Assembly (NCBI RefSeq): GCF_021206925.1
Contig: NZ_JAJPRF010000004.1
Span: forward strand, 62,001 to 126,000
Reading direction: 5' to 3'
DNA from: Rhodoflexus caldus
GTDB taxonomy: Bacteria > Bacteroidota > Bacteroidia > Cytophagales > Thermoflexibacteraceae
Length of the DNA: 64,000 bases
A program made the translations under genes and the position numbers. A model generated the notes under the pieces. That model was given only the letters and a program-made list of their open reading frames with translations, had not been told where the DNA came from and did no database searches. Positions 1 through 64,000 of this stretch are shown piece after piece. How positions within the stretch are numbered: position 1 is the first letter of the stretch; each line of letters begins with the position of its first letter.

Positions 1-410
1 CTCCGGTTTTTCTGCTGGCGCTGCTTATTTACGTATCGGCTGTGGGCTACGGATTTGTAAGCCCGCAGCCGATGCTGCAAAATGACGACAGCGAACTGGC
101 ACTCCTGATGCGTGCCATGTATAACGATTCGGAAACCATCCGAAAGGCAATCCTCGAAAAGCGACTTCCCGAAGATTTTCGCGAAAAGTTCAAAGCAATT
201 CACACGGCAACACCTACCGATGCCGATGTGCGCGATGAGAACTTTGCCCCATTCAGCAACGGCTTTTTATTGGCTTTGGAACGCATTTATCAGAACGATG
301 GCGACCAAGTACAAAATTTTAATACCGTTGTGCTTTCATGTATTGCCTGTCATCAAAAATATTGTCCGGGGCCAATTAACAAAATCAAGAAACTTTATAT
401 TGTAAACTAA
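1..410 (+). CDS. Partial c-type heme protein (C-terminal part)
   Basis: The reading frame is open from base 3 and ends with TAA at 408-410, so about 135 C-terminal residues are visible and the start lies outside the window. The first dozen visible residues are hydrophobic, as in the end of a signal peptide or membrane anchor. A CIACH heme-attachment motif sits about 20 residues from the C-terminus; the rest is rich in charged helical residues. A c-type heme site that close to the end recalls cytochrome c'-like proteins, but family assignment is an inference. Attachment of heme c implies a periplasmic location. It may be expressed with the DUF4249 lipoprotein 34 bases downstream. Confidence 0.7.
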   Translation, partial: PVFLLALLIYVSAVGYGFVSPQPMLQNDDSELALLMRAMYNDSETIRKAILEKRLPEDFREKFKAIHTATPTDADVRDENFAPFSNGFLLALERIYQNDGDQVQNFNTVVLSCIACHQKYCPGPINKIKKLYIVN

Positions 411-444
411 ACACTATCGGCAAGTTTATCGTTTACTGATTGTG

Positions 445-1374
445 ATGATTAAACTTAGACTCATGCCGAAAGTACCTTTGCGGAATAATGTATTCCGCAT
501 TTTCTCTTTTTTGCTGTCAGTGGCTTTCCTGTCAGCATGTGAGGATGTTGTCAGCGTTAATTTGGCAGCCTCACGTCCGCAGTTGGTAATTGACGCTTTT
601 ATAGCCAATACAAACGCCCCGCAAATTATTCGTCTGACAAGTACGGCACCTTATTTTAACACTGCCACGCCGCCTGTGCAAGGTGCAGAAGTTGTTGTTG
701 AAAATCTGACGCAAAACCGTCGTTTCGTTTTTACCGACACCCGACAAAATGGGGAATACCGCTGGCAACCGACTGGAAATGAACGGTTAGGCAATATTGG
801 AGATAACTTCCGCCTGACGGTGAACTATCAGGGCAATATTTACACGGCAAACTCGCCCCTGAATAGGACTACAACCGTAGATTCCATTGCATACGAATTT
901 CGTGAGCGCCCCAATATAGGCGATGCAAAAGAGGGGTATTATGCACAATTTTATGGCTCCGATTTGCCAGGGCAAGATGATTTTTATTGGATTCGCGCCT
1001 ACAAAAACGGCAAATTGATTACCAAATCAACCCTGATTAATTATGCGTTCAATGCGGTCAGGGGAGGTTCGGGGGCAGGTGCAGATGGTTTTGTGTTTAT
1101 TCCGCCCATTCGCAACCGCATTACCGACTCGCAAGACCCTTATCAGGTGGGCGATGAGGTGCGCGTAGAAATATGGTCTATCAATCGCCCTACCTATTTA
1201 TTTTTGGAGCAAGCCGAAAATCAGATTAACAACAGCGGTTTGTTTGCTCGCCCGCTGGAAAATACCCGAACCAATATCATAAGCCCTGCTAATGCTTCTT
1301 TGCCTGCTTTGGGTTGGTTTTGTGTTTCGGAAATGAGCGTTTTTACACAAAAAATTGAACCGAAAAAGCGTTAA
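445..1374 (+). CDS. DUF4249 family outer-membrane lipoprotein
   Basis: About 309 residues. The N-terminus is a signal peptide ending in a lipobox LSAC (cysteine near residue 32), so the protein should be a lipoprotein. The following segment (CEDVVSVNL, then LVIDAFIAN) and the later blocks matching paired beta-strands (PVQGAEVVVENL, then GEYRW) are typical of DUF4249, a Bacteroidota family often found beside TonB-dependent receptors. No receptor is visible here. A GTG at 442 and an ATG at 463 are alternative starts; the ATG at 445 keeps a good charged n-region. Function is unknown. The C-terminal GWFCVSE block looks like the normal family end, so the gene seems intact. Confidence 0.8.
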   Translation: MIKLRLMPKVPLRNNVFRIFSFLLSVAFLSACEDVVSVNLAASRPQLVIDAFIANTNAPQIIRLTSTAPYFNTATPPVQGAEVVVENLTQNRRFVFTDTRQNGEYRWQPTGNERLGNIGDNFRLTVNYQGNIYTANSPLNRTTTVDSIAYEFRERPNIGDAKEGYYAQFYGSDLPGQDDFYWIRAYKNGKLITKSTLINYAFNAVRGGSGAGADGFVFIPPIRNRITDSQDPYQVGDEVRVEIWSINRPTYLFLEQAENQINNSGLFARPLENTRTNIISPANASLPALGWFCVSEMSVFTQKIEPKKR

Positions 1375-1379
1375 TTTTG
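1372..1379 (+). promoter_or_regulatory. Possible -7 element (TAATTTTG) of the THI5-like gene
   Basis: Matches the Bacteroidota -7 consensus TAnnTTTG, overlapping the stop codon of the DUF4249 gene and 41 bases before the next start codon. No good TTTG -33 element lies at the expected distance, so support is weak. Confidence 0.3.
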
Positions 1380-1420
1380 TAAAAAAACAATAAACATTAA
1401 CCCTATACGAAGTTATTACC

Positions 1421-2329
1421 ATGCTCTCTGTCAAAATAGCGCTTGATTGGACACCCAATGTCAATCATATAGGTTTCTTTGTTGCACAGGAACTGGGCTT
1501 CTACAAAGAGCATGAGGTACGTGTAACAATTATTCACCCCGGAACGGATAACTATTCGCTTACGCCTGCAAAAAAGTTGGAACTTGGCGAAGTGGATTTT
1601 GCCATAGCACCTTCCGAAACAGTAATTAGCCTTAATACAAAGGCGCAGCCTTTTGCAGCAAGTGCGGTAGCTGCACTGTTGCAAGAAGATTTAAGCGCTA
1701 TTGTAACGCTTGCTTCTTCCGGTATTAGCCGCCCACAGATGCTGGACGGAAAGGTATATGCTTCTTACAAAGCCCGCTATGAAGACGATATTGTCCGCCA
1801 GATGATTGTCAATGATGGTGGAAAGGGAGCAATTCAAATCAGTTATCCTGAAAAACTCAGCATTTGGGACACTTTATTGGCAGGCAAGGCAGATGCCACA
1901 TGGATTTTCACCAACTGGGAAGGCCTTGAAGCCGAACAGAACGGCATAGTGCTAAACACCTTTTGCTTGTCGGATTACGATATTCCTTACAGCTACTCAC
2001 CTGTTGTACTGTCTGCAACAGATAAAATTGATACTCATTACAAACAATATCGTCATTTTTTGCAAGCTACCAAGCAGGGCTTTTTGTATGCCCAACAACA
2101 CATGGAAGAAGCCGCCCGCATATTAGAACCACATATGAGCGAACGCGACCGAGCCCAAATAAATGTGATGAACAGCCTGCAAAAGACAGCACCCTTTTTT
2201 GGCAATACCGAAACGTGGGGTATTATGCAACCCGACCGTGTGTTGAAGTTTCTCCATTGGCTGCGAGATAAAAATTTGGAACCTAACGCCTACTACCTGC
2301 AAGACAGATTCTCTAACGAACTCCTGTAA
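1421..2329 (+). CDS. NMT1/THI5-like substrate-binding protein without a signal peptide
   Basis: 302 residues. The opening (IALDWTPNVNHIGFFVAQE, then LGFY) is the hallmark of the NMT1/THI5 family, which includes the periplasmic pyrimidine-binding protein ThiY and the eukaryotic suicide enzyme THI5 that makes the thiamine pyrimidine. A two-lobe periplasmic-binding fold is expected. The protein begins at MLSVKIALDW with no signal peptide or lipobox, and no in-frame upstream start adds one, so it should stay in the cytoplasm. No ABC permease or ATPase gene is adjacent. The iron-binding CCCFC-type motif of fungal THI5 is not visible. It may therefore be a cytosolic pyrimidine-precursor protein or enzyme; the substrate is unknown. 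Confidence 0.8.
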   Translation: MLSVKIALDWTPNVNHIGFFVAQELGFYKEHEVRVTIIHPGTDNYSLTPAKKLELGEVDFAIAPSETVISLNTKAQPFAASAVAALLQEDLSAIVTLASSGISRPQMLDGKVYASYKARYEDDIVRQMIVNDGGKGAIQISYPEKLSIWDTLLAGKADATWIFTNWEGLEAEQNGIVLNTFCLSDYDIPYSYSPVVLSATDKIDTHYKQYRHFLQATKQGFLYAQQHMEEAARILEPHMSERDRAQINVMNSLQKTAPFFGNTETWGIMQPDRVLKFLHWLRDKNLEPNAYYLQDRFSNELL

Positions 2330-2382
2330 TTTTTCGCTACACCGGTAAAAAAGTTTTATCTTAGCCTCAAATGTGATGAGCT

Positions 2383-2634
2383 ATGATAAACTCTTTGTCG
2401 TTTGTATTGCTGGAAACCACTAAGCAGTTTTACGAAGTAGGGATTCCCGGTACAATTATCTTTTCTGCCATAGGCATTGTTATGTCGGTAATTGCCTTTA
2501 AGATTATAGATTGGTTGCTGCCCGGCAAAATGACGCATCAGATAGCAGATGAGAAAAACGTGGCGGTAGGCATTGTGGCAGGTGCCATGATTTTGGGCAT
2601 TTGTATCATCATTGCCGCAGCCATTGCAAGCTAA
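2383..2634 (+). CDS. DUF350 small membrane protein
   Basis: 83 residues with two hydrophobic segments (about residues 21-48 and 58-82), matching a single DUF350 (YjfL-type) unit. DUF350 genes are often next to spermidine-synthase-like genes, and that is the case here, 140 bases upstream. The start ATG follows directly after CT and no strong ribosome-binding site is visible. Function is unknown; a role in membrane stress or polyamine-linked physiology is only suggested by the neighbour. Confidence 0.85.
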   Translation: MINSLSFVLLETTKQFYEVGIPGTIIFSAIGIVMSVIAFKIIDWLLPGKMTHQIADEKNVAVGIVAGAMILGICIIIAAAIAS

Positions 2635-2698
2635 CCGTTTGAGCAATTTAAAACGCATGACATAAACACGCGGCTTGCTACGGATAACACAGGTTTTC

Positions 2699-2716
2699 GC
2701 GGATTCTTCAATCCGC
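2699..2716 (+). other. Hairpin between the DUF350 and aminopropyltransferase genes
   Basis: A perfect 7-bp inverted repeat, GCGGATT / AATCCGC, with a 4-base loop. No T-run follows, so it is not a standard terminator. It lies in a 140-base gap and could be an mRNA processing or stability element. Confidence 0.35.
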
Positions 2717-2774
2717 AATAGCAAATCCGAACTCCGAAATGCTGTTTTATTTTGCTTGTTTACTTTAATTGTAC

Positions 2775-4340
2775 ATGGAAGAAGACAAAGGCACAAAGCC
2801 TGATTTGCGTTTTGAACTGCCTGTTTTGCTGGGTTCTGTATTCCTGATTGCTACTTGTGCGATTTTTTACGAATTGCTGATTAGCACCGTTTCCTCCTAT
2901 TTTCTGGGGGGTAGTGTGTTGCAATTTTCCCTCACCATTGGCCTGTTCATGTTTTTCATGGGTGCAGGCTCATACATATCTAAATTTTTTGACAAAAATC
3001 TGTTGGATTTATTTGTCGATGTGGAGATTATACTTGGGTTGCTTGGCGGTGTTTCAACGGCATTGCTCTATGCCGCCTACACAATGACCGAGTTGTATTA
3101 TTTAGTTGCCTTTTTGCTGATTGCCGTTCTTGGAACGCTTGTTGGCTTAGAAATTCCGTTGGTTACTCGCATCATCAAAGAATACAGCACGCTGAAAGAC
3201 ACCATCGCACAGGTGCTTTCTTTTGATTACGTGGGCGCTTTGGTAGCATCCGTTATTTTTCCGTTGATTTTGTTGCCCTATTTGGGCATTATGCGGACGG
3301 CCTTTTTGGTAGGCATTCTCAACTTAGGGGTAGCCTTGTTTAACAGCCGAGTGTTTAAAACACAATTGCTCAAAGGTAAAATTCAGCAGCAAATCAGCCT
3401 TGCCTTGATAGTTGCGCTGGCGGTCGGCTTCTTTTATTCTTTTCAAATCACCACCTTCTTTGAGCAGTTTGTCTATCAGGATGAAATTATACTAACCAAG
3501 CAATCCCCTTACCAGCGCTTAGTTGTTACGCGATGGAAGCAGGATTACAGACTGTACATAGATGGTGCGCTGCAATTCTCTACAAGCGATGAATACCGCT
3601 ACCACGAGCCGCTTGTGCATATCCCGATGCTGGCAACGGCTAACCGCGAACGGGTTTTGCTGCTTGGTGCAGGCGACGGGCTGGCTTTGAAACAAATTTT
3701 AACTTATGGCGATGTCAGGCATGTGGATTTGGTTGATTTAGACCCTGAAATGACCAAGTTGGCAGCCGAGAATCGGATTTTTCGCGAAATGAACGGCGGC
3801 TCGATGACTGACCCGCGTGTTAAAATACATAATCGGGATGCTTTTAAGTTTATTGAGCAATCAACCGATACTTACGGGGTTATTATTGTAGATTTACCTG
3901 ACCCGAAAGATACGGGCTTGGGCAAGTTGTACAGCCGCGAGTTTTATTTGTTATTGCAGAAGCATTTAGACCATGCCGGTGTGATGGTAACGCAGGCAAC
4001 ATCCCCTTATTTTGCCAATGATGCGTTTTGGTGCATTCAGGAAACGCTCCAAAGTGTCTTCCCTCATGCAATTCCTTATCATTCGTATGTTCCCTCGTTT
4101 GGTTTATGGGGGTTTGTATTGGCCGGTGCCGCCCTGCCCGACCCTGTGCAACTGATAAATCGTCTGCAAAACAAGCTACCGCAACTCCAACCCCGACCGC
4201 GCTTTCTGCAAGCCGAAACACTGCCGGGGCTGTTCGTTTTTGATGCCGATATTCAGGCTGACACGGTAATAACCGTCAATAAATTAGACAATCAGGTGCT
4301 GATTCGTTATTATGAAAAAGCATTGAAAGAGTGGAATTAA
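2775..4340 (+). CDS. speE: Membrane-anchored polyamine aminopropyltransferase (spermidine synthase-like)
   Basis: 521 residues. The first ~225 residues form about seven transmembrane segments, followed by a cytosolic Rossmann-type domain with the spermidine synthase signature: LLLGAGDGLALKQ (cofactor loop), an acidic VDLVDLDPEM stretch and IIVDLPDP. The family transfers an aminopropyl group from decarboxylated S-adenosylmethionine to a polyamine. In the usual enzyme the acidic loop is DLPDP or DSTDP; here it is present. Long membrane-fused forms are common in bacteria and their true acceptor is often unproven. The TTG at 2769 was rejected in favour of the ATG at 2775. It shares a likely transcript with the DUF350 gene. 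Confidence 0.85.
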   Translation: MEEDKGTKPDLRFELPVLLGSVFLIATCAIFYELLISTVSSYFLGGSVLQFSLTIGLFMFFMGAGSYISKFFDKNLLDLFVDVEIILGLLGGVSTALLYAAYTMTELYYLVAFLLIAVLGTLVGLEIPLVTRIIKEYSTLKDTIAQVLSFDYVGALVASVIFPLILLPYLGIMRTAFLVGILNLGVALFNSRVFKTQLLKGKIQQQISLALIVALAVGFFYSFQITTFFEQFVYQDEIILTKQSPYQRLVVTRWKQDYRLYIDGALQFSTSDEYRYHEPLVHIPMLATANRERVLLLGAGDGLALKQILTYGDVRHVDLVDLDPEMTKLAAENRIFREMNGGSMTDPRVKIHNRDAFKFIEQSTDTYGVIIVDLPDPKDTGLGKLYSREFYLLLQKHLDHAGVMVTQATSPYFANDAFWCIQETLQSVFPHAIPYHSYVPSFGLWGFVLAGAALPDPVQLINRLQNKLPQLQPRPRFLQAETLPGLFVFDADIQADTVITVNKLDNQVLIRYYEKALKEWN

Positions 4341-4357
4341 CCCAAAAAAGTACTCTT

Positions 4358-5251
4358 ATGCCTACCATCCGCGAGCTATTGTTTTATCCTTTTGAAGCAT
4401 CCTATATTCCACTGCCGGATATCGGCGATATTGCATACGTAGATATGGGCAGCAGCAGGCAAACACTCGTATTCCTGCACGGCCTTGGCAGTAATTTGAA
4501 GGCATGGCAATACAATTTGCCCGCATTTGTTAAAGATTACCGTTGTATTGCCATTGATTTACCCGGGTTCGGTAAATCGGCAAAAGGCAAGTTCCCCTGC
4601 ACAATGACTTTCTTTGCCGACACCGTTTGCCGATTGTTGGAAATGCTTGATATTCAGCGCTATGTAATTGTCGGCCACTCTATGGGCGGGCAAATTGCCA
4701 TGCACATTGCCCGACGACAGCCGCGGCAGTGCGAGGCAATGGCTTTGTTTGCTCCTGCCGGCTTTGAAACATTTACAAAAGAGGCTTCAGAACTGATAAA
4801 GAAATGGTTTAGCCCTCAGGAGGTTTTGGCAGCTTCTCCACAGACGGTGCGGGCGAATATGGAGCGCAATTTTTCCGCTGTCAGCCCGCAGGCGCAGGAA
4901 CTGATAGACGACCGATTGCTGATTATGCAAGGCGCTGACTATGAAGATTTTACTTATTGTGTGAGTGCTTCGGCAAGTGGGATGCTGGACGAGCCTGTTT
5001 TTGAGTGGCTGCCGGATTTGATGCAGCCGACCTTGGTTTTTTACGGCGAAGATGACCAATATATTCCCAACCGCTATCTGAACCCTGTTACGACTGAGGA
5101 AATTGCCTACACAGGCGTGTCCCGATTACCTCATGCCACACTGCACATGTTGCCTGCCTGCGGACATTTCCCTTCATTGGAGGCCGCCGACCTTTGCAAC
5201 GAATTGCTGCGCGAGTGGATGATGGAAATTACCAATTTTCCGGCTTTCTGA
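4358..5251 (+). CDS. Alpha/beta-fold hydrolase
   Basis: 297 residues. Shows the alpha/beta hydrolase plan: an oxyanion-hole motif VFLHGLGSN, the DLPGFGKS strand turn, a nucleophile elbow GHSMGG with the catalytic serine, a late aspartate in YGEDDQ and a catalytic histidine in CGHFPSLE. The substrate cannot be read from the sequence; relatives include esterases and C-C hydrolases. The start ATG at 4358 is 17 bases after the stop of the aminopropyltransferase gene, so co-transcription is likely; a GTG at 4331 would overlap that gene and is less likely. The 3' end overlaps the convergent AlbA_2 gene by 23 bases. Confidence 0.85.
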   Translation: MPTIRELLFYPFEASYIPLPDIGDIAYVDMGSSRQTLVFLHGLGSNLKAWQYNLPAFVKDYRCIAIDLPGFGKSAKGKFPCTMTFFADTVCRLLEMLDIQRYVIVGHSMGGQIAMHIARRQPRQCEAMALFAPAGFETFTKEASELIKKWFSPQEVLAASPQTVRANMERNFSAVSPQAQELIDDRLLIMQGADYEDFTYCVSASASGMLDEPVFEWLPDLMQPTLVFYGEDDQYIPNRYLNPVTTEEIAYTGVSRLPHATLHMLPACGHFPSLEAADLCNELLREWMMEITNFPAF

Positions 5252-5882
5252 TAAAATAATCTCCCGATTCGTTAGGTACGATTTCCAGCACTTGTGCAAG
5301 CGTGAGCCTTACCAACAGTGCAGAGGCTTCGTCGGCACTCATAGCGCCTATTTGGGCAAGTGTTGCCACGTTGATTTTCTCATGTTGCCCAAGATACTGC
5401 ATCAGTAAGCGCTCGCGCTCGCCGTATGTAAAGCCTACTTGTTGCGGCGAGTCTGCCATTTTGAGTATCTGACGCATTTCGCGGCTTGCCTGCACGCTTC
5501 GGTCTGCTACCCGGACGTAGGCTCGCCCTCTGCGATTGCGGAAATTATAAATAACAAATACCGGTTTTTGCTTGTTGGGCTTGATATGAAAAACCAGAAC
5601 CGTGCGATTAGGTGCTACGACCACTTGTTTGAGCTCATATTCAACAGGCGGGTTGCAATATTTGGCAATGGCATTTTTAAGCACATACGCATCTTCATCG
5701 GGATATTTCAGCCCGGGGATAGAGCCGTCATCATCTACGCCAATCAGCAAAAAGCCGCCTGCCGTGTTGGCAAAAGCAGCAACTTCACGCATAATCTTAT
5801 CGGGATGTGCTGCCTTTCGCTTAAACTCCAGCGTGATACCTTCTCCCTGAGCAACTAATTTTTTTAATTCGCGCAGTTCCAT
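5229..5882 (-). CDS. AlbA_2 (Schlafen-type) domain regulator
   Basis: 217 residues. The N-terminal half matches the AlbA_2 domain: GITLEFKRKAAHP, AAFANTAGGFLLIGVDDDG and a later YVRVADRS strand. Bacterial AlbA_2 proteins are usually thought to be DNA-binding or nucleotide-binding transcription regulators. The C-terminal part (from about residue 150) looks like a small winged-helix-like helical domain. The gene is convergent with, and overlaps by 23 bases, the alpha/beta hydrolase gene. About 200 bases without a recognisable gene separate it from hpt. The regulated target is not evident. Confidence 0.8.
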   Translation of the reverse strand: MELRELKKLVAQGEGITLEFKRKAAHPDKIMREVAAFANTAGGFLLIGVDDDGSIPGLKYPDEDAYVLKNAIAKYCNPPVEYELKQVVVAPNRTVLVFHIKPNKQKPVFVIYNFRNRRGRAYVRVADRSVQASREMRQILKMADSPQQVGFTYGERERLLMQYLGQHEKINVATLAQIGAMSADEASALLVRLTLAQVLEIVPNESGDYFIRKPENW

Positions 5883-6089
5883 TGGCTAACCCGAATATGC
5901 TGTCCGATTTGTGAGGCAGGTAGTCTAAGGGGATTAAAAATTTGCTGCATGTAAGCGTGGTACAGGACTTCGGTTGTTCCCTTTGTTGAAGGAAGGCCGA
6001 ACATTTGTACAGCGGCAAAGCTGCAAGTGTAACTCCGCACTGCTATTTACTAAGCAACAGGCATCGGATGAAAAAATCGGCAGGATGGG

Positions 6090-6656
6090 CTATTCTGTAC
6101 CCCAATCGCCGTTTTCATCCGATTGTTCCGGCTCGTCCAGAATCAATATTTCGCAAAGATTACGTCCATAACCGTCGTAGTCTAAGCCATAGCCTACCAC
6201 AAACTTCGGCTCAATTTCAAAACCTGTGTACTTAATGGAAACGGGGCGTTGCAACGCTTTGGGCTTGGTAAGCAGCGCTACCACCTCTACCGAAGCAGGG
6301 TGGTAGCGTCTGATTTCGGCAAGCACTTCGGTCATTGTAATGCCTGTATCTACGATGTCTTCAATTACTACAACATGACGCTCGCGCAAATCTTCTTCAA
6401 TGCCAATAATTTGGTCTACAACGCCTGTGCTGTGCATGTTGTGATAAGACGTAAACTTGATAAAAGATATTTCCGAAGGAATGTCTATTTCACGCATCAG
6501 GTCGGCGGCAAACATAAAAGCACCGTTCAGAACAGCAATAAACAGCGGATTTTTTCCCGCATAGTCTTCGCTCAACTGCCTTCCCAGTTCTTCTATGCGT
6601 TGTTTAAGCGCACTTTCAGAAATGTAGCGTTTAAATTTTTTATCTTTTACGAGCAC
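6090..6656 (-). CDS. hpt: Hypoxanthine phosphoribosyltransferase
   Basis: 188 residues. Purine salvage enzyme that converts hypoxanthine or guanine plus PRPP to IMP or GMP in the cytosol. The PRPP-binding loop VVVIEDIVDTGITM is clear, preceded by the IAVLNGAFMFAADL segment that binds pyrophosphate, and followed by the purine-binding FVVGYGLDYDGYGRNL stretch near the C-terminus. The best start is a GTG at 6656; no ATG is available upstream without crossing a stop. The start is 12 bases after the stop of the MetS-like gene, so it probably belongs to the same transcript as the NSS transporter. Confidence 0.95.
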   Translation of the reverse strand: MLVKDKKFKRYISESALKQRIEELGRQLSEDYAGKNPLFIAVLNGAFMFAADLMREIDIPSEISFIKFTSYHNMHSTGVVDQIIGIEEDLRERHVVVIEDIVDTGITMTEVLAEIRRYHPASVEVVALLTKPKALQRPVSIKYTGFEIEPKFVVGYGLDYDGYGRNLCEILILDEPEQSDENGDWGTE

Positions 6657-6668
6657 AGCAATAGTGGT

Positions 6669-6773
6669 TTAAAGTTTGGGCGGTGTTTTCAGCACACGCC
6701 AAAAGAAATATCCTGTTGTACAAGTAACAAGTATTTGCACTGTTACCATAATAATTAAGGCTGTGGTGGACAT
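6669..6773 (-). CDS. metS: MetS-like small subunit of the NSS amino-acid transporter (34 residues)
   Basis: A 34-codon reading frame (MSTTALIIMVTVQIL, one transmembrane helix, then a Tyr-Phe-Phe-Trp-Arg border and a short cytosolic tail with Lys and Pro) begins 13 bases after the stop of the NSS transporter gene and ends 12 bases before hpt. Known bacterial NSS transporters of the MetP type need a small single-helix partner, MetS, that starts MSTTAIxMM and is encoded directly downstream; the N-terminus and position fit that family. The gene is too short for usual gene-finding cut-offs. Its role, supporting methionine or alanine import, is inferred from the family. Confidence 0.75.
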   Translation of the reverse strand: MSTTALIIMVTVQILVTCTTGYFFWRVLKTPPKL

Positions 6774-6786
6774 AGGCAAACGGAAT

Positions 6787-8391
6787 TTAGATAGATGATT
6801 TTTTTTGCATACGCTTGCGATAAGCTACTGCTACCAGCAGGGCAATGCCCAAATAGGTTGCCAACAGCAAAATTCGGGAGCCATTGACAAACAAGATAGT
6901 GTCCTGCAAAAATTCTACTTTGGTCAGGTCTTGGGCTGCCTGCGCCGCTGCTATTTGCTCATAAATCGCCTGATTGGTAATTTGATTCCACACATTGGGC
7001 AAACTGCTGAAAAATACGGCTCCCAGCAAAAGCGGAGTGATGTACTTGATGATGTACTTATAAACATACGGAATTTTGATATCAGCACCGCTGTTGATTT
7101 CCTCCCAGCCCTTGTCCATGCCAAATACCCATGCAAACAGGATGATTTCGGCAAATGCAAATACAACCAAAGAGAAAGTTCCTGCCCAAAAATCGTATTC
7201 ATCAAAAACGCCGTATTCAAAGAAAAACACCGTAGGCGCACCCAAAAGCAGAATCATAAAGCCGAACATCCACGCCGCACGCTCGCGATTCCAGTTGAAC
7301 TCATCCTGTAAGAATCCGACAAAAGGCGTCCCCATAGCCAGCGAGGAGGTGATACCGGCAAAAAACAACAGACCAAACCAGAATGTACCGCTCAAAGCAG
7401 CCAAAACAGCACCCCATTGCTCAAACAAATACGGCAGTGTGCGGAAACCCAAGCCCAGACCGCCGTTTTTGGTCATTTCAATCACATTATCAATGCCCAA
7501 ATAACCTACGGCAATTGGGATAAGGATAGAACTGCCAAGTACTACTTCCACAAACTCATTCATCCAACCGGCACTCATGGCGTTGAGGGCTACATCATCC
7601 TTAGATTTCAGATAGGACGCATAGCACTGAATAGACCCCATGCCTACCGAAAGGGTGAAGAAAATTTGTCCTGCCGCTGCCAGCCATACTTTGGGGCTCC
7701 AAATACTTGAAAAATCAGGCGTCCAGAGGAAGCTCAAACCGGCAGTACCGCTGTTGATGGCACCATTTTCTCCTGCTTTAATGCTGATAGCCTGAATCAC
7801 CAGAAATATACCGAACATGATAAGCAACGGCATTGCTACTTTGGCGACTTTTTCTACCCCGCCTTGCAACCCGCGCGAGAGGAAATAGGTATTTAATGCC
7901 AAGCAAAGCAACCAGAAAATAACTGCCTCATAAGGAATACCGGTAGTGCTTGATGTTACATCTACGTATTGGCCAAAAAAGGAAGCGACTTGTGAACTTT
8001 CCATACCGTGGAAAGTACCTGTCAGCGAGTGCCAGATGTATGCCAGCGTCCATGATTCGAGGTAGCAGTAATAAGCCGCTACTGCCAAGTTGGTAAAGAT
8101 GCCAAATACGCCTATGTATTTCCAGAAAGGTCTTTTATCCATCGAGTCTACGATAAAAGGCGTACTGTGATGCCCGAATTTTCCGCCGAAACGCCCCATA
8201 CTCCACTCTACCAGCAGCAACGGAATGCCCATCAGCAGGAAGCAGACCAAGTAAGGGATGATAAATGCACCACCACCATTTTGAATAGCTTGTACGGGAA
8301 AACGCAGAAAATTGCCTAATCCGACCGCATTACCGGCCATTGCCAATACGAGGCCTACGCGAGAACCCCATGATTCTTTATTAGTACTCAT
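6787..8391 (-). CDS. Sodium-dependent amino-acid transporter, NSS/SNF family
   Basis: 534 residues with 11-12 hydrophobic segments. The first helix carries the family signature GLVLAMAGNAVGLGNFLRFP with the unwound NAVGLGN sodium and substrate site; a GGGAF motif follows. Proteins of this family import amino acids with sodium. Directly downstream is a MetS-like partner gene, which points to the MetP/MhsT-like branch importing methionine, alanine or other hydrophobic amino acids. About 155 bases without a gene separate its start from the divergent small-protein gene. Substrate is inferred, not shown. Confidence 0.92.
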   Translation of the reverse strand: MSTNKESWGSRVGLVLAMAGNAVGLGNFLRFPVQAIQNGGGAFIIPYLVCFLLMGIPLLLVEWSMGRFGGKFGHHSTPFIVDSMDKRPFWKYIGVFGIFTNLAVAAYYCYLESWTLAYIWHSLTGTFHGMESSQVASFFGQYVDVTSSTTGIPYEAVIFWLLCLALNTYFLSRGLQGGVEKVAKVAMPLLIMFGIFLVIQAISIKAGENGAINSGTAGLSFLWTPDFSSIWSPKVWLAAAGQIFFTLSVGMGSIQCYASYLKSKDDVALNAMSAGWMNEFVEVVLGSSILIPIAVGYLGIDNVIEMTKNGGLGLGFRTLPYLFEQWGAVLAALSGTFWFGLLFFAGITSSLAMGTPFVGFLQDEFNWNRERAAWMFGFMILLLGAPTVFFFEYGVFDEYDFWAGTFSLVVFAFAEIILFAWVFGMDKGWEEINSGADIKIPYVYKYIIKYITPLLLGAVFFSSLPNVWNQITNQAIYEQIAAAQAAQDLTKVEFLQDTILFVNGSRILLLATYLGIALLVAVAYRKRMQKKSSI

Positions 8392-8550
8392 CAGAACGGG
8401 TGTACTTGAGTGTTTACTGTTGTTTTTTCATTTGACAGACAGGCACTTAGCTGCAACTGCCTTTGCTTAATGATTTGTTAAAATCGCTTATCGGGTTGTA
8501 ATAATACGACGAAATCACTTACTTTTACAACACTCTAAACATTTTCGCAC

Positions 8551-8787
8551 ATGAAAAAGACGTTTTTATTGATTTTCGCGGGCATGATGATGACCCTGAG
8601 CAGTGTACAGGCAGCCGTTATTTCCATGGACAACAACCTGACCACTGTAGTTACACGCAGCGGCGACGACGATAACAAAAAAGAGAGCAAAGCAGATAAG
8701 AAAAAAGCTAAGGCTGACAAGAAAAAATCATCTTGCTGCCAGAGCGGAGGTGCCGGCAAATCTTGTTCTACCCAAAAGCAGTCTTAA
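8551..8787 (+). CDS. Small exported Lys-rich protein with C-terminal cysteines
   Basis: 78 residues. A signal peptide (MKKTFLLIFAGMMMTLSS, cleavage after VQA) is followed by a short linker, an acidic GDDDNKK patch, repeated KADKKKAKADKKK and a C-terminal SSCC...KSC segment. The mature part is low complexity and highly basic. No known domain. Small exported proteins with a lysine run and clustered cysteines could bind metal or anionic surfaces, but this is a guess. Its stop codon overlaps the next start codon by one base, so the two genes should be translated together. Confidence 0.7.
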   Translation: MKKTFLLIFAGMMMTLSSVQAAVISMDNNLTTVVTRSGDDDNKKESKADKKKAKADKKKSSCCQSGGAGKSCSTQKQS

Positions 8788-9332
8788 TGGTGTTGTTTCG
8801 GCACATCAGAAGTTTGTTTATCATAATTGGTTGTGCCGCAGTCTGCATGGCTTGCGGCACAACTTATGATGTGGAGGCATGGAGTAGCTTTCGTGCCCGC
8901 CATATCAACCTGCGCACAGGCGATACGATTGCTGCAAACAATGCCTCTGTACGTGCTGCCGACCATGGGATTCAAATGCTTTTTACCACAGCCCCCATGC
9001 TTTCCATCAGTTCAGGAAATCCCTCGGCAAGCAGAAAACCACTGTTGAACAATGTGATACAAGGAGTCTATATCTCGGCTGACCGACCGATTGGAGACAA
9101 AAAGCCGGGAGAGGATTTGAGCAAGTTGTTTTTGGCAAATATTGCCAACGACGGCTTTTTAATAACTCTCGATAGTTTTGTGCGTCGTCCTCCTGTGCCT
9201 GTTACTGACCAACTGACATTGAAGTTGAATACTTCCATCGGCAGGCGCGATACGATTACTTTCCGAATAGAGGTTACAATTTTGCCGCAAAGAAGATTTT
9301 TGTTTACACTTCCGCCGGTAATTATGCAGTAG
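8787..9332 (+). CDS. Putative lipoprotein of unknown function
   Basis: 181 residues. The N-terminus is hydrophobic and ends in a lipobox-like CMACG, so it should be a lipoprotein. The mature part contains YDVEAW, HINLRTGDTI and DLSKLFLANI and looks beta-rich, with a final strand region ending in LPPVIMQ. No family recognised. The ATG at 8787 is used because it overlaps the stop of the Lys-rich protein gene (TAATG) and gives a clean signal peptide; a longer form starting at 8733 would bury it. Likely co-translated with that gene. Confidence 0.7.
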   Translation: MVLFRHIRSLFIIIGCAAVCMACGTTYDVEAWSSFRARHINLRTGDTIAANNASVRAADHGIQMLFTTAPMLSISSGNPSASRKPLLNNVIQGVYISADRPIGDKKPGEDLSKLFLANIANDGFLITLDSFVRRPPVPVTDQLTLKLNTSIGRRDTITFRIEVTILPQRRFLFTLPPVIMQ

Positions 9333-9582
9333 GCCACATCATCCGTTTACTGTGTGTTAAAACCCATTAATAACCAAGCACTTGCACAAAATGCGGCCTG
9401 CTTTTGTCTTTCCAAAAGTTTTTTGTACAGCCCAAGTAGGCGGCTTGCAACATAAGTTGTCGTTTTTATTCCCAAATCCCACATCCGAATTTTACCAACG
9501 AACAAAACGTAATAGTCGCGTAATATTTAACCTAATTTTTCGTTGTTTTTAAAATCATAAGTTTCACCAACTATTTTTTGCC
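9333..9582. other. 250-base gap, no gene seen
   Basis: AT-rich non-coding stretch between a lipoprotein gene and the coiled-coil lipoprotein gene. A near-consensus TAATTTTT about 50 bases before the downstream start may be part of a promoter; no -33 element or hairpin of note was seen. Confidence 0.4.
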
Positions 9583-10407
9583 ATGAAAACGAACAAACTG
9601 ATAGTGCCCCTTGCACTTGTCATGTTGGCCTGTAGCCCGCAAAGCAACCCCGAGGCAGATGCGCTGCGGCAGGAACTTGCCGTCCTGAGAGCTGACTATT
9701 TAGAACAGAATGAGGCCTATCAGGAAATTGACTCATTACTGACAGAGGTAAGCAACTCGCTCGATTCAGTGGCTTTCGGTACTAACGAGCTGCAATCGGA
9801 GCGCCGCAAGCTCAAACGAAGTGAGCTGATGGAACGCATTGCCGCCATTGAGCATTATATGCAACAGGCCAATGATAAAATCACACTTGCGCAACAGCAG
9901 GCTAACCGCTACAAAATACGCGCGGAAGGTTTGGCAAAAGCATTGGAACGATTCAAAGCCGAACTGGAAATGCAAAAGGAGAAGGTGGCACAATTAGAAA
10001 CCGAACTGACCAATACTCGCGCCGAGGTTGCCCGATTGCAAACGGTTAATTTGCAGAAAGACAGCGTATTAACGGCCAAAGAAGAAGCTATCCGCAATCG
10101 AGAGGAAGAGCTCAGCCGCACGCAAGAAGCCAAAAAAGCAGCAGAGTTGGCAACTGTAAAAACGCAGATAGAAAAACTGATTTTGCAGGGCGATGAAGAC
10201 ATGGAAGATGCCAACAAAATATGGCTTGCGGTAGGCAAAAATACCAAAAAGCAGCAACTGCTACGCAAAGCCGACGAAAGCTACCGTCAGGCGCTGCAAC
10301 TGTACGAAACACACACGCCGCCCGGTATAGAACGCCAGCGAATAGAACAGAAAATCAATACAGTTTCCGCAAAAATCAAAACCGCAAAAAACGGCGGCAA
10401 TAATTGA
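9583..10407 (+). CDS. Coiled-coil lipoprotein
   Basis: 274 residues. Signal peptide with lipobox MLACS (cysteine at residue 17), then a long heptad-rich coiled coil (about residues 25-200) full of Glu, Lys, Gln and Ala, with repeated A-E-x-x-L patterns. The C-terminal 70 residues (KKQQLLRKADESYRQALQLYE) look like a TPR-type helical hairpin. The architecture suggests a periplasmic spacer or scaffold anchored in the outer membrane. No enzyme motif. Followed by a clear terminator. Confidence 0.75.
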   Translation: MKTNKLIVPLALVMLACSPQSNPEADALRQELAVLRADYLEQNEAYQEIDSLLTEVSNSLDSVAFGTNELQSERRKLKRSELMERIAAIEHYMQQANDKITLAQQQANRYKIRAEGLAKALERFKAELEMQKEKVAQLETELTNTRAEVARLQTVNLQKDSVLTAKEEAIRNREEELSRTQEAKKAAELATVKTQIEKLILQGDEDMEDANKIWLAVGKNTKKQQLLRKADESYRQALQLYETHTPPGIERQRIEQKINTVSAKIKTAKNGGNN

Positions 10408-10457
10408 GCAATGGGCATACAGGCCACATATAAAAGTTGTTTCCAAAAAATCTAATC

Positions 10458-10490
10458 CCGACAGACTCTTTCCAACCTGTCGGAATTTTT
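10458..10490 (+). terminator. Rho-independent terminator after the coiled-coil lipoprotein gene
   Basis: Stem CCGACAG / CTGTCGG (10458-10464 and 10477-10483) with a 12-base loop, followed by AATTTTT. It lies 50 bases past the stop of the plus-strand gene. Confidence 0.75.
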
Positions 10491-10530
10491 AATGGAATAC
10501 AGCATCGGTGTTTATTACATTGTATGCTCT

Positions 10531-10600
10531 GTGCAGCACTTATATAAAAAGCGCAAAGGGTTTGCGAAAGTTTTTCATATAAATTACTGAAAAACAGATA
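10531..10600. repeat. Dispersed intergenic element, copy A
   Basis: An AT-rich segment with a TTTGCGAAA core resembling one at 20411-20485. Common blocks are CAGxAC, TATAAA, AAGCxCA, the exact core TTTGCGAAA, and an A-T-rich tail (TAAATTACTGA here, TAAGTTATTGA there). By eye, well-aligned stretches match at roughly two-thirds to three-quarters of positions with small gaps. Lies between two terminator hairpins. Confidence 0.4.
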
Positions 10601-10603
10601 TTT

Positions 10604-10640
10604 AAACCTGACAAATCTTGGAGGCCTGTCAGGTTTTTGT
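10604..10640. terminator. Terminator hairpin between convergent genes
   Basis: Perfect 10-bp stem AAACCTGACA / TGTCAGGTTT (10604-10613, 10627-10636), 13-base loop, followed by TTT on the plus strand and by a weaker T tract on the minus strand. It can serve the minus-strand gene ending at 10662 and block readthrough from the plus strand. Confidence 0.7.
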
Positions 10641-10661
10641 ATAACGGCGAATGTGTCTTTG

Positions 10662-11849
10662 CTATTTCATCAACAGGCTGCCTTCGCGGTTTTCTATGGC
10701 AATGTTTCGTTTGGGGCTGCCTTCTGTCCAAATGATGCGCACGTGCCCCTTGGCTGCTTCAAACGGCTGCCGCTCCATGCGCAGCAGGCGCTCGGGAGCT
10801 TGCCACTTGTCGGGTCGCACCACAAGGTCGTAGCGGGTGTCGGTCGGCAGGTTATCTAAGCGGATATCGGTAGAGCGTGCCATTACGTCCAGCGTAGTAA
10901 GCGATGGGTGCAAGCGCGCTATTTGCAAACTGCCAAACTGTGTTTCAAGGTTGCTTTCGGTGCTCAGTTGTTGAATGTCTAATTTGGTAAAATGCGTTTT
11001 GCCGTTCAGTTTGCCCGCTTTTTTGACTGCCACATCATCGTTGCGGGAATCTAACCACAGGTTGGCCACCGAATCGAGTTCAATGGTAGCACCGTTGGAA
11101 TGGAGGTTCAACTCGCTGCCGCGTTCCAGTTTCATGCTTCCTTGACGCAAGTATAAAGTGCCTTTCAGCAATTGGCGGATGTAAATTTCCCCGTAGCTGA
11201 TATCTAATTGTACGGCATTGAGGCGCTCGGCTTTGAAGTCGCCATAGAACAGGTTGGCCGTTATTTTGTTGGTAAAGTTGCCCGTCAGTTCGGTATTGCC
11301 GTAGCGATTCTCTATCACGGGCATTGCTGCTTGCGGCAGTCGCACTTTTATAGCCACTTTCAAGTTATTCTGGTCTATATTGACGTTGCTACTGCCTGAG
11401 GTTTTGGGAGCAGCGCCTCCGGCAAACGATTGCACCAATCCGCTCATGATATTGCCAAAACCGCTGTCTTCTTTTTTGGTAACGGTTGGTTCTTGTGTGA
11501 TATCGAGCCGCATATTCAATCGGTTGGGACTGTGTTCGTACTTCAACGCCACCCGCTCCAAAATTTTATTGGCTTCGGCAACGTTTGTGCCTGTGGCTGT
11601 GATTTCAGCTTCTACTTTCACCGAGTCTTTTGCCCAGCCGACTATCACAATCTGCGCATATTTCAGATTGAGTTGCGCAGTCAGGTCGGGTTGCGATTTG
11701 AAATCAAATGCCAACTTTTTGGAAACCCGCACTTCCTTGCTATCGGTTGTTTCGTTGGTTTCATTGTTGAACGGGTGAGCAGCGGCTGCATACACAGGCA
11801 GCAAGAGTGCCCAAAAAATCCATCTATAACTGAGTGTCCGCTTTTTCAT
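10662..11849 (-). CDS. Exported protein in the sigma/anti-sigma unit (DUF4097-like beta-rich)
   Basis: 395 residues. Starts MKKRTLSYRWIFWALLLPVYA, a signal peptide. The mature part has repeating short beta-strands (for example LNLKYAQIVIVGW, LDISYGEIYIRQLLKG, SMKLERGSELNLHSNGATI) as in DUF4097-type beta-helical proteins, with a final domain beginning TRYDLVVRPDKW. Probably periplasmic or outer-membrane bound. The start codon lies within the end of the anti-sigma gene (26-base overlap), so it is translated with the sigma/anti-sigma pair and may be a sensor or effector of that pathway. The family link is tentative. Confidence 0.75.
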   Translation of the reverse strand: MKKRTLSYRWIFWALLLPVYAAAAHPFNNETNETTDSKEVRVSKKLAFDFKSQPDLTAQLNLKYAQIVIVGWAKDSVKVEAEITATGTNVAEANKILERVALKYEHSPNRLNMRLDITQEPTVTKKEDSGFGNIMSGLVQSFAGGAAPKTSGSSNVNIDQNNLKVAIKVRLPQAAMPVIENRYGNTELTGNFTNKITANLFYGDFKAERLNAVQLDISYGEIYIRQLLKGTLYLRQGSMKLERGSELNLHSNGATIELDSVANLWLDSRNDDVAVKKAGKLNGKTHFTKLDIQQLSTESNLETQFGSLQIARLHPSLTTLDVMARSTDIRLDNLPTDTRYDLVVRPDKWQAPERLLRMERQPFEAAKGHVRIIWTEGSPKRNIAIENREGSLLMK

Positions 11850-12369
11850 TGCTTTGCTTTTGTTCTATTTCGTTCAGAATTCGCTCCAACAGTTGCAAAC
11901 GGCTGCGGTAATTTTCTACCATCGCTTTTACAAGTTGCTGATTGTCAGCATTGTCGCGCAGGTCTTTGGCGAGTGTTTCGTAGTCTTTTTCCAGCAGGGC
12001 AAGGTCTTGCAGCAGTGCTGCTGTCAGTGCCTTGTCGCCGATTTGTTCCAAGCGTTGCACTTTGGCAACAATCATTGGTTGAAAGTAGGCCTCTGCTTGT
12101 TGCAATTCGGGATAATTTGCCCATGTGCTTGCCATGTTGTTGGCAGGTTGCCATTGCCTAATAGCAAAAATACCTGCCACCAGCAAGACTACCGCCGCCG
12201 CTGCTACGCGCAGAAGCGGTTTGAGCCATACACGGCGCATCGGTTGCGCATTGATTTGTTGCTGTTGGTCTAATTTAGCCGCTATGCGCTCCCACAAAAA
12301 ATCGGGGGCTTGCAGCGTATCAGCTTCCCTGCTGTGCATTTGCACCAGCGTTTTTAACTTATCTTCCAT
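11824..12369 (-). CDS. Putative membrane anti-sigma factor
   Basis: 181 residues. One transmembrane segment at about residues 52-70 (AAAAVVLLVAGIFAI). The N-terminal cytosolic ~48 residues would hold the sigma factor; the C-terminal periplasmic part (about residues 75-175) is helical and Gln/Leu rich (YFQPMIVAKVQRLEQ...). The classical HxxxCxxC zinc anti-sigma motif is absent. Identification rests on its position directly after the ECF sigma gene with a 16-base overlap and on the single-helix layout. It is upstream of, and overlaps, the exported-protein gene. Confidence 0.75.
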   Translation of the reverse strand: MEDKLKTLVQMHSREADTLQAPDFLWERIAAKLDQQQQINAQPMRRVWLKPLLRVAAAAVVLLVAGIFAIRQWQPANNMASTWANYPELQQAEAYFQPMIVAKVQRLEQIGDKALTAALLQDLALLEKDYETLAKDLRDNADNQQLVKAMVENYRSRLQLLERILNEIEQKQSNEKADTQL

Positions 12370-12926
12370 AATGCAGCCCTTTCTTCGGTAATCATTTCAC
12401 GCAGGCGCTTACGCGCTTTGCTGTATTGTGCTTTGGAGGTTGATTCGGTAATGTTCAGAATTTCCGCTATTTCTGCGTGGTCGTAGCCTTCAAACAAGTA
12501 CAGGTTCAGCACTACGCGCGCGCCTTCGGGCAACTTATCCATACAGCGGCGCACTTGGCCGATTTCCCATTCAATTTCGCTTTCATCTGTCTCCGTATCG
12601 TCGGGGATATGGGCTAACTTACGCTCCTCTACGTTGATGGTCAGCAACTTGCGCTTTTGTAAAGCGTTGATGCAACGGTTAATCACAATCCGTTTGAGCC
12701 ACGAGCCAAAAGCAGCATCAAAACGGAACGTGTGCAATTTGGTGAAAGCATCCACAAATGCCTCCTGCAATACGTCCTGAGCATCTTCTTCGCGCTTCAA
12801 CATGCGGTAGCAAACGTTATACATAGCGTCGGAATAGAGCTTATAAATCTGAAACTGCGCCTTTCGGTCTTGTTCCAAACATCGCTCAATCAGGTATCGG
12901 TGTATATCGGCAGTAACGGTTTCCAA
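12354..12926 (-). CDS. ECF-type RNA polymerase sigma factor
   Basis: 190 residues. Region 2 shows FQIYKLYSDAMYNVCYRML followed by EDAQDVLQEAFVDAF, and region 4 shows VLNLYLFEGYDHAEIAEIL, the helix-turn-helix of ECF sigma factors. No anti-sigma is needed to recognise it, but one follows immediately. The only available in-frame start is a TTG at 12926; a TAA stop lies in frame just upstream, so the gene may begin with TTG. The pathway it controls probably includes the exported protein encoded last in the unit. Confidence 0.92.
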   Translation of the reverse strand: METVTADIHRYLIERCLEQDRKAQFQIYKLYSDAMYNVCYRMLKREEDAQDVLQEAFVDAFTKLHTFRFDAAFGSWLKRIVINRCINALQKRKLLTINVEERKLAHIPDDTETDESEIEWEIGQVRRCMDKLPEGARVVLNLYLFEGYDHAEIAEILNITESTSKAQYSKARKRLREMITEERAALWKIS

Positions 12927-13287
12927 TGCGCATTATCGGGATTTTACTTGTATAGACAGCCACCCAAGGAAAAGGTTGCCCAATGGCTTTGGAATTTTTT
13001 GTAAGAGAACGAAAAAAAGCCCTCCAATAGCATCGGAGCAGGAGTAAGGCGGTTGTTTTGGGCGATTAAGTAAGTAGGCAGTTTAAAGCGAACTTATCCG
13101 AATCCACTGACAGGGCTTTCAGCCGCTGGCAGGGATTCTGCAAAAGCCTGTTAGCCGTCGCAGACGCTAACAGCGCTTTCAGCAACAAAAATGCTTCATT
13201 TTGTTCAACTTACTTATCCGCTGAAAGGGATGCAACAGGTCGGCTTGTTATGCCGCAAACAAGAAGGCAGGCAAGATGTTTGGCGGC
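12927..13287. other. 361-base gap after parC with strong secondary structure
   Basis: No coding frame with a plausible family is visible. It contains a hairpin CTGTTAGC / GCTAACAG (13148-13155, 13166-13173) extended by GTC / GAC with one bulged base, and a nested hairpin: CTTTCAGC / GCTGAAAG (13176-13183, 13220-13227) enclosing AACAAAAATG / CATTTTGTT (13184-13193, 13197-13205). The phrase GCTTTCAGC occurs twice and ACTTATCCG-like words twice. No T-run makes it an ordinary terminator. It lies downstream of minus-strand parC and upstream of the minus-strand sigma gene. Confidence 0.55.
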
Positions 13288-15759
13288 CTATATTTCCACC
13301 GACTTAATTTTTGCATAGGGCAAGCGATTGCCAAGTGCTTTCCATCCGCGCACTTCGGCCAGCATGTCCAAGTCGTAAACGGCTGTTTCCTCCTTCTTAT
13401 CCGCTTTAACGTAGTGGATTTTTACCTGTACCTGTTCATCGGCCGAGGCTGCCAGCAGTTTAGACTTCGGATGGTCGGAAAGGAATGAAAATTTCTTACC
13501 CAATGAAGTCGTTTCAATCTGAAAGCGTTTGGCGTAGTAATTCTGGTTTTCGCCGTCAAAGTAAATAGCCGATACAATGGTGTTTTTTGTAAGCTTGTAA
13601 AGTTTAATTACATCGTTAGGCTCATAGCGATTGGCAAGGTCGTAGTTGGTCATTTCGTATGTACCGTCTTTGTACAATGCCAGAATGGTATCTTCACCGG
13701 TGAATGTGCCAAGCAGATAACCTCTTTTGTCGGTATTGAGGCGGCCGATTACGGGGTCGTAGTAGATATCCAAGCCGCCCAACGTAGAAACGCCTGCCAT
13801 TTTCAGCTTTACACTCTTCACAGGGTAGCGCGTCAGAATATTGCCTTGTGCGCTGCGCCCTTTGATGGCAAGGTCGGTAAAGTCATAGTCAAAAACCTTG
13901 ACTTTGGCTTTGCAACCGGGCGTGAGCGTAACGGTAATCAGTTCTGCCTCGCCGTTCGGGTTAGAGGTGAAATACAGCACTTTAGACCCTTTGGTGCCTT
14001 TGGTCAGGTCATATTCCTTGTCGCGAGTAATGCCGCCGATTTGGAAGCGCTTGGCGTAGGTGATACCGCTTTCGCCGTCCAAATAGAGCATATTGAAAGT
14101 GCGGCGTTCGTCGTCTTTGTTGAACACCTCGGCATGGAGGATGTCTTTTCCTACAAAAACTTTTTCGGCAATTTTTACCACCTTAAATACACCACTGCGC
14201 AAGAAAACGACAATATCGTCAATGTCCGAACAGTCGGAGATGAACTCCACGTCTTCATCTTTTTTCAAACCAAAACCAATAAAACCCTCTTTGCGGTTGA
14301 TGTACAGTTTTTGGTTATTGGCAGCTACTTTGGTAGCGGTAATGGTGTCAAAGGTGCGGATTTCGGTTTTCCGCTCTCTGCCTTTGCCGTATTTGGCCAA
14401 CAGATTTTTGAAATAATCAATCGCAAACTCTACCAGATGCGCCAAGTGATGTTCGGTTTCGGCAAGTTCCTCGGCAAGTTTGCGCATTAGTTCGTCTGCT
14501 TTGAAGGCATCGTATTTGGAAATGCGCTTAATCTTGATTTCGGTCAGTGCGATAATGTCCTCGCGGGTGATTTCGCGGTAAAACTGCGGCTTGTAGGGGC
14601 TGATGCCTTTGTCTATGGTCAGAATGACATCTTCCCAAGTAGTACACTCTTCAATATCGCGATAGATGCGGTTTTCAATGAAAATCTTTTCCAGCGACGA
14701 ATACAACTGCTTTTCCAGCAGCTCGGCGCGTTTGATTTCTAATTCGCGTCGGAGCAGGTCTAAGGTTTGCTCGGTGTTGATTTTCAGAATGTCATCTACT
14801 CCAAGAAATTGCGGCTTGTCGCCCACAATTACGCAGGCATTGGGCGAAATGCTCACCTCGCAGTCGGTAAAAGCATAGAGTGCCCCGATGGTAATATCGG
14901 GCGAAGTTTTGGGTTCAAGATGGATGAGTATTTCAACATCTTTGGCGGTGTTGTCCACCACCTTTTTAATCTTGATTTTACCCGCATCGTTGGCCTTAAT
15001 GATGGACTCAATCAGTCCCGTAGTAGTTGTGCCGTAGGGTATATCTCTGATAGCCAGTGTTTTGCTATCCACCTCCTCAATGCGGGCACGGACGCGGACT
15101 TTACCGCCTTTGCGCCCTTGTTGGTAGTTGGTAACGTCCACCATGCCCCCCGTCGGGAAGTCGGGGTAAAGTTCTACCTCCCGACCTTTGAGCAGGTCTA
15201 TGGAGGCGCGGATAAGTTCACAGAAATTGTGCGGCAGAATTTTGGTGGAAAGCCCGACTGCAATACCCTCCACACCTTGCGCCAGCAGCAGCGGGAATTT
15301 AACGGGCAGTGTAACGGGTTCTTTCTTGCGCCCGTCGTAAGATGCCTGCCATTCGGTAGTTTGCGGATTGAAGACTACATCTAATGCAAATTTGCTCAAT
15401 CGGGCTTCAATATAACGCGGAGCAGCTGCCCCATCCCCCGTGCGGATGTCGCCCCAGTTGCCTTGTGTGTCTATCAGCAGGTCTTTCTGCCCCAAATTCA
15501 CAATGGCATCGCTGATGGAAGCATCGCCGTGCGGGTGATATTGCATGGTTTGCCCGATGATGTTCGCTACTTTGTTGTAGCGTCCGTCATCCATTTCTTT
15601 CATGGAATGAAGAATGCGTCGTTGAACGGGCTTAAAACCGTCTTCAATGGCCGGCACGGCACGTTCCAAAATTACATAGGACGCATAATCCAGAAACCAG
15701 TTTTCATACATCCCCGAAACCGGGAGTACCTCCTGCATCTGTCCGCTGTTCTGTTCCAT
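13288..15759 (-). CDS. parC: DNA topoisomerase IV subunit A
   Basis: 823 residues. Cleaves and rejoins DNA together with ParE to decatenate chromosomes. The opening MYENWFLDYASYVILERAVPAIEDG is the Bacteroidota ParC-type N-terminus; GFKPVQRRIL and the catalytic tyrosine in AAPRYIEARL (Tyr116) are present. The C-terminal ~330 residues are a beta-propeller-like DNA-wrapping domain lacking the GyrA box, consistent with ParC rather than GyrA. The partner parE is not in the window. A TACCTTTG -7 element lies 19 bases before the start. Confidence 0.92.
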   Translation of the reverse strand: MEQNSGQMQEVLPVSGMYENWFLDYASYVILERAVPAIEDGFKPVQRRILHSMKEMDDGRYNKVANIIGQTMQYHPHGDASISDAIVNLGQKDLLIDTQGNWGDIRTGDGAAAPRYIEARLSKFALDVVFNPQTTEWQASYDGRKKEPVTLPVKFPLLLAQGVEGIAVGLSTKILPHNFCELIRASIDLLKGREVELYPDFPTGGMVDVTNYQQGRKGGKVRVRARIEEVDSKTLAIRDIPYGTTTTGLIESIIKANDAGKIKIKKVVDNTAKDVEILIHLEPKTSPDITIGALYAFTDCEVSISPNACVIVGDKPQFLGVDDILKINTEQTLDLLRRELEIKRAELLEKQLYSSLEKIFIENRIYRDIEECTTWEDVILTIDKGISPYKPQFYREITREDIIALTEIKIKRISKYDAFKADELMRKLAEELAETEHHLAHLVEFAIDYFKNLLAKYGKGRERKTEIRTFDTITATKVAANNQKLYINRKEGFIGFGLKKDEDVEFISDCSDIDDIVVFLRSGVFKVVKIAEKVFVGKDILHAEVFNKDDERRTFNMLYLDGESGITYAKRFQIGGITRDKEYDLTKGTKGSKVLYFTSNPNGEAELITVTLTPGCKAKVKVFDYDFTDLAIKGRSAQGNILTRYPVKSVKLKMAGVSTLGGLDIYYDPVIGRLNTDKRGYLLGTFTGEDTILALYKDGTYEMTNYDLANRYEPNDVIKLYKLTKNTIVSAIYFDGENQNYYAKRFQIETTSLGKKFSFLSDHPKSKLLAASADEQVQVKIHYVKADKKEETAVYDLDMLAEVRGWKALGNRLPYAKIKSVEI

Positions 15760-15777
15760 GAAAAATCAATTTTTATG

Positions 15778-15785
15778 CAAAGGTA
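15778..15785 (-). promoter_or_regulatory. Promoter -7 element of parC (TACCTTTG)
   Basis: On the minus strand the sequence TACCTTTG fits the TAnnTTTG consensus, 18 bases before the ATG. A TTGG lies roughly where a -33 element would be (18 bases upstream), a weak match. Confidence 0.55.
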
Positions 15786-15929
15786 TATTTTTTTATTGAA
15801 CCGCCAATCGGGCGTAAGGCGGCCAAACAAGTATGAATGTTAGCAGGCAAGCATCAACATCACCACAAACACGCAAATACACAAGTTTTTCGTGTGCGCG
15901 TGGTAAATAATTTGCTCAATTGCTGACTC

Positions 15930-16310
15930 CTATGTTTCTACTACGGTTGTGCGGATGCAAACAATGCCCTCCTCGCTGTTGCCGATTATCCAAATCTCCT
16001 TTTCGCCGCCTTCGGTGCTTTTGCAGACCCGCAGGTTTTGCAGGCGCTGTTCTATGACCGTTTTAAAAGCGGCAAAACGCGCGACAACGGCTTTGTCCTC
16101 TTCGGTGTGCCACTCCTGTACGGCGGCCGAATAGCCCAAAATATCATCTAAACTAACTTCTTCCATACCTTCGGGGCATTCGGGAAAAGCGGTCAGTGCC
16201 ATAATTTCAAAAGAAGCTTCCGATTCGCTGAGCAGCAGCAGCCCCTCGCTCAATTGGCGCAATTCGCCGATGACAGCGCCGTCTGTATGTTGAGTATCAA
16301 CCGGTAACAT
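15930..16310 (-). CDS. nuiA: Nuclease A inhibitor-like protein
   Basis: 126 residues. The pattern LLLSESEASFEIM near residue 25, a Trp-Glu-rich middle (VQEWHTEEDKAVVARFAAF), LQNLRVCK, EIWIIGN and the C-terminal TTVVET correspond to the NuiA family, best known from the Anabaena protein that blocks the sugar-nonspecific nuclease NucA by plugging its active site. The family has no signal peptide. The gene starts two bases after the stop of the serine-hydrolase gene, so the two are translationally coupled. No NucA-type nuclease gene is visible. What it inhibits here is unknown. Confidence 0.75.
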   Translation of the reverse strand: MLPVDTQHTDGAVIGELRQLSEGLLLLSESEASFEIMALTAFPECPEGMEEVSLDDILGYSAAVQEWHTEEDKAVVARFAAFKTVIEQRLQNLRVCKSTEGGEKEIWIIGNSEEGIVCIRTTVVET

Positions 16311-16312
16311 AA

Positions 16313-17569
16313 TTAGTAAGTGAATTTAAATTTGCTTAAATTAGGTTTGTTTTGGCGCTTTCGTTTGAGTTCGTGCGCATAAATTACGCGACCCAGATTT
16401 GCCATAAACGGGAAGCCGATGCTTTCGTATTCGTATTTGTCATCATTGAAAATGCCGTCTTCGTTTACATATACTACGGCACTGAGCATAAATTCAATGC
16501 CGTTTTCAAAATCTACAATATAGGCGTTGTCTAACAGGTAGCCGTATGCGTCGCCCACTTTATTAAAAATGCGGATATTTTTCGGGATGGGTTGTTTGGT
16601 ATCGCCGTACATGAAAAACTTACAATAACCGTCGTAGTTGCAGCAGGTGTCGGTGTAGGCAGGGTAGCCGCCGCTTTCTTTGGGGTACATGCTCATGTGG
16701 CGATACAGAAAGCGGTAGTCGTCTTTGGTAAGATTAAAACGCTGCCCGGGCGGTACGGTTTCGGGGAAAATAAGCGTTTGAAGTACTTTGTGCATCGTAG
16801 AGAGCGGGTAGTAATTCTTATCCGAAAAGTCCATCGGCTTTTCAATCAGTTCACCATTGGGGTTGTTGCGAAAACTCATGTAGCCCTTGCCTTTGAGCGT
16901 GGTTGTCAGCGTATTGGGATAACTTTTCTCGCTTTTTACTAATGGCTGTTGGTAAATGATTTTGTCGCCTCGGTAAAAACTGATGGGGTTTGTATAGCGC
17001 GCAGTTTCTTCCGTATCGCCCACCGAAAGGCGGTGAATCAGCCGCAGGTTGAAGCCCTTGGCATGCAGCGATTCGTTCAACTCTTCTTGTCCGATAAATT
17101 CGTAGAGGCGGTTGTAGGCATCATTATCGCTTACCAGTAATATTTTTTTGATATAATGACCAATGGAAGGCAAACCGTTAGGTGAGGTCTCGTCGGCAGC
17201 CACGGCAGTTTGGCGGTTATAGGCACTGTCTATACGCAACGGCGTTTCACGGTCTAATCCTTTGATATTCAAACGATTAATTTTTTCCAGCGCAACAATG
17301 GCGGTTGGCAGCTTCACAGTGCTTGCCGGATAGAAATACTGCTTGTCGTCTAACCGATAGGTATAATCGGTTAAAATGGGGCGGTTTTTCTTGTCGCGGT
17401 CTATTTGGGTATAAATAATTTGCACTTCGTATTTGGCAGGGTCGCTCAGCACGGTTCCAAACAGGTCGCGGCGGCTCTCCAACAACTCTGCAATCAACTT
17501 ATCTTGCTGCGCACGTGCCTGTAAGGCCGTTATTGCAACTATTGCAGGGAAAACAAGTTTCTTTTTCAT
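16313..17569 (-). CDS. Exported class A beta-lactamase-like serine hydrolase
   Basis: 418 residues. Signal peptide MKKKLVFPAIVAITALQARA (ATG at 17569 chosen; the ATG at 17605 and 17578 would add a charged extension). The active-site tetrad STVK, an SDN motif in LLVSDNDAYN and KVG in NKVGDAYGYLL are seen in the expected order, as in class A penicillin-binding fold enzymes. Long insertions separate the SDN and KVG motifs, so it is not a standard beta-lactamase; peptidoglycan or peptide ester hydrolysis is more likely. Divergent from the NagB-type gene, with only 69 bases between them, and coupled to the NuiA-like gene downstream. Confidence 0.85.
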   Translation of the reverse strand: MKKKLVFPAIVAITALQARAQQDKLIAELLESRRDLFGTVLSDPAKYEVQIIYTQIDRDKKNRPILTDYTYRLDDKQYFYPASTVKLPTAIVALEKINRLNIKGLDRETPLRIDSAYNRQTAVAADETSPNGLPSIGHYIKKILLVSDNDAYNRLYEFIGQEELNESLHAKGFNLRLIHRLSVGDTEETARYTNPISFYRGDKIIYQQPLVKSEKSYPNTLTTTLKGKGYMSFRNNPNGELIEKPMDFSDKNYYPLSTMHKVLQTLIFPETVPPGQRFNLTKDDYRFLYRHMSMYPKESGGYPAYTDTCCNYDGYCKFFMYGDTKQPIPKNIRIFNKVGDAYGYLLDNAYIVDFENGIEFMLSAVVYVNEDGIFNDDKYEYESIGFPFMANLGRVIYAHELKRKRQNKPNLSKFKFTY

Positions 17570-17638
17570 GCTTTTCATATGCCGTTTTGTTAGCTTTACA
17601 AACATAAATTTTTTTGAGCTACAAACTATCAGAAACTT

Positions 17639-19570
17639 ATGGGACAGTATCGGACGACCGCAGAATTAGGCCAATTGCGAAAATTTGAAAAAATACCGGT
17701 AGAAATTTACCCCGATGCGGTAGAAGCATCTAAAGCTGTTGCACAGGAAATTGCGGCACTTATCAAAATCAAACAAAAGAAAGGAGAAATGGCCGTTTTG
17801 GGGCTTGCCACAGGCTCAACACCCACCAAAGTATATGGAGAGTTAGTGCGGATGCATCGTGAAGAAGGGTTGAGTTTCTCCAATGTCATTACCTTCAATC
17901 TGGACGAGTACTACCCCATGCAGCCCGACTCATTGCAGAGTTACGTCCGCTTCATGAACGAATATTTATTTGACCACGTGGACATTCCGCGTGAAAACAT
18001 CAACATCCCCGACGGCACTATCCCCATGGAGCAGGCCGATGCCTTTTGCCACGAATACGAACGGAAAATTACGGCTGCCGGAGGAATTGATATTCAGTTG
18101 TTGGGAATTGGCCGCACAGGACACATCGGCTTCAACGAGCCCGGTTCTTCCAAAGAATCAACCACGCGGATGGTTACTTTAGACCGCCTAACCCGCATTG
18201 ATGCGGCAAGCGACTTTTTCAGCGAGGAAAATGTGCCGCGCCGTGCCCTTACGATGGGTGTCGGTACCATTTTAAGAGCGCGCAAAATTATCCTGATGGC
18301 ATGGGGCGAGGGCAAAGCCAAAATGATTCGCAGTACGGTAGAAGGCAACATGACCGAGATGATTCCCGCTACCTTTCTGCAATCGCACAGCAACAGTGTG
18401 GTGGTGTTGGATGAGGCTGCTGCCGCACAACTGACCCGCATCAAGACCCCTTGGCTGATTGGCCCCTGCCGTTGGAACGACCCGCAACTCATCCGCCGTG
18501 CCGTAGTGTGGTTGTGCCAGCAAGTAAACAAGCCCATTCTGAAACTCACCGACAATGATTACACCGAACACGGCATGAGCGAGTTGGTAACCGAATACGG
18601 CCCCGCCTACAATATCAATATTCAGGTTTTCAATCAGTTGCAGCATACCATCACCGGATGGCCGGGAGGCAAACCCAATGCAGACGACAGCCATCGCCCC
18701 GAACGTGCCAAACCTTTCCCTAAGCGGGTGGTTATTTTCAGCCCCCACCCCGACGATGACGTAATTTCCATGGGTGGCACACTGCTCCGATTAGTTGACC
18801 AAGGACACGATGTGCATGTAGCCTATCAAACTTCGGGTAATATTGCCGTGTTTGATGACGATGCCATTCGCTTTGCCGACTTTGTAAACGACATCAGCAA
18901 ATCCATCAACCTGCAAGGCGATGCGGTAAAAAATTGGTTCAATACGATTGTGGATTTCATCCGCAACAAACAACCGGGCCAAGTAGATATTCCTGAGGTT
19001 CAGATGATTAAGGGTATGATTCGCCGCGGAGAGGCCAAAGCGGCCTGCCGTTATTGTGGCGTACCCGACAGCAACATGCACTTCCTCGACCTGCCGTTCT
19101 ACGAAACCGGTCGCGTCAAGAAAAACCCCATAGGCGAAGCCGATATTCAGATTACGGTGGACTTGCTGCAATCCGTTAAACCGCACCAAATTTATGCAGC
19201 AGGCGACCTTTCCGACCCGCACGGCACACACCGCGTGTGTTTGCAAGCTGTTTTTGAAGCCTGCAACCGTCTGAAAAACGAAAAATGGATGAAAGACTGC
19301 TACATATGGCTCTATCGCGGTGCATGGCAAGAGTGGGACATTGACCAGATAGAAATGGCAGTGCCCATCAGCCCGCAGGAGTTGCTGCGCAAGCGCCGTG
19401 CTATTTTTAAGCACCAGTCGCAAAAAGACCGCCCACTGTTCCCGGGTTCCGATGCCCGCGAGTTTTGGCAGCGCGCCGAAGACCGCAACCGTGCCACTGC
19501 CGAAATGTACGACAAACTTGGCTTGGCTGAATATGAGGCCATTGAAGCTTTTGTGCGCTATAAATTATAG
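17639..19570 (+). CDS. nagB: Glucosamine-6-phosphate deaminase fused to a PIG-L-type deacetylase domain
   Basis: 643 residues. Residues ~20-280 are NagB: sugar-phosphate loop GLATGSTP, catalytic LDEYY (residues 88-92) and GIGRTGHIGFNEPGS; this part deaminates glucosamine-6-phosphate to fructose-6-phosphate. Residues ~360-640 form a PIG-L/LmbE-like domain with HPDDD at 370-374 and LDLPF, a metal-dependent N-deacetylase fold. The fused pair is a known Bacteroidota arrangement; it may pair deacetylation of an amino-sugar derivative with its deamination. The C-terminal activity is inferred from fold. It precedes rplU by about 95 bases without overlapping. Confidence 0.9.
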   Translation: MGQYRTTAELGQLRKFEKIPVEIYPDAVEASKAVAQEIAALIKIKQKKGEMAVLGLATGSTPTKVYGELVRMHREEGLSFSNVITFNLDEYYPMQPDSLQSYVRFMNEYLFDHVDIPRENINIPDGTIPMEQADAFCHEYERKITAAGGIDIQLLGIGRTGHIGFNEPGSSKESTTRMVTLDRLTRIDAASDFFSEENVPRRALTMGVGTILRARKIILMAWGEGKAKMIRSTVEGNMTEMIPATFLQSHSNSVVVLDEAAAAQLTRIKTPWLIGPCRWNDPQLIRRAVVWLCQQVNKPILKLTDNDYTEHGMSELVTEYGPAYNINIQVFNQLQHTITGWPGGKPNADDSHRPERAKPFPKRVVIFSPHPDDDVISMGGTLLRLVDQGHDVHVAYQTSGNIAVFDDDAIRFADFVNDISKSINLQGDAVKNWFNTIVDFIRNKQPGQVDIPEVQMIKGMIRRGEAKAACRYCGVPDSNMHFLDLPFYETGRVKKNPIGEADIQITVDLLQSVKPHQIYAAGDLSDPHGTHRVCLQAVFEACNRLKNEKWMKDCYIWLYRGAWQEWDIDQIEMAVPISPQELLRKRRAIFKHQSQKDRPLFPGSDAREFWQRAEDRNRATAEMYDKLGLAEYEAIEAFVRYKL

Positions 19571-19601
19571 GCCGATTTCTTCAAAAACTTTTCCGGGCGG
19601 C

Positions 19602-19633
19602 TTTGGCAGTTCGGAATAATTGGGCTAATTTTG
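19602..19633 (+). promoter_or_regulatory. Promoter of rplU-rpmA (TTTG, 20 bases, TAATTTTG)
   Basis: TTTG at 19602-19605 and TAATTTTG at 19626-19633 are separated by 20 bases, matching the Bacteroidota primary sigma promoter TTTG-N19/20-TAnnTTTG. Transcription would start near 19638, giving a leader of about 28 bases before rplU. Confidence 0.75.
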
Positions 19634-19665
19634 CCCCACTTTTTCCATTCATAAAAACGAATAAG

Positions 19666-19977
19666 ATGTACGCAATTGTAGAAATCGCCGGACAACAGTT
19701 CAAGGTAGAAAAAGACCGTTTCATCTACACGCATCGTTTGGACGCAGCCGAAGGTGATGTGCTCACTTTTGACCGCGTATTGCTGGTAGACAACAACGGC
19801 ACCGTAAACGTTGGAACTCCGACAGTATCGGGTGCGAAAGTAACAGGTAAAGTGCTTGCCCATGTAAAAGGCGAGAAAGTGGTGGTTTTCAAGAAAAAGC
19901 GCCGCAAAACTTATGTGAAGCGCAACGGACACCGTCAGCAGTTTACCAAAGTACTCATTGAAGGAATTAACGCATAA
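19666..19977 (+). CDS. rplU: 50S ribosomal protein L21
   Basis: 103 residues. Begins [19 protein letters not shown] and ends KVLIEGINA, the normal L21 pattern; the [18 protein letters not shown] strand and the [12 protein letters not shown] tail that contacts 23S rRNA are visible. The ATG at 19666 is used rather than an in-frame ATG at 19603, which would overlap the promoter. rpmA follows 20 bases downstream, the usual order. Confidence 0.97.
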
Positions 19978-19997
19978 GTTTAAACTCTGATACGACT

Positions 19998-20258
19998 ATG
20001 GCACACAAGAAAGGGGTAGGTAGCTCCAAAAACGGTCGCGAATCGGAAAGCAAGCGCCTCGGCGTGAAAATTTTCGGTGGCCAGCAAGTGATAGCCGGCA
20101 ACATTATCGTTCGCCAGCGCGGTACCAAGCATCATCCGGGCAAAAACGTAGGTATTGGTAAAGACCATACTCTGTTTGCACTGGTAGATGGCACTGTAAC
20201 TTTTAAGCGCAGCAAAGACCGCTCTTTTGTATCGGTTGAGCCTGCAACACAAGGCTAA
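19998..20258 (+). CDS. rpmA: 50S ribosomal protein L27
   Basis: 86 residues, [16 protein letters not shown] followed by [22 protein letters not shown], the conserved L27 N-terminal and core sequence. L27 places its N-terminus near the peptidyl transferase centre. No cleavable N-terminal extension of the Firmicutes type. Same transcript as rplU; terminator follows. Confidence 0.98.
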
Positions 20259-20286
20259 TCAAAGCAGCATTGTTCATGTTAAATGA

Positions 20287-20318
20287 GCCATTCCGAATTT
20301 TTTCGGAGTGGCTTTTTT
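20287..20318 (+). terminator. Terminator after rpmA
   Basis: Stem GCCATTCCGAA / TTCGGAGTGGC (20287-20297, 20302-20312, one G-U pair) with a TTTT loop, then TTTTTT. A classic Rho-independent terminator 28 bases past the stop. Confidence 0.92.
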
Positions 20319-20410
20319 GTTTGGTTTAAACGCGAATTGTGGGGCCTTATTGAAAAATTTATATTCTTTGCCTTAACAGTCAGGGGCTGCGGCGTACAAC
20401 ATACAACTGC

Positions 20411-20485
20411 TAACAGGACACTATAAACAAGCACAGGAGGTTTGCGAAAAATGCTTTATGTAAGTTATTGATAAACAAGCTATAT
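20411..20485. repeat. Dispersed intergenic element, copy B
   Basis: Counterpart of 10531-10600, sharing TATAAA, AAGCxCA, the exact core TTTGCGAAA and an AT-rich tail (TAAGTTATTGATAAACA here). Lies between the rpmA terminator and the terminator of the 94-residue gene. Confidence 0.4.
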
Positions 20486-20537
20486 GTAAAATACTTGCAT
20501 ATGCTACTGCAAATATTAGCGCCCTTAGGTTCAAATG

Positions 20538-20573
20538 AAAAAGGCACGAAACACAAATAATATGCTTCGTGCC
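20538..20573 (-). terminator. Terminator of the 94-residue conserved gene
   Basis: Perfect 8-bp stem GGCACGAA / TTCGTGCC (20543-20550, 20566-20573), 15-base loop. On the minus strand it is followed by TTTTT (complement of 20538-20542). It sits 24 bases downstream of that gene's stop. Confidence 0.75.
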
Positions 20574-20596
20574 CAAGTTTTTATAAGCAGAGATAT

Positions 20597-20881
20597 TCAG
20601 TATTCTATCCGCAGAATAGCATTAACAGGAATTGTGCGTCCCCCTTTGAGGCTCACGTGGTTATCATCCGACTGCCAGATGGTGGTCAGCAATTGACCTA
20701 CTTGACCATCTGCCATCTGACAAATAATTTTTACTTTGTGTTGATAAATATTCCCTAAAGCTGTTGCCTTTTGAATTTGAGATTTTCGGTCAGCACGCAA
20801 TCTGCTATCCTGCAACACATCGTGTTGCGCAAACATATAAGGATTAACAACTTCTTTTGCTAAAATGACAGTTGGGTTCAT
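20597..20881 (-). CDS. Small conserved Bacteroidota protein of unknown function
   Basis: 94 residues with no signal peptide. The C-terminal block (ALGNIYQHKVKIICQ, LLTTIWQSDDNHVSLKGG, TIPVNAILRIEY) looks like a small beta-barrel and resembles many uncharacterised Bacteroidota proteins of this size. Nothing catalytic is seen. It is a stand-alone gene flanked by non-coding DNA, with its own terminator downstream. The nucleotide pattern and terminator support a real gene. Confidence 0.6.
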   Translation of the reverse strand: MNPTVILAKEVVNPYMFAQHDVLQDSRLRADRKSQIQKATALGNIYQHKVKIICQMADGQVGQLLTTIWQSDDNHVSLKGGRTIPVNAILRIEY

Positions 20882-21147
20882 AAGTGTTGATGGTTTAAGG
20901 TAAAGTACTAAAATTGAGGTAAGGTTTCAATTACAGTTTTCTGCGCCCTTTCATAAAAAAGACGACACAAGACCTTGGTTAGTAAAGAGAGTCATTGCAT
21001 TAATTTACATAAAAATTCTGCAAAAGGTTGTCCGATTCAGAAAAATTAACAATTGGCAAACAATAAAAAACTGCCGGATTTGAAGTAAACCCGGCAGTTA
21101 TACAAAAGCAAAAGAGGTATAATTGCAATAATTCCGTATGCTTATTG
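20882..21147. other. 266-base gap with the fadN terminator
   Basis: AT-rich region between the 94-residue gene and the beta-oxidation gene. Holds the terminator at 21065-21099 for the latter. No coding frame with support was seen. Confidence 0.5.
21065..21099 (-). terminator. Terminator of the beta-oxidation gene
   Basis: 9-bp stem AACTGCCGG / CCGGCAGTT (21069-21077, 21091-21099). On the minus strand it is followed by TTTTTT (complement of 21065-21070). Lies about 50 bases downstream of the minus-strand gene ending at 21148. Confidence 0.85.
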
Positions 21148-23553
21148 TTAGTTACGGACGGTTTTGCCTTTGAAAAGCAGCCCGTGGATGCGCTCTAATG
21201 TTTTAGGCTCACCGGAAAGCGACAGGAAGGCTTCGCGTTCCAAATCGAGCAAGTACTGCTCGCTGACCATTTGCGGATAGCTCAGGTCGCCGCCGCTCAT
21301 CACGTAAGCAATTTTCTTGGCAATTTTTGCATCGTGTTCGCTGATGTAGTTGCCGTAGCGCATACTTACGATACCTGTTTCAAACAGTGCCAGCGCGGTT
21401 TTACCCAGTACTTTAATGTCTTTGCGTTGTACGGGTTTGGTATAGCCTGCTTCTGCAAGTACAATAGCTGCCCGCTTGGCATCAGCCAATACATGCGAAC
21501 GGTGCATGGTAATACTGTCGGTCGGGCGAATGTACCCCAACTCTTTGGCTTCGTGCGCCGAGGTAGAAACTTTGGCCATGGCAATGTTCATAAAGAACTC
21601 TTGCAGGCGGTTCAGTTCCACGTCGCCTTTGGCGTAGCTGTCCGATGCACGCAGGGTCATTTCTTTGGTGCCGCCGCCTGCAGGAATCAAGCCAACACCT
21701 ACTTCCACCAAGCCCATGTAGGTTTCTGCATGTGCCTGAATGTGGTCGGCGTGGAGTTGGAGCTCGCAGCCGCCACCGAGTGCCAGCCCCGAAGGTGCGG
21801 TTACTACGGGCACAGATGAGTAACGGGCACGCATCATCGTATTTTGGAAAGCAGCAATAGAGAAGTTGATTTCGTCAAATTCGCCGTTGCTGGCTGCCAT
21901 AAACAGCATGGCAAGATTTGCACCTGCCGAAAAGTTTGCCCCGTCATTACCGATTACCAAGCCGCGGAAGTTTTCTTCCGCTTTGGTAATAGCCGTATTG
22001 ATACCTTCCAACACCTCTGCGCCCATGCTGTTCATTTTGGTATGGAACTCTAAGCCCAAGATGCCATCGCCGAGGTCAAACAGGGTAGTGCCCGAGTTGC
22101 CCCATACTTTGTTGGTAGGGCGGAGGTTGTCCAGAATGATAAAGCCTTCGCTGCCCGGGATGACTTTGTAGGATTTAGTCGGGATGTCGTAGTAGTGGCG
22201 GATGCCTTTTTCTACCTTGTAGAACGATTCGTTGCCACCTGCCAGCATGTCATATACCCACTGTGCAGGTTTTTCATTGGCGGCTTCCATTTTGGCAACC
22301 GTTTCGCGAACGCCGAGCAAGTCCCATGTTTCAAACGGGCCGAGTTCCCAAGCAAAACCGGCAGCTACGGCTTGATCAATGCGGTAGAGTTCATCAGCGA
22401 TTTCGGGGATGCGATACGAGCAGTATTTGAACAGGTCGTAGAAAGTAGCGCGATAAAATTCGCCTGCTTTATCGTTGCTATTAACCAATTTCGGAATGCG
22501 CAACTTAACGTTGTCAATATCTTTTACCGCACCTATGGAGTCAAATTTAGGCTTGGTTTGCGGCTCATATTCAAAAGTTTTGAGGTTCAGGGTCAGAATT
22601 TGGCTTTTGCCGTCTGCGCCTTTTACCTTCTTAAAGAAGCCCTGACCTGTTTTATCACCCAACCACTTGCGGTCGTAAAGTTCTTTGACAACACGCGGCA
22701 GTTTGAAGGCATCGCGGCTTTCGTCGTGCGTAAGGGCAGCGTAGAGGTTGTTAGATACGTTTACGGTCGTATCCAGACCTACCACATCGCTGGTGCGGAA
22801 GGTTGCCGACTTGGCTCGCCCGATGATAGTGCCTGTCAGTGCATCCACCTCATCAACGGTCAAGTCAAAAGTATCCAGCTTGTGCATGGCCGACATCATG
22901 CTGTAAACACCGATGCGGTTGGCAATAAATGCGGGAGTATCTTTACACAATACGGTTTCTTTGCCCAGATAAAGCGCCCCGTAGTGCATCAGGAAATCCA
23001 CAATATCAGGGTTGGTTTTCGGGCCGGGGATAATTTCCAGCAGTTTCAGATAGCGCGGCGGGTTGAAGAAGTGCGTACCGCAAAAGTTTGCCTGAAAATC
23101 ATCGCTGCGGCCTTCGCACATGAGCGCCATAGGAATGCCCGATGTGTTGGAGGTAATGAGCGTGCCTTTTTTGCGGAATTTTTCTACCTGCTCAAATACC
23201 TGCTTTTTGATGTCTAAACGCTCAACAACGGCTTCCAGCACCCAGTCGCAATCGGCAATTTTTTTCATATCGTCCTGAAAATTGCCGGTTTGAATAAGGG
23301 AAGCGACTTTGGAATGATACACCGGCGAAGGGCTGGATTTGAGCGCTGCCGCTAATGCGTCGTTTACAATGCGATTGCGCACTGCGGGATGCTCAACGGT
23401 CAGCCCTTTTGCCCGCTCAGCCTCGTTGGGTTCGGCAGGCACAATATCTAACAGGAGCACTTCCACGCCAATATTGGCAAAATGACAAGCGATGCGTGAG
23501 CCCATCACGCCGGAGCCTAATACGGCTACTTTTTTGATGCTGCGGTTTTTCAT
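21148..23553 (-). CDS. fadN: Bifunctional 3-hydroxyacyl-CoA dehydrogenase / enoyl-CoA hydratase (FadN-like)
   Basis: 801 residues, length near the B. subtilis FadN. N-terminal NAD-binding domain: VLGSGVMGSRIACHFANIGVEV (glycine-rich loop), with GTHFFNPP carrying the catalytic histidine. C-terminal crotonase domain: FSAGANL (oxyanion loop), GGGCELQLHAD and LVEVGVGLIPAGGG carrying the two hydratase glutamates. It performs the hydration and dehydrogenation steps of fatty-acid beta-oxidation. No thiolase or acyl-CoA dehydrogenase gene follows in the window. It ends an operon after MarR and DUF2147 genes with a 50-base gap. Confidence 0.92.
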   Translation of the reverse strand: MKNRSIKKVAVLGSGVMGSRIACHFANIGVEVLLLDIVPAEPNEAERAKGLTVEHPAVRNRIVNDALAAALKSSPSPVYHSKVASLIQTGNFQDDMKKIADCDWVLEAVVERLDIKKQVFEQVEKFRKKGTLITSNTSGIPMALMCEGRSDDFQANFCGTHFFNPPRYLKLLEIIPGPKTNPDIVDFLMHYGALYLGKETVLCKDTPAFIANRIGVYSMMSAMHKLDTFDLTVDEVDALTGTIIGRAKSATFRTSDVVGLDTTVNVSNNLYAALTHDESRDAFKLPRVVKELYDRKWLGDKTGQGFFKKVKGADGKSQILTLNLKTFEYEPQTKPKFDSIGAVKDIDNVKLRIPKLVNSNDKAGEFYRATFYDLFKYCSYRIPEIADELYRIDQAVAAGFAWELGPFETWDLLGVRETVAKMEAANEKPAQWVYDMLAGGNESFYKVEKGIRHYYDIPTKSYKVIPGSEGFIILDNLRPTNKVWGNSGTTLFDLGDGILGLEFHTKMNSMGAEVLEGINTAITKAEENFRGLVIGNDGANFSAGANLAMLFMAASNGEFDEINFSIAAFQNTMMRARYSSVPVVTAPSGLALGGGCELQLHADHIQAHAETYMGLVEVGVGLIPAGGGTKEMTLRASDSYAKGDVELNRLQEFFMNIAMAKVSTSAHEAKELGYIRPTDSITMHRSHVLADAKRAAIVLAEAGYTKPVQRKDIKVLGKTALALFETGIVSMRYGNYISEHDAKIAKKIAYVMSGGDLSYPQMVSEQYLLDLEREAFLSLSGEPKTLERIHGLLFKGKTVRN

Positions 23554-23603
23554 TTCTTTTGGTTGGTGATTGGTCGTCGTATCTAATTGAAAGTAAATAA
23601 AAC

Positions 23604-24035
23604 TTACTGATGCTTGTACCAGTTTTGTGTGCGGTAAAGGAAAGCGATATAGCCGCGTACTTTCAGCACGCCGTTTTCAATCCACAACTTGCAATCATAA
23701 ATTTTGCCGTTGTTGGGGTCTAAAATATCGCCACCTTTAAATTCGTTGCCTTTCTTTTCCAGATTGCGGATGATAACCATGCCGATGACTTTTTTACCCT
23801 TGCGGTCGTCGGTGCACTTGTCGCAAACGGGGTCGGGGGTTTCATTGGCGCGATAGAAAATTTCGGTAATTTTACCAAAATACTTATCGCCTTGCTTGTA
23901 AATTTCTACAATAGAACGCGGTTTCCCGTCCTCGTCATCAATGGTTTTCCACTTGCCGACTATGTCTTGGCCAAATGAGGCGTTGCTCAAAAGCCAAATG
24001 ATGCAAACAGCAAAGCCCAAAAAACGGATTTTCAT
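23604..24035 (-). CDS. DUF2147 exported protein
   Basis: 143 residues with a signal peptide (MKIRFLGFAVCIIWLLSN, cleavage near SFG). The mature part starts DIVGKWKTIDDEDG, then IVEIYKQGDKYFGKI, CDKCTDDRKGKKVIG and a final WYKHQ, the DUF2147 pattern. A CDKC pair of cysteines could form a disulfide. Small periplasmic beta-barrel-like protein of unknown function. Starts one base after the marR stop. Confidence 0.85.
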   Translation of the reverse strand: MKIRFLGFAVCIIWLLSNASFGQDIVGKWKTIDDEDGKPRSIVEIYKQGDKYFGKITEIFYRANETPDPVCDKCTDDRKGKKVIGMVIIRNLEKKGNEFKGGDILDPNNGKIYDCKLWIENGVLKVRGYIAFLYRTQNWYKHQ

Positions 24036-24036
24036 A

Positions 24037-24531
24037 TTATTTGACGGCTAAAGATTCTTCGTCTAAGTCTAATTCGAGCGTAGGCATTTTGTAAGACTCT
24101 ACCACCTCATTGATTTTATCAATGACCTCGAAAAATACCTGCATTTTTTCTTCGCTAACCGCTTCCCGCACTCGTTTGTTGAACTCTTTTACCACCTGAC
24201 GTGAGGCTTCCCGCTTAATTTTACCCTCTTCGGTCAGGCAAATCAGCACTTTTCGGCGGTCTTTTTCGTCCTGTTGGCGATAAATCATCCCCTCTTCCTC
24301 CATTGTTTTCAGCATACGGCTTAGGCTGCGGGCTTCCATGCCCATCAAGGGTGCAATTTTGGTTGCGGGTGTGCCGTGTTCTTTGTCTATGTTTAGCAAC
24401 ACGAAACCGTTTGAGTGGGTAATACCATGCTCCGCCCCCAGCACGTTATACATTTTCGCTATTGCCAGCCATGTTGCCTTTACACTGAAATCAACGGATT
24501 GCTTTTTCTTATCGTTGTCTTGCTTACTCAT
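24037..24531 (-). CDS. MarR-family transcription regulator
   Basis: 164 residues with the winged-helix pattern: helices to LLNIDKEHGTPATKIAPLMGMEARSLSRMLKTMEEEGMIYRQQDEKDRRKVLICLTEEGK (recognition helix around RSLSRML; wing DEKDRRK). The ATG at 24531 is used; a TTG at 24558 would lie inside the -7 element. It heads a unit with DUF2147 and a beta-oxidation enzyme, so it may sense a fatty-acid-related ligand. Long final helix EEKMQVFFEVIDKINEVV fits MarR dimerisation. Confidence 0.88.
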   Translation of the reverse strand: MSKQDNDKKKQSVDFSVKATWLAIAKMYNVLGAEHGITHSNGFVLLNIDKEHGTPATKIAPLMGMEARSLSRMLKTMEEEGMIYRQQDEKDRRKVLICLTEEGKIKREASRQVVKEFNKRVREAVSEEKMQVFFEVIDKINEVVESYKMPTLELDLDEESLAVK

Positions 24532-24555
24532 CGCTATACCACCGTGTATTTCTGC

Positions 24556-24563
24556 CAAAAGTA
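24556..24563 (-). promoter_or_regulatory. -7 element of the marR unit (TACTTTTG)
   Basis: On the minus strand TACTTTTG fits TAnnTTTG, 24 bases before the ATG at 24531. The element lies over the alternative TTG start and thereby argues for the ATG. No clear -33 element. Confidence 0.6.
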
Positions 24564-24625
24564 AGCAAAAATATTATGCTTGCATACTATTTATGAATTT
24601 TTTCTTGTGAAAATTGGCGGCAGTT

Positions 24626-27013
24626 TTATTCTCCGGCTTTGAAAAACAAGGTTGTTATGGAAGGAGTACCTGCTTTTCCCGATGAAGCATTGGTAAACAG
24701 GATTTGTCCGACAGACGACAGGCGCATAATGACATTATCCGATGTGGTCATAATGCTGATTGGCACGGCAGTAGTGCGCAACTTCGCCCAATAGAATTGT
24801 CGGTAGTCGCCTTCGTACAAGGGTGTTTTGTGTTGATGAAGGCCTATTGGTATGCCCTTGGTTTGCCCTTGGGGGAAAGGGCCGGCAGCAAATGCACTTA
24901 CTTCCTGCAATGACTCAGCGTATGAAAAAGCAATTTCTTTACCTGTGTACTGAATACGCAGCACGCCCGCATCGGATAGCGCATAGCTGATACTCCGAAC
25001 AGCGGCAGATTCAGGATAACGGAAGGTAATTGTTCCTTGCTGTATATCGGCTGTTCCAACGGGTGCTTCACTCTGCGCTATGCCACGGATTTTCAGCGGC
25101 TTACCTTGCACCTTGATTGCCGATATGTACCCCGAAGAATGGAGGCTGACAACAACATCGCCTCCGATAAGTTCCCAGCCGTCGTTTGTTTTCTGAGGTA
25201 CAGCCGTTTCTGCAAACTCGCCAAGCAGTAGTTGCGGGATGTTGCGCTCTTGTGTCGTAATCGGGAAACGCCAAGTGTAAATTTCGCTGCCCATGGGCGA
25301 TAAGGCTGTTACCGCCAACAGGTCGCGCTCCTGCCAATTGGCGGGCAAATTGAGCAGAAGTTTGTCCTTTACTCCCGGCACAACGTTTGGCGGAAATGCA
25401 GTCCCGCTTTCAACTATCTGCGGATTAACAGCCCCCCCTAACGGATTGGCAATGTCCACAAGTTGCCAGATAAATTTGCAGCGGCTCAAATTGGTAAAAG
25501 TAAACTTGTTATAGACCGTCAGCGTTCCATTAAAAAGCCCGTCGGCAGTTTCACTGCTCAATTGCAGGGGCGACCACAACTCCGCAACAGCATGAAAAAC
25601 AGGCTTGGGGTTTCTGTAAGCGTTTACGATGCCTCCATTGGCAGAAGGCTTTTCAATGGGCTTTCCGTCCTCTTTTACAAGTTCGTCGGCAAAAGATGAG
25701 AGAAACAGTCCCATTTGTTTGCCGTTATTTACCGATTGCCATGTTTTTGTAAAAACGGCATCATTAATGGACTGAATCGGTAGCTCTTCCACATCGGCGG
25801 GACTGATGACAGGCCGTCCTTCGAGTAATTTGCTGCGGCTGTCGGCAGCCATCAGAATGACACTTGGATGGTTTAAGTCGCGGCGGATGGTGGCAGCAGG
25901 CGCACTGCCTTCTGCAACCGTGTAAATCACATACAAACCAAGTGAGTCGCAAACATCGAGCAAATGCGCATCGGGCTGATAGAACGGGTTATATAATGCA
26001 TTGGCATTCAGTTCTTTGAGCAACAGGCCGTCTAATTCGCTGATTTGCCTGCCGACACTGATACCGCTTTCGTGCCAATGCGCCCGATATTTTACCCCAC
26101 GCAACTTCATTTTTTTATCGTTAATATAAAGCCCGTCATTTTTGACCGCAACGGTTCTAAACCCGACAGTTTGGGCAGTTCGGTGCAGTACTTTGCCTTG
26201 CGAATCTTGCAATTCCGTTACTAAACGGTAGCGCTGCGGAAGTTCATCAGACCATGCCTGCACGCCCGAAAATGTTGTCGTAAACTGGAACCCTGCGGTG
26301 TTATCGGCAGATATTGGCTTGATATTGCTCTGCAAAAGAATGCCCGCTGTTTTCCCTTCCATATCTTGCAGATAGGCAGCTATTTGCACATTGTCCTTTT
26401 TGTTGATGTATATCTGCGCTGTCAAATAGCCGCCGGCTTGCGTTTCAACGGTCATACCCGTGATATGTACAGGCGGTAATACTTCCAAATATACAGGCTT
26501 GTAAATGCCGCCAAACAGCCACATGGGTACTTTGCCCTGTGCGATGGCAGCATTGGTACTGCGTTTGCTCACCGCAACTTCCAACTCATTGGTTGTGCCC
26601 AATTTTAACAGTGAGGATACGTCAAAAACAAAGCGTTCGTAACCTCCCTGATGCGTACCGAGATTAACCCCGTTCAGTTTGACTTCTGCGTCTGTCAGAA
26701 CGCCCTCAAATACGAGATTGATATGCTTGTCTTGCCAAGTCGGCAATGCCATAAACTGATGCTTGTAAACAGCTTTTTCATCAGACGACACAGTACCGAA
26801 GCTGTATTCGCCAAAACCTTCGGTTTCCCAACAAGCAGGCACGTTGATTTTTTGCCAACTGCCCGATTTTCTGCCTTTATCTATTTGAAAATCCCACTGT
26901 GCAGGGTTTTCTCTGTCTGTGCCTGAAAGAAAGTGGATTTGTGAGGTTTGAGCAATCAGTTGCAGGCTGAGCACCAGCCAAAGCAGGCAACAACTGCCAA
27001 GCAATCGGAACAT
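24626..27013 (-). CDS. Glycoside hydrolase family 2-like protein with a degenerate catalytic domain
   Basis: 795 residues. Signal peptide (first ~22), then a sugar-binding domain (INVPACWETEGFG, VFEGVLTDAEVKLNG, GGYERFVFDVS) and an immunoglobulin-like domain, as in GH2 beta-galactosidases. The barrel starts normally (GFRTVAVKND, KLRGVKYRAHWHESG, residues ~285-320; LNANALYNPFYQPD; NHPSVIL at 381-387), but the residues normally reading WSxGNE after that point are LMAADSRS, and no nucleophile SExx block follows; the barrel resumes as GLFLSSFADEL and GGIVNAYRNPKP. The catalytic domain is only ~180 residues. Probably a carbohydrate-binding pseudoenzyme; stop 24626. Confidence 0.8.
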   Translation of the reverse strand: MFRLLGSCCLLWLVLSLQLIAQTSQIHFLSGTDRENPAQWDFQIDKGRKSGSWQKINVPACWETEGFGEYSFGTVSSDEKAVYKHQFMALPTWQDKHINLVFEGVLTDAEVKLNGVNLGTHQGGYERFVFDVSSLLKLGTTNELEVAVSKRSTNAAIAQGKVPMWLFGGIYKPVYLEVLPPVHITGMTVETQAGGYLTAQIYINKKDNVQIAAYLQDMEGKTAGILLQSNIKPISADNTAGFQFTTTFSGVQAWSDELPQRYRLVTELQDSQGKVLHRTAQTVGFRTVAVKNDGLYINDKKMKLRGVKYRAHWHESGISVGRQISELDGLLLKELNANALYNPFYQPDAHLLDVCDSLGLYVIYTVAEGSAPAATIRRDLNHPSVILMAADSRSKLLEGRPVISPADVEELPIQSINDAVFTKTWQSVNNGKQMGLFLSSFADELVKEDGKPIEKPSANGGIVNAYRNPKPVFHAVAELWSPLQLSSETADGLFNGTLTVYNKFTFTNLSRCKFIWQLVDIANPLGGAVNPQIVESGTAFPPNVVPGVKDKLLLNLPANWQERDLLAVTALSPMGSEIYTWRFPITTQERNIPQLLLGEFAETAVPQKTNDGWELIGGDVVVSLHSSGYISAIKVQGKPLKIRGIAQSEAPVGTADIQQGTITFRYPESAAVRSISYALSDAGVLRIQYTGKEIAFSYAESLQEVSAFAAGPFPQGQTKGIPIGLHQHKTPLYEGDYRQFYWAKLRTTAVPISIMTTSDNVIMRLSSVGQILFTNASSGKAGTPSITTLFFKAGE

Positions 27014-27063
27014 AGGACGGCGGATTTTGATGCAAACAATTTAGGTTTTTTGCAGGAAAACAC

Positions 27064-27091
27064 AAAAGCCCCCGCAAATGCAGAGGCTTTT
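27064..27091 (-). terminator. Terminator of the ATP synthase operon
   Basis: 12-bp stem AAAAGCCCCCGC / GCAGAGGCTTTT (two G-U pairs; 27064-27075, 27080-27091) with a 4-base loop, followed on the minus strand by GTGTTTTCC. It lies 26 bases after the stop of atpG. Confidence 0.85.
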
Positions 27092-27116
27092 GAAAATGTA
27101 AGATATAAGCTTAGGT

Positions 27117-28004
27117 TTATCCGTTTGCAAGCGCTTCGGCACCACCCACAATCTCGAGGATTTCTTTGGTAATGGCAGCCTGACGCGAACGGTTGTAAAT
27201 CAGACGCAGTTCTTTGAGGAGCTCGCCTGCATTTTCGGTTGCTTTGTCCATGGCAGTCATACGTGCGCCGTGTTCGGAAGCGTTGGACTCGAGCAATGCT
27301 TTATAGAACTGAATTTTCAGTGTTTTAGGCAATAACTCGGCCACAATGCTTTCCTTATCAGGCTCGTAAATAAAGTCGGTAGATGATTCGGCAACAACCG
27401 GACGGTCATCGGCAGGTTGTAGCGGCAAATAAGGAACCGTACGTACAATTTGCGTCGCAACGTTCTTAAACTCATTGTAAACCAACTCTACGGCATCGTA
27501 TTTTTTGCTCAGGAAGCCCTCCATTGCGAACTCCGCCGCCAGTCGTACTTGGTCGAAGGAAAGTTTACCGAATAATTCGGTAAAGTCCTCTACCAATGGC
27601 ACGTTTCTGCGTTTGAAGAAATCGCGCCCTTTGCGGCCAACAGCCAAAACAGTTACGCGACCGGCTTTGTGCTGTGCGGCATATTTGCCGTTCATCAGCG
27701 CGCTGCATGCCTTGATTACGTTCGTATTAAAGCTCCCGCACAGACCACGGTCAGAAGTAATGCAGACAATCAGTACGTTTTGTACGGTGCGACTTTCAGA
27801 GAACGCATTAGCCGATTGTTCTTCAACGGTAGCCATAATATTGGTCAGGATACCTTGAAGGCGTTGCGAATAGGGACGCATTTGGATAATGGCATCTTGT
27901 GCGCGGCGTAGCTTAGCAGCAGCCACCATTTTCATCGCTTTGGTGATTTGCTGCGTAGAGCGCACCGAATTGATTCTATTTCTTACTTCCTTTAAACTTG
28001 GCAT
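27117..28004 (-). CDS. atpG: F1 ATP synthase gamma subunit
   Basis: 295 residues. N-terminal MPSLKEVRNRINSVRSTQQITKAMKMVAAAKLRRAQ and C-terminal DKATENAGELLKELRLIYNRSRQAAITKEILEIVGGAEAL are the two helices of the rotor stalk; ITSDRGLCGSFN is the internal signature. Drives the conformational cycle in the F1 head. Last gene in the cluster, followed by a terminator. In most bacteria atpD and atpC follow here; they do not. Confidence 0.97.
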   Translation of the reverse strand: MPSLKEVRNRINSVRSTQQITKAMKMVAAAKLRRAQDAIIQMRPYSQRLQGILTNIMATVEEQSANAFSESRTVQNVLIVCITSDRGLCGSFNTNVIKACSALMNGKYAAQHKAGRVTVLAVGRKGRDFFKRRNVPLVEDFTELFGKLSFDQVRLAAEFAMEGFLSKKYDAVELVYNEFKNVATQIVRTVPYLPLQPADDRPVVAESSTDFIYEPDKESIVAELLPKTLKIQFYKALLESNASEHGARMTAMDKATENAGELLKELRLIYNRSRQAAITKEILEIVGGAEALANG

Positions 28005-28038
28005 TGCTGAAATGCTTAAATACGTCGTAAATCAAAAA

Positions 28039-29619
28039 TTATTTTGCAAAACCTTTCGCCAAATCGGCTGCTACTTTTTTCAGTACAGAGGTGATTTCAT
28101 CATCCAACTTACCTTGTGCCAAACCTTTCAGCACTTCCGGATAGTTGGCTTCCAACTGCGTAGTGTACAGTTGCTCGAACTCACGTACGCGGTTTACGGG
28201 AACGTTATCCAACAAACCGTTGGTAGAAGCGTAGATAATGGCAACTTGCTTTTCTACCGGTACGGGCGAGAACTGACCTTGCTTCAAGATTTCTTGGTTG
28301 CGGCGACCGCGCTCAATAGTCAATTTGGTAGCTGCATCGAGGTCAGAACCGAACTTAGCAAAAGCTTCCAGTTCGCGGAACTGCGCTTGGTCGAGCTTCA
28401 GCGTACCCGCTACTTTCTTCATGGATTTAATTTGAGCAGCACCACCTACGCGAGATACCGAAATACCTACGTTGATAGCCGGACGGATACCTGAGTTAAA
28501 CAGGTTAGACTCGAGGAATATCTGGCCGTCGGTAATGGAAATTACGTTGGTAGGGATATAAGCAGAAACGTCCCCCGCTTGTGTTTCAATGATAGGGAGG
28601 GCTGTCAAAGAACCACCGCCTTTTACTTTGCCTTGCAGCGAAGGAGGCAAGTCGTTCATTTGTTGAGCAATTACGTCTTGCTTGTTCAGCTTAGCCGCAC
28701 GTTCCAGCAAGCGAGAGTGCAGATAGAATACGTCGCCGGGATATGCTTCGCGGCCGGGGGGGCGACGCAACAGCAACGATACTTCGCGATAAGCAACGGC
28801 TTGCTTAGACAAATCGTCATAAACCACCAGCGCCGGGCGGCCGGTATCGCGGAAATACTCACCGATAGCAGCACCCGCAAACGGTGCATAGAACTGCATA
28901 GGAGCAGGGTCGGCAGCAGAAGCAGCCACAACGATTGAATAAGGCAAAGCACCGCCTTTTTCCAAAGCTGCAACCACTTGCGCAATAGTAGAAGCCTTCT
29001 GACCTACGGCTACGTAGATACAGTAAACAGGCTCGCCTTTATCGTAAAATTCTTTTTGGTTCAGGATGGTATCAATCGCAACGGCAGTTTTACCGGTCTG
29101 ACGGTCGCCGATGATGAGCTCGCGCTGGCCGCGACCGATAGGAATCATAGAGTCGATAGCCTTGATACCGGTTTGCAGTGGCTCATTTACAGGCTGACGG
29201 TAAATAACGCCCGGTGCTTTGCGCTCCAGCGGCATTTCAAACAATTCGCCGGTGATTGGGCCTTTGCCGTCAATAGGTTGTCCCAATGTATCTACCACGC
29301 GACCTAACATGCCTTCGCCTACGCGGATAGAGGCAATTTTACGGGTACGTTTTACCGTATCACCCTCTTTGATACCGGCAGAGTCACCCAAAATTACCGC
29401 ACCTACGTTGTCTTCTTCCAGGTTCAGCACCAAGCCTTGCGAGCCGTTGGAAAACTCCAACAATTCGCCGGATTGTGCTTTTGTTAAACCATAAATACGG
29501 GCAACACCGTCGCCTACCTGCAATACCGTACCGACTTCTTCGAGTTCGGCCTCGGTTTTAAAGTTTGAGAGTTGTTCTCTCAATATTGCTGAAACCTCAT
29601 CAGGTCTAATCTGAACCAT
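28039..29619 (-). CDS. atpA: F1 ATP synthase alpha subunit
   Basis: 526 residues. Nucleotide-binding loop [16 protein letters not shown], the [17 protein letters not shown] stretch and the N-terminal barrel starting at about residue 26. The alpha subunit binds non-catalytic nucleotides in the alpha3 beta3 head. 34 bases separate it from atpG. Sequence looks complete and conserved. Confidence 0.98.
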
Positions 29620-29652
29620 GATCGTATATGCTTAAAATGTTAGATGCAAAAC

Positions 29653-30210
29653 TTATAATTCTTTGATGTAAGGATTGTAGCTGAACGCTTTGCGCAAATC
29701 GTTCAGGCGGCTGCGAACAGAGTCGTCTATTTGCTTATCGCCGATGGTCAGTACAAAGCCGCCAATCAGTTCCGGGTTTACTGTTACTTTCAGTTCTACC
29801 TCTTTGCCTGCTATGCGGCGAACTTCCTGCTGAAACTGATGCAACAGTTCATCGTTCAATGGCATGGCTGTTACCAACTGCCCTTGCTCGATATTATTCA
29901 TCCGATTATACAGTTTGTGAAACTCTATGGCGATAGGCTCCAACATATCCTCGCGGTGCTTGCGAACGCTGATTTCAAAGAAACTGATAGTCAGCGGGTT
30001 CACATGTGAGCCGAATATTTTGCGGATGGTGTTGAGCTTGATGTCGCGGTTGATAATCGGGTTGCGCAACAATAAGCGGAGGCTTCTGTTCTCTTCACAT
30101 ACTTTTGCAAAGAGCACCATGTCTTGGTGCACTTCGTTCAGCACGCCTTTTTCCTGTGCAAGACCTGCCAGCGATTTGGCGTATCGGGATGCTACTTTAA
30201 ATTCTGACAT
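29653..30210 (-). CDS. atpH: F1 ATP synthase delta subunit
   Basis: 185 residues. Pattern ASRYAKSLAGLAQEKG at the N-terminus and ELKVTVNPELIGGFVLTIGDKQIDDSVRSRLNDLRKAF at the C-terminus, the delta (OSCP) signature. It links the stator stalk to the head. Its ATG is 4 bases after the atpF stop. Confidence 0.95.
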   Translation of the reverse strand: MSEFKVASRYAKSLAGLAQEKGVLNEVHQDMVLFAKVCEENRSLRLLLRNPIINRDIKLNTIRKIFGSHVNPLTISFFEISVRKHREDMLEPIAIEFHKLYNRMNNIEQGQLVTAMPLNDELLHQFQQEVRRIAGKEVELKVTVNPELIGGFVLTIGDKQIDDSVRSRLNDLRKAFSYNPYIKEL

Positions 30211-30214
30211 CGCG

Positions 30215-30709
30215 TTAGTTTACTTTCAGGTCTTTGATGTATTCTTTTACCAGCTCTTCTTGTGCGCTGCGGTCGCTCAATTTGGCACGAAGTACTTTTT
30301 CTGCCAGTTCCAAAGAAAGCGTGGCAATCTGATTTTTTACTTCGGTCAGTGCCGCATTCTTCTCATTATTGATGGTTTCTTGTGCCTGTTTGATTAAGCG
30401 CTGACCTTCTGCACTTGCTTTTTCATGTGCTTCATTAATCAGGCGGTCAGCGGCGGCCTTGGCCTCACGCAGCATTTTGTCGCGCTCGGCGCGGGCTTCT
30501 TGCAACAATGCCTCATTTTCATTTTTCAGTTGCGCCATTTCGGCACGTGCACGGTCAGCAGCCTTCAGCGCATCTTCAATTGATTTATTGCGTTCGTCAA
30601 TGCTGTCCAAAATGGCTTTCCATGCAAACTTTCTCAGCAGGAAAAGTACAATTAAGAAAAATAAACTTGTCCAGATAATCAAGCCTAAGCCGGGAGTAAC
30701 TAATTCCAT
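30215..30709 (-). CDS. atpF: F0 ATP synthase b subunit
   Basis: 164 residues. One transmembrane segment (LIIWTSLFFLIVLFLL at residues ~10-26) then a long charged helix with Ala/Glu/Lys heptads. Forms the peripheral stalk that holds the head. Follows atpE by about 100 bases. Confidence 0.95.
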   Translation of the reverse strand: MELVTPGLGLIIWTSLFFLIVLFLLRKFAWKAILDSIDERNKSIEDALKAADRARAEMAQLKNENEALLQEARAERDKMLREAKAAADRLINEAHEKASAEGQRLIKQAQETINNEKNAALTEVKNQIATLSLELAEKVLRAKLSDRSAQEELVKEYIKDLKVN

Positions 30710-30811
30710 TATCGTATAGGTTTTTAGGTCAAAATCACAAATAACATTTCTCTAACCAATCAGGAAAAAGAAGCCGCCTGCACTAACTGCCGACGGCTTT
30801 CTTGGTTAGTC

Positions 30812-31060
30812 TTAGGCGTTGCCCACGATGAAACATACCGCAATGGCAAACAGAGCGGCACCTTCAATCAGACCTGCTGAAATCAGCATAGCAGTTTGAA
30901 TACGGCCGGCCATTTCAGGCTGACGAGCCATAGACTCAACAGCGCTGCCACCGATACGGCCGATACCCAAACCGGCACCCAAAACTGCAATACCTGCACC
31001 AATACCTGCGCCCAGCGCGCCTGTAGTGCCAGTCATTTCCAGAAGAATGTTAGACAACAT
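30812..31060 (-). CDS. atpE: F0 ATP synthase c subunit
   Basis: 82 residues, two transmembrane helices joined by a polar RQPE loop (residues 46-49). The ion-binding glutamate is Glu66 in GLIEGAALFA. The Gln in helix 1 and the Glu-Ser/Thr pair that mark sodium-binding rings are absent, so proton coupling is expected. The N-terminal helix carries the glycine motif GAGIGAGIAVLGAGLGIG. Confidence 0.97.
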   Translation of the reverse strand: MLSNILLEMTGTTGALGAGIGAGIAVLGAGLGIGRIGGSAVESMARQPEMAGRIQTAMLISAGLIEGAALFAIAVCFIVGNA

Positions 31061-31107
31061 GTGTGATAAAAGTTAGAGATATATAAATTGAGTAAATCAC
31101 TCCAAGA

Positions 31108-32151
31108 TTAATGGTGAGCTTCGTGATGCTCGTGTTCTTCAATTGCCAAACCGATAAACAGTGCTGAAAGCAGGGTGAAAATGTAAGCCTGCAAAGCAGC
31201 AACAAACAGTTCGAGGAATGTGATGGCAACCACCACAAAACCTACCGGTAAGCCAAGAATTGCATTTTTAAAGATGAAGATGAAACTTACCAAGCAAAGG
31301 ATAACGATGTGTCCTGCGGTAATGTTGGCAAACAAACGAATCATCAATGCAAACGGCTTGGTCAAGATGCCGATGAGTTCTACGGGAATCATGATAATCA
31401 GCATCAACTTAGGCACACCCGGCATTGCGAAGATGTGCTTCCAGTAGTCTTTATTGCCCGAAACATTGGTGATGATGGCGGTAAAAGCTGCCAATGTAAG
31501 CGTAAAAGCAATATTACCTGATGCGTTTGCTCCGGTTGGAATCAGCCCCAGCAAGTTGTTCACCCAAATAAAGAAGAACAATGTCATCAGGTAGGGCAAA
31601 TAGGTTTTGTATTTCTTCTCGCCAATGTTAGGAATAATCACATCATCGCGAACGAACAGAATGAGCGGCTCAATAAACGCCTGCAAACCGCTTGGTGCCT
31701 GCCCCGGTCGCTTTTGATAGGCTTTTGCAACAGAGGTAAAAATAACAATCAGTATAATGCAGGCTATGAACATGGAAGCTACGTTTTTGGTAAACGAAAG
31801 GTCAATAACTTTTTTGCCGTTAGCTTCCTCAATGTGCCCATGATTGAGGCGATAAACACGGTCGCCGCGTATTACTTGCTGCTCGCCGTGATGAAATTCG
31901 CTTGACAGAAAAATGTCCAGATGCCCGTCTGTAATCAGAATGACAGGTAGCGGGAGCGATACATGCGCAACTGTTCCGTCGCTTTTGTGATAATCAAAAA
32001 AGTGCCAATCGTATGCATCTCCAATGTGATGAAGAATCATGTCTTTGGGCGAAAAGGCATCATCTCCGTGATTGTCGCCCTTGGCGAAAGCAGCATTTGA
32101 GAATACAAATAAACTGCTAATTATCAGTAGGTTACGTAAAGTTTTAAGCAT
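31108..32151 (-). CDS. atpB: F0 ATP synthase a subunit
   Basis: 347 residues. A cleaved or retained signal-like N-terminus (LLIISSLFVFSNAAFA), then a periplasmic region and five hydrophobic segments. The essential arginine is in MIRLFANITAGH, and NLLGLIPTGANASGN is the conserved helix before it. The long periplasmic N-terminal extension is common in Bacteroidota. Its start overlaps the preceding membrane-protein gene by 8 bases. Confidence 0.95.
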   Translation of the reverse strand: MLKTLRNLLIISSLFVFSNAAFAKGDNHGDDAFSPKDMILHHIGDAYDWHFFDYHKSDGTVAHVSLPLPVILITDGHLDIFLSSEFHHGEQQVIRGDRVYRLNHGHIEEANGKKVIDLSFTKNVASMFIACIILIVIFTSVAKAYQKRPGQAPSGLQAFIEPLILFVRDDVIIPNIGEKKYKTYLPYLMTLFFFIWVNNLLGLIPTGANASGNIAFTLTLAAFTAIITNVSGNKDYWKHIFAMPGVPKLMLIIMIPVELIGILTKPFALMIRLFANITAGHIVILCLVSFIFIFKNAILGLPVGFVVVAITFLELFVAALQAYIFTLLSALFIGLAIEEHEHHEAHH

Positions 32152-32542
32152 CTTTTTTATCCGTCTTTCCGGAATTTTGGCGCAAGTTAGCCATCAATGA
32201 TTTAATTTCAAAAGCAGTAAACAAGAAATACATAACAAAGAAAGTAATCGTAAAGTGCCATCGTGCGGCTTTGTCTTTTACCTGCCAAAAGAAAACACCC
32301 AAAATGACGGCTGAAATCAGCAGGCGAATGGCTGTTGCGCCAAGTGTGTAATTAGGGAAATCAAGCGGTTCTTTGTTGCTCTGATAGACCATGTAGTAGG
32401 TCAGGAGCGTTATAACAAAAAAATATCCCAGTAAATACCACGAGTATGGCACGATGAGTTCTGCCTGCCAAAGACCGAGCAGTACCATAACAGCGGCACA
32501 CAAGAGCGTAAGAAGAGTCAGGCTTTTGATGAATGGCTTCAT
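32144..32542 (-). CDS. AtpI-like membrane protein of the ATP synthase operon
   Basis: 132 residues with four hydrophobic segments (residues ~7-25, 36-55, 68-90, 96-115) and a charged tail. In Bacteroidota a protein of this size lies between AtpZ and atpB and is thought to help assemble or stabilise the F0 sector; the sequence shows no catalytic motif. The stop overlaps atpB by 8 bases, so translation is coupled. Confidence 0.75.
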   Translation of the reverse strand: MKPFIKSLTLLTLLCAAVMVLLGLWQAELIVPYSWYLLGYFFVITLLTYYMVYQSNKEPLDFPNYTLGATAIRLLISAVILGVFFWQVKDKAARWHFTITFFVMYFLFTAFEIKSLMANLRQNSGKTDKKDA

Positions 32543-32553
32543 GTGATTTTATT

Positions 32554-32778
32554 TTAGGAATTGTTTTTCATCAGGCTGCGCAGGATATGAAAAAGTGCGG
32601 CAAACAAAAAGAGCATCATACATGCCATCGTGCCAAGAGATTTGGGCAGGGCAAAATAGCTGTCTGCCCAACGGCCTGCCCAATATCCCAACAGCAGTGC
32701 CCCTGCCAGCTCAAAAGCCATTCCCGAATATTTCAGGTAGTTATTAAGCTGTTTTTGGGGTTTGTTTACCGGCTGCAT
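32554..32778 (-). CDS. atpZ: AtpZ/AtpI-family small protein
   Basis: 74 residues. Two transmembrane segments: LAGALLLGYWAGRWADSYF and SLGTMACMMLFLFAALFHIL. The GYWAGxxxD motif is the AtpZ/AtpI signature. The ATG at 32778 is used (a GTG at 32838 would extend it into bactofilin). Overlaps the end of the bactofilin gene by 35 bases. Thought to serve ion handling or assembly of ATP synthase. Confidence 0.75.
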   Translation of the reverse strand: MQPVNKPQKQLNNYLKYSGMAFELAGALLLGYWAGRWADSYFALPKSLGTMACMMLFLFAALFHILRSLMKNNS

Positions 32779-33169
32779 CTTCTGTTTTGATGGATTTGAT
32801 GCTTTCGCCCATTTTGCAGGTTCCGTTGAGTTTGGCACCGTTTTCTACAACAAGCTTGGCAGTATATATTTCGCCGGTTACTACGGCTGTGGCTTTCAAA
32901 ATCAGCACTTCGCTTATTTCAATAGTGCCTTTTACTTCGCCTTCTATCTCGGCATTCTGTGCGTAAATATTGCCTTCCAGCAATGAGCCTTGCCCCATGG
33001 CAAGTTTTTGCTTACACCTGATATTGCCTTTCACCGAACCATCTATTCTGATGTTGCCGGGAGTGTCTATATCACCTGTGATTTGCGTTCCTTTACCGAT
33101 AATATTGGCAATGGTACTGATGTTTTCCTGTACTTTACGCTCTTCTTTGGATGAATTGAACATGGCCAT
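32744..33169 (-). CDS. Bactofilin (polymer-forming cytoskeletal protein)
   Basis: 141 residues. A short N-terminal tail, then a right-handed beta-helix (TQITGDIDTPGNIRIDGSVKGNI, ... AEIEGEVKGTIEISEVLILKATAVVTGEIY) with the repeated G-x-hydrophobic pattern, and a polar C-terminal tail. Bactofilins self-assemble into filaments on the membrane and position cell-wall enzymes. Adjacent to an M23 peptidase, which is the partner often seen with BacM-type proteins. Its stop overlaps the AtpZ-like start. Confidence 0.9.
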   Translation of the reverse strand: MAMFNSSKEERKVQENISTIANIIGKGTQITGDIDTPGNIRIDGSVKGNIRCKQKLAMGQGSLLEGNIYAQNAEIEGEVKGTIEISEVLILKATAVVTGEIYTAKLVVENGAKLNGTCKMGESIKSIKTEDAAGKQTPKTA

Positions 33170-33199
33170 AGTTTATGAGTTGTTTGCTGGGCAAGTTAA

Positions 33200-34069
33200 T
33201 TAAAAAGAAATGTATTGTTCGGGATTTACGGGACTTCCGTTATACCATAGTTCAAAATGCAGATGAGGCCCGTCGGTCAGCTCGCCGGAGTTGCCGATAA
33301 TGGCTATGATGTCTCCGGCACGAACGGTTTCTCCTGTTTTGCGCAACAATACCGAATTGTGCTTATAGAAAGAAATCAGTTGATTTTTGTGTTGGATACC
33401 AATGGTGTAGCCCGAATCCTGTGTCCATGAGGAGATAATTACGGTGCCGTCGGCTACTGCTTTGATAGGTTCATTTTTGCGTGCGACAATGTCCACGCCG
33501 TAGTGCTGTTGTTGCGGCTCAAATTTGCCTAACAAAACCCCCTTCAACGGTGTAAAAAACACAAAACTTTTCAGTTGGGCATTGGCTGCATTGCGAACGG
33601 GACGCGTAGCGGAAGCCTCCATTTCAAACTCGTTGCGAAAAGACGAATCAAGCGGATTGATTTTAGCAACCTCCTCGGGATTGACTTTAACCGCATTGGC
33701 ATTTCCGCTGTCCTTGCGAACGTTATTATAAGGTGTTTCGCCCAGCATGACAAGTTTTAAGTCGTTGATGTAGCGGTCGCGCGCTTCCAAAGCCTCCGAC
33801 AGTGAATCTATGCTCATCGCCAAACTCACTATTTGCCGTTTAATATCGTTTTCGTTTTGCGTACGGCTTTGGAAGTAACCGATTAACTGATAAAACATCA
33901 GGCCCGCAAAAAAACACAGGACGAGCAAGCCGGCAAGCCCGACTAATACGCTTGCTCCTGTCAGTCGTATGCTGAAGCGCGGCGCCAGTGTTTCTGCATC
34001 GCGGATAATCAGCCACAAACGATGCGATAACCAGTCGTAAATAGTCTTCTTTTCCAAAAAAATCGCCAA
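33200..34069 (-). CDS. LytM/M23 family cell-wall endopeptidase
   Basis: 289 residues. One transmembrane anchor (~40-63), a short coiled coil, and a C-terminal M23 domain with complete zinc and catalytic residues: His189 and Asp193 (HYGVDI), His237 (YKHNS), His269 and His271 (PHLHFE). It should cleave peptidoglycan cross-links in the periplasm. The best start is a TTG at 34069; no ATG occurs upstream in frame. Coupled with bactofilin in the same direction; the pair resembles BacM with LmdC. A -7 element lies just upstream. Confidence 0.88.
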   Translation of the reverse strand: MAIFLEKKTIYDWLSHRLWLIIRDAETLAPRFSIRLTGASVLVGLAGLLVLCFFAGLMFYQLIGYFQSRTQNENDIKRQIVSLAMSIDSLSEALEARDRYINDLKLVMLGETPYNNVRKDSGNANAVKVNPEEVAKINPLDSSFRNEFEMEASATRPVRNAANAQLKSFVFFTPLKGVLLGKFEPQQQHYGVDIVARKNEPIKAVADGTVIISSWTQDSGYTIGIQHKNQLISFYKHNSVLLRKTGETVRAGDIIAIIGNSGELTDGPHLHFELWYNGSPVNPEQYISF

Positions 34070-34079
34070 TAGTTTACGG

Positions 34080-34087
34080 CAAAAGTA
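34080..34087 (-). promoter_or_regulatory. -7 element of the M23 / bactofilin / ATP synthase operon (TACTTTTG)
   Basis: TACTTTTG on the minus strand ends only 10 bases before the TTG start, which implies a very short leader. No clear -33 element. Confidence 0.5.
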
Positions 34088-34134
34088 GGGATTTATTTTC
34101 GTTTTGGGCTGATTTCTTCTGCCGCGCTTTTTGT

Positions 34135-34142
34135 TATATTTG
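34135..34142 (+). promoter_or_regulatory. -7 element of sprE (TATATTTG)
   Basis: TATATTTG fits TAnnTTTG, 65 bases before the sprE start. A -33 TTTG is not clearly placed. Confidence 0.5.
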
Positions 34143-34207
34143 CAAGCAACATCCCTTGCCGCTATCGGAACATCGCTGTACTCCTTTCTTCTGATGAGTT
34201 AATTTTC

Positions 34208-36415
34208 ATGCGCATACTTCTTCATTTTTATCGGTGGTTGCTATTGGGCACGGGCTTAATAATGCTCAATGCCTGTCAGGTATATCATGATACGACCGCC
34301 CGATTCAATGCTTATTTTCTTGCCAAAGAAAAGATGCTGGAAGTAGAAGCAGCTTTATTGGCTGCAGCTCCTAATGACTACGGCGATATACTGATGGTAT
34401 TTCCTCGGATTGATTCTGCTTCGGGCGCTTCGCAAAAGACAGGGCTGGAATATGTTATTGAAAAGGCTTCTTTACCTATCAAATTTCATGAGCGCAGCAA
34501 ATGGGTGGACGATTGTTACCTGTTGATTGGCAAAGCACGGCTCTATATGGGCGATTTTCGGAATGCCGCCACTACCTTTAAGTACGTCAATACGAACAGC
34601 CCTGACCCTGATGCACGACATACGGCGCTGGTATGGTTGCAAAGGCTTTTTATTGAACAAGACAACAGTAAAGATGCGCTGTATGCGGCCGAGTATCTGA
34701 GCAAAGACGATAACCCGATTAATAATGACAATGCCCGCGACTTTTATCTGAACATGGCGCATTATTATCGGTTGGAGCAGGATTTGCCAAGAACCTCGGC
34801 TTATCTTGAAAAAGCATTGCCTTTTATCACCAACAAAGAAATGCGCATCAAAGCACTTTTTATTATTGCCCAAATCAGTCAGCGATTGGGTAAGTCTGAA
34901 AAGGCCTACGAATATTACAGCCAACTGACGCGCAGCAACCCTCCATATGAGATTCTGTTTCTTTCGCAACTCAATACGGCCGGTGCAGTTAATTTCGCAG
35001 ATGAAGATGCGGTTGCCAAAGCAGATAAAACCTTACAATCGCTGTTGAAAGACCCTAAAAATACCGAGTACAAAGACCGCATTTTGTTTGAAATAGGAAG
35101 TTTTGAAGTAAAACGCGGCCGATTGCAACAGGGATTGGAGGCTTACCGACAGTCGTTAGCTGCTACGGCCAAGCCACAACAAAAAGCCACAACTTACCTG
35201 CAAATGGGCAAAGTTTACTACGAACGTTTGCAGGATTATGCAAATGCGGCTTTGTACTATGACAGCGCCTCCCAAGTGCTGCCGACCTCTTCGCCCGACT
35301 ACGACGCAGTGAAGCGACAGGCCGGCATTTTAGGCGAATTTGCCGAAGAACAGGCCAAAGCAGCAATTGCCGAACGCCTGCTGCGACTTTATGCAATGAG
35401 CGATGCCGAACGCAAAAAAGCACTTGAAAAGGAAATCGCAGATGAAAAAGCCGCGATAGACCGACAACTCAAAACCGCTCAGCAAGACGCAAGCCGTTCG
35501 GGAGTGCCTGCTTTGCCTGCCAATAATTTCCCCGGTGCATCGGGCAACAGCAATACTTGGTATTTCTACAACGTACAAACCGTTGCCAACGGCAAAACAG
35601 CTTTTGCCCGCACATGGGGTAATATCCCGCTGGCAGACAACTGGCGGCTGTCCGACAAAGTGCGCGATTCGCAACCCGACGAAATCATGCGGCCAACGAC
35701 AGCCAACACGGCAGAGAAAGGCAAGGAAAACCGACCACAGGAGGCAGACCGTTATGCAGCAGTAAAGCCGATGGACAAACGATTGGCTGAAATTCCTGCC
35801 GACGAAGCAGAAGCAAAGCAAGTCCGTTTGGCATTGGCAGAGGCGCTCTATCAAACAGGCAAAATGTACTTTCAGATGCTGGAAGAACCTCAGAAAGCCC
35901 GTGCAAATTTGGAACGATTTGTACAATTGGCACCCGACCATCCGAAAGTGCCCGAAGCACTGTACACCATCATCCGCCTGTGCAGCGAACAAAAAGACTG
36001 TCAGCCCGATGCTTACAAACGCCAACTGCTGGAAAAATACCCCGAATCATCCTATGCGCAGTTGCTGAATAAGGCTTCAGGCGATAAAAACGAGGGAGCA
36101 GCAGATGCCGATTCGTTTCAGGCAGTGGCAGATGCAGCGGTTGTAAAGGCATATGCTGAAGCCTATGAACTGTATCGCAGCGGACAATATGCGCAGGCGC
36201 TTGACCAATTCCATCAAATGGAGGTGCGCTACCCCGGCAATCCGCTTAGCGAACAAATCTCAATGCTGAAAATTTTATCCCGTTTGGCATTGGAGCCTGC
36301 TTCGGTGCAGGCAGAAAATGACCTGAAAAACTTTATTACTGCCGCTCGCCGCCCCGAACTCGTGGAAATGGCAAAGGCGGTATTACAAAAAATAGAAGAA
36401 CGCAAAAAACCATGA
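34208..36415 (+). CDS. sprE: Type IX secretion / gliding lipoprotein SprE (PorW)
   Basis: 735 residues, shorter than the ~870-residue Flavobacterium protein. Lipobox LNACQ (cysteine at residue 23), then the family opening YHDTTARFNAYFLAKEKML and ten or so TPR-like repeats. A middle disordered Pro/Glu segment (~480-510) and C-terminal TPRs (DKRLAEIPADEAEAKQVRLALAEALYQTGKMYF; YPGNPLSEQ). SprE/PorW connects periplasmic parts of the T9SS motor. Together with the large sorted protein downstream it shows that the host secretes by T9SS. Its stop overlaps the next gene's start by 4 bases (ATGA). Confidence 0.85.
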   Translation: MRILLHFYRWLLLGTGLIMLNACQVYHDTTARFNAYFLAKEKMLEVEAALLAAAPNDYGDILMVFPRIDSASGASQKTGLEYVIEKASLPIKFHERSKWVDDCYLLIGKARLYMGDFRNAATTFKYVNTNSPDPDARHTALVWLQRLFIEQDNSKDALYAAEYLSKDDNPINNDNARDFYLNMAHYYRLEQDLPRTSAYLEKALPFITNKEMRIKALFIIAQISQRLGKSEKAYEYYSQLTRSNPPYEILFLSQLNTAGAVNFADEDAVAKADKTLQSLLKDPKNTEYKDRILFEIGSFEVKRGRLQQGLEAYRQSLAATAKPQQKATTYLQMGKVYYERLQDYANAALYYDSASQVLPTSSPDYDAVKRQAGILGEFAEEQAKAAIAERLLRLYAMSDAERKKALEKEIADEKAAIDRQLKTAQQDASRSGVPALPANNFPGASGNSNTWYFYNVQTVANGKTAFARTWGNIPLADNWRLSDKVRDSQPDEIMRPTTANTAEKGKENRPQEADRYAAVKPMDKRLAEIPADEAEAKQVRLALAEALYQTGKMYFQMLEEPQKARANLERFVQLAPDHPKVPEALYTIIRLCSEQKDCQPDAYKRQLLEKYPESSYAQLLNKASGDKNEGAADADSFQAVADAAVVKAYAEAYELYRSGQYAQALDQFHQMEVRYPGNPLSEQISMLKILSRLALEPASVQAENDLKNFITAARRPELVEMAKAVLQKIEERKKP

Positions 36416-37086
36416 ATCGCACCATTGCAGCCATTGTACCCATGCGCCACAACAGTGAGCGCGTTCCCGGAAAAAACTACCGCTCATTCAACGGCAAGCC
36501 GCTGTTTCACTACGTAACGGAAAGTTTGCTGAAAGTGCCGGCTATCACCCAAGTAGTGATTGATACCGACAGCCCGACAGTAATAGACTATGCGCGGAAG
36601 CACTTTCCACAAGTAATTCTGCTGGAACGCCCCGAGCACCTGCGCGACGGCTCCATCCCGATGAACGACGTGCTGCTCAACGTTATCAATCAGGTACAGG
36701 CCGATTTTTACCTGCAAACTCACAGCACCAACCCTTTGCTGAGTGCGGCAACTATTCAGAAGGCAGTGGATTTATTTCTCAAACAATACCCGATTTATGA
36801 TTCGCTGTTTTCGGTAACGCGTCTGCAAACCCGCCTGTGGGACGAGTTAGCCCGTGCCATCAATCACAACCCCAATATATTGTTGCGCACACAGGATTTG
36901 CCGCCCGTTTACGAAGAAAATTCATGCCTCTATTTGTTTGATAAAAAAATTTTGGTAGAAAGGCACAACCGAATCGGCAACCGCCCTTATTTGCTTGAAA
37001 TTCCTAAACATGAAGCCCTTGATATTGACGAGGAGATAGATTTTACCGTAGCTGAAATGGTACACAAGGCAGTATATGGCGGATAA
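36412..37086 (+). CDS. Acylneuraminate cytidylyltransferase-family protein
   Basis: 224 residues. Nucleotide-binding loop (AIVPMRHNSERVPGKNY), dinucleotide-site LERPEHLRDG and a metal-binding DIDEEIDF near the C-terminus match CMP-sugar synthases (NeuA/KdsB-like). The family couples CTP to sialic-acid-like or Kdo-like sugars. The N-terminal pattern differs from classical NeuA (IPxRGGSK), so the sugar is uncertain. The start overlaps the sprE stop (ATGA), giving translational coupling. No NeuB-like gene is near. A terminator follows. Confidence 0.85.
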   Translation: MNRTIAAIVPMRHNSERVPGKNYRSFNGKPLFHYVTESLLKVPAITQVVIDTDSPTVIDYARKHFPQVILLERPEHLRDGSIPMNDVLLNVINQVQADFYLQTHSTNPLLSAATIQKAVDLFLKQYPIYDSLFSVTRLQTRLWDELARAINHNPNILLRTQDLPPVYEENSCLYLFDKKILVERHNRIGNRPYLLEIPKHEALDIDEEIDFTVAEMVHKAVYGG

Positions 37087-37133
37087 GTCAAACGCCACCC
37101 TCCTATCCGAATTGCCGAAAACGGCAAACCAGC

Positions 37134-37167
37134 AAAAAACCCCGACTGAAAGCAGACGGGGTTTTTT
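37134..37167 (+). terminator. Terminator after the cytidylyltransferase gene
   Basis: Stem CCCCG(A)CTG / CAG(A)CGGGG (37140-37148, 37153-37161) flanked by AAAAAA and TTTTTT, 50 bases past the stop. On either strand it has a T tract, so it is bidirectional. Confidence 0.88.
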
Positions 37168-37323
37168 CAAACTTACAACTTAACCCTATTGATTTGAAAA
37201 AAGAAATTGAACATCCTACCATTTGCAGTCCTAAACCTCCTGCCTCAGATGACATAGAAACATAAGCGCTCATGTAGTGTTCAAAATTATGAAAAAACGT
37301 GGGGTTTGCAATCTTAATTTATG

Positions 37324-37983
37324 TTAAATAGTTTTCAGCAGGTTTTCTTTGAGCAATTTAAACTCTTCGGGAGTAATCAGCCCTTTGTCTAATAGCTCGG
37401 AAAGCTCGCGCAGTTTGGCCAGCGCATCGTTGGTGCTTGTGCCGCCCGCCGATTTGGGAGGCTGTTCGCTGCCTGTGGCTTTATTGGCTTCTGCCGTTGT
37501 TTTTTCTTTGCGCAACTCTTCCACAAAGGCTTTGCCGCGCTCAAATTGTTTCTTGTAGAAATCTTTAAAAGCCTCTACATCAAAGTTTTGCATATTACCG
37601 CCATTTTCAAAGTGTGTCATAAAAACCTGCCCTACGGCGTAGGTGGTTGCCCCCGAAATAGCTGCCATGCTTACCCCGCCTATAACGCTGCCTAACCCGG
37701 GAATCACTTTGATGGCTTCCGCGCCCATGCGCGAAAGTGCGCTGCCCGTCAAGGTTGCCAACAACGTTTTAAACTGCGACTCGGAAAAGTTAATCTCGTA
37801 GATTACGCACAATTGTTTCAGCATATCCATCTGGATAGCTGTAACAGCCACCATGTCAGCCACCGGAATAGGTATTAGGCCGGCACCCATTGACCACATC
37901 ACGCTGCTTTTGATAACGGCTTCCGATTTGTCTTTGCGGCTGCCCATGGTTTCTTTAATCTTATTTAAAAAATAGTCTATCAT
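37324..37983 (-). CDS. DUF697 protein with a C-terminal SHOCT motif
   Basis: 219 residues. The N-terminal helices (AEAVIKSSVMWSMGAGLIPIPVADMVAVTAIQ-type) and the glycine-rich GLGSVIGGVSMAAISGATTYAVGQ are typical of DUF697 membrane-associated proteins linked to GTPases. Residues ~185-219 (AKLRELSELLDKGLITPEEFKLLKENLL) are a SHOCT motif, a short interaction module. Likely a membrane-associated scaffold. No partner GTPase is adjacent. Confidence 0.78.
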   Translation of the reverse strand: MIDYFLNKIKETMGSRKDKSEAVIKSSVMWSMGAGLIPIPVADMVAVTAIQMDMLKQLCVIYEINFSESQFKTLLATLTGSALSRMGAEAIKVIPGLGSVIGGVSMAAISGATTYAVGQVFMTHFENGGNMQNFDVEAFKDFYKKQFERGKAFVEELRKEKTTAEANKATGSEQPPKSAGGTSTNDALAKLRELSELLDKGLITPEEFKLLKENLLKTI

Positions 37984-38055
37984 TGTGATTGAGTGTTTGA
38001 ATGCAATGTCAGGAACTCTATTGCATTGAACGGATGCCGTCTGATAAAGTTAGCA

Positions 38056-38253
38056 TTACTTGCCTTCTTCGTCTTTCTTTGTGATTTTGCGGTCGGGCAG
38101 GTGCTCGTCCAAGAAAGCGTTGATTTCGTCAATGCTCTTGGTTGAAACAATTTCGCCGAACGAATTGATACTTACTTCAAAGCCTTCTAATGCCTTGTTC
38201 ACTTTGGGCTTGGTTTGTTCGTCTGTCGTTTTTTTATTAATTTTCTTTGCCAT
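38056..38253 (-). CDS. Small conserved protein of unknown function
   Basis: 65 residues, hydrophilic, starting MAKKINKKTTDEQ. The centre, GFEVSINSFGEIVSTKSIDEINAFLDEH, looks like a small alpha/beta module. Nothing catalytic is visible. Located 72 bases upstream of the DUF697 gene on the same strand, so it may belong with it. Confidence 0.6.
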   Translation of the reverse strand: MAKKINKKTTDEQTKPKVNKALEGFEVSINSFGEIVSTKSIDEINAFLDEHLPDRKITKKDEEGK

Positions 38254-38366
38254 AACGGAAGCGATTAGGTTGCTGATTGGAAATTTTTGTACGGATACGA
38301 TGTGAAGTATCCTTACCGTTTGTAATCGGTAATTTGCAAAATAATTTACGGAATTTCATCGGAATA

Positions 38367-38891
38367 ATGCGCGAATTCATCCGAAATATTGTGATAGGGC
38401 TATTGTTTTCCTTATTGCTTGCAGGTTGCAGCCTTGCGCCCGCAGGCGAGGATTGGGATTCGCCCGTAGATATTCCCGAAGGGCAAATTCGGCTGGCAAC
38501 GGACAACAGCATATTAGTTTTCAGCAATGCGGGCGGCATACCCGATGCGGATGCCAACGGCTACCTGCCCATGCCCGTAGGCTTTTTGAGTTTGTACCGC
38601 CAACTGTCGTTTGCAGACCGCCGTTCGGTGCAACTGCGGTTTACGGGCTTTGACCTGCGCGGCATTCGCCCGCCGTTTCGCGTAGAGCGCAATGTTTCGA
38701 TCACGCTTTTTTTGGGTAATACGCGCAGTTTTACCGCCACCGCCCCGAGCGATTTGCAACTTGTCATCACCGAAATTTCGGGGAATACTGTCAAAGGCAG
38801 ATTTTCGGCTACTGCCGTCAATATAACCAACTCTAACGACCGCCTGCGCATCAGCAACGGGCAGTTTCATATCACTTTTACCGAACTGTAA
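38367..38891 (+). CDS. Putative lipoprotein
   Basis: 174 residues. Signal peptide and lipobox LLAGCS (cysteine at residue 21), then a beta-rich domain (PEGQIRLATDNSILVFSN, ... NVSITLFLGNTRSF, DLQLVITEISGNTVKGRFS). The ATG at 38367 is chosen as it gives a classical lipoprotein signal; an in-frame start at 38277 would bury it. Nine bases separate its stop from the mce start, so the genes may be co-transcribed. Function unknown. Confidence 0.72.
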   Translation: MREFIRNIVIGLLFSLLLAGCSLAPAGEDWDSPVDIPEGQIRLATDNSILVFSNAGGIPDADANGYLPMPVGFLSLYRQLSFADRRSVQLRFTGFDLRGIRPPFRVERNVSITLFLGNTRSFTATAPSDLQLVITEISGNTVKGRFSATAVNITNSNDRLRISNGQFHITFTEL

Positions 38892-38899
38892 ACAATCAC

Positions 38900-39313
38900 A
38901 TGATTAAAGTAGAACACATCGGCATTGCCATCAAAGGACTTTCAGAGGCGAACGAATTGTTTCACAAACTGTTTGGCAAAGCACATTACAAAATTGAAGA
39001 AGTCGGCAGCGAAGGGGTAAACACCTCATTTTTCCAAATGGGCGAAACCAAGATAGAGTTGCTGGAAGCCACCCGCCCCGACAGCCCCATTGCCAAATTC
39101 ATTGAGAAAAAGGGCGAAGGGCTGCACCACATCGCCTTTGAAGTGGCGGACATCCGCGCGGAAATGCAACGCTTGCAGGCAGAAGGTTTCCAACTGCTCA
39201 ACGAAACGCCCAAACGCGGCGCAGACAACAAACTCATCTGCTTTTTGCATCCCAAATCTACGGGCGGCGTGCTGGTAGAACTCTGTCAGGAAATCAAACC
39301 GCAAGACGCATGA
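38900..39313 (+). CDS. mce: Methylmalonyl-CoA epimerase
   Basis: 137 residues. A VOC-fold enzyme that converts (R)- to (S)-methylmalonyl-CoA. The signature KVEHIGIAI (metal His), ETKIELLEATRPDSPI, HHIAFEVADI and LVELCQE supplies the metal-binding His, His and Glu residues in order. Propionyl-CoA or branched-chain metabolism is implied. The mutase is not in the window. The stop overlaps the next ATG (ATGATG). Confidence 0.93.
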   Translation: MIKVEHIGIAIKGLSEANELFHKLFGKAHYKIEEVGSEGVNTSFFQMGETKIELLEATRPDSPIAKFIEKKGEGLHHIAFEVADIRAEMQRLQAEGFQLLNETPKRGADNKLICFLHPKSTGGVLVELCQEIKPQDA

Positions 39314-40836
39314 TGCAGGGCGCACAATTCTTGGGTTTCGGCAGAAGCGGACAAAGCAACGTAACGTTTCCATCTATCAACCCGCGTACTAACGAGCCGA
39401 CGGGTTTTACGTTCTACAAAGCAACCGAAAGCGAGTGCCGCTGTGCCGCTGAGCTTGCCAAAAGCGCTTTTGAGCAAATGTGGCACATCAGCGACCGACA
39501 GCGGGCTGCCTTTTTGCGGGCAGTTGCCGCCGAGTTAGAGGCTTGTGCCGATGCGCTCATGCAGGCAATTATGGCAGAAACCGCGCTGCCCCCGTTCCGC
39601 ATCATGAGCGAACGCATGCGCACGCAGTTTCAACTCACCTCTTTTGCCGATTTGCTGGAAAAAGGCGGCTGGCAGGAAGAGCGCACCGATGCCGCACAAC
39701 CGCAGCGGCAGCCCGTTCCAAAGCCTGCTTTGTATAAAAGGCTTGTGCCGATTGGTCCCGTTCTGGTTTTTGGGGCGGCGAACTTTCCGCTGGCTTATTC
39801 CGTAGCGGGGGTGGACAGTGCCGCCGCGTGGGCTGCGGGCTGTCCCGTGATTGTCAAGGCGCATCCCGCCCATCCGCGCACCAGCGAACTGACGGCGGAA
39901 GCCATCGTCAAGGCTGCCAAAGACACCCGAATGCCCGAAGGCATCTTTTCCATGCTGTTTGACAACGGGTTCGGCACGGCGCGATGTTTGGTACAACATC
40001 CGTATATCAAAGCATGCGGTTTTACGGGTTCGTTGGCAGGGGGCATGGCACTCTACCGCTTGGCACAGGAACGCACAGACCCCATTCCGTTTTTTGCCGA
40101 AATGAGCAGCCTCAACCCCGTGTTGCTGTTGCCCGAAGCCCTGCAAAATCGGGGCGAAGCCATCGCCGCGCAACTCACGCAATCTATCACCAACAACATG
40201 GGGCAGTTTTGCACCAAACCCGGCTTGCTGTTGATGCCCGAAGGCGAAGCCGCCCAAAATTTTTTACATCACCTTTCGCAAGGCATTGCGCAAACGGCGG
40301 CTGAAACGATGCTCAACGAGGGTATCGCCACCAACTACAACCACCGCCGAATGCGGGCAATGGAACAGGCAGGCGTAGAAATTTTGGCTGTATCCGACCG
40401 CAAGGCACGTATGGAAGACCAAAACATCGGCATACCTGCCTTGCTGAAAATCAGCGGCAAACAGTTTTTGGAAAACCCGATTTTTGCCGATGAAATTTTC
40501 GGACCTTGCAGCATTGCCGTTGTTTGCAAAAACGAGGGCGAAATGTGGCAATGTCTGGCGCAATTGGAAGGGCAACTTACCTGTTCCATCTTCGGCGAAG
40601 AGCAGGAATTGGCAGCCCGTCGCAACCGCCTGTTTGCAATGGCGGAAAAAGCGGGCAGGCTGATTTTCAACGGCGTACCTACGGGCGTGGAAGTTTCGGC
40701 GGCAATGCAGCACGGCGGCCCGTTCCCTGCCACCACCGATGCGCGCTTCGGTTCGGTTGGCAGCGATGCCATGCGTCGTTTTCTGCGTCCCGTTGCGTTT
40801 CAGAATTGCCCTGAAGCTCTTTTGCCCCGCGGATAA
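39310..40836 (+). CDS. NADP-type aldehyde dehydrogenase (ketoglutarate-semialdehyde-like)
   Basis: 508 residues. The catalytic cysteine is in MGQFCTKPG and the glutamate in FFAEMSSLNPV; the cofactor pocket shows ANFPLAYSVAGVDSAAAWAAGCPVIVKAHPAH. The His in KAHPAH suggests NADP preference as in family members called alpha-ketoglutaric semialdehyde dehydrogenase. It overlaps mce by 4 bases, so is co-expressed. Its substrate is not fixed from the sequence. A hairpin follows 50 bases downstream. Confidence 0.88.
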   Translation: MMQGAQFLGFGRSGQSNVTFPSINPRTNEPTGFTFYKATESECRCAAELAKSAFEQMWHISDRQRAAFLRAVAAELEACADALMQAIMAETALPPFRIMSERMRTQFQLTSFADLLEKGGWQEERTDAAQPQRQPVPKPALYKRLVPIGPVLVFGAANFPLAYSVAGVDSAAAWAAGCPVIVKAHPAHPRTSELTAEAIVKAAKDTRMPEGIFSMLFDNGFGTARCLVQHPYIKACGFTGSLAGGMALYRLAQERTDPIPFFAEMSSLNPVLLLPEALQNRGEAIAAQLTQSITNNMGQFCTKPGLLLMPEGEAAQNFLHHLSQGIAQTAAETMLNEGIATNYNHRRMRAMEQAGVEILAVSDRKARMEDQNIGIPALLKISGKQFLENPIFADEIFGPCSIAVVCKNEGEMWQCLAQLEGQLTCSIFGEEQELAARRNRLFAMAEKAGRLIFNGVPTGVEVSAAMQHGGPFPATTDARFGSVGSDAMRRFLRPVAFQNCPEALLPRG

Positions 40837-40882
40837 AGGCAGATTGAGCGTAAAAAAATCAGCGCAAGCCCGCGTCATCTGC

Positions 40883-40913
40883 AAAAAAATCAGCGTTCAA
40901 GCACTGATTTTTT
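40883..40913 (+). terminator. Terminator after the aldehyde dehydrogenase gene
   Basis: Stem AAAAAATCAG / CTGATTTTTT (40884-40893, 40904-40913) with a 10-base loop. T-run is inside the stem's 3' arm. Fifty bases past the stop. Confidence 0.75.
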
Positions 40914-41027
40914 GACGGGGTTTGTGTTAAATGAATTACATCTTCGCGTACTTTGCGGGGGAAACCGTGTTTCTCAAACCCAGTCAGCGGACGAAGTCCC
41001 TGCCGGCGGTTTATTAAAAATACAGAC

Positions 41028-42089
41028 ATGACAGCTGCCAATACATTCAATATCAGCCAGTTGCTGCGCCCGCACATTGCGGGGCTGAAGCCTTATTCCT
41101 CTGCCCGCGACGAGTACAGCGGCAAAGAGGGCATATTTCTGGATGCCAACGAAAATGCCTTCGGTTCAGTTACCGAGCAGGCTTTTAACCGCTATCCCGA
41201 CCCTTACCAGCAGGAACTGAAAGCCAAAATTGCCGAGTTGAAACATTGTCGCCCCGAGCAAATTTTTCTGGGCAACGGCAGCGATGAGGCGATAGACTTG
41301 CTATACCGCGCTTTTTGCGAACCGCATTTGGACAATGTGATTATTTGTCCGCCGACCTACGGCATGTACGAAGTTAGCGCGGAAATCAATTGTGTGGAAG
41401 TGCGCCGCGTACCGCTCACTGCCGAGTTCCAACTGCAACCGCAGGCGATTATGGAAGCGGTGGATTGGCACACCAAAATGATTTTCGTTTGTTCGCCCAA
41501 CAACCCGACTGCTAACAACATGGCACCGGACGACATCCGCTACCTGCTGGAACATTTCCATGGGCTGGTGGTCGTAGATGAGGCATATATTGATTTTACC
41601 TCACAGCCGAGTTTTGTGCAATCGCTGGAAAAATACCCCAACTTAGTGGTGTTGCAAACATTCTCTAAGGCATGGGGTTTGGCGGCGTTGCGCTTGGGCA
41701 TGGCGTTCGCCTCACCCGATATTATTCGCGTGCTGAACAAAATTAAGCCGCCATACAACATCAACGGCGTAACCCAACAGTTGGCATTAGTCGGTTTGAG
41801 CCGCACCGATACTTTCCGCGAAATGGTGAACGAAACGCTGCAACAGCGCGAAATGCTGGCAGCTACGCTCAAATCGCTGCCGCAAGTGCTGCACGTGTAC
41901 CCGTCGGATGCCAACTTTTTGTTGGTCAAAGTGCCGCGCCCGAAGGAATTGTACGATTTCCTGACGCAAAACCGGGTAATTGTGCGCGACCGCTCTAAAT
42001 TGGCACTTTGCGAAGGCTGCCTGCGCATCACGGTAGGCACAGCCGAGGAAAACCGCCAACTGGCAGCCGCGATTCAGCAGTTTGTGTAG
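41028..42089 (+). CDS. hisC: Histidinol-phosphate aminotransferase
   Basis: 353 residues. Fold-type I PLP enzyme of histidine synthesis. The N-terminal LLRPHIAGLKPY, DANENAFGS (substrate), SPNNPTANN, VVVDEAYIDF and FSKAWGLAALRLG (PLP lysine in FSKAW) are clear. The ATG at 41028 is chosen; an upstream in-frame start at 40953 adds residues with no family match. No other his gene is present. The AAA ATPase gene starts on the base after its stop. Confidence 0.93.
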   Translation: MTAANTFNISQLLRPHIAGLKPYSSARDEYSGKEGIFLDANENAFGSVTEQAFNRYPDPYQQELKAKIAELKHCRPEQIFLGNGSDEAIDLLYRAFCEPHLDNVIICPPTYGMYEVSAEINCVEVRRVPLTAEFQLQPQAIMEAVDWHTKMIFVCSPNNPTANNMAPDDIRYLLEHFHGLVVVDEAYIDFTSQPSFVQSLEKYPNLVVLQTFSKAWGLAALRLGMAFASPDIIRVLNKIKPPYNINGVTQQLALVGLSRTDTFREMVNETLQQREMLAATLKSLPQVLHVYPSDANFLLVKVPRPKELYDFLTQNRVIVRDRSKLALCEGCLRITVGTAEENRQLAAAIQQFV

Positions 42090-43526
42090 ATGGATGACAT
42101 CCTGAAATATTACCTTGCCAATACGCTTGCTACGCCTTCGGTGATGGCGGGGCGACTCACCCACCCCATTACGCACATGCGCTATCCCGAAAGGCAAGTA
42201 TTTACGCGTTTGCAAAAGTATGCCGATGATTTTTTTGCCAAAGGTACAGAACCTCGCCTGATAAGCCTGACCGGACTGCGAGGAACGGGAAAAACAACGT
42301 TGCTTTGGCAAACGGCAAATCACATCGGCAGTCGGTACGGGCAATCGGTTTATTTCTTCAATGTCAATACACTGAAAAACCTGAATATCAGCCTTTTTGC
42401 TGCATTAGAAGCCTTTCAGCAACACATCGTACAGCGGCGTTTTAACGAACTGACCGCGCCTATTGTGTTGCTTTTTGACGAAGTACAAGACGATGAGCAA
42501 TGGGCGCAAACGCTGAAAATTTTGTATGACGAAGCCAAAACAGCATTTATTCTTTGCACGGGGTCTTCGGCTTTGCTGCTCAACAGCACGGCAGATTTGG
42601 CAAGGCGCATGTTCCTGCAACGGATTTTTCCGTACAATTTCAGCGAATTGCTCACCGTTCAAAATGTCGTACAGCCTGCCCTGAACCTCAGGCTTCCCGA
42701 CAGGCAACTTGCCGAGCAACTCAAACAAATCATATTTTACAGCGAAGACGCAGCAAGTTGTCATCAGCAACTTGTTGATATTCAGCATGAAATACAGCCT
42801 GTTATTCACCGTTGGCAGTCGCAATTGCCCGACCTGCCGGAACGCTACATCAACTACCTGAATCTGCCCAACTTGTTGTTTTACGAAGATGCGGATGCCA
42901 TTCATCAAAACATTCTTGATTTGCTGAAACGCATCATTTACGAAGACATTCCGACGCTTAAACCCGCCTACGAGGATTTGGGCAAAATAGAAAAGCTCAT
43001 GTTGCGGCTGGCAGGTTCTGATGAAATCAATCCCGAAAAACTGGCGGGCATTATCGGTATGAAGCAACAGGCTATCCATGAATTGACGGACTTACTTGTA
43101 AAAGCTGAGTTGATAAACGTACTGCTGCCTTTCGGCGGACTTGACAGCCGCATCAACAAGCATAAAAAAGCGTTTTTCATGTCGCCATCGTTGCGGCGGG
43201 CATTGCTATACAGCCTCTATGGACAAATTTTGCCCGAACAATACCGCAGCAAGTTGCGGGAAGATGCGGTAATGATGTATCTGAAAAGAGTTTTGCCGGA
43301 AAATATCATTTCGTTTGCCGCAGGCAGCCCGACCGCCAACCCCGATTTTGTGATTGAAACGCGGGAACGTCCATTGGTGCTGGAAGTGGGTACACATAAA
43401 ACAAGCACCGCCCAAGCGCGTGTCATACCTGCCCGTTACGGCTTGTTGGTATCCGACGGCAGCGATGTACCTCTGCTGAAAGAAAACACTGTTCAAATAC
43501 CCTTTAACTGGTTTTTGTTGTTGTAG
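42090..43526 (+). CDS. AAA ATPase of the AAA_14/DUF4143 type
   Basis: 478 residues. Walker A SLTGLRGTGKTT (residues ~59-70) and Walker B IVLLFDEVQDDEQW (Asp-Glu at 130-131), then an FILCTGSSALLL sensor-like stretch. The C-terminal half is helical, with a winged-helix-like KLAGIIGMKQQAIHELTDLLVKAELINVL segment and a DUF4143-like nuclease-fold region (NPDFVIETRERPLVLEVG). The family is widespread and poorly understood. Start immediately follows the hisC stop, but co-function with hisC is unlikely. Not followed by any gene in the next 146 bases. Confidence 0.85.
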   Translation: MDDILKYYLANTLATPSVMAGRLTHPITHMRYPERQVFTRLQKYADDFFAKGTEPRLISLTGLRGTGKTTLLWQTANHIGSRYGQSVYFFNVNTLKNLNISLFAALEAFQQHIVQRRFNELTAPIVLLFDEVQDDEQWAQTLKILYDEAKTAFILCTGSSALLLNSTADLARRMFLQRIFPYNFSELLTVQNVVQPALNLRLPDRQLAEQLKQIIFYSEDAASCHQQLVDIQHEIQPVIHRWQSQLPDLPERYINYLNLPNLLFYEDADAIHQNILDLLKRIIYEDIPTLKPAYEDLGKIEKLMLRLAGSDEINPEKLAGIIGMKQQAIHELTDLLVKAELINVLLPFGGLDSRINKHKKAFFMSPSLRRALLYSLYGQILPEQYRSKLREDAVMMYLKRVLPENIISFAAGSPTANPDFVIETRERPLVLEVGTHKTSTAQARVIPARYGLLVSDGSDVPLLKENTVQIPFNWFLLL

Positions 43527-43547
43527 AAGGTACATAGCGCACCGTGT

Positions 43548-43599
43548 CCGTTGCACGTCGCCGTTGCACGTCGCCGTTGCACGCCGCCGTTGCACATCG
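43548..43599. repeat. Four tandem copies of a 13-base repeat
   Basis: Units CCGTTGCACGTCG, CCGTTGCACGTCG, CCGTTGCACGCCG, CCGTTGCACATCG at 43548-43560, 43561-43573, 43574-43586 and 43587-43599. Two are identical and each of the others has one change. It lies after the AAA ATPase stop and before the nuoI promoter. No spacers, so not CRISPR. Confidence 0.9.
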
Positions 43600-43656
43600 C
43601 TTGTAAATCTGCATTCCTAAATCCGCCGATATGCCTTATTCGGTCAGTTTTTGGCG

Positions 43657-43664
43657 TAACTTTG
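43657..43664 (+). promoter_or_regulatory. -7 element of nuoI (TAACTTTG)
   Basis: TAACTTTG fits TAnnTTTG and ends 8 bases before the ATG at 43673. No convincing -33 element. Confidence 0.45.
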
Positions 43665-43672
43665 CAAGTACT

Positions 43673-44377
43673 ATGTCCTACTTCCAAAACATCCTCACCG
43701 CTGCCCGCACCCTTTGGCAAGGGATTCGCCTAACAGGTAAGCACCTGCGCGATGCCGTCCGCAAACCGCGACAGGGGACGCTGCCCGTGAGCGATACACA
43801 GTATTTCCATCAGGAACAGGGCATCGTAACGCTGCAATATCCCAAAGAGCAACTGCCCGTACCCGACAACGGACGCTATAAGCTGCACAACGAGATAGAA
43901 GACTGCATCGTTTGCGACAAGTGCGCCAAAATTTGCCCCGTCAATTGCATTGATATTGAGGCAATTAAAGCCCCAGAAACCATCGGGACGGCTTCCGACG
44001 GCACGCCTGTTCGCCTCTATGCGGCAAAATTTGACATTGACATGGCAAAATGCTGCTTCTGCGGACTTTGCACCACCGTTTGCCCGACCGAGTGCCTCAC
44101 CATGACCCCCGAATACGATTTCAGCGTATTCAACTTGGAAGAAATGAACTTCAAATTTTCCAAGATGAGCGAGGAAGAAGTTGCCTTGCGTCGCGCTGAG
44201 GCTGCCGAACGGGAAGCCGCCAAAGCCGCTGCCAAGCAATCGGCTGCAACGGCTACTGCCGAGCCTAAAACAGCCGAAACCGCCGCGGAAGGCAGCCCCA
44301 CACCTGCACCCAAACCGGCAGTTAAGCCCAAGTTGGTGATGAAAAAGCCGCCTGCCCCCCCACCTGCCGAACAGTAA
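43673..44377 (+). CDS. nuoI: NADH-quinone oxidoreductase subunit I with long Pro/Ala tail
   Basis: 234 residues. Two 4Fe-4S motifs, CIVCDKCAKICPVNC and CCFCGLCTTVCPTEC, conduct electrons in the peripheral arm of complex I. The start ATG at 43673 is chosen over the upstream 43631. The last ~70 residues after FSKMSEEE are Ala/Glu/Lys then Pro/Ala/Lys-rich (PAPKPAVKPKLVMKKPPAPP), an extension beyond the usual ~160-180 residues. nuoJ follows directly; other nuo genes are absent from the window, so the complex I genes are scattered. Confidence 0.92.
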   Translation: MSYFQNILTAARTLWQGIRLTGKHLRDAVRKPRQGTLPVSDTQYFHQEQGIVTLQYPKEQLPVPDNGRYKLHNEIEDCIVCDKCAKICPVNCIDIEAIKAPETIGTASDGTPVRLYAAKFDIDMAKCCFCGLCTTVCPTECLTMTPEYDFSVFNLEEMNFKFSKMSEEEVALRRAEAAEREAAKAAAKQSAATATAEPKTAETAAEGSPTPAPKPAVKPKLVMKKPPAPPPAEQ

Positions 44378-44380
44378 CGA

Positions 44381-44884
44381 ATGGAAAACGGACTGTTGTT
44401 TTATCCCCTTGCCCTAATGGCGGTCAGTGCCGCGCTGTATGTGCTTTTCACAAGCAACCTGATGCGTGCCGCACTTGCTCTGATGATGGTATTTCTCTCA
44501 TTGGCAGGCATTTACGCGCTGGCAGGGGCAGAGTTTGTCGCCGCAGCGCAAATCATGGTCTATGCGGGCGGCATCCTGATTATCCTTGTTTTCGGGCTGA
44601 TGTTCACCTCTGAAAAAGACGGGCGACCGGCTACCTCTTCCCACCAGTATCAAGGGATAGCTGCTGTTTTGAGCATTGCTCTGCTGACTGCATTGGTTCG
44701 GTTAGGGCTGCATTTGCCGCAGGCAACGCCGCAAGCCGCGCCCCCTTCCATCGCCGATTTGGGAACGGCGCTGCTCACCGACTATGTATTACCTTTGGAA
44801 ACGCTGGCAATGCTGTTGCTGTTGGCATTGGTCGCAAGCGTATATATTGCCGCACAAAATCAAAACAACCCCGATTCGCCATGA
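44381..44884 (+). CDS. nuoJ: NADH-quinone oxidoreductase subunit J
   Basis: 167 residues with five hydrophobic helices. MRAALALMMVFLSLAGIYALAGAEFVAAAQIMVYAGGILIILVFGLM is the family core with the conserved Glu in AEFVA and Tyr-Ala-Gly-Gly. Membrane subunit of complex I. It begins 3 bases after nuoI. NuoK, which usually follows, is missing; instead the stop overlaps (ATGA) the acyltransferase gene. Confidence 0.92.
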   Translation: MENGLLFYPLALMAVSAALYVLFTSNLMRAALALMMVFLSLAGIYALAGAEFVAAAQIMVYAGGILIILVFGLMFTSEKDGRPATSSHQYQGIAAVLSIALLTALVRLGLHLPQATPQAAPPSIADLGTALLTDYVLPLETLAMLLLLALVASVYIAAQNQNNPDSP

Positions 44885-45432
44885 TAGCGCAAATTGCAAA
44901 ATGGTACTTCCGCAGCATAGGCTGGACGATTAAAGGAAGTATTCCGCCCGAAATCAAAAAATGCGTGGTAGTAGCCGCGCCGCACACCACCAACTACGAC
45001 TACCCGATTGCGCTGTCCGTATTTTACACGCTCAACCTGCCCGTTCGTTTTTTGGGAAAAAAGCAACTGTTCCGTTTTCCGTTAGGCATCCTGATGCGGG
45101 CAACGGGCGGCATTCCCGTGGACAGAAGCAAAAACAACAACTTAGTGGAGTACATGGTCAGCCTCTTTGCGAAAAACGACCAACTCTACCTGCTCATCCC
45201 GCCCGAAGGCACGCGCAAAGCCGTTAAAGAGTGGAAAACAGGCTTCTATCGCGTAGCGGAAGCCGCAGGCGTACCTATCATCTTGGGTTATTTGGACTAT
45301 GCCAAAAAAGAAGCAGGTTTCGGCAAAGTATTCTACCCCACAGGCGATATTGAGGCGGACATGAAAGAAATCAAAGCGTTTTACAAAAACATTACGCCCA
45401 AACACCCCGACAAATACCGCACGGAGGAATAA
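44881..45432 (+). CDS. PlsC-like glycerophosphate acyltransferase
   Basis: 183 residues. The catalytic HxxxxD (PHTTNYD), an RFPLGILMRATGGIPVDRS block and the PEGTRK motif of the 1-acylglycerol-phosphate acyltransferase superfamily are present in order. It should attach an acyl chain to a phospholipid precursor. Shorter than classical PlsC (~240) and lacking a long N-terminal membrane helix. Overlaps nuoJ by 4 bases, so translation is coupled. Confidence 0.88.
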   Translation: MIAQIAKWYFRSIGWTIKGSIPPEIKKCVVVAAPHTTNYDYPIALSVFYTLNLPVRFLGKKQLFRFPLGILMRATGGIPVDRSKNNNLVEYMVSLFAKNDQLYLLIPPEGTRKAVKEWKTGFYRVAEAAGVPIILGYLDYAKKEAGFGKVFYPTGDIEADMKEIKAFYKNITPKHPDKYRTEE

Positions 45433-45598
45433 CTGGGGATTTTTGGCGATAGAAATAAAGCATTCAAGCACGCTTTGCCCCTACGTAAGCCCCCGTGCCA
45501 TCCGCTACAAAATCAGTGTTCCAAAAACGCGAAAATCAGATGTAAAATCGTATCTTGGCATGGTAATCATTTTTTACAAACTAAACTCTGCAAACACC

Positions 45599-46081
45599 AT
45601 GAGCGATACACCGCCAAACACCGCCCTCACACCCACAGAAGCGCCTAAGCAAGAGCAAGGCAAATTTGATTTTAACAAGTTGATGGACGATGCCAAAGCT
45701 ATTTTGGGCATCTTACAGGAAAAAGGCAGCGCGGTAGCCAAAGAAATTCAGGAAGAATTAGACGACATCCGCGCCAAAATGGCCGATGAGACCACCCGCG
45801 AGGAGTACAAGAAAAAGGCAATGGACACTTTCGCATCCATCAAAAGCCGCGTGAAAGAGCTTGCCGATGATGCTGATGACGAAGTAAAGGAAACCTTTGC
45901 GGAGTTACGTCAGGAATTTGACGAAAAAGTAGCCAAAGCCAAAAGCGGCGAACTGATGAAAGAAATTCGCGAAGAATTGGAAGAGTTCAAAGAAGATGTA
46001 CAGGAGGCCTTCACAGGGCTAAAAACCCGCTTTTTCGGTGAAAAGAAAGCCGACGATGCGGGCAATAAGCAGGATGCATAG
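45599..46081 (+). CDS. Charged amphipathic-helix protein of unknown function
   Basis: 160 residues, no signal peptide. After a Pro/Thr-rich head (~25), it is almost wholly helical with repeated Glu/Asp/Lys/Ala blocks (QEELDDIRAKMADET, KSRVKELADDADDEVKE, REELEEFKEDVQEAF), similar to apolipoprotein/LEA-like or YtxH-type helices. The ATG at 45599 is chosen over an upstream start at 45443, whose extra residues are not conserved-looking. Possible membrane-surface or stress-protection role, inferred from composition only. Confidence 0.6.
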   Translation: MSDTPPNTALTPTEAPKQEQGKFDFNKLMDDAKAILGILQEKGSAVAKEIQEELDDIRAKMADETTREEYKKKAMDTFASIKSRVKELADDADDEVKETFAELRQEFDEKVAKAKSGELMKEIREELEEFKEDVQEAFTGLKTRFFGEKKADDAGNKQDA

Positions 46082-46112
46082 GTAAAAATTTAGTTGTATA
46101 TTTCGCAAAGAC

Positions 46113-46138
46113 GCTAAAAAAATTAGCCTCTTTTTTTT
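46113..46138 (+). terminator. Possible terminator after the charged-helix gene
   Basis: Short stem GCTAA / TTAGC with a 5-base loop, then CTC and eight T's. The stem is only 5 bp, so confidence is limited. Confidence 0.45.
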
Positions 46139-46222
46139 ATCCGTCAGCTATTGTCGCCCTTTCAATCCAATTTACCTTGTCAAACTTCCCCAAAAATCGG
46201 ATAGAAGCGTGCAGCCTTTGCG

Positions 46223-46230
46223 TACCTTTG
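46223..46230 (+). promoter_or_regulatory. -7 element of rsmA (TACCTTTG)
   Basis: TACCTTTG fits TAnnTTTG and ends only 4 bases before the first ATG at 46235, so transcription would start at or near the start codon. No clear -33 element. Confidence 0.5.
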
Positions 46231-46234
46231 CCCT

Positions 46235-47011
46235 ATGATGGAGAAAGTAAAGCCCAAAAAACACTTAGGACAGCATTTCCTTAAAGATTTAAATATTGCA
46301 GAACGCATTGCGGGTTTGCTGTCGGGGCATGGCGGCTACCGAAAGGTGCTGGAAATAGGGCCGGGTATGGGCGTGCTGACGCAGTTTCTGGCAAAAAACA
46401 CCGCTTGTGAACTGCATCTGGCAGAAGTGGACAGCGAATCAGTCGCCTATTTACATAAAGTCGGCTATGTGCCTGACAATCAACTGCATCATGCCAACTT
46501 TTTGGAAATGAACCTGACTGAACTTGCACAGAGCGAACCTTTGGCGCTGGTCGGTAATCTGCCGTATAATATTTCTTCGCAAATATTTTTTAAGATGCTG
46601 GAAAACAGGCATTTCATCCCTGAAATGGTCTGTATGATACAGAAAGAAGTGGCAGAGCGGATAGCTGCCAAACCGGGCGGTAAGGAATACGGCATCCTGA
46701 GCGTATTGTTACAGGCCTTTTACGACATCCGCTATGAGTTTACCGTACATGAGCACGTATTTCAGCCGCCGCCGAAGGTTAAGTCGGCAGTAATTACCTT
46801 GCGCCGCAATGCTACCGCTCAACTTGGTTGCGATGAAAGGCGATTTTTTACGGTTGTTAAAACGGCATTTAATCAGCGTCGGAAAACTTTACGCAATGCA
46901 CTGAAGCCTTTGGGTATCCCTGAGGCTGCTGCCAATCTGCCGTTATTGGATTTACGCGCAGAAAGGCTCGGCGTAGCAGAGTTTGTAGAGCTGACCAATG
47001 CATTGGGCTAA
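46235..47011 (+). CDS. rsmA: 16S rRNA dimethyladenosine transferase
   Basis: 258 residues. KHLGQHFLKD, a glycine-rich SAM site VLEIGPGMGVLTQFL, LVGNLPYNISSQIFFK (catalytic NLPY motif) and VQKEVAERIAAKPGGKEYGILSVL are classic KsgA/RsmA. Methylates the two conserved adenosines near the 3' end of 16S rRNA. Two consecutive ATG codons (46235, 46238) are equally plausible. It ends 3 bases from the convergent Rieske gene. Confidence 0.96.
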   Translation: MMEKVKPKKHLGQHFLKDLNIAERIAGLLSGHGGYRKVLEIGPGMGVLTQFLAKNTACELHLAEVDSESVAYLHKVGYVPDNQLHHANFLEMNLTELAQSEPLALVGNLPYNISSQIFFKMLENRHFIPEMVCMIQKEVAERIAAKPGGKEYGILSVLLQAFYDIRYEFTVHEHVFQPPPKVKSAVITLRRNATAQLGCDERRFFTVVKTAFNQRRKTLRNALKPLGIPEAAANLPLLDLRAERLGVAEFVELTNALG

Positions 47012-47014
47012 TCA

Positions 47015-47338
47015 CTACAACTCAATTTCCACTCCTTTTTCCGATACGGTAATCGGATAGGTTTTCAGCGGAGGACATCCGTTGCCTGACAGTTCTTCCC
47101 CATTTTTCAGCGAAAACGTGTATCCATGCCAAGGGCATTGAATTTTGCAATCGGGTAACACGCGGCCTTTGTGCATGGCAGCCCGCTGATGCGTACATTC
47201 ATTGCTGACGGCAAAAAATCCCTCCGGCGTATGCGTCAGGCAAATTTCCAGCTTATCGGCGCGTATGAGTGCAGTGGCGTAAAGCGGCACTTGTTCGTCG
47301 GCCTCCGCCAGTGTAGGAAAAAGGACGTATTGGGGCAT
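47015..47338 (-). CDS. Rieske-type 2Fe-2S ferredoxin-like protein
   Basis: 107 residues. CTHQ...CPWHGYTF supplies the two Cys and two His ligands of a Rieske cluster. No signal peptide or membrane helix, so a soluble electron carrier (NirD/BphF-like). No oxygenase partner adjacent. Convergent with rsmA, separated by 3 bases. Confidence 0.88.
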   Translation of the reverse strand: MPQYVLFPTLAEADEQVPLYATALIRADKLEICLTHTPEGFFAVSNECTHQRAAMHKGRVLPDCKIQCPWHGYTFSLKNGEELSGNGCPPLKTYPITVSEKGVEIEL

Positions 47339-47528
47339 GTTGCTAATAAGGTTTGACTACCTGAGTGAGTGCGCAAATTAAAGCATATTGCATTTTAGTT
47401 TTTACCGCGAAGCACGCAAGTTTTTACGGCAGATAAGAGAACGGTTTTTTTGACCAATTACTCAGGATGAAAGCCAACATAGCACTGCGTTATTCATCCA
47501 GAAATGCCAAAAAGAGGACATCATTCAA

Positions 47529-50500
47529 TTACTCCCTGACAAGTTGCAGCCAGCCTTTGAACTCAAAAGGTTGTAAACTGCCGTCGGGCAGCGGGCGATT
47601 GGCTTGCAAGCGGTAGTAGTAAGTTCCGGCAGGCAGCCCTTCGCCGTCCCAGTTCTGTTGGTAGTTGTCGGTGCTGAACAGTAGCCCGCCCCAACGGTTG
47701 AACAGTTCCAGCCTGTGCGAACGATACAGTGGCAGTTGCGGAATCACGAAGCGGTCGTTACGCCCGTCGTTGTTAGGTGTAATCACATTCGGAATATTGA
47801 TGGCGTGTTCAAAATCCAGACAAACGTCATTGCTCCAACTCTCTCTGCCTGTGCCTGCCTCTATGGCGCGGATGCGGAAGCAATGGCGGAAACCATCCAA
47901 CACATTAATACCTTTGAAATTCAATGCGTTAGCCGTTCCAATGCGGGTAAAAGCTGTTGCATCATCTAATTTGCGCCAAACTTCGTAACGCGCCACTTGC
48001 GGCCACCCCTGATAGGCTGTCCAAGTCAGCAAAATTGTATTTTCCCGTGCTTCGGCGCGCAGTTGTATGATTGTGTGCGGATTGCCTGTATCGGTGCTGC
48101 AAGTGCCTGTTTGCGAACTTCGCACAATGCGATATTCATAGCGGTTGGCATCAGTATTGAGGTTGCGGTCGGTAAATAGCGTGTCCGTAGGGCGCACTGT
48201 CCCTATCGGTACAAAATCGGCACTGCCCATGCGTCTTTCTATCTGAAAAGCCTGCGGTAAATCGGGCGCACCGCTGATGCGAAAACGCACCTGCACCTGT
48301 GTGTCGTCGGTAGGTACGACGCTTACTGCCCATATTCTGATGGCAGTTGCATCAAAATAGACAGGCAAATTGAGCAGTGCGGCGGAGAGACAACCCACGG
48401 CGCTGCGTTCGCTCACACGAAGTTGTTTGGGCAACGTACTGTTATTCCACAAAACGACAATGCGGCTGCTGTCTGCGGAGGCTTCGGTGATTGTGCCGCC
48501 GCTGATTTGCCAGCTAAAACGTGAACCGCTCAGCCCGACCACCTCATAGCGATAGCCCCCTAAGTGATTGGCACAAATCAGGCTGTCGCTTTGTACCAAA
48601 CGCGGACGCGGCAGCGGATGGACGGTAACAGGCAAGTTGATTGCCTCACCAACACAGCCCAATGCAGTGGTTTCTATGGCCTGCACACGCCCTTGCAAAG
48701 GTTGCAAACTGCCGTTGAGGCTGTTCCAGCGGATGGTAACAGCGCTTGTGCCGTTGCCCGAAATAATTGTTCCGCCTTGTACTTCCCAGCGGTAGCGCGA
48801 ATTGGCTGCGCCATTGACTTGATAAGTGGCTGTACTGCTTTCGCAAATTGCGTTGCTGCCTGTAACGGCAGTTGCCGAAGGAGTGGGTTTCAACCAGACG
48901 GTCAGTGTATCGGAAGTGCCGAAGCAACGCGCAACAGGGGTTGTCAGCGTTTCCGTTGCCCATACTTTTACGGGCAAAGCGGCAGTACTTCCGGCAGGGA
49001 ATACGACATTGCGCCAATTGATGACAACGGTATTCGTTCCCTGACCGCTTGTGATAGTGCCGCCGCCCTGCGTAAACCACTGATAAACAGCGCCTGGACT
49101 GCTCACGGGCAACTGATAACGGACATTGCCTGCGGCTGTTACGCACAAAGTATCTGCTTCGCCGATGGGTCGGGGCGGCTGTAAGTTCAGCCCGACCGCT
49201 ACACGGAGCGTATCGCCGCCAAAGGTGCAAAGGGCTGCATCGGCATATTGTACGCTTACGCTTGCCTGCGGATTCACTGTACCCCAATTGACTTGAATAG
49301 CGGCTGTGCCCTGCCCTGAAACAAGCGTACCGCCCGTTACCTGCCAGCGATAAGTAAGCCCTGCGCGTGGATTAGCAATCCGATAGGCTATATTTTGCAC
49401 GCCCGAGCAGGCAGTAGTTGCGCCCTGTATCTGCAATTTGGGCAGGCGCGGCGTTATCGTAATCAGAAAAGTATCGTTTCGGCTGCAAATGCCTGCGCTG
49501 TCGCGGCGGATATAGGTCAGTGTGCGCGCCACAGTATCGCTCAATGTCAAACGAAAAATCGGGTTGGCAATGTTGGCGGCTGAAAGATTGGCGGCTGGTG
49601 TCCAACTGTAACGGCTGCCTTCCATCGGGGCGGAGCCGATGCGCACGGTATCGCCGCTGCACACGTGCACTGTGCGGTTGATATTGGGTGCAACAGGTTG
49701 TCGGCTCACGGTTATCTGTACCGTATCGCGCGATTCGCAGCCTTGTGCATTGCGCACACGCAAAACGTAGGTGCGCACCAAGGGCGTGCTGCCACTGTGC
49801 TGAATTGTTGCCAAAGGATTGGCGACGGTTGCACTGCTCAAATCGGTGGCGGGTGTCCAGAGGTAGGTCAGTCCTGCCACGGGTGCGCTGCCCAATCGCA
49901 CGGGCTGCCCTGCGCATACCTGCACGTCTGCACCTGCCTGCGCTTGCGGACGGCGATAAACGATTACGTCTGTTGTATCGCGCACCAGGCAGTTGTTATT
50001 GCTGATGGTCAGGATGTAGCGCGTTTGTACCGAATCGGCAGTGATGGCAGCCGTCCGCAAGGTCGGATTGGCAACCGTGTCGGAAGATAGCCCCGCCGCA
50101 GGAGACCAGCGGTAGCGCAGCCCCGTTATTCTTTCAAAACCCAAGGAAACGGCATCGCCTGCACAAACCCGCACCGTTCGCCTGCCGACAGGATGCGCAA
50201 TGCGCGGCGCCACGCGAATCAGTACGGTATCGCGGCGCGTACAGCTTCCAAGCGCGTTGCTGACAGTCAGGATGTAGCGCAACTGCTGCTCCTGTGCGGT
50301 AGCATTAATCCGCAGCAAAGGGTTGGCAACAGTGGCATCGGAAAGCCCTGTGGCAGGCGACCATTGGTAGCGCAAGCTGCTTTGCGGGGCAATGCCCAAC
50401 CGCACGGTCGTATCGCCGCAAATCTGCAAATCAGGCCCCGCATTGGCTATTACATTGCGCAGCACGCGGATTTCTACTGTATCGCGCACCAAACAATTGT

Positions 50501-51995
50501 TAGCAGCCTGTACGGTAAGGACATAGCGACGCACCACCGAATCGGCATCATTGACGACAAGTCCCGTAAACGTGGGATTGGCAACGGTGGAACTGCTCAA
50601 TCCTGCGGCAGGCGACCACGTATAGGCAAATCCCTGCACGGGTGCAATGCCTATCTGCTGCGTTTGTCCGCTGCACAGGCGGAAGGTTTTGATGCCCCGC
50701 GCAATGGCAGGGGCTACGGTTATTTCAACGGTATCAGAATTGGAACAACCGGGCGGAGCAATCAGCGTGGCAGTTTGCACATAGCGCAGTTTAAGCGGTT
50801 CTGTTCCGTTATTGACAGGCGTAAAGGTTGGGCTTGCTACCTGCGGATTGCTCAGAAATGACAACGGTGCGCCATCTAATGCCGTCCATTGGTAGCGATA
50901 GCCGGAGAGTGCCTGCGGTGCATTCTGAAAAGGCACACCTGAACAGGCCAGCGCATCGGGGCCTGCATTGGCAACCCTGCCGGGTACATTGACGATAATT
51001 TCATCTACCCTGCCGCAAATATTACTACCGGTCAAGGTGTCTTTGGTAACAAAATAACTCAGGCGTAAGAGCTGCGGGCTGTTGTTGGTAACGGTCAGTG
51101 TCGGGTTGGGGATGTTGGGATTGCTCAGGCCGGTGGTCGGAAACCATGAATAGCGGTACTGCTCACCGGGCACGGGAGGCGTGCCAAGTTGTATGGTTTG
51201 CCCGTGGCAGGCCGTCAGGTCATTGCCTGCAAAAGCCGATGCGGCTACCACAGGGTCGGTCAGCATGGTAAAGTTCTTGATGGAATGGCGGTCGGTAGAG
51301 CCACCCGTGGCGGCAGTGAAGCCAAAGTAACCGGGGAAATTGATATTGAACTGCCCGCGTACCACAGGCGTGCCATTGATAGACACAACCACCAGCCCGT
51401 TCTGATAGGTGATGCGACAGCGTTGGTACTCATTGGAGCGCAAGGGCAGCGTTGCAGAGGTGGGTTGCGGCGGCTGCGGACATTCGGAGTAGTCGCGTTG
51501 GCCTTGCTCAAACCGAATTTGCACATTGGGAACGGGTGTTGCCCCCAAACAATTCTGCCATGTATCCAGTACTATCATCAGCCCCCTTGGGCGCGGCGGT
51601 ATGCCAATGCCGCCGCCTGCCACTGCTCCCGTCGGCGGATTGGCAAGGAAGCAGAAGGCAATGCCATCGGCGGCTGTTCCTTCCCACATCCGAAACTCAA
51701 ATTCTGCCGTCCAACGCTGGCAGGTGGCTAAATTGAGCGCACTTTGATAGAAAACAGAACCACTGGTGAAGTTCAGCGGGTCAGTCAGTATAAGCTCATC
51801 GCGGTCGGTGTCCACATCGCCACCTGTGTCGCCTGTATATGCCTGCCCTGCCAGCCGCCAGCCGTTGGTGTTCAACGGATTACCTTTTAATTCCGCAAAT
51901 ACTGTTGTTTGTGCGTGCAGTTGGTGCCACAGGAAAAGTGCAAACAGGCACAACGGCAATCGTTTTGCCGCCCGAGAGAGTAGTTCCATTTTCAT
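47529..51995 (-). CDS. Very large T9SS-secreted protein with lectin-like N-terminus and repeats
   Basis: 1,488 residues. Signal peptide (first ~28), then a legume-lectin-like domain (WRLAGQAYTGDTGGD, TAEFEFRMWEG-type strands, GLMIVLDTWQN), seven ~85-residue PKD-like repeats (each with a CxGxxxxLG opening and W-P-A-x-G-L-S), four more PKD-like modules, two fibronectin III-like segments, and a C-terminal gliding-type sorting domain (NVITPNNDGRNDRFVIP, LELFNRWGGLLFS, NWDGEGLPAGTYYYRL). That domain directs secretion through T9SS to the cell surface. Many paired cysteines lie in the repeats. Likely an adhesin or surface-binding protein; ligand unknown. Confidence 0.9.
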   Translation of the reverse strand: MKMELLSRAAKRLPLCLFALFLWHQLHAQTTVFAELKGNPLNTNGWRLAGQAYTGDTGGDVDTDRDELILTDPLNFTSGSVFYQSALNLATCQRWTAEFEFRMWEGTAADGIAFCFLANPPTGAVAGGGIGIPPRPRGLMIVLDTWQNCLGATPVPNVQIRFEQGQRDYSECPQPPQPTSATLPLRSNEYQRCRITYQNGLVVVSINGTPVVRGQFNINFPGYFGFTAATGGSTDRHSIKNFTMLTDPVVAASAFAGNDLTACHGQTIQLGTPPVPGEQYRYSWFPTTGLSNPNIPNPTLTVTNNSPQLLRLSYFVTKDTLTGSNICGRVDEIIVNVPGRVANAGPDALACSGVPFQNAPQALSGYRYQWTALDGAPLSFLSNPQVASPTFTPVNNGTEPLKLRYVQTATLIAPPGCSNSDTVEITVAPAIARGIKTFRLCSGQTQQIGIAPVQGFAYTWSPAAGLSSSTVANPTFTGLVVNDADSVVRRYVLTVQAANNCLVRDTVEIRVLRNVIANAGPDLQICGDTTVRLGIAPQSSLRYQWSPATGLSDATVANPLLRINATAQEQQLRYILTVSNALGSCTRRDTVLIRVAPRIAHPVGRRTVRVCAGDAVSLGFERITGLRYRWSPAAGLSSDTVANPTLRTAAITADSVQTRYILTISNNNCLVRDTTDVIVYRRPQAQAGADVQVCAGQPVRLGSAPVAGLTYLWTPATDLSSATVANPLATIQHSGSTPLVRTYVLRVRNAQGCESRDTVQITVSRQPVAPNINRTVHVCSGDTVRIGSAPMEGSRYSWTPAANLSAANIANPIFRLTLSDTVARTLTYIRRDSAGICSRNDTFLITITPRLPKLQIQGATTACSGVQNIAYRIANPRAGLTYRWQVTGGTLVSGQGTAAIQVNWGTVNPQASVSVQYADAALCTFGGDTLRVAVGLNLQPPRPIGEADTLCVTAAGNVRYQLPVSSPGAVYQWFTQGGGTITSGQGTNTVVINWRNVVFPAGSTAALPVKVWATETLTTPVARCFGTSDTLTVWLKPTPSATAVTGSNAICESSTATYQVNGAANSRYRWEVQGGTIISGNGTSAVTIRWNSLNGSLQPLQGRVQAIETTALGCVGEAINLPVTVHPLPRPRLVQSDSLICANHLGGYRYEVVGLSGSRFSWQISGGTITEASADSSRIVVLWNNSTLPKQLRVSERSAVGCLSAALLNLPVYFDATAIRIWAVSVVPTDDTQVQVRFRISGAPDLPQAFQIERRMGSADFVPIGTVRPTDTLFTDRNLNTDANRYEYRIVRSSQTGTCSTDTGNPHTIIQLRAEARENTILLTWTAYQGWPQVARYEVWRKLDDATAFTRIGTANALNFKGINVLDGFRHCFRIRAIEAGTGRESWSNDVCLDFEHAINIPNVITPNNDGRNDRFVIPQLPLYRSHRLELFNRWGGLLFSTDNYQQNWDGEGLPAGTYYYRLQANRPLPDGSLQPFEFKGWLQLVRE

Positions 51996-52141
51996 CTTTG
52001 CAATTACGTATTGGAAAGATACGTCTGAAGCGCTGTCCGCACCTTGGGAAGCGGATAAACTTTATCGGGCATACCTTCCATTACAAATATACACAAACAT
52101 GATAGGTCTTATAGCCCCCTCAGGTTCATGTGCATTTTGAC

Positions 52142-52176
52142 AAAAGGCCACAAGAGCATAAACGTCTTGTGGCCTT
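52142..52176 (-). terminator. Terminator of the RND efflux operon
   Basis: Perfect 12-bp stem AAGGCCACAAGA / TCTTGTGGCCTT (52144-52155, 52165-52176) with a 9-base loop, then TTTT-rich on the minus strand. About 40 bases after the stop of the outer-membrane component. Confidence 0.9.
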
Positions 52177-52213
52177 GCAGTTTGTAGCAGGACTTGGAAT
52201 TGCTTGCTTATGC

Positions 52214-53650
52214 TTACCTCCAGCCGCCGCCCAAAGCCCGATAAAGCCCTACTTTGCTTTCCAGCACCTTTGTTTTTACCTCTACAAGTTCCAATTTCAC
52301 GTTGAGTGCTTCGCGCTGTGTGAGCAGTACTTCCATGTAGTCGGCGCGTGCAGCGCGGTACAAACTGTTGGAAATATCGACCGACTGGTTGAGAATATCA
52401 ACCTCGCGTTGTTTCACCTCATAGCTGCGGCTGTAATTATCGGCCTTAGCTAACTGATTCAACACCTCCACATAGCCGTTCAGTACGGTTTGTCCGTAGC
52501 GATAAAGCGCCTGAATTTGCTGTGCATTGGCATTGAAGTAGGCCGCTTTGATGGCGTTTCGGTTGATGAGCGGAGCTACGGCATCGCCCGCCAGCGAATA
52601 GAGCACCGACTCGGGGCTCAACAAATAAGCAGGACGGAATGCCTGAAAACCTACGCCGGCAGTCATTCGGAAAGACGGATAAAAGTTAGCTTTGGCTACT
52701 TCAACATTTAAGCGCGCTGCCTGCAAATCTAATTCTGCCTGACGAATGTCGGCGCGATTGGCGAGCAACTGAGAAGGGATGCCCGTTTGGCTGCTGTCCA
52801 AAGCGATATTGAAAAAACTCTGCGAGTTGCGCGCAATTGGTTGAGGAGTGCGCCCCAGCAGGAAATTGATGCGGTTTTCGGTTTCCGTAATGCGCTGATG
52901 AACCTCATATTGCAGATTTTGCGTATTGAGCAACTGCGCCTCAAAACGATTGACGGCTAATTGGCTGACCTTGGCACTTTCTTTTTCCTTCTTGACAATT
53001 TGATAGGCATTGTTTTGGATTTCAATGTTTTGCCGAATGATTTCCAGCAGATTATCCAATGCCAGCAGTTCGTAGTAGGAATATGCGATTTCGGCTACCA
53101 GATTGGTTATCAGAAAGTTTTTACCCTCTGTGGTAGCAAGATATTTGAGTGCCGCCGATTTTTTGGCATTGCGCAGCTTTTTCCAAACGTCTAACTCCCA
53201 CGAGGCAGCAGCGCTTATCATCAAATCGGAGAAGGGTGTGGGGAAGTGCTTTTCGGGCATAATTTCCAGCCCTTCCTCCACTGCGCCCATGCGCGTGTAT
53301 CTGCCGACTTTATCCACCGCCGCACCGGCACCAAGCCCGACAAAAGGCAGATATTCACCTTTGCGTGCCCTGATTTCGTTGTGGCTGATTTCTATTTCCT
53401 GCATGATAATGTTCAACTCCTGATTGTTTTGCAAGGCTTCTTCAATCAGGGCGGCGAGTTTGTCGTCGTTGAAATAGGCTTTCCATTGGATGGCAGCCAG
53501 CGAGGAGGTGTCGCTAACCGCCCGATTGCCGAACTTATCGGGTAAAGTAGGTTTTGAAGCGCGATTTGTGGGCAGCATCGGCACGCAGGCTTGCAGCAGC
53601 CATATGCCCAAGATACCCGACAGGATGCTATTTTTTATCTTGGCTTTCAT
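52214..53650 (-). CDS. TolC/NodT-type outer-membrane efflux lipoprotein
   Basis: 478 residues. Lipobox LLQACVP, then two repeats of the outer-membrane efflux domain: NQELNIIMQEIEISHNEIRARKGEYLPFVG, RADIRQAELDLQAARLNVEVAKANFYPSFRM. It forms the exit duct of the tripartite pump. Start codon overlaps the RND permease gene end by 23 bases. Last gene of the operon, followed by a perfect terminator. Confidence 0.93.
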   Translation of the reverse strand: MKAKIKNSILSGILGIWLLQACVPMLPTNRASKPTLPDKFGNRAVSDTSSLAAIQWKAYFNDDKLAALIEEALQNNQELNIIMQEIEISHNEIRARKGEYLPFVGLGAGAAVDKVGRYTRMGAVEEGLEIMPEKHFPTPFSDLMISAAASWELDVWKKLRNAKKSAALKYLATTEGKNFLITNLVAEIAYSYYELLALDNLLEIIRQNIEIQNNAYQIVKKEKESAKVSQLAVNRFEAQLLNTQNLQYEVHQRITETENRINFLLGRTPQPIARNSQSFFNIALDSSQTGIPSQLLANRADIRQAELDLQAARLNVEVAKANFYPSFRMTAGVGFQAFRPAYLLSPESVLYSLAGDAVAPLINRNAIKAAYFNANAQQIQALYRYGQTVLNGYVEVLNQLAKADNYSRSYEVKQREVDILNQSVDISNSLYRAARADYMEVLLTQREALNVKLELVEVKTKVLESKVGLYRALGGGWR

Positions 53651-56600
53651 CTTTTCTGAGCAGTTTTTTAATCAGGGTTGCTAATTTTTTGTTGGAAATG
53701 GGGGCTTCGCCGTTGGGATAGTTTTCTACAAAATCCTCTGTGAGCGGATTTTCTTCCTCATCGCGAATGAGTTTTTTGCCTTCTGCCAACTTGCCGAAGG
53801 CATAGTACAAGCCCGGCACAATGATAACCCCGAACACCGTACCCAGCAACATGCCGCCCAGCGCCGAAGCACCAATAGTATGGTTGCCGACAGCACCCGC
53901 GCCCGTTGCCCGCACCAAAGGCACAAGCCCCGCAATGAAGGCAAAGGAGGTCATCAGGATGGGGCGGAAACGCATTCTTGCCCCCTCAATGGCTGCATCC
54001 ATGATGCTCAAACCTTGGTGATGACGCTGTACGGCAAACTCTACAATGAGCACCGCGTTTTTACCCAGCAACCCAATGAGCATAATCAAACCGATTTGTG
54101 CGTAGATATCGTTGGCAAGCCCCATCATTTTGAGCAGCAAAAATGCCCCGAAGATACCCGGAGGCAGCGAAAACAACACCGCCAGCGGAATGATGAAACT
54201 TTCGTATTGGGCAGAAAGTACCAGATAAACGAAAATAAGTACGACTGCCAAAATGTACACTGCCTCGTTGCCGCGCCGTGCTTCGTCGTAAGAAAGACCT
54301 TCCCAAGCAATGTCGTAGCCTTGCGGCAAAGTTTGCTTGGCTACTTCCTGAATGGCGCGGATGGCATCACCCGAAGTATAGCCGTGGGCAGGCACGCCGC
54401 GAATGGAAGACGAGGTATAGAGGTTGAAACGGGTAATTTCGTTCGGCCCTTGCGTCTTTTTAAGTTGCATAAACGAAGAATAAGGTACCATTTCGCCGCT
54501 TTCGTTGCGGATAAACAGGTTGAGTATGTCCGAAGGCATACGGCGGTATTCGGGGGCTGCCTGCGTGTACACCTTAAAAAAGTTGTTGAAGCGCGTAAAA
54601 CCCTGTTCGTAGGTACTGCCTATCAGGATGTCCAAGTTTTCCATAGCCTTGCCAATGGAAACGCCTTTTTGCATGGCAGCCTGATTGTCAATCACGAGTT
54701 CAAATTGCGGGTAGTTGGCTGCATAGAAGGTAAACAAGCCTTCAAGTTCTTTTCGCTTTTTGAGCGCTTCCATGAACTGAATATTGACCTTGTCAAATTC
54801 CTGATAATCAACAGTCGGGTTTTTGTCTATCATCCGCAGCGAAAAACCGTCGGAAGAGCCGTAGCCGGGTACTGCGGGCGGCTCAAAAAACTCTATGACA
54901 GCGCCCAAATCTTTGGTTTTCTCTTCCAACTCTTCTATGATTTGTCTGACGGAATTTTTGCGTTTGTCCCAATCTTTCAGGTTGATTAAGCAAGTACCTG
55001 CGTTGGAGCCGCGTCCTTCGGTCAAAACTTCGTAGCCTGCCAGCGAAGTAACGGATTGGATGCCTTCCACCTCTTCGGCAATTTTTTGGAGTTGTTTGGA
55101 AACTTCGTTGGTGCGTTCCAGCGTAGAGCCGGGAGGCGTTTGTATGATGGCGTAAATCATGCCTTGGTCTTCGTTGGGGATGAAGCCCGCGGGCAGCACC
55201 TCATTAACCGAATAAATACCGAAGCCGAAAGCCAGCAGGATGCCGAACGTAATCAGTCGCCGATTGACAATCAGGGTAAGCAGTCCGGTATATTTGCCCG
55301 TAACTTTTTCAAACGTCCGATTGAACCAAGCTAAGAACCAACTCACGGGCGTTTGTCGCTTGGGCTGTCCGTGATGGCTTTTGAGTATCATGGCAGAAAG
55401 TACGGGCGTAAGCGTAAGGGCAACAATACCCGAAAGCACGATAGAGCTTGCCATGGTGATGGAAAACTGTCGGTAGAATACGCCCACAGGACCCGGCATG
55501 AAGGCAATCGGCACGAATACAGACACCATCACCAGCGTAATGGCGATAACCGCACCGCTGATTTCGCCCAACACCTTCTTAACTGCCTGATAGGGCGTGA
55601 GATGTTCCGATTCCATTTTTTCGTGCACCGCTTCCACCACCACAATTGCGTCGTCCACCACAATACCGATGGCAAGTACCAGCGCAAACAATGTGATGAG
55701 GTTGATGGTCAGCCCCAAAAACTGCATGAACACAAACGCACCGACCAGCGAAACGGGCACGGCAATAATCGGAATCAGCGTGGAGCGCCAGTCGCCCAGA
55801 AATACAAACACTACCAAGGCCACCAGCACGAAGGCTTCTACCAGCGTATGCAACACCTTGTCAATGGAGGCATTTACAAACTTGGAAACGTCGTAGCTGA
55901 TTTCGTAGCTCATGCCGGGAGGGAAGTCGCGCTTCAACTCTTCCAAGCGTTCTTTCACCTGTGCAATTACTTCCTGCGCATTGCTGCCGATGTTCTGTTT
56001 CAGCACAATGGAAGCCGAAGGGTAGCCGTCTTTGTTAGAGTAAATATTGACAAATTCGCTGCCCAATTCGGCATCGGCTACATCTTTGAGTTTGAGGATT
56101 TCCCCGTCGGGATTGGCGCGAATGATGATGTCTTTGTACTCTTCGGGTTTGTTAAACCTGCCTTTGTACACCAACACGTATTCCAGCGATTGCGGCGTTT
56201 TGCCGGAGCTTTGCCCCAACCTACCCGGACGACCTATCACGCTTTGTTCTTCAAGGGCTTTCATTACTTCTTCGGTAGAAATATTGTAAGCCCTCATGCG
56301 GTCGGGTTTGAGCCAAATGCGCATGGCAAACTGTCGGCTGCCCAAGATTTGCGCCCGCCCCATGCCCTTGATGCGTTGCAGTTCAGGCAGGATGTTCACG
56401 TAAGCATAGTTGAACAGAAACTTTTCATCCGCATTTTTATCGGTGCTGTACAGGTTTACGTACATCAACATACTTGGCTGAATCGGGGTAATGATAACGC
56501 CTTCGCGTTGCACCAACGGCGGCAGATTGTTCATCACTTGGTCAACCCTTGTTTTAACGTTTACCACCGCGGCGTTGGGGTCGGTGCCGGGCTCAAAAAC

Positions 56601-56876
56601 CACTTGGATGGTAGCTTCGCCCGCACTGGTGGCATCGGAGATGATGTATTGCATCCCTTGCACGCCGTTGATGGCGCGTTCCAAGGGGATAAGCGTAGAT
56701 TGAACCAATACGTCGGCACTTGCACCCGGGTAGTCAATAAAAACCGACACACGGGGCGGGGCTATTTCGGGAAATTGCGAAACAGGCAGCCGATTCATTG
56801 CCAAAAGTCCCAAAAAAACAATGGCAATAGATATGGAAATGGCTAGAACAGGTCTGTGAATGAATTTTGAAAACAT
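53628..56876 (-). CDS. RND-family multidrug efflux permease (AcrB/HAE1-like)
   Basis: 1,082 residues with the AcrB plan: two sets of six transmembrane helices and two large periplasmic loops. The proton-relay pair is Asp-Asp in GIVVDDAIVVVEAVHEKME near residue 400; VPVSLVGAFVFMQFLGLTINLITLFALVLAIGIVV precedes it. HAE1-type pumps expel drugs, dyes or bile salts by proton exchange. Two genes (adaptor upstream, TolC-type downstream) complete the pump. Confidence 0.96.
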   Translation of the reverse strand: MFSKFIHRPVLAISISIAIVFLGLLAMNRLPVSQFPEIAPPRVSVFIDYPGASADVLVQSTLIPLERAINGVQGMQYIISDATSAGEATIQVVFEPGTDPNAAVVNVKTRVDQVMNNLPPLVQREGVIITPIQPSMLMYVNLYSTDKNADEKFLFNYAYVNILPELQRIKGMGRAQILGSRQFAMRIWLKPDRMRAYNISTEEVMKALEEQSVIGRPGRLGQSSGKTPQSLEYVLVYKGRFNKPEEYKDIIIRANPDGEILKLKDVADAELGSEFVNIYSNKDGYPSASIVLKQNIGSNAQEVIAQVKERLEELKRDFPPGMSYEISYDVSKFVNASIDKVLHTLVEAFVLVALVVFVFLGDWRSTLIPIIAVPVSLVGAFVFMQFLGLTINLITLFALVLAIGIVVDDAIVVVEAVHEKMESEHLTPYQAVKKVLGEISGAVIAITLVMVSVFVPIAFMPGPVGVFYRQFSITMASSIVLSGIVALTLTPVLSAMILKSHHGQPKRQTPVSWFLAWFNRTFEKVTGKYTGLLTLIVNRRLITFGILLAFGFGIYSVNEVLPAGFIPNEDQGMIYAIIQTPPGSTLERTNEVSKQLQKIAEEVEGIQSVTSLAGYEVLTEGRGSNAGTCLINLKDWDKRKNSVRQIIEELEEKTKDLGAVIEFFEPPAVPGYGSSDGFSLRMIDKNPTVDYQEFDKVNIQFMEALKKRKELEGLFTFYAANYPQFELVIDNQAAMQKGVSIGKAMENLDILIGSTYEQGFTRFNNFFKVYTQAAPEYRRMPSDILNLFIRNESGEMVPYSSFMQLKKTQGPNEITRFNLYTSSSIRGVPAHGYTSGDAIRAIQEVAKQTLPQGYDIAWEGLSYDEARRGNEAVYILAVVLIFVYLVLSAQYESFIIPLAVLFSLPPGIFGAFLLLKMMGLANDIYAQIGLIMLIGLLGKNAVLIVEFAVQRHHQGLSIMDAAIEGARMRFRPILMTSFAFIAGLVPLVRATGAGAVGNHTIGASALGGMLLGTVFGVIIVPGLYYAFGKLAEGKKLIRDEEENPLTEDFVENYPNGEAPISNKKLATLIKKLLRKDESQDKK

Positions 56877-56898
56877 GGCTTGCTAATGAAAGATGAGG

Positions 56899-57990
56899 TT
56901 ACTCGGCGTGCAGTTTGTTTAATTCCGCGATAACATTGGGCATGGAAACGAGTTTGTATTGAACGGCATCGCCGTTTTTGACTTTTCGCAGACCTTCTAT
57001 CAGAATTTTGTCGTTGTCTTTCAGACCCGTAGAAACCGCAAATAGGTGCGGCATTTCGTTGGAGGTCGTGATTTCCTGCATATTCACCTTATTATCATCC
57101 CCGATAACGAATACGTATTTCTTGCCCAAGACCTCAAAGGTGGCTTTTTGTGGAATGAGCAATACATTTTTCAGAGCTACGGGCATGAGGATGTTCCCTG
57201 TTTCGCCGTGTCGCAAAATGCCCTGCGGGTTTTCAAAAGTTGCACGGAAAGCAATGTTACCGGTTTCGTTGTTAAAGTCTGCCTCAATGGTTTCAATAAC
57301 ACCCTCACGGTCAAATAGTTGGTGATTAGCCATTTGCAATTGCACTTTGGGCAGATTTTCTTTCTTATTGCTGCCGAAAAAGTCTAAATATTCGGCTTCG
57401 GGTACGTTGAAATAGACCCATACTTTGCTGTTGTCGGAAAGAGTAGTGAGCAATTCGCCCTCATCCACCAAACTGCCCAAACGGACATTGAAGCGCCCCA
57501 TGATGCCATCAAAAGGTGCGCGGATTTCGGTAAAATTCAGGTGGGTTTTAGCTAAGGCTACTTCGGCTTTTGCTTTGTCAAGTTTGGCTTTGGCAAGCGC
57601 AAGCTCGCTTTGCGAAACAATGTTTTGGTCGGCTAATTGTTTGGTATTCAAGTATTCAACTTCTACAAATTTGGCTTCGGCTTCGGCTTTTTGCACTTCT
57701 GCTTGGTAAACCAGCGGCATGATGCGGAACATGAGTTGCCCTTTTTTTACCTGTTTACCCTCATCTACATAAATATCTTGCAAATAGCCGCGTTCCAAAG
57801 CTCGCAGTTCGATGTGTTGGTGTGAGCGAATTTGGCAGACATATTCTTTAACTGTGGTAGTGTCTTTCCTGACCGGCTGTGTGGCCTGATATGTACCCAC
57901 TTCGTGGTGTTCTTCATGATGCTCGCAACCGGTGTAGGCAAATAAGCCGATTATTGCAAACAATAAGGTATAGAAATAGTGAGTTTTCAT
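56899..57990 (-). CDS. Periplasmic adaptor (membrane fusion) subunit of the RND pump
   Basis: 363 residues. Lipobox YTGCE after a short hydrophobic signal (ATG at 57990; a TTG at 58005 is not needed). The hairpin and barrel parts are recognised by YVDEGKQVKKGQLMFRI, APFDGIMGRFNVRLGSLVDEG and the final VRVGLKD-like block. It bridges pump and duct. Right after the lipid-linked cysteine is a histidine-rich tail (EHHEEHHEV). It begins the operon; the start of the permease is 22 bases on. Confidence 0.93.
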   Translation of the reverse strand: MKTHYFYTLLFAIIGLFAYTGCEHHEEHHEVGTYQATQPVRKDTTTVKEYVCQIRSHQHIELRALERGYLQDIYVDEGKQVKKGQLMFRIMPLVYQAEVQKAEAEAKFVEVEYLNTKQLADQNIVSQSELALAKAKLDKAKAEVALAKTHLNFTEIRAPFDGIMGRFNVRLGSLVDEGELLTTLSDNSKVWVYFNVPEAEYLDFFGSNKKENLPKVQLQMANHQLFDREGVIETIEADFNNETGNIAFRATFENPQGILRHGETGNILMPVALKNVLLIPQKATFEVLGKKYVFVIGDDNKVNMQEITTSNEMPHLFAVSTGLKDNDKILIEGLRKVKNGDAVQYKLVSMPNVIAELNKLHAE

Positions 57991-58147
57991 GGATTGAGTT
58001 TTCAAATATGGAATGGGATTAGAAAAGTGATGCTGTTAAGTGGCGCGCACATGGAAAACCTATGTGCAGCCTGTTATTGGATGTACCGCATGGCACACGG
58101 GCGTTGAAAATGCCGATATTATGACACTAACGGTACGGTAAGTATGG

Positions 58148-58176
58148 CAATAAGCACCCTTTTAGAGGGCTTATTG
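58148..58176. other. Hairpin upstream of the efflux operon
   Basis: Eight-bp inverted repeat CAATAAGC / GCTTATTG with a short interrupted loop. No T run. In the 194-base gap between the efflux adaptor and the 142-residue gene; may be an operator or a processed 3' end. Confidence 0.4.
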
Positions 58177-58199
58177 GCCGTGAAGAAGGGAGGAAAAAA

Positions 58200-58628
58200 C
58201 TACCGCTCGTAGAAAATGAGTGATTGAAAGGCTATGTAGCGAGGTGTTTTGAGGAAGGCAGGGTGAAAGAAAATATCGCTCGATGATTCCGAATCATTGA
58301 AATTGCTTCTACCTTTTCTGTTGAGCACAACCATCAGGTAGGAAACATCCAATGGGTAATCAAGCGGGAATAATTTCTTTGTCCCCTTAGATTTTTTCAG
58401 CGAAACAATATCCTGAACGTCGTCACTGTTGGCTTCGCTCTCAATGTTTAAGTCGTCACTGACTTGTTCTATCGCCTTTTTGTGAATGAAAGACAACGCG
58501 ACAGAAACAAATTCACCGTTCAACTGGGCAATAAAACCGAACAGAAACAGCCAAACAATTAGTTGTTTTGCATGAGTAAACAGTCGGTTAGACATATGAT
58601 GCGAAGTTTCTTTCAAGGCGTTAAACAT
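58200..58628 (-). CDS. Hypothetical membrane-anchored protein
   Basis: 142 residues from the first ATG (alternative ATG at 58595 gives 131). One N-terminal hydrophobic segment (QLIVWLFLFGFIAQL), then a polar, partly acidic part (SDDLNIESEANSDDVQDI) and a C-terminal aromatic tail. No family recognised. Directly upstream of, and co-directional with, the RND efflux operon but separated by 200 bases. Base usage is somewhat more AT-rich than its neighbours. Confidence 0.55.
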   Translation of the reverse strand: MFNALKETSHHMSNRLFTHAKQLIVWLFLFGFIAQLNGEFVSVALSFIHKKAIEQVSDDLNIESEANSDDVQDIVSLKKSKGTKKLFPLDYPLDVSYLMVVLNRKGRSNFNDSESSSDIFFHPAFLKTPRYIAFQSLIFYER

Positions 58629-58681
58629 TCAGCCTGCGAAGTTATATTTTTCGCTACATTAATAACGCAAAACCTGCCCGA

Positions 58682-59587
58682 ATGATTGTGAATGATTTGT
58701 TAATGTTGCCCGATGGCATCCGTCAGCCCCCATTGCAGTATCTGGATAGTTCATTTTCAGGCAGTTATGCGGTTGCTGTTTTGCGTTTAGACCTCATGCA
58801 CCTGCATATCAACGGAAATAAGTGGTTCAAACTCAAATACAATTTGCAACAGGCACGGCGCGAAGGTAAAACAACCTTGCTTACTTTCGGCGGGGCTTAT
58901 TCCAATCATTTGCGGGCAACGGCGGCGGCGGGGCATTATTTCGGCTTTCGCACCATTGGCTACGTTCGCGGCGAGCTGACCGAGCCGCTCAATCCTGCCT
59001 TGCAATTCATGCGGCATATGGGCATGGAACTGCGCTACCTCAACCGCAGCGACTACCGCACCATCCACGGGCAGCCCGATATGCGCGCTTGGTTGCAGGA
59101 ACATTTTCCCGAAGAAAACTTTGACGATTGCTACATCCTGCCCGAAGGCGGCACAAATGCCTTGGCAGTCGGAGGTTGCGCCGAAATTTGGCAGTACGTC
59201 CCCGAACCTTTTGATTATATGCTCTGCGCCTGCGGAACAAGCTGTACAACGGCAGGGCTTGCCCTTGGCAACCCCAACGCCAAAGTTTTGGGAATCAGCG
59301 TATTAAAAGGGAATTTCTTATCACAAGCCGTTCGGCAATTATTGACAGCAGCCAATCAACCCCATGCCAATAATTGGGAGGTGATAGATAGCTACCACTT
59401 CGGCGGCTATGCCCGCACAACGCCCGAACTTGAACAATTTGTCAGAGATTTTACCAATCGTTATCAAATCCCAATTGAGCCGGTCTATACGGGCAAGTTG
59501 TTTTATGCAGTGGCAGATTTATTGCAAAAAAAACACTTTGCAGATGGCAGCAAGGTGCTAATTTTGCACACAGGAGGGGTGTATTAA
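58682..59587 (+). CDS. PLP-dependent ACC deaminase / D-cysteine desulfhydrase family protein
   Basis: 301 residues. The PLP lysine is in NGNKWFKLKYNL; TFGGAYSNHLRATAAAGHYFG is the phosphate-binding glycine/asparagine pocket. Family members open D-cysteine or 1-aminocyclopropane carboxylate. Specificity is not readable here. A TATATTTT element (58643-58650) resembles a -7 box. It precedes asnB by 19 bases. Confidence 0.88.
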   Translation: MIVNDLLMLPDGIRQPPLQYLDSSFSGSYAVAVLRLDLMHLHINGNKWFKLKYNLQQARREGKTTLLTFGGAYSNHLRATAAAGHYFGFRTIGYVRGELTEPLNPALQFMRHMGMELRYLNRSDYRTIHGQPDMRAWLQEHFPEENFDDCYILPEGGTNALAVGGCAEIWQYVPEPFDYMLCACGTSCTTAGLALGNPNAKVLGISVLKGNFLSQAVRQLLTAANQPHANNWEVIDSYHFGGYARTTPELEQFVRDFTNRYQIPIEPVYTGKLFYAVADLLQKKHFADGSKVLILHTGGVY

Positions 59588-59606
59588 GGCCTCGCTACAA
59601 CAACGC

Positions 59607-61478
59607 ATGTGTGGCATTTTAGGCATTATGCCTGCAATATCAACCACGCCTTTTCAGGAGGCACTTCAACTTATTGCACATCGGGGGCCGGACGGTTTCG
59701 GCATTTGGCAATCGGACGAACATCAAATCACCTTGGGACATCGGCGGCTGGCTATTTTAGACCTGAGCGAAAATGGCAGGCAGCCGATGGAATACGGGCA
59801 ATATGTAATCACCTACAACGGCGAAATTTATAATTTTCTGGAAATCAGAGATGAACTCAAGGCCAAAGGCTATTCCTTCGTTTCCGATACAGACACTGAA
59901 GTAATCATTGCAGCCTTTCACGAGTGGGGCGAGCAGTGCCTGTTGAAATTCAACGGCATGTGGGCATTTGCTATCTGGAACAAGGAAAAACGAACGCTTT
60001 TTCTGAGCCGCGACCGCTTCGGCATTAAACCGCTGTACTACGCTTTCACGGGTGGCTATTGCGTTTTTGCATCCGAAATGAAGGCTTTAATGCCTTTTTT
60101 GCCCGAGCGGCGTGTAGCAGACAACTTTGACTATCTGAAAACGCATCTGTTTGACTATGAAGCCACCGACCAATGCCTCATTGCGGGTATCAAACGCTTT
60201 CCGGCAGGACATTATGCGTACTTGAAACCATCGGAAACTACCGTTCGGCCTATTCGCTATTGGGATACCATGCAGCACTTGGTGCAAGTGCCGAAGCGCT
60301 ATGAAGAACAGGTAGAACAGTTCCGCGAACTTTTTACGGATGCCTGCCGCATCTGTATGCGCTCCGATGTCCCGATTGGTACAGCCCTGAGCGGCGGCTT
60401 GGACTCCAGCGCCGTGGCAGGTACGCTTTTTTGGCTTGCCGAGCATTACAGCCACAAAAGGCAGCGCATGGCGACAGACTGGCAGCACGCCTTTGTTGCC
60501 ACATTTCCGGGAACTTTCTTAGACGAGCGCTACTATGCGCAGAAAGTTGCCGAGTATTTGGCCATTCCGATTACTTACCTGAACATCGATGCCGGCCGAC
60601 AAATCAGCGACATGAACGAGTATTTATATTTGTTCGAAGAACTGTATTTGACAAGTCCCTTGCCAATGATGGAAACCTACAAAGCCATCCGACGGCATGG
60701 CATTACCGTCAGCATAGACGGGCACGGGGCAGATGAGATGATGAGCGGCTACGGCCATATTATCTTGGCCTTGATGGACTGCGGTTGCAGCATCAGCAAT
60801 TTTCTGGACATCATCCGCACAATCAACGGGTTCAGCAATTTGGAGTCGGAGCAAATAGACAAAGAAGAACAGACTTTTTGGAGCGGGCTGCGTTTTGTTT
60901 TGTCCCAAATAAGACATTCTCCGCGCCGAAGTTTGCAAGAACTTTTCAGCGAAGAAAAACCCCATGAAGGCAAGTTTGGCAAGTTTAATGCAGCATTGTA
61001 CAAAATATTTCATCAGACCATTCTGCCAACGCTGTTGCGCAACTATGACCGCTACTCAATGGCCAGTGGTGTAGAAATCAGAATGCCTTTTATGGATTAT
61101 CGGTTGGTAACTTACAGTTTTTCATTGCCTTGGCAAAGCAAAGTACGCAATGGTTACGCAAAAGCAATTATCCGTGATGCGATGTTAGGCCGTATGCCCG
61201 AAGAAGTGCGGACGCGAAAAAGTAAAATCGGATTCAATACGCCTATAATAGACTGGATGCAAGGCGTATGGCGCGAGTCGTTATTAGATATCGTCCATAG
61301 TACCGATTTTAACACTTCTTCGGTAATAGCGCCTGCAACAGTGCGGCAGCAGATTTTGGGCGTAATTAACAATCCCAAAGCAAAATTTTTGGATGGCGAG
61401 CAGGCATGGACAGCCCTTATGCCCTATCTTTGGGAAAGAGCATTTTTAAAGCGGGCTTATCCGCAGATTGGCAAGTAA
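59607..61478 (+). CDS. asnB: Glutamine-hydrolysing asparagine synthase
   Basis: 623 residues. Starts MCGILGIM with the catalytic Cys2 of the N-terminal glutaminase, then RHGPDGFGIW-like GPDG (here HRGPDGFG), NGEIYNF, and the C-terminal synthetase loop ALSGGLDSSAVAG and GADEMMSGYGH. Uses glutamine and ATP to amidate aspartate or an amino-sugar/peptide acid. Within glycosyltransferase clusters, AsnB-like enzymes sometimes amidate a sugar acid of the polysaccharide. Starts the compact four-gene glycan cluster. Confidence 0.93.
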   Translation: MCGILGIMPAISTTPFQEALQLIAHRGPDGFGIWQSDEHQITLGHRRLAILDLSENGRQPMEYGQYVITYNGEIYNFLEIRDELKAKGYSFVSDTDTEVIIAAFHEWGEQCLLKFNGMWAFAIWNKEKRTLFLSRDRFGIKPLYYAFTGGYCVFASEMKALMPFLPERRVADNFDYLKTHLFDYEATDQCLIAGIKRFPAGHYAYLKPSETTVRPIRYWDTMQHLVQVPKRYEEQVEQFRELFTDACRICMRSDVPIGTALSGGLDSSAVAGTLFWLAEHYSHKRQRMATDWQHAFVATFPGTFLDERYYAQKVAEYLAIPITYLNIDAGRQISDMNEYLYLFEELYLTSPLPMMETYKAIRRHGITVSIDGHGADEMMSGYGHIILALMDCGCSISNFLDIIRTINGFSNLESEQIDKEEQTFWSGLRFVLSQIRHSPRRSLQELFSEEKPHEGKFGKFNAALYKIFHQTILPTLLRNYDRYSMASGVEIRMPFMDYRLVTYSFSLPWQSKVRNGYAKAIIRDAMLGRMPEEVRTRKSKIGFNTPIIDWMQGVWRESLLDIVHSTDFNTSSVIAPATVRQQILGVINNPKAKFLDGEQAWTALMPYLWERAFLKRAYPQIGK

Positions 61479-61489
61479 GGTTGTACAGC

Positions 61490-62635
61490 ATGTTTTTATC
61501 ATTCATCATACCATATCGCAACCGTGAAACCGAGCGTGTAATCAGATGCTTACAATCCCTTCAAAACCAAAAAACCGACAGTGATTTTGAGATTGTTTTG
61601 GCAGACTACGGCAGCGATGAAGCCGAACAAAAAGCCATTGAAACCATCTGTCGCAATTTGGGTGTTAACTACATTTACTACAATTCGCGCAGGCAGTTTT
61701 GGTCGCGGGCACATGCCGTTAATATAGGTATTACGGCCGCCTCCGGTCAATATCTAGTGATAGTTGATATAGATTTGATTTATCCGCCGCATTTTGCCGC
61801 TGCCATGTTGCAAAAAATAAATGAACAATCCTTCGTGCAATACCAGTGCTACTATCTGCCGCCCGAAGTTTCCGATTATGAGCGGTTGGACTTTGACAAG
61901 TCTTATCCTTATCCGGTCAATTCCATCAGCGAAAGCGGCGGCCTGATTGCTGTTCCGCGCCATGCCATGTACGAAATCGGCGGCTTTGACGAATATTTCA
62001 AAGTTTGGGGCGTGGAAGATATGGATTTGAAAAAACGCCTGCGAAAAATCGGACTGACCCGCAAGGTGCTTTCCATAGAAGAAGCGCCGACTTTTCACCA
62101 ATGGCATCCGCCTGCCTCTACCGAAGAATTAATGCCTGCGCTTTGGCTCAAAGCCATGGAAAAGTACGAAAAGCGAAAAACCGAAGTCAAAGTCCCGTAT
62201 TTGAATCACCCCCCGCAAGAACTGCAACGCCCTGCGCTGGTAGTTTTTGAACAACCGGATGCGGCACTTGCCAATGGGGCGATCGCTTTCACATTTGAGT
62301 ACCCTACCTTGCAGTCATACATTGATTTTGCCAAAACCTTCTATGCGCTGCCCTCAGGCGCAACGCTGATAGTGCGGCAAACTTTTGAGCCCATTCAAGC
62401 CTCACCCAATGCTAAACTGGCAGGGCTGTTTCGCTTAGTCAATCGTTTGTTGGAACGCCTGTCGGTTTCCTATCGCGTAACGGAATACTTTACCTTTGAA
62501 ACTGAGTTAGTTACGTTTATTAACGCACGCGACTTTTTGTTCTACTTTATTGCTGACAATCAGGAAAGCATAGCAGACTATGCCTTTGAAACTGTGTTTG
62601 AGCGAAGTATCCAATGCGTACTTATCAAGAAATGA
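61490..62635 (+). CDS. Family 2 glycosyltransferase with C-terminal extension
   Basis: 381 residues. The GT-A fold: LSFIIPYRNRETERVIRCLQSL, ADYGSDE, VIVDIDLIYPPHF (metal-binding Asp pair), and GGFDEYFKVWGVEDMDLKKRL (acceptor/catalytic region). The ATG at 61490 is chosen over 61406, which overlaps asnB. The C-terminal ~130 residues are a separate alpha/beta part without a catalytic motif. Eleven bases after asnB; its stop overlaps the next start (ATGA). Confidence 0.88.
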   Translation: MFLSFIIPYRNRETERVIRCLQSLQNQKTDSDFEIVLADYGSDEAEQKAIETICRNLGVNYIYYNSRRQFWSRAHAVNIGITAASGQYLVIVDIDLIYPPHFAAAMLQKINEQSFVQYQCYYLPPEVSDYERLDFDKSYPYPVNSISESGGLIAVPRHAMYEIGGFDEYFKVWGVEDMDLKKRLRKIGLTRKVLSIEEAPTFHQWHPPASTEELMPALWLKAMEKYEKRKTEVKVPYLNHPPQELQRPALVVFEQPDAALANGAIAFTFEYPTLQSYIDFAKTFYALPSGATLIVRQTFEPIQASPNAKLAGLFRLVNRLLERLSVSYRVTEYFTFETELVTFINARDFLFYFIADNQESIADYAFETVFERSIQCVLIKK

Positions 62636-63561
62636 ACTACGCACCCATAGCTTTATTTTGTTACAAACGTCCTTGGCATTTGCAACGGACACTGGAAGCC
62701 CTTGAGCAAAACGAAGGCGCAAAAGAAAGTGTGCTTTACATATTTGCCGACGGGGCAAAACCCAATGCATCCCCCACCGACAGGGAAAATATTGCTGCCG
62801 TTCGGCGTTTGATTCGCCAAAATTGGCAATTCAGAGAAATAATCGTTAATGAAAAATCTGAAAATCAAGGACTTGCGGCTTCAATTATTGCAGGCGTAAC
62901 GCAAGTGGTCAATCATCACGGGCGCATAATTGTGCTGGAAGATGACATGGTTACATCGCCTTATTTCTTGCGCTTTATGAACGATGCCCTGCAATGTTAC
63001 GCCGATGCGCCCGAAGTTACCGCCGTTACTGCCTACATCTACGACATCCCGAACTTGCCCGAAACCTTCTTCCTCAACGACCCAGGCTGTTGGGGCTGGG
63101 CTACTTGGCAACGCGCTTGGCAGCTTTTTAATCCCGACGGCAAATATTTAATGCAGGAAATTGCTCAAAGAAAGCTCATTGGCGCATTTAATTACGAAAG
63201 CACCTATCCTTACTACCAAATGCTTGTCGACCAAGTCAAAGGCAAAAACGATTCGTGGGCAATTCGCTGGTATGCGTCTCTATTTTTAGAAAATAAGTTG
63301 GCTCTTTATCCGGGCAAACCGCTGGTTGAAAATATTGGCAACGACGAAAGCGGAACACACGCAGGAAGTGAAGAATTTTATCGGGTACGATTAGCCGCGC
63401 ATCCCGTACAGGTATTGCCTCAGCCGCTTGCAGCCAATCAAGATGCGCGGGCTGCCGTTGTAGCATACTTAGCCGCACAAAACTACATGCCGCCACTCTG
63501 GAAAAAATACATCGGGCGCATCAAAAAAATGCTATCTTTGAACGCTAACACAGGCAAATGA
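62632..63561 (+). CDS. Family 2-like glycosyltransferase
   Basis: 309 residues. Opens APIALFCYKRPWHLQRTLEALE and shows ILEDDMVTSPYFL (DxD-type motif) and GCWGWATWQRAW, typical of a GT family linked to polysaccharide synthesis. ATG at 62632 overlaps the stop of the preceding gene. An earlier ATG at 62614 is possible. Its own stop overlaps the methyltransferase start (ATGA). Confidence 0.85.
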   Translation: MNYAPIALFCYKRPWHLQRTLEALEQNEGAKESVLYIFADGAKPNASPTDRENIAAVRRLIRQNWQFREIIVNEKSENQGLAASIIAGVTQVVNHHGRIIVLEDDMVTSPYFLRFMNDALQCYADAPEVTAVTAYIYDIPNLPETFFLNDPGCWGWATWQRAWQLFNPDGKYLMQEIAQRKLIGAFNYESTYPYYQMLVDQVKGKNDSWAIRWYASLFLENKLALYPGKPLVENIGNDESGTHAGSEEFYRVRLAAHPVQVLPQPLAANQDARAAVVAYLAAQNYMPPLWKKYIGRIKKMLSLNANTGK

Positions 63562-64000
63562 TACGGCGCATCATTCATAAAGTCCGCGAAACTTTCTTTT
63601 TTGAGCAAACCTACCCGATTCATTGGAAAGGCAACTTTCCCGATTGGGCATCTGCCATGCAACATGCGCGCGGATATGACGATGCGGCTATTTTAGAGCG
63701 CATCAAGCAATCGGCGCTGGCGGTCAAAGAGGGAAAGGCACTGTTTGAACGCGACGGCAAGCTGTTTTACGAACCCTTCTACGACTATCCGCTGCTTAGT
63801 TTTTTGCTGAAAGCTGCCCTAGAAAACAACAGCAAGTTGCGCGTGCTGGACTTTGGCGGTTCGCTCGGCAGCACTTGGTTTCAGCATCGGGCGCTGTTGC
63901 AAGGGCTTGACGTTCAGTGGTATGTAGTAGAACAGCCGCACTATGTCGCACTGGGGCAAGAACTGTTTCACGGTGATAAAGTGCTGCAATTTTATTATCA
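63558..64000 (+). CDS. SAM-dependent methyltransferase, TIGR04325-like (cut by window end)
   Basis: 147 visible residues of an incomplete gene. Begins MIRRIIHKVRETFFFEQTYP, then FPDWASAM and the cofactor motif VLDFGGSLGSTWFQ, with YVVEQPHYVALG as the acidic-strand segment. This is the pattern of methyltransferases annotated as TIGR04325 in polysaccharide clusters. It is translationally coupled to the glycosyltransferase gene (ATGA overlap). Its end is beyond the window. Confidence 0.8.
   Translation, partial: MIRRIIHKVRETFFFEQTYPIHWKGNFPDWASAMQHARGYDDAAILERIKQSALAVKEGKALFERDGKLFYEPFYDYPLLSFLLKAALENNSKLRVLDFGGSLGSTWFQHRALLQGLDVQWYVVEQPHYVALGQELFHGDKVLQFYY

Follow-up and report, generated by a model that had tools for sequence, protein, structure and literature searches.

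A GH2-derived protein without its catalytic glutamates appears to be a conserved pseudoenzyme, restricted to one genus as far as searched

On the minus strand of the window (the whole 64,000-nucleotide stretch of DNA analysed here), positions 24626–27013 hold a gene of evident GH2 ancestry, and the question raised by this locus is whether its product still cuts sugars, is the remnant of a dying gene, or has been kept for some other task. The gene is a single open frame of 795 codons with no internal stop, and we describe it as that of a GH2-derived pseudoenzyme of 795 residues, given the open frame, matches to PF02837 and PF00703, a partial match to PF02836, and orthologues in genomes G003 and G002 of the same genus (G000 is the genome of the window and G001 the fourth genus member). 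In our reading of the sequences, the window protein is a conserved GH2 pseudoenzyme confined to one genus as far as searched, because its catalytic glutamates are lost, its sequence is under selection, and a search of the three genomes turned up no separate copy of the missing half of its barrel.

In a Pfam scan, three GH2 families were matched in order and above their cut-offs, these being the PF02837 jelly-roll at residues 51–178 (4e-14), the PF00703 Ig-like domain at residues 188–286 (2.4e-7), and, in part only, the PF02836 barrel, for which profile positions 1–76 of 302 were matched and nothing further. The first two matches bear out the preliminary description, in which the sugar-binding and Ig-like parts had been called clear. 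Pfam and the alignment of relatives together place the jelly-roll (GH2_N) at residues 23–182 (26468–26947) and the Ig-like domain at residues 183–288 (26150–26467), all coordinates in this paragraph being on the minus strand. Ahead of these, a hydrophobic leader ending in LIAQ-TSQ was read by eye as a Sec-type signal peptide (residues 1–22; 26948–27013) with putative cleavage near AQ-T, and the protein is thus probably exported, putatively to the periplasm. The first half of the barrel, near full length in the alignment, spans residues 289–388 (25850–26149), presumably strands 1–4 (the strand numbers are our assumption from the alignment), and contains a conserved block at residues 320–365 (25919–26056) that is 74% identical between the window and G002. 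Arg393 (25835–25837) takes the place of the acid/base glutamate, as judged from the ungapped alignment after NHPS, within a collapsed second barrel half of 74 residues (389–462; 25628–25849) from which the nucleophile column is deleted. Next comes a region resembling LacZ domain 4 (residues 463–590; 25244–25627), recognised by alignment and by a PF16353 match at E 0.0055 that lies below its cut-off. The shortened C-terminal domain (residues 591–795; 24629–25243) may be a remnant of Bgal_small_N; PF02929 is matched in the relative L005 and unmatched here, and the domain has 205 residues versus a mean of 239 in 48 relatives. Structure prediction from a three-row alignment was unusable (mean pLDDT 34.1).

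Among NCBIfam models, the BT4156-type exo-β-1,4-galactosidase (NF049891) was the best family by far, with 384.5 bits (E 9.5e-115) and a best stretch at residues 13–389, a score that falls far below the curated cut-off of 1700. The domain order is that of the relative L005, and what sets the window protein apart is that both catalytic glutamates and most pocket residues are gone and that the second barrel half and the C-terminal domain are shortened. BT4156 itself is a periplasmic enzyme acting on pectic galactan side chains (PMC8002723). Moreover, a search of solved structures at E 0.01 gave matches to 123 distinct sequences, and LacZ and other solved GH2 enzymes can be aligned over the jelly-roll, the Ig-like domain, and the opening strands of the barrel. 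In the best 60 of the 123 matches, the top-scoring stretch stops at residue 361–368 of the query, and in the two alignments shown no stretch beyond it exceeds 0.4 bits.

The active site appears to be missing. We aligned the window protein and its G003 and G002 orthologues with 49 relatives from outside the genus, with columns named from L005; these 49, whose frames were chosen by BLAST, are part of 100 distinct extra-genus matches and comprise 30 of the 81 from the order search, drawn mostly from the top scores, together with every one of the 19 that the class search added. The acid/base column holds Glu in 49/49 relatives, Arg in the window and G003, and Asn in G002, so that Asn-Glu of the relatives (49/49) is answered by Ser-Arg, Ser-Arg, and Thr-Asn. 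The preliminary description had the block after NHPSVIL replaced, which is what we found (MAADSRS stands there), and the substitution is unambiguous because no gap lies between NHPS and the acid/base column. Likewise, the nucleophile block that it had failed to see is absent, the column being Glu in 49/49 relatives and a gap in all three genus members. In sum, both glutamates are present in 49/49 relatives versus 0/3 members of the genus. The two L005 glutamates align with Asn-Glu and the later Glu of solved β-galactosidase 6s6z, and their identity as the catalytic pair is supported by this alignment with such solved enzymes. A regular-expression motif count, which picked up 47 of 50 loci (not L081, L088, and L092), found both motifs in 45 of the 47; L082 (ATEL for PTEF) and L086 (Lys after Asn-Glu) escape the pattern and have both glutamates in the alignment. 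Comparison with GH2 members, suggested beforehand as a check, thus strongly supports the loss of the active site at the level of sequence, and cleavage by the GH2 mechanism has very probably been lost in the window protein.

The losses extend to the rest of the pocket, for whose named residues (the jelly-roll-loop Asp, the His of NRH, the His of SHYP, Glu379, Trp383, and Trp507) we assume the roles of their LacZ counterparts. With residues given for the window, G003, and G002 in that order, the jelly-roll-loop Asp (49/49 relatives) is Pro, Pro, and Asp; the His of NRH (48/49) is Arg in all three; and the His of SHYP (49/49) is Phe, Phe, and Leu. In L005 numbering, Glu379 (49/49) has become Thr, Thr, and Gln; Trp383 (49/49) Gly, Gly, and a gap; Trp442 (41/49) Ala, Ala, and Asn; and Trp507 (49/49) Ser, Ser, and Pro. 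Both the His and the Tyr of KHY (49/49) are deleted in all three, and the His after the nucleophile (49/49) is Glu, Glu, and His. Retained throughout is the His of NHPS (49/49 and all three). Because these presumed sugar contacts are lost, galactose is unlikely to be bound in the old pocket. The earlier proposal of a sugar-binding or structural role therefore stands only in part: a retained non-catalytic role is strongly supported by purifying selection, sugar in the old pocket does not agree with the lost pocket residues, and the protein may bind a glycan elsewhere on its surface, bind another protein, or play a structural part.

This bears directly on the idea that the protein binds galactan or another sugar without cutting it, in the manner of chitinase-like lectins, to which we give a small but real share of the probability. 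Pseudoglycosidases are a known kind (PMC7828330), and the jelly-roll, which is termed the sugar-binding domain, is well kept. Moreover, SusD matches occur at 10 places in the genome (11 stretches in all), which makes glycan uptake likely, and about 5 kb away lies a frame resembling glucosamine-6-phosphate deaminase (17639–19570, plus strand; 643 residues), putatively a fusion of such a deaminase with an LmbE-type deacetylase. Against sugar binding, the residues erased from the pocket include those that would hold a sugar and not only those that would cut it, and, by eye, no SusC/D or glycosidase gene is found among the adjoining frames. None of the three Pfam-scanned neighbours of the gene is of a carbohydrate type. 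Of the seven neighbours scanned beside three relatives (from 29 listed frames), four are of such a type: an esterase and an apiosidase-like protein at L096, and a β-helix protein and a GH43 protein at L097. The other three are a peptidase-S15-type protein and an unmatched protein at L096 and an oxidoreductase at L095.

The three neighbours, all on the minus strand, are a MarR-type regulator (24037–24531; PF01047), which follows directly downstream after 94 bases and is adjacent in G002 and G003 as well, a DUF2147 protein (23604–24035; PF09917), and a FadB-like 3-hydroxyacyl-CoA dehydrogenase/enoyl-CoA hydratase (21148–23553; PF02737, PF00725, and PF00378). We considered the MarR/FadB linkage, kept in G000, G002, and G003, as a clue to function and rejected it; the linkage says little here because the MarR–DUF2147–FadB row is also present in G001 without any GH2 relative. 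In G001, what we take to be a crotonase-type gene (L041, 101–976) lies directly upstream of that row. Upstream of the GH2-derived gene is presumably an atpG-like gene in the window and G003, and in G002, where MarR is downstream, a gene that we take to be acetolactate-synthase small-subunit-like. A terminator-like hairpin with a 13-pair stem (27063–27092, minus strand) lies between the atpG-like gene and the GH2-derived gene, and is weak evidence because the scan gave six such sites versus 5.0 in shuffles. The Bacteroidota promoter pattern had four matches in the window (2.4 expected) and none upstream of the GH2-derived gene; Rfam and tRNA searches returned nothing, nor did a tandem-repeat search of 19000–28000. 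Separately, a 94-residue frame (20597–20881, minus strand), flanked by the FadB-like gene and by frames resembling ribosomal-protein genes, is possibly a real small gene.

Placement of the nucleophile is less certain than that of the acid/base, as Asp407, Glu409, and Glu410 come near it in an alignment that runs ungapped, by eye, from the Trp425 anchor. Such acids, present near the former nucleophile strand in both the window and G003, are what would speak for a protein that is still an enzyme, whether through relocated acids or through another reaction. We find this improbable, since in G002 the three places are taken by Ala, His, and Val and the acid/base column, ungapped after NHPS, is Arg or Asn.

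The barrel itself has been lost unevenly. By our domain borders it comprises 174 residues versus a mean of 234 in 48 relatives (L049, cut by a contig end, is among the 49 and was left out of the length and invariance comparisons), which matches the roughly 180 residues given beforehand, though the proper yardstick is the 234 of the relatives and not the 302 of the profile. The first half has 100 residues (111 in relatives), and the second has 74 versus a mean of 123, being shorter by about 50. Taking as invariant those positions conserved in at least 95% of the 48 relatives, we found that all three orthologues keep 33/49 in the jelly-roll, 9/11 in the first Ig-like domain, 15/40 in the first barrel half, 4/30 in the second, 5/12 in domain 4, and 7/25 in the C-terminal domain. 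Here, window–G002 identity is 19% in the second barrel half versus 53% (range 38–65%) across 819 relative pairs with comparable overall identity, and in the first half it is 57% versus 64%, inside the 51–77% range of such pairs.

Orthologues with the same architecture and truncation occur in G003 (92% identity; 91.7% unrounded) and G002 (48%), and a record met in a genome-contig scan (L032), identical to the G003 contig in length and coordinates, was counted as the same one and not as independent evidence. Among 59 genomes of relatives, 26 had some match, with whole-length matches only in the genus (G003 and G002) and no match found in G001, where the gene is therefore dispensable. At the family level, matches occur in six of 13 genomes, and those in the three genomes from other genera are distant GH2 proteins. 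At E 1e-35, the order search gave matches in 71 of 390 genomes (84 matches, three in the genus and 81 outside), and for 79 of the 81 the open frame reaches at least 922 residues; the two short exceptions are in G203 (644 residues, cut by a contig end) and G296 (463 residues, with a stop). The latter (G296:C2:3174319-3175443) is a BT4156-type relative with an open stretch of 463 residues and one in-frame TAA, perhaps a pseudogene or an assembly error. In the class, 20 of 395 genomes match (23 matches), and the 19 new ones all have frames of 923 residues or more. Scans of viral contigs gave one partial relative (L092) in the first and none in the second. Since the extra-genus frames have 922 residues or more, bar the two exceptions, the form of about 795 residues appears confined to this genus as far as searched, with the order and class searches run at E 1e-35 and at most two first-look candidates scored per genome, so that truncated forms with weaker scores or lower ranks may have escaped.

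The window gene and its G003 counterpart differ by 115 synonymous and 68 non-synonymous changes without gaps, which corresponds to a dN/dS of 0.155 (bootstrap 0.113–0.209) for one species pair. Because dS exceeds 2 in the comparisons with G002, which are weak, the selection estimate is that of the single pair G000–G003. By domain, the ratio is 0.069 for the jelly-roll, 0.075 for the barrel remnant, 0.270 for the first Ig-like domain, 0.161 for domain 4, and 0.250 for the C-terminal domain. In 1000 neutral simulations at 0.21 substitutions per site, stops averaged 15.3 with a minimum of four, versus none observed, and identity reached at most 66.5% versus the 91.7% observed. The window protein is under purifying selection. 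Constraint is partial, because the gene evolves faster than FadB (dN/dS 0.047 for G000–G003) and the second barrel half keeps so few invariant positions. For the other neighbours, dN/dS is 0.036 (MarR) and 0.164 (DUF2147), and the DUF2147 gene thus evolves at about the pseudoenzyme's rate, unlike the adjoining MarR and FadB genes. In a FastTree phylogeny, the window, G003, and G002 proteins cluster together with support 1.0 on a long stem, as would be expected from a loss of constraint; the printed 0.96 substitutions per site is only part of this stem because the midpoint root falls on it.

A decaying pseudogene that is still open by chance would account for the faster evolution relative to MarR and FadB and for the absence in G001, but is very improbable, as no stops (about 15 expected) or frameshifts are seen, dN/dS is far below 1, and the frame is kept in three species. 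A dying gene or an assembly error was set aside because orthologues of 92% and 48% identity share the domain layout and the frame is stop-free with that dN/dS. Least credible of all is a split enzyme completed by another gene, as in α-complementation, for although the cut lies roughly at the half-barrel border, the missing half was found neither above noise in G000, G002, and G003 (best E 0.45) nor in other frames at the locus. No other match to the GH2-barrel family at E 0.001 was found in the 3.96-Mb genome of the window.

Elsewhere in the family, in another genus (G007), a full-length LacZ-type GH2 protein (L044, 10009–13953) is encoded close to the same MarR gene, on the opposite strand. 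We do not treat it as the same gene, given the opposite strand, an intervening 213-residue frame, and the other subfamily. Its nucleophile column is Asp and a later Trp column is Ser, these being Glu and Trp in 21/21 other aligned GH2 proteins (by eye), and it keeps the acid/base Glu. Like the window protein, it lacks the nucleophile Glu; unlike it, it has a full-length barrel, other domains, and only about 28% identity, and carries a point change where the window protein is truncated. It is possibly a second, independent loss of function, and it leaves our weighing of the readings for the window protein unchanged.

For the window protein, the account we lean towards, with somewhat better than even confidence, is that of a partner-binding platform. 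Here, descent from a BT4156-type exo-β-1,4-galactosidase would have led to an exported, probably periplasmic pseudoenzyme in which the first half-barrel still folds as a unit with the jelly-roll and the Ig-like domain. This folded remnant would serve as the platform, with the jelly-roll and the half-barrel block of residues 320–365 as its conserved faces, and these faces would hold a periplasmic partner, either a protein or a polymer, without turning it over. Given the pLDDT of 34, both the fold of the remnant and the exposure of the conserved block at the surface are inferred. Only tentatively do we suggest that the second half of the barrel was dismantled to a stub within a working protein while the first half remained as an outer scaffold for the new partner-binding function, so that this GH2-derived binding protein would have a fold intermediate between a closed barrel and an open half-barrel.

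Known pseudoglycosidases include YKL-39 (GH18), klotho (GH1), and CyRPA (GH33), which resemble the window protein in their glycosidase descent, lost catalysis, and retained function, and differ from it in coming from other GH families and from eukaryotes (PMC7828330). The window protein appears to belong with this kind, being of glycosidase descent with its catalytic residues lost and being kept by selection. In YKL-39, klotho, and CyRPA the whole barrel or propeller is retained, whereas in the window protein half the barrel is cut down. Among the papers listed in searches of the open-access literature, we saw no GH2 pseudoenzyme; the pneumococcal GH2 enzyme BgaA is reportedly an enzyme with further functions.

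For annotation, this means that labelling by best match could turn the sole GH2-barrel protein detected in this genome into a β-galactosidase. More broadly, pseudoenzymes reveal what new uses an enzyme fold is put to after catalysis is lost, and here whole enzymes and what appears to be a truncated, selected non-enzyme may be compared within one subfamily, in which the loss is so far seen in one genus.
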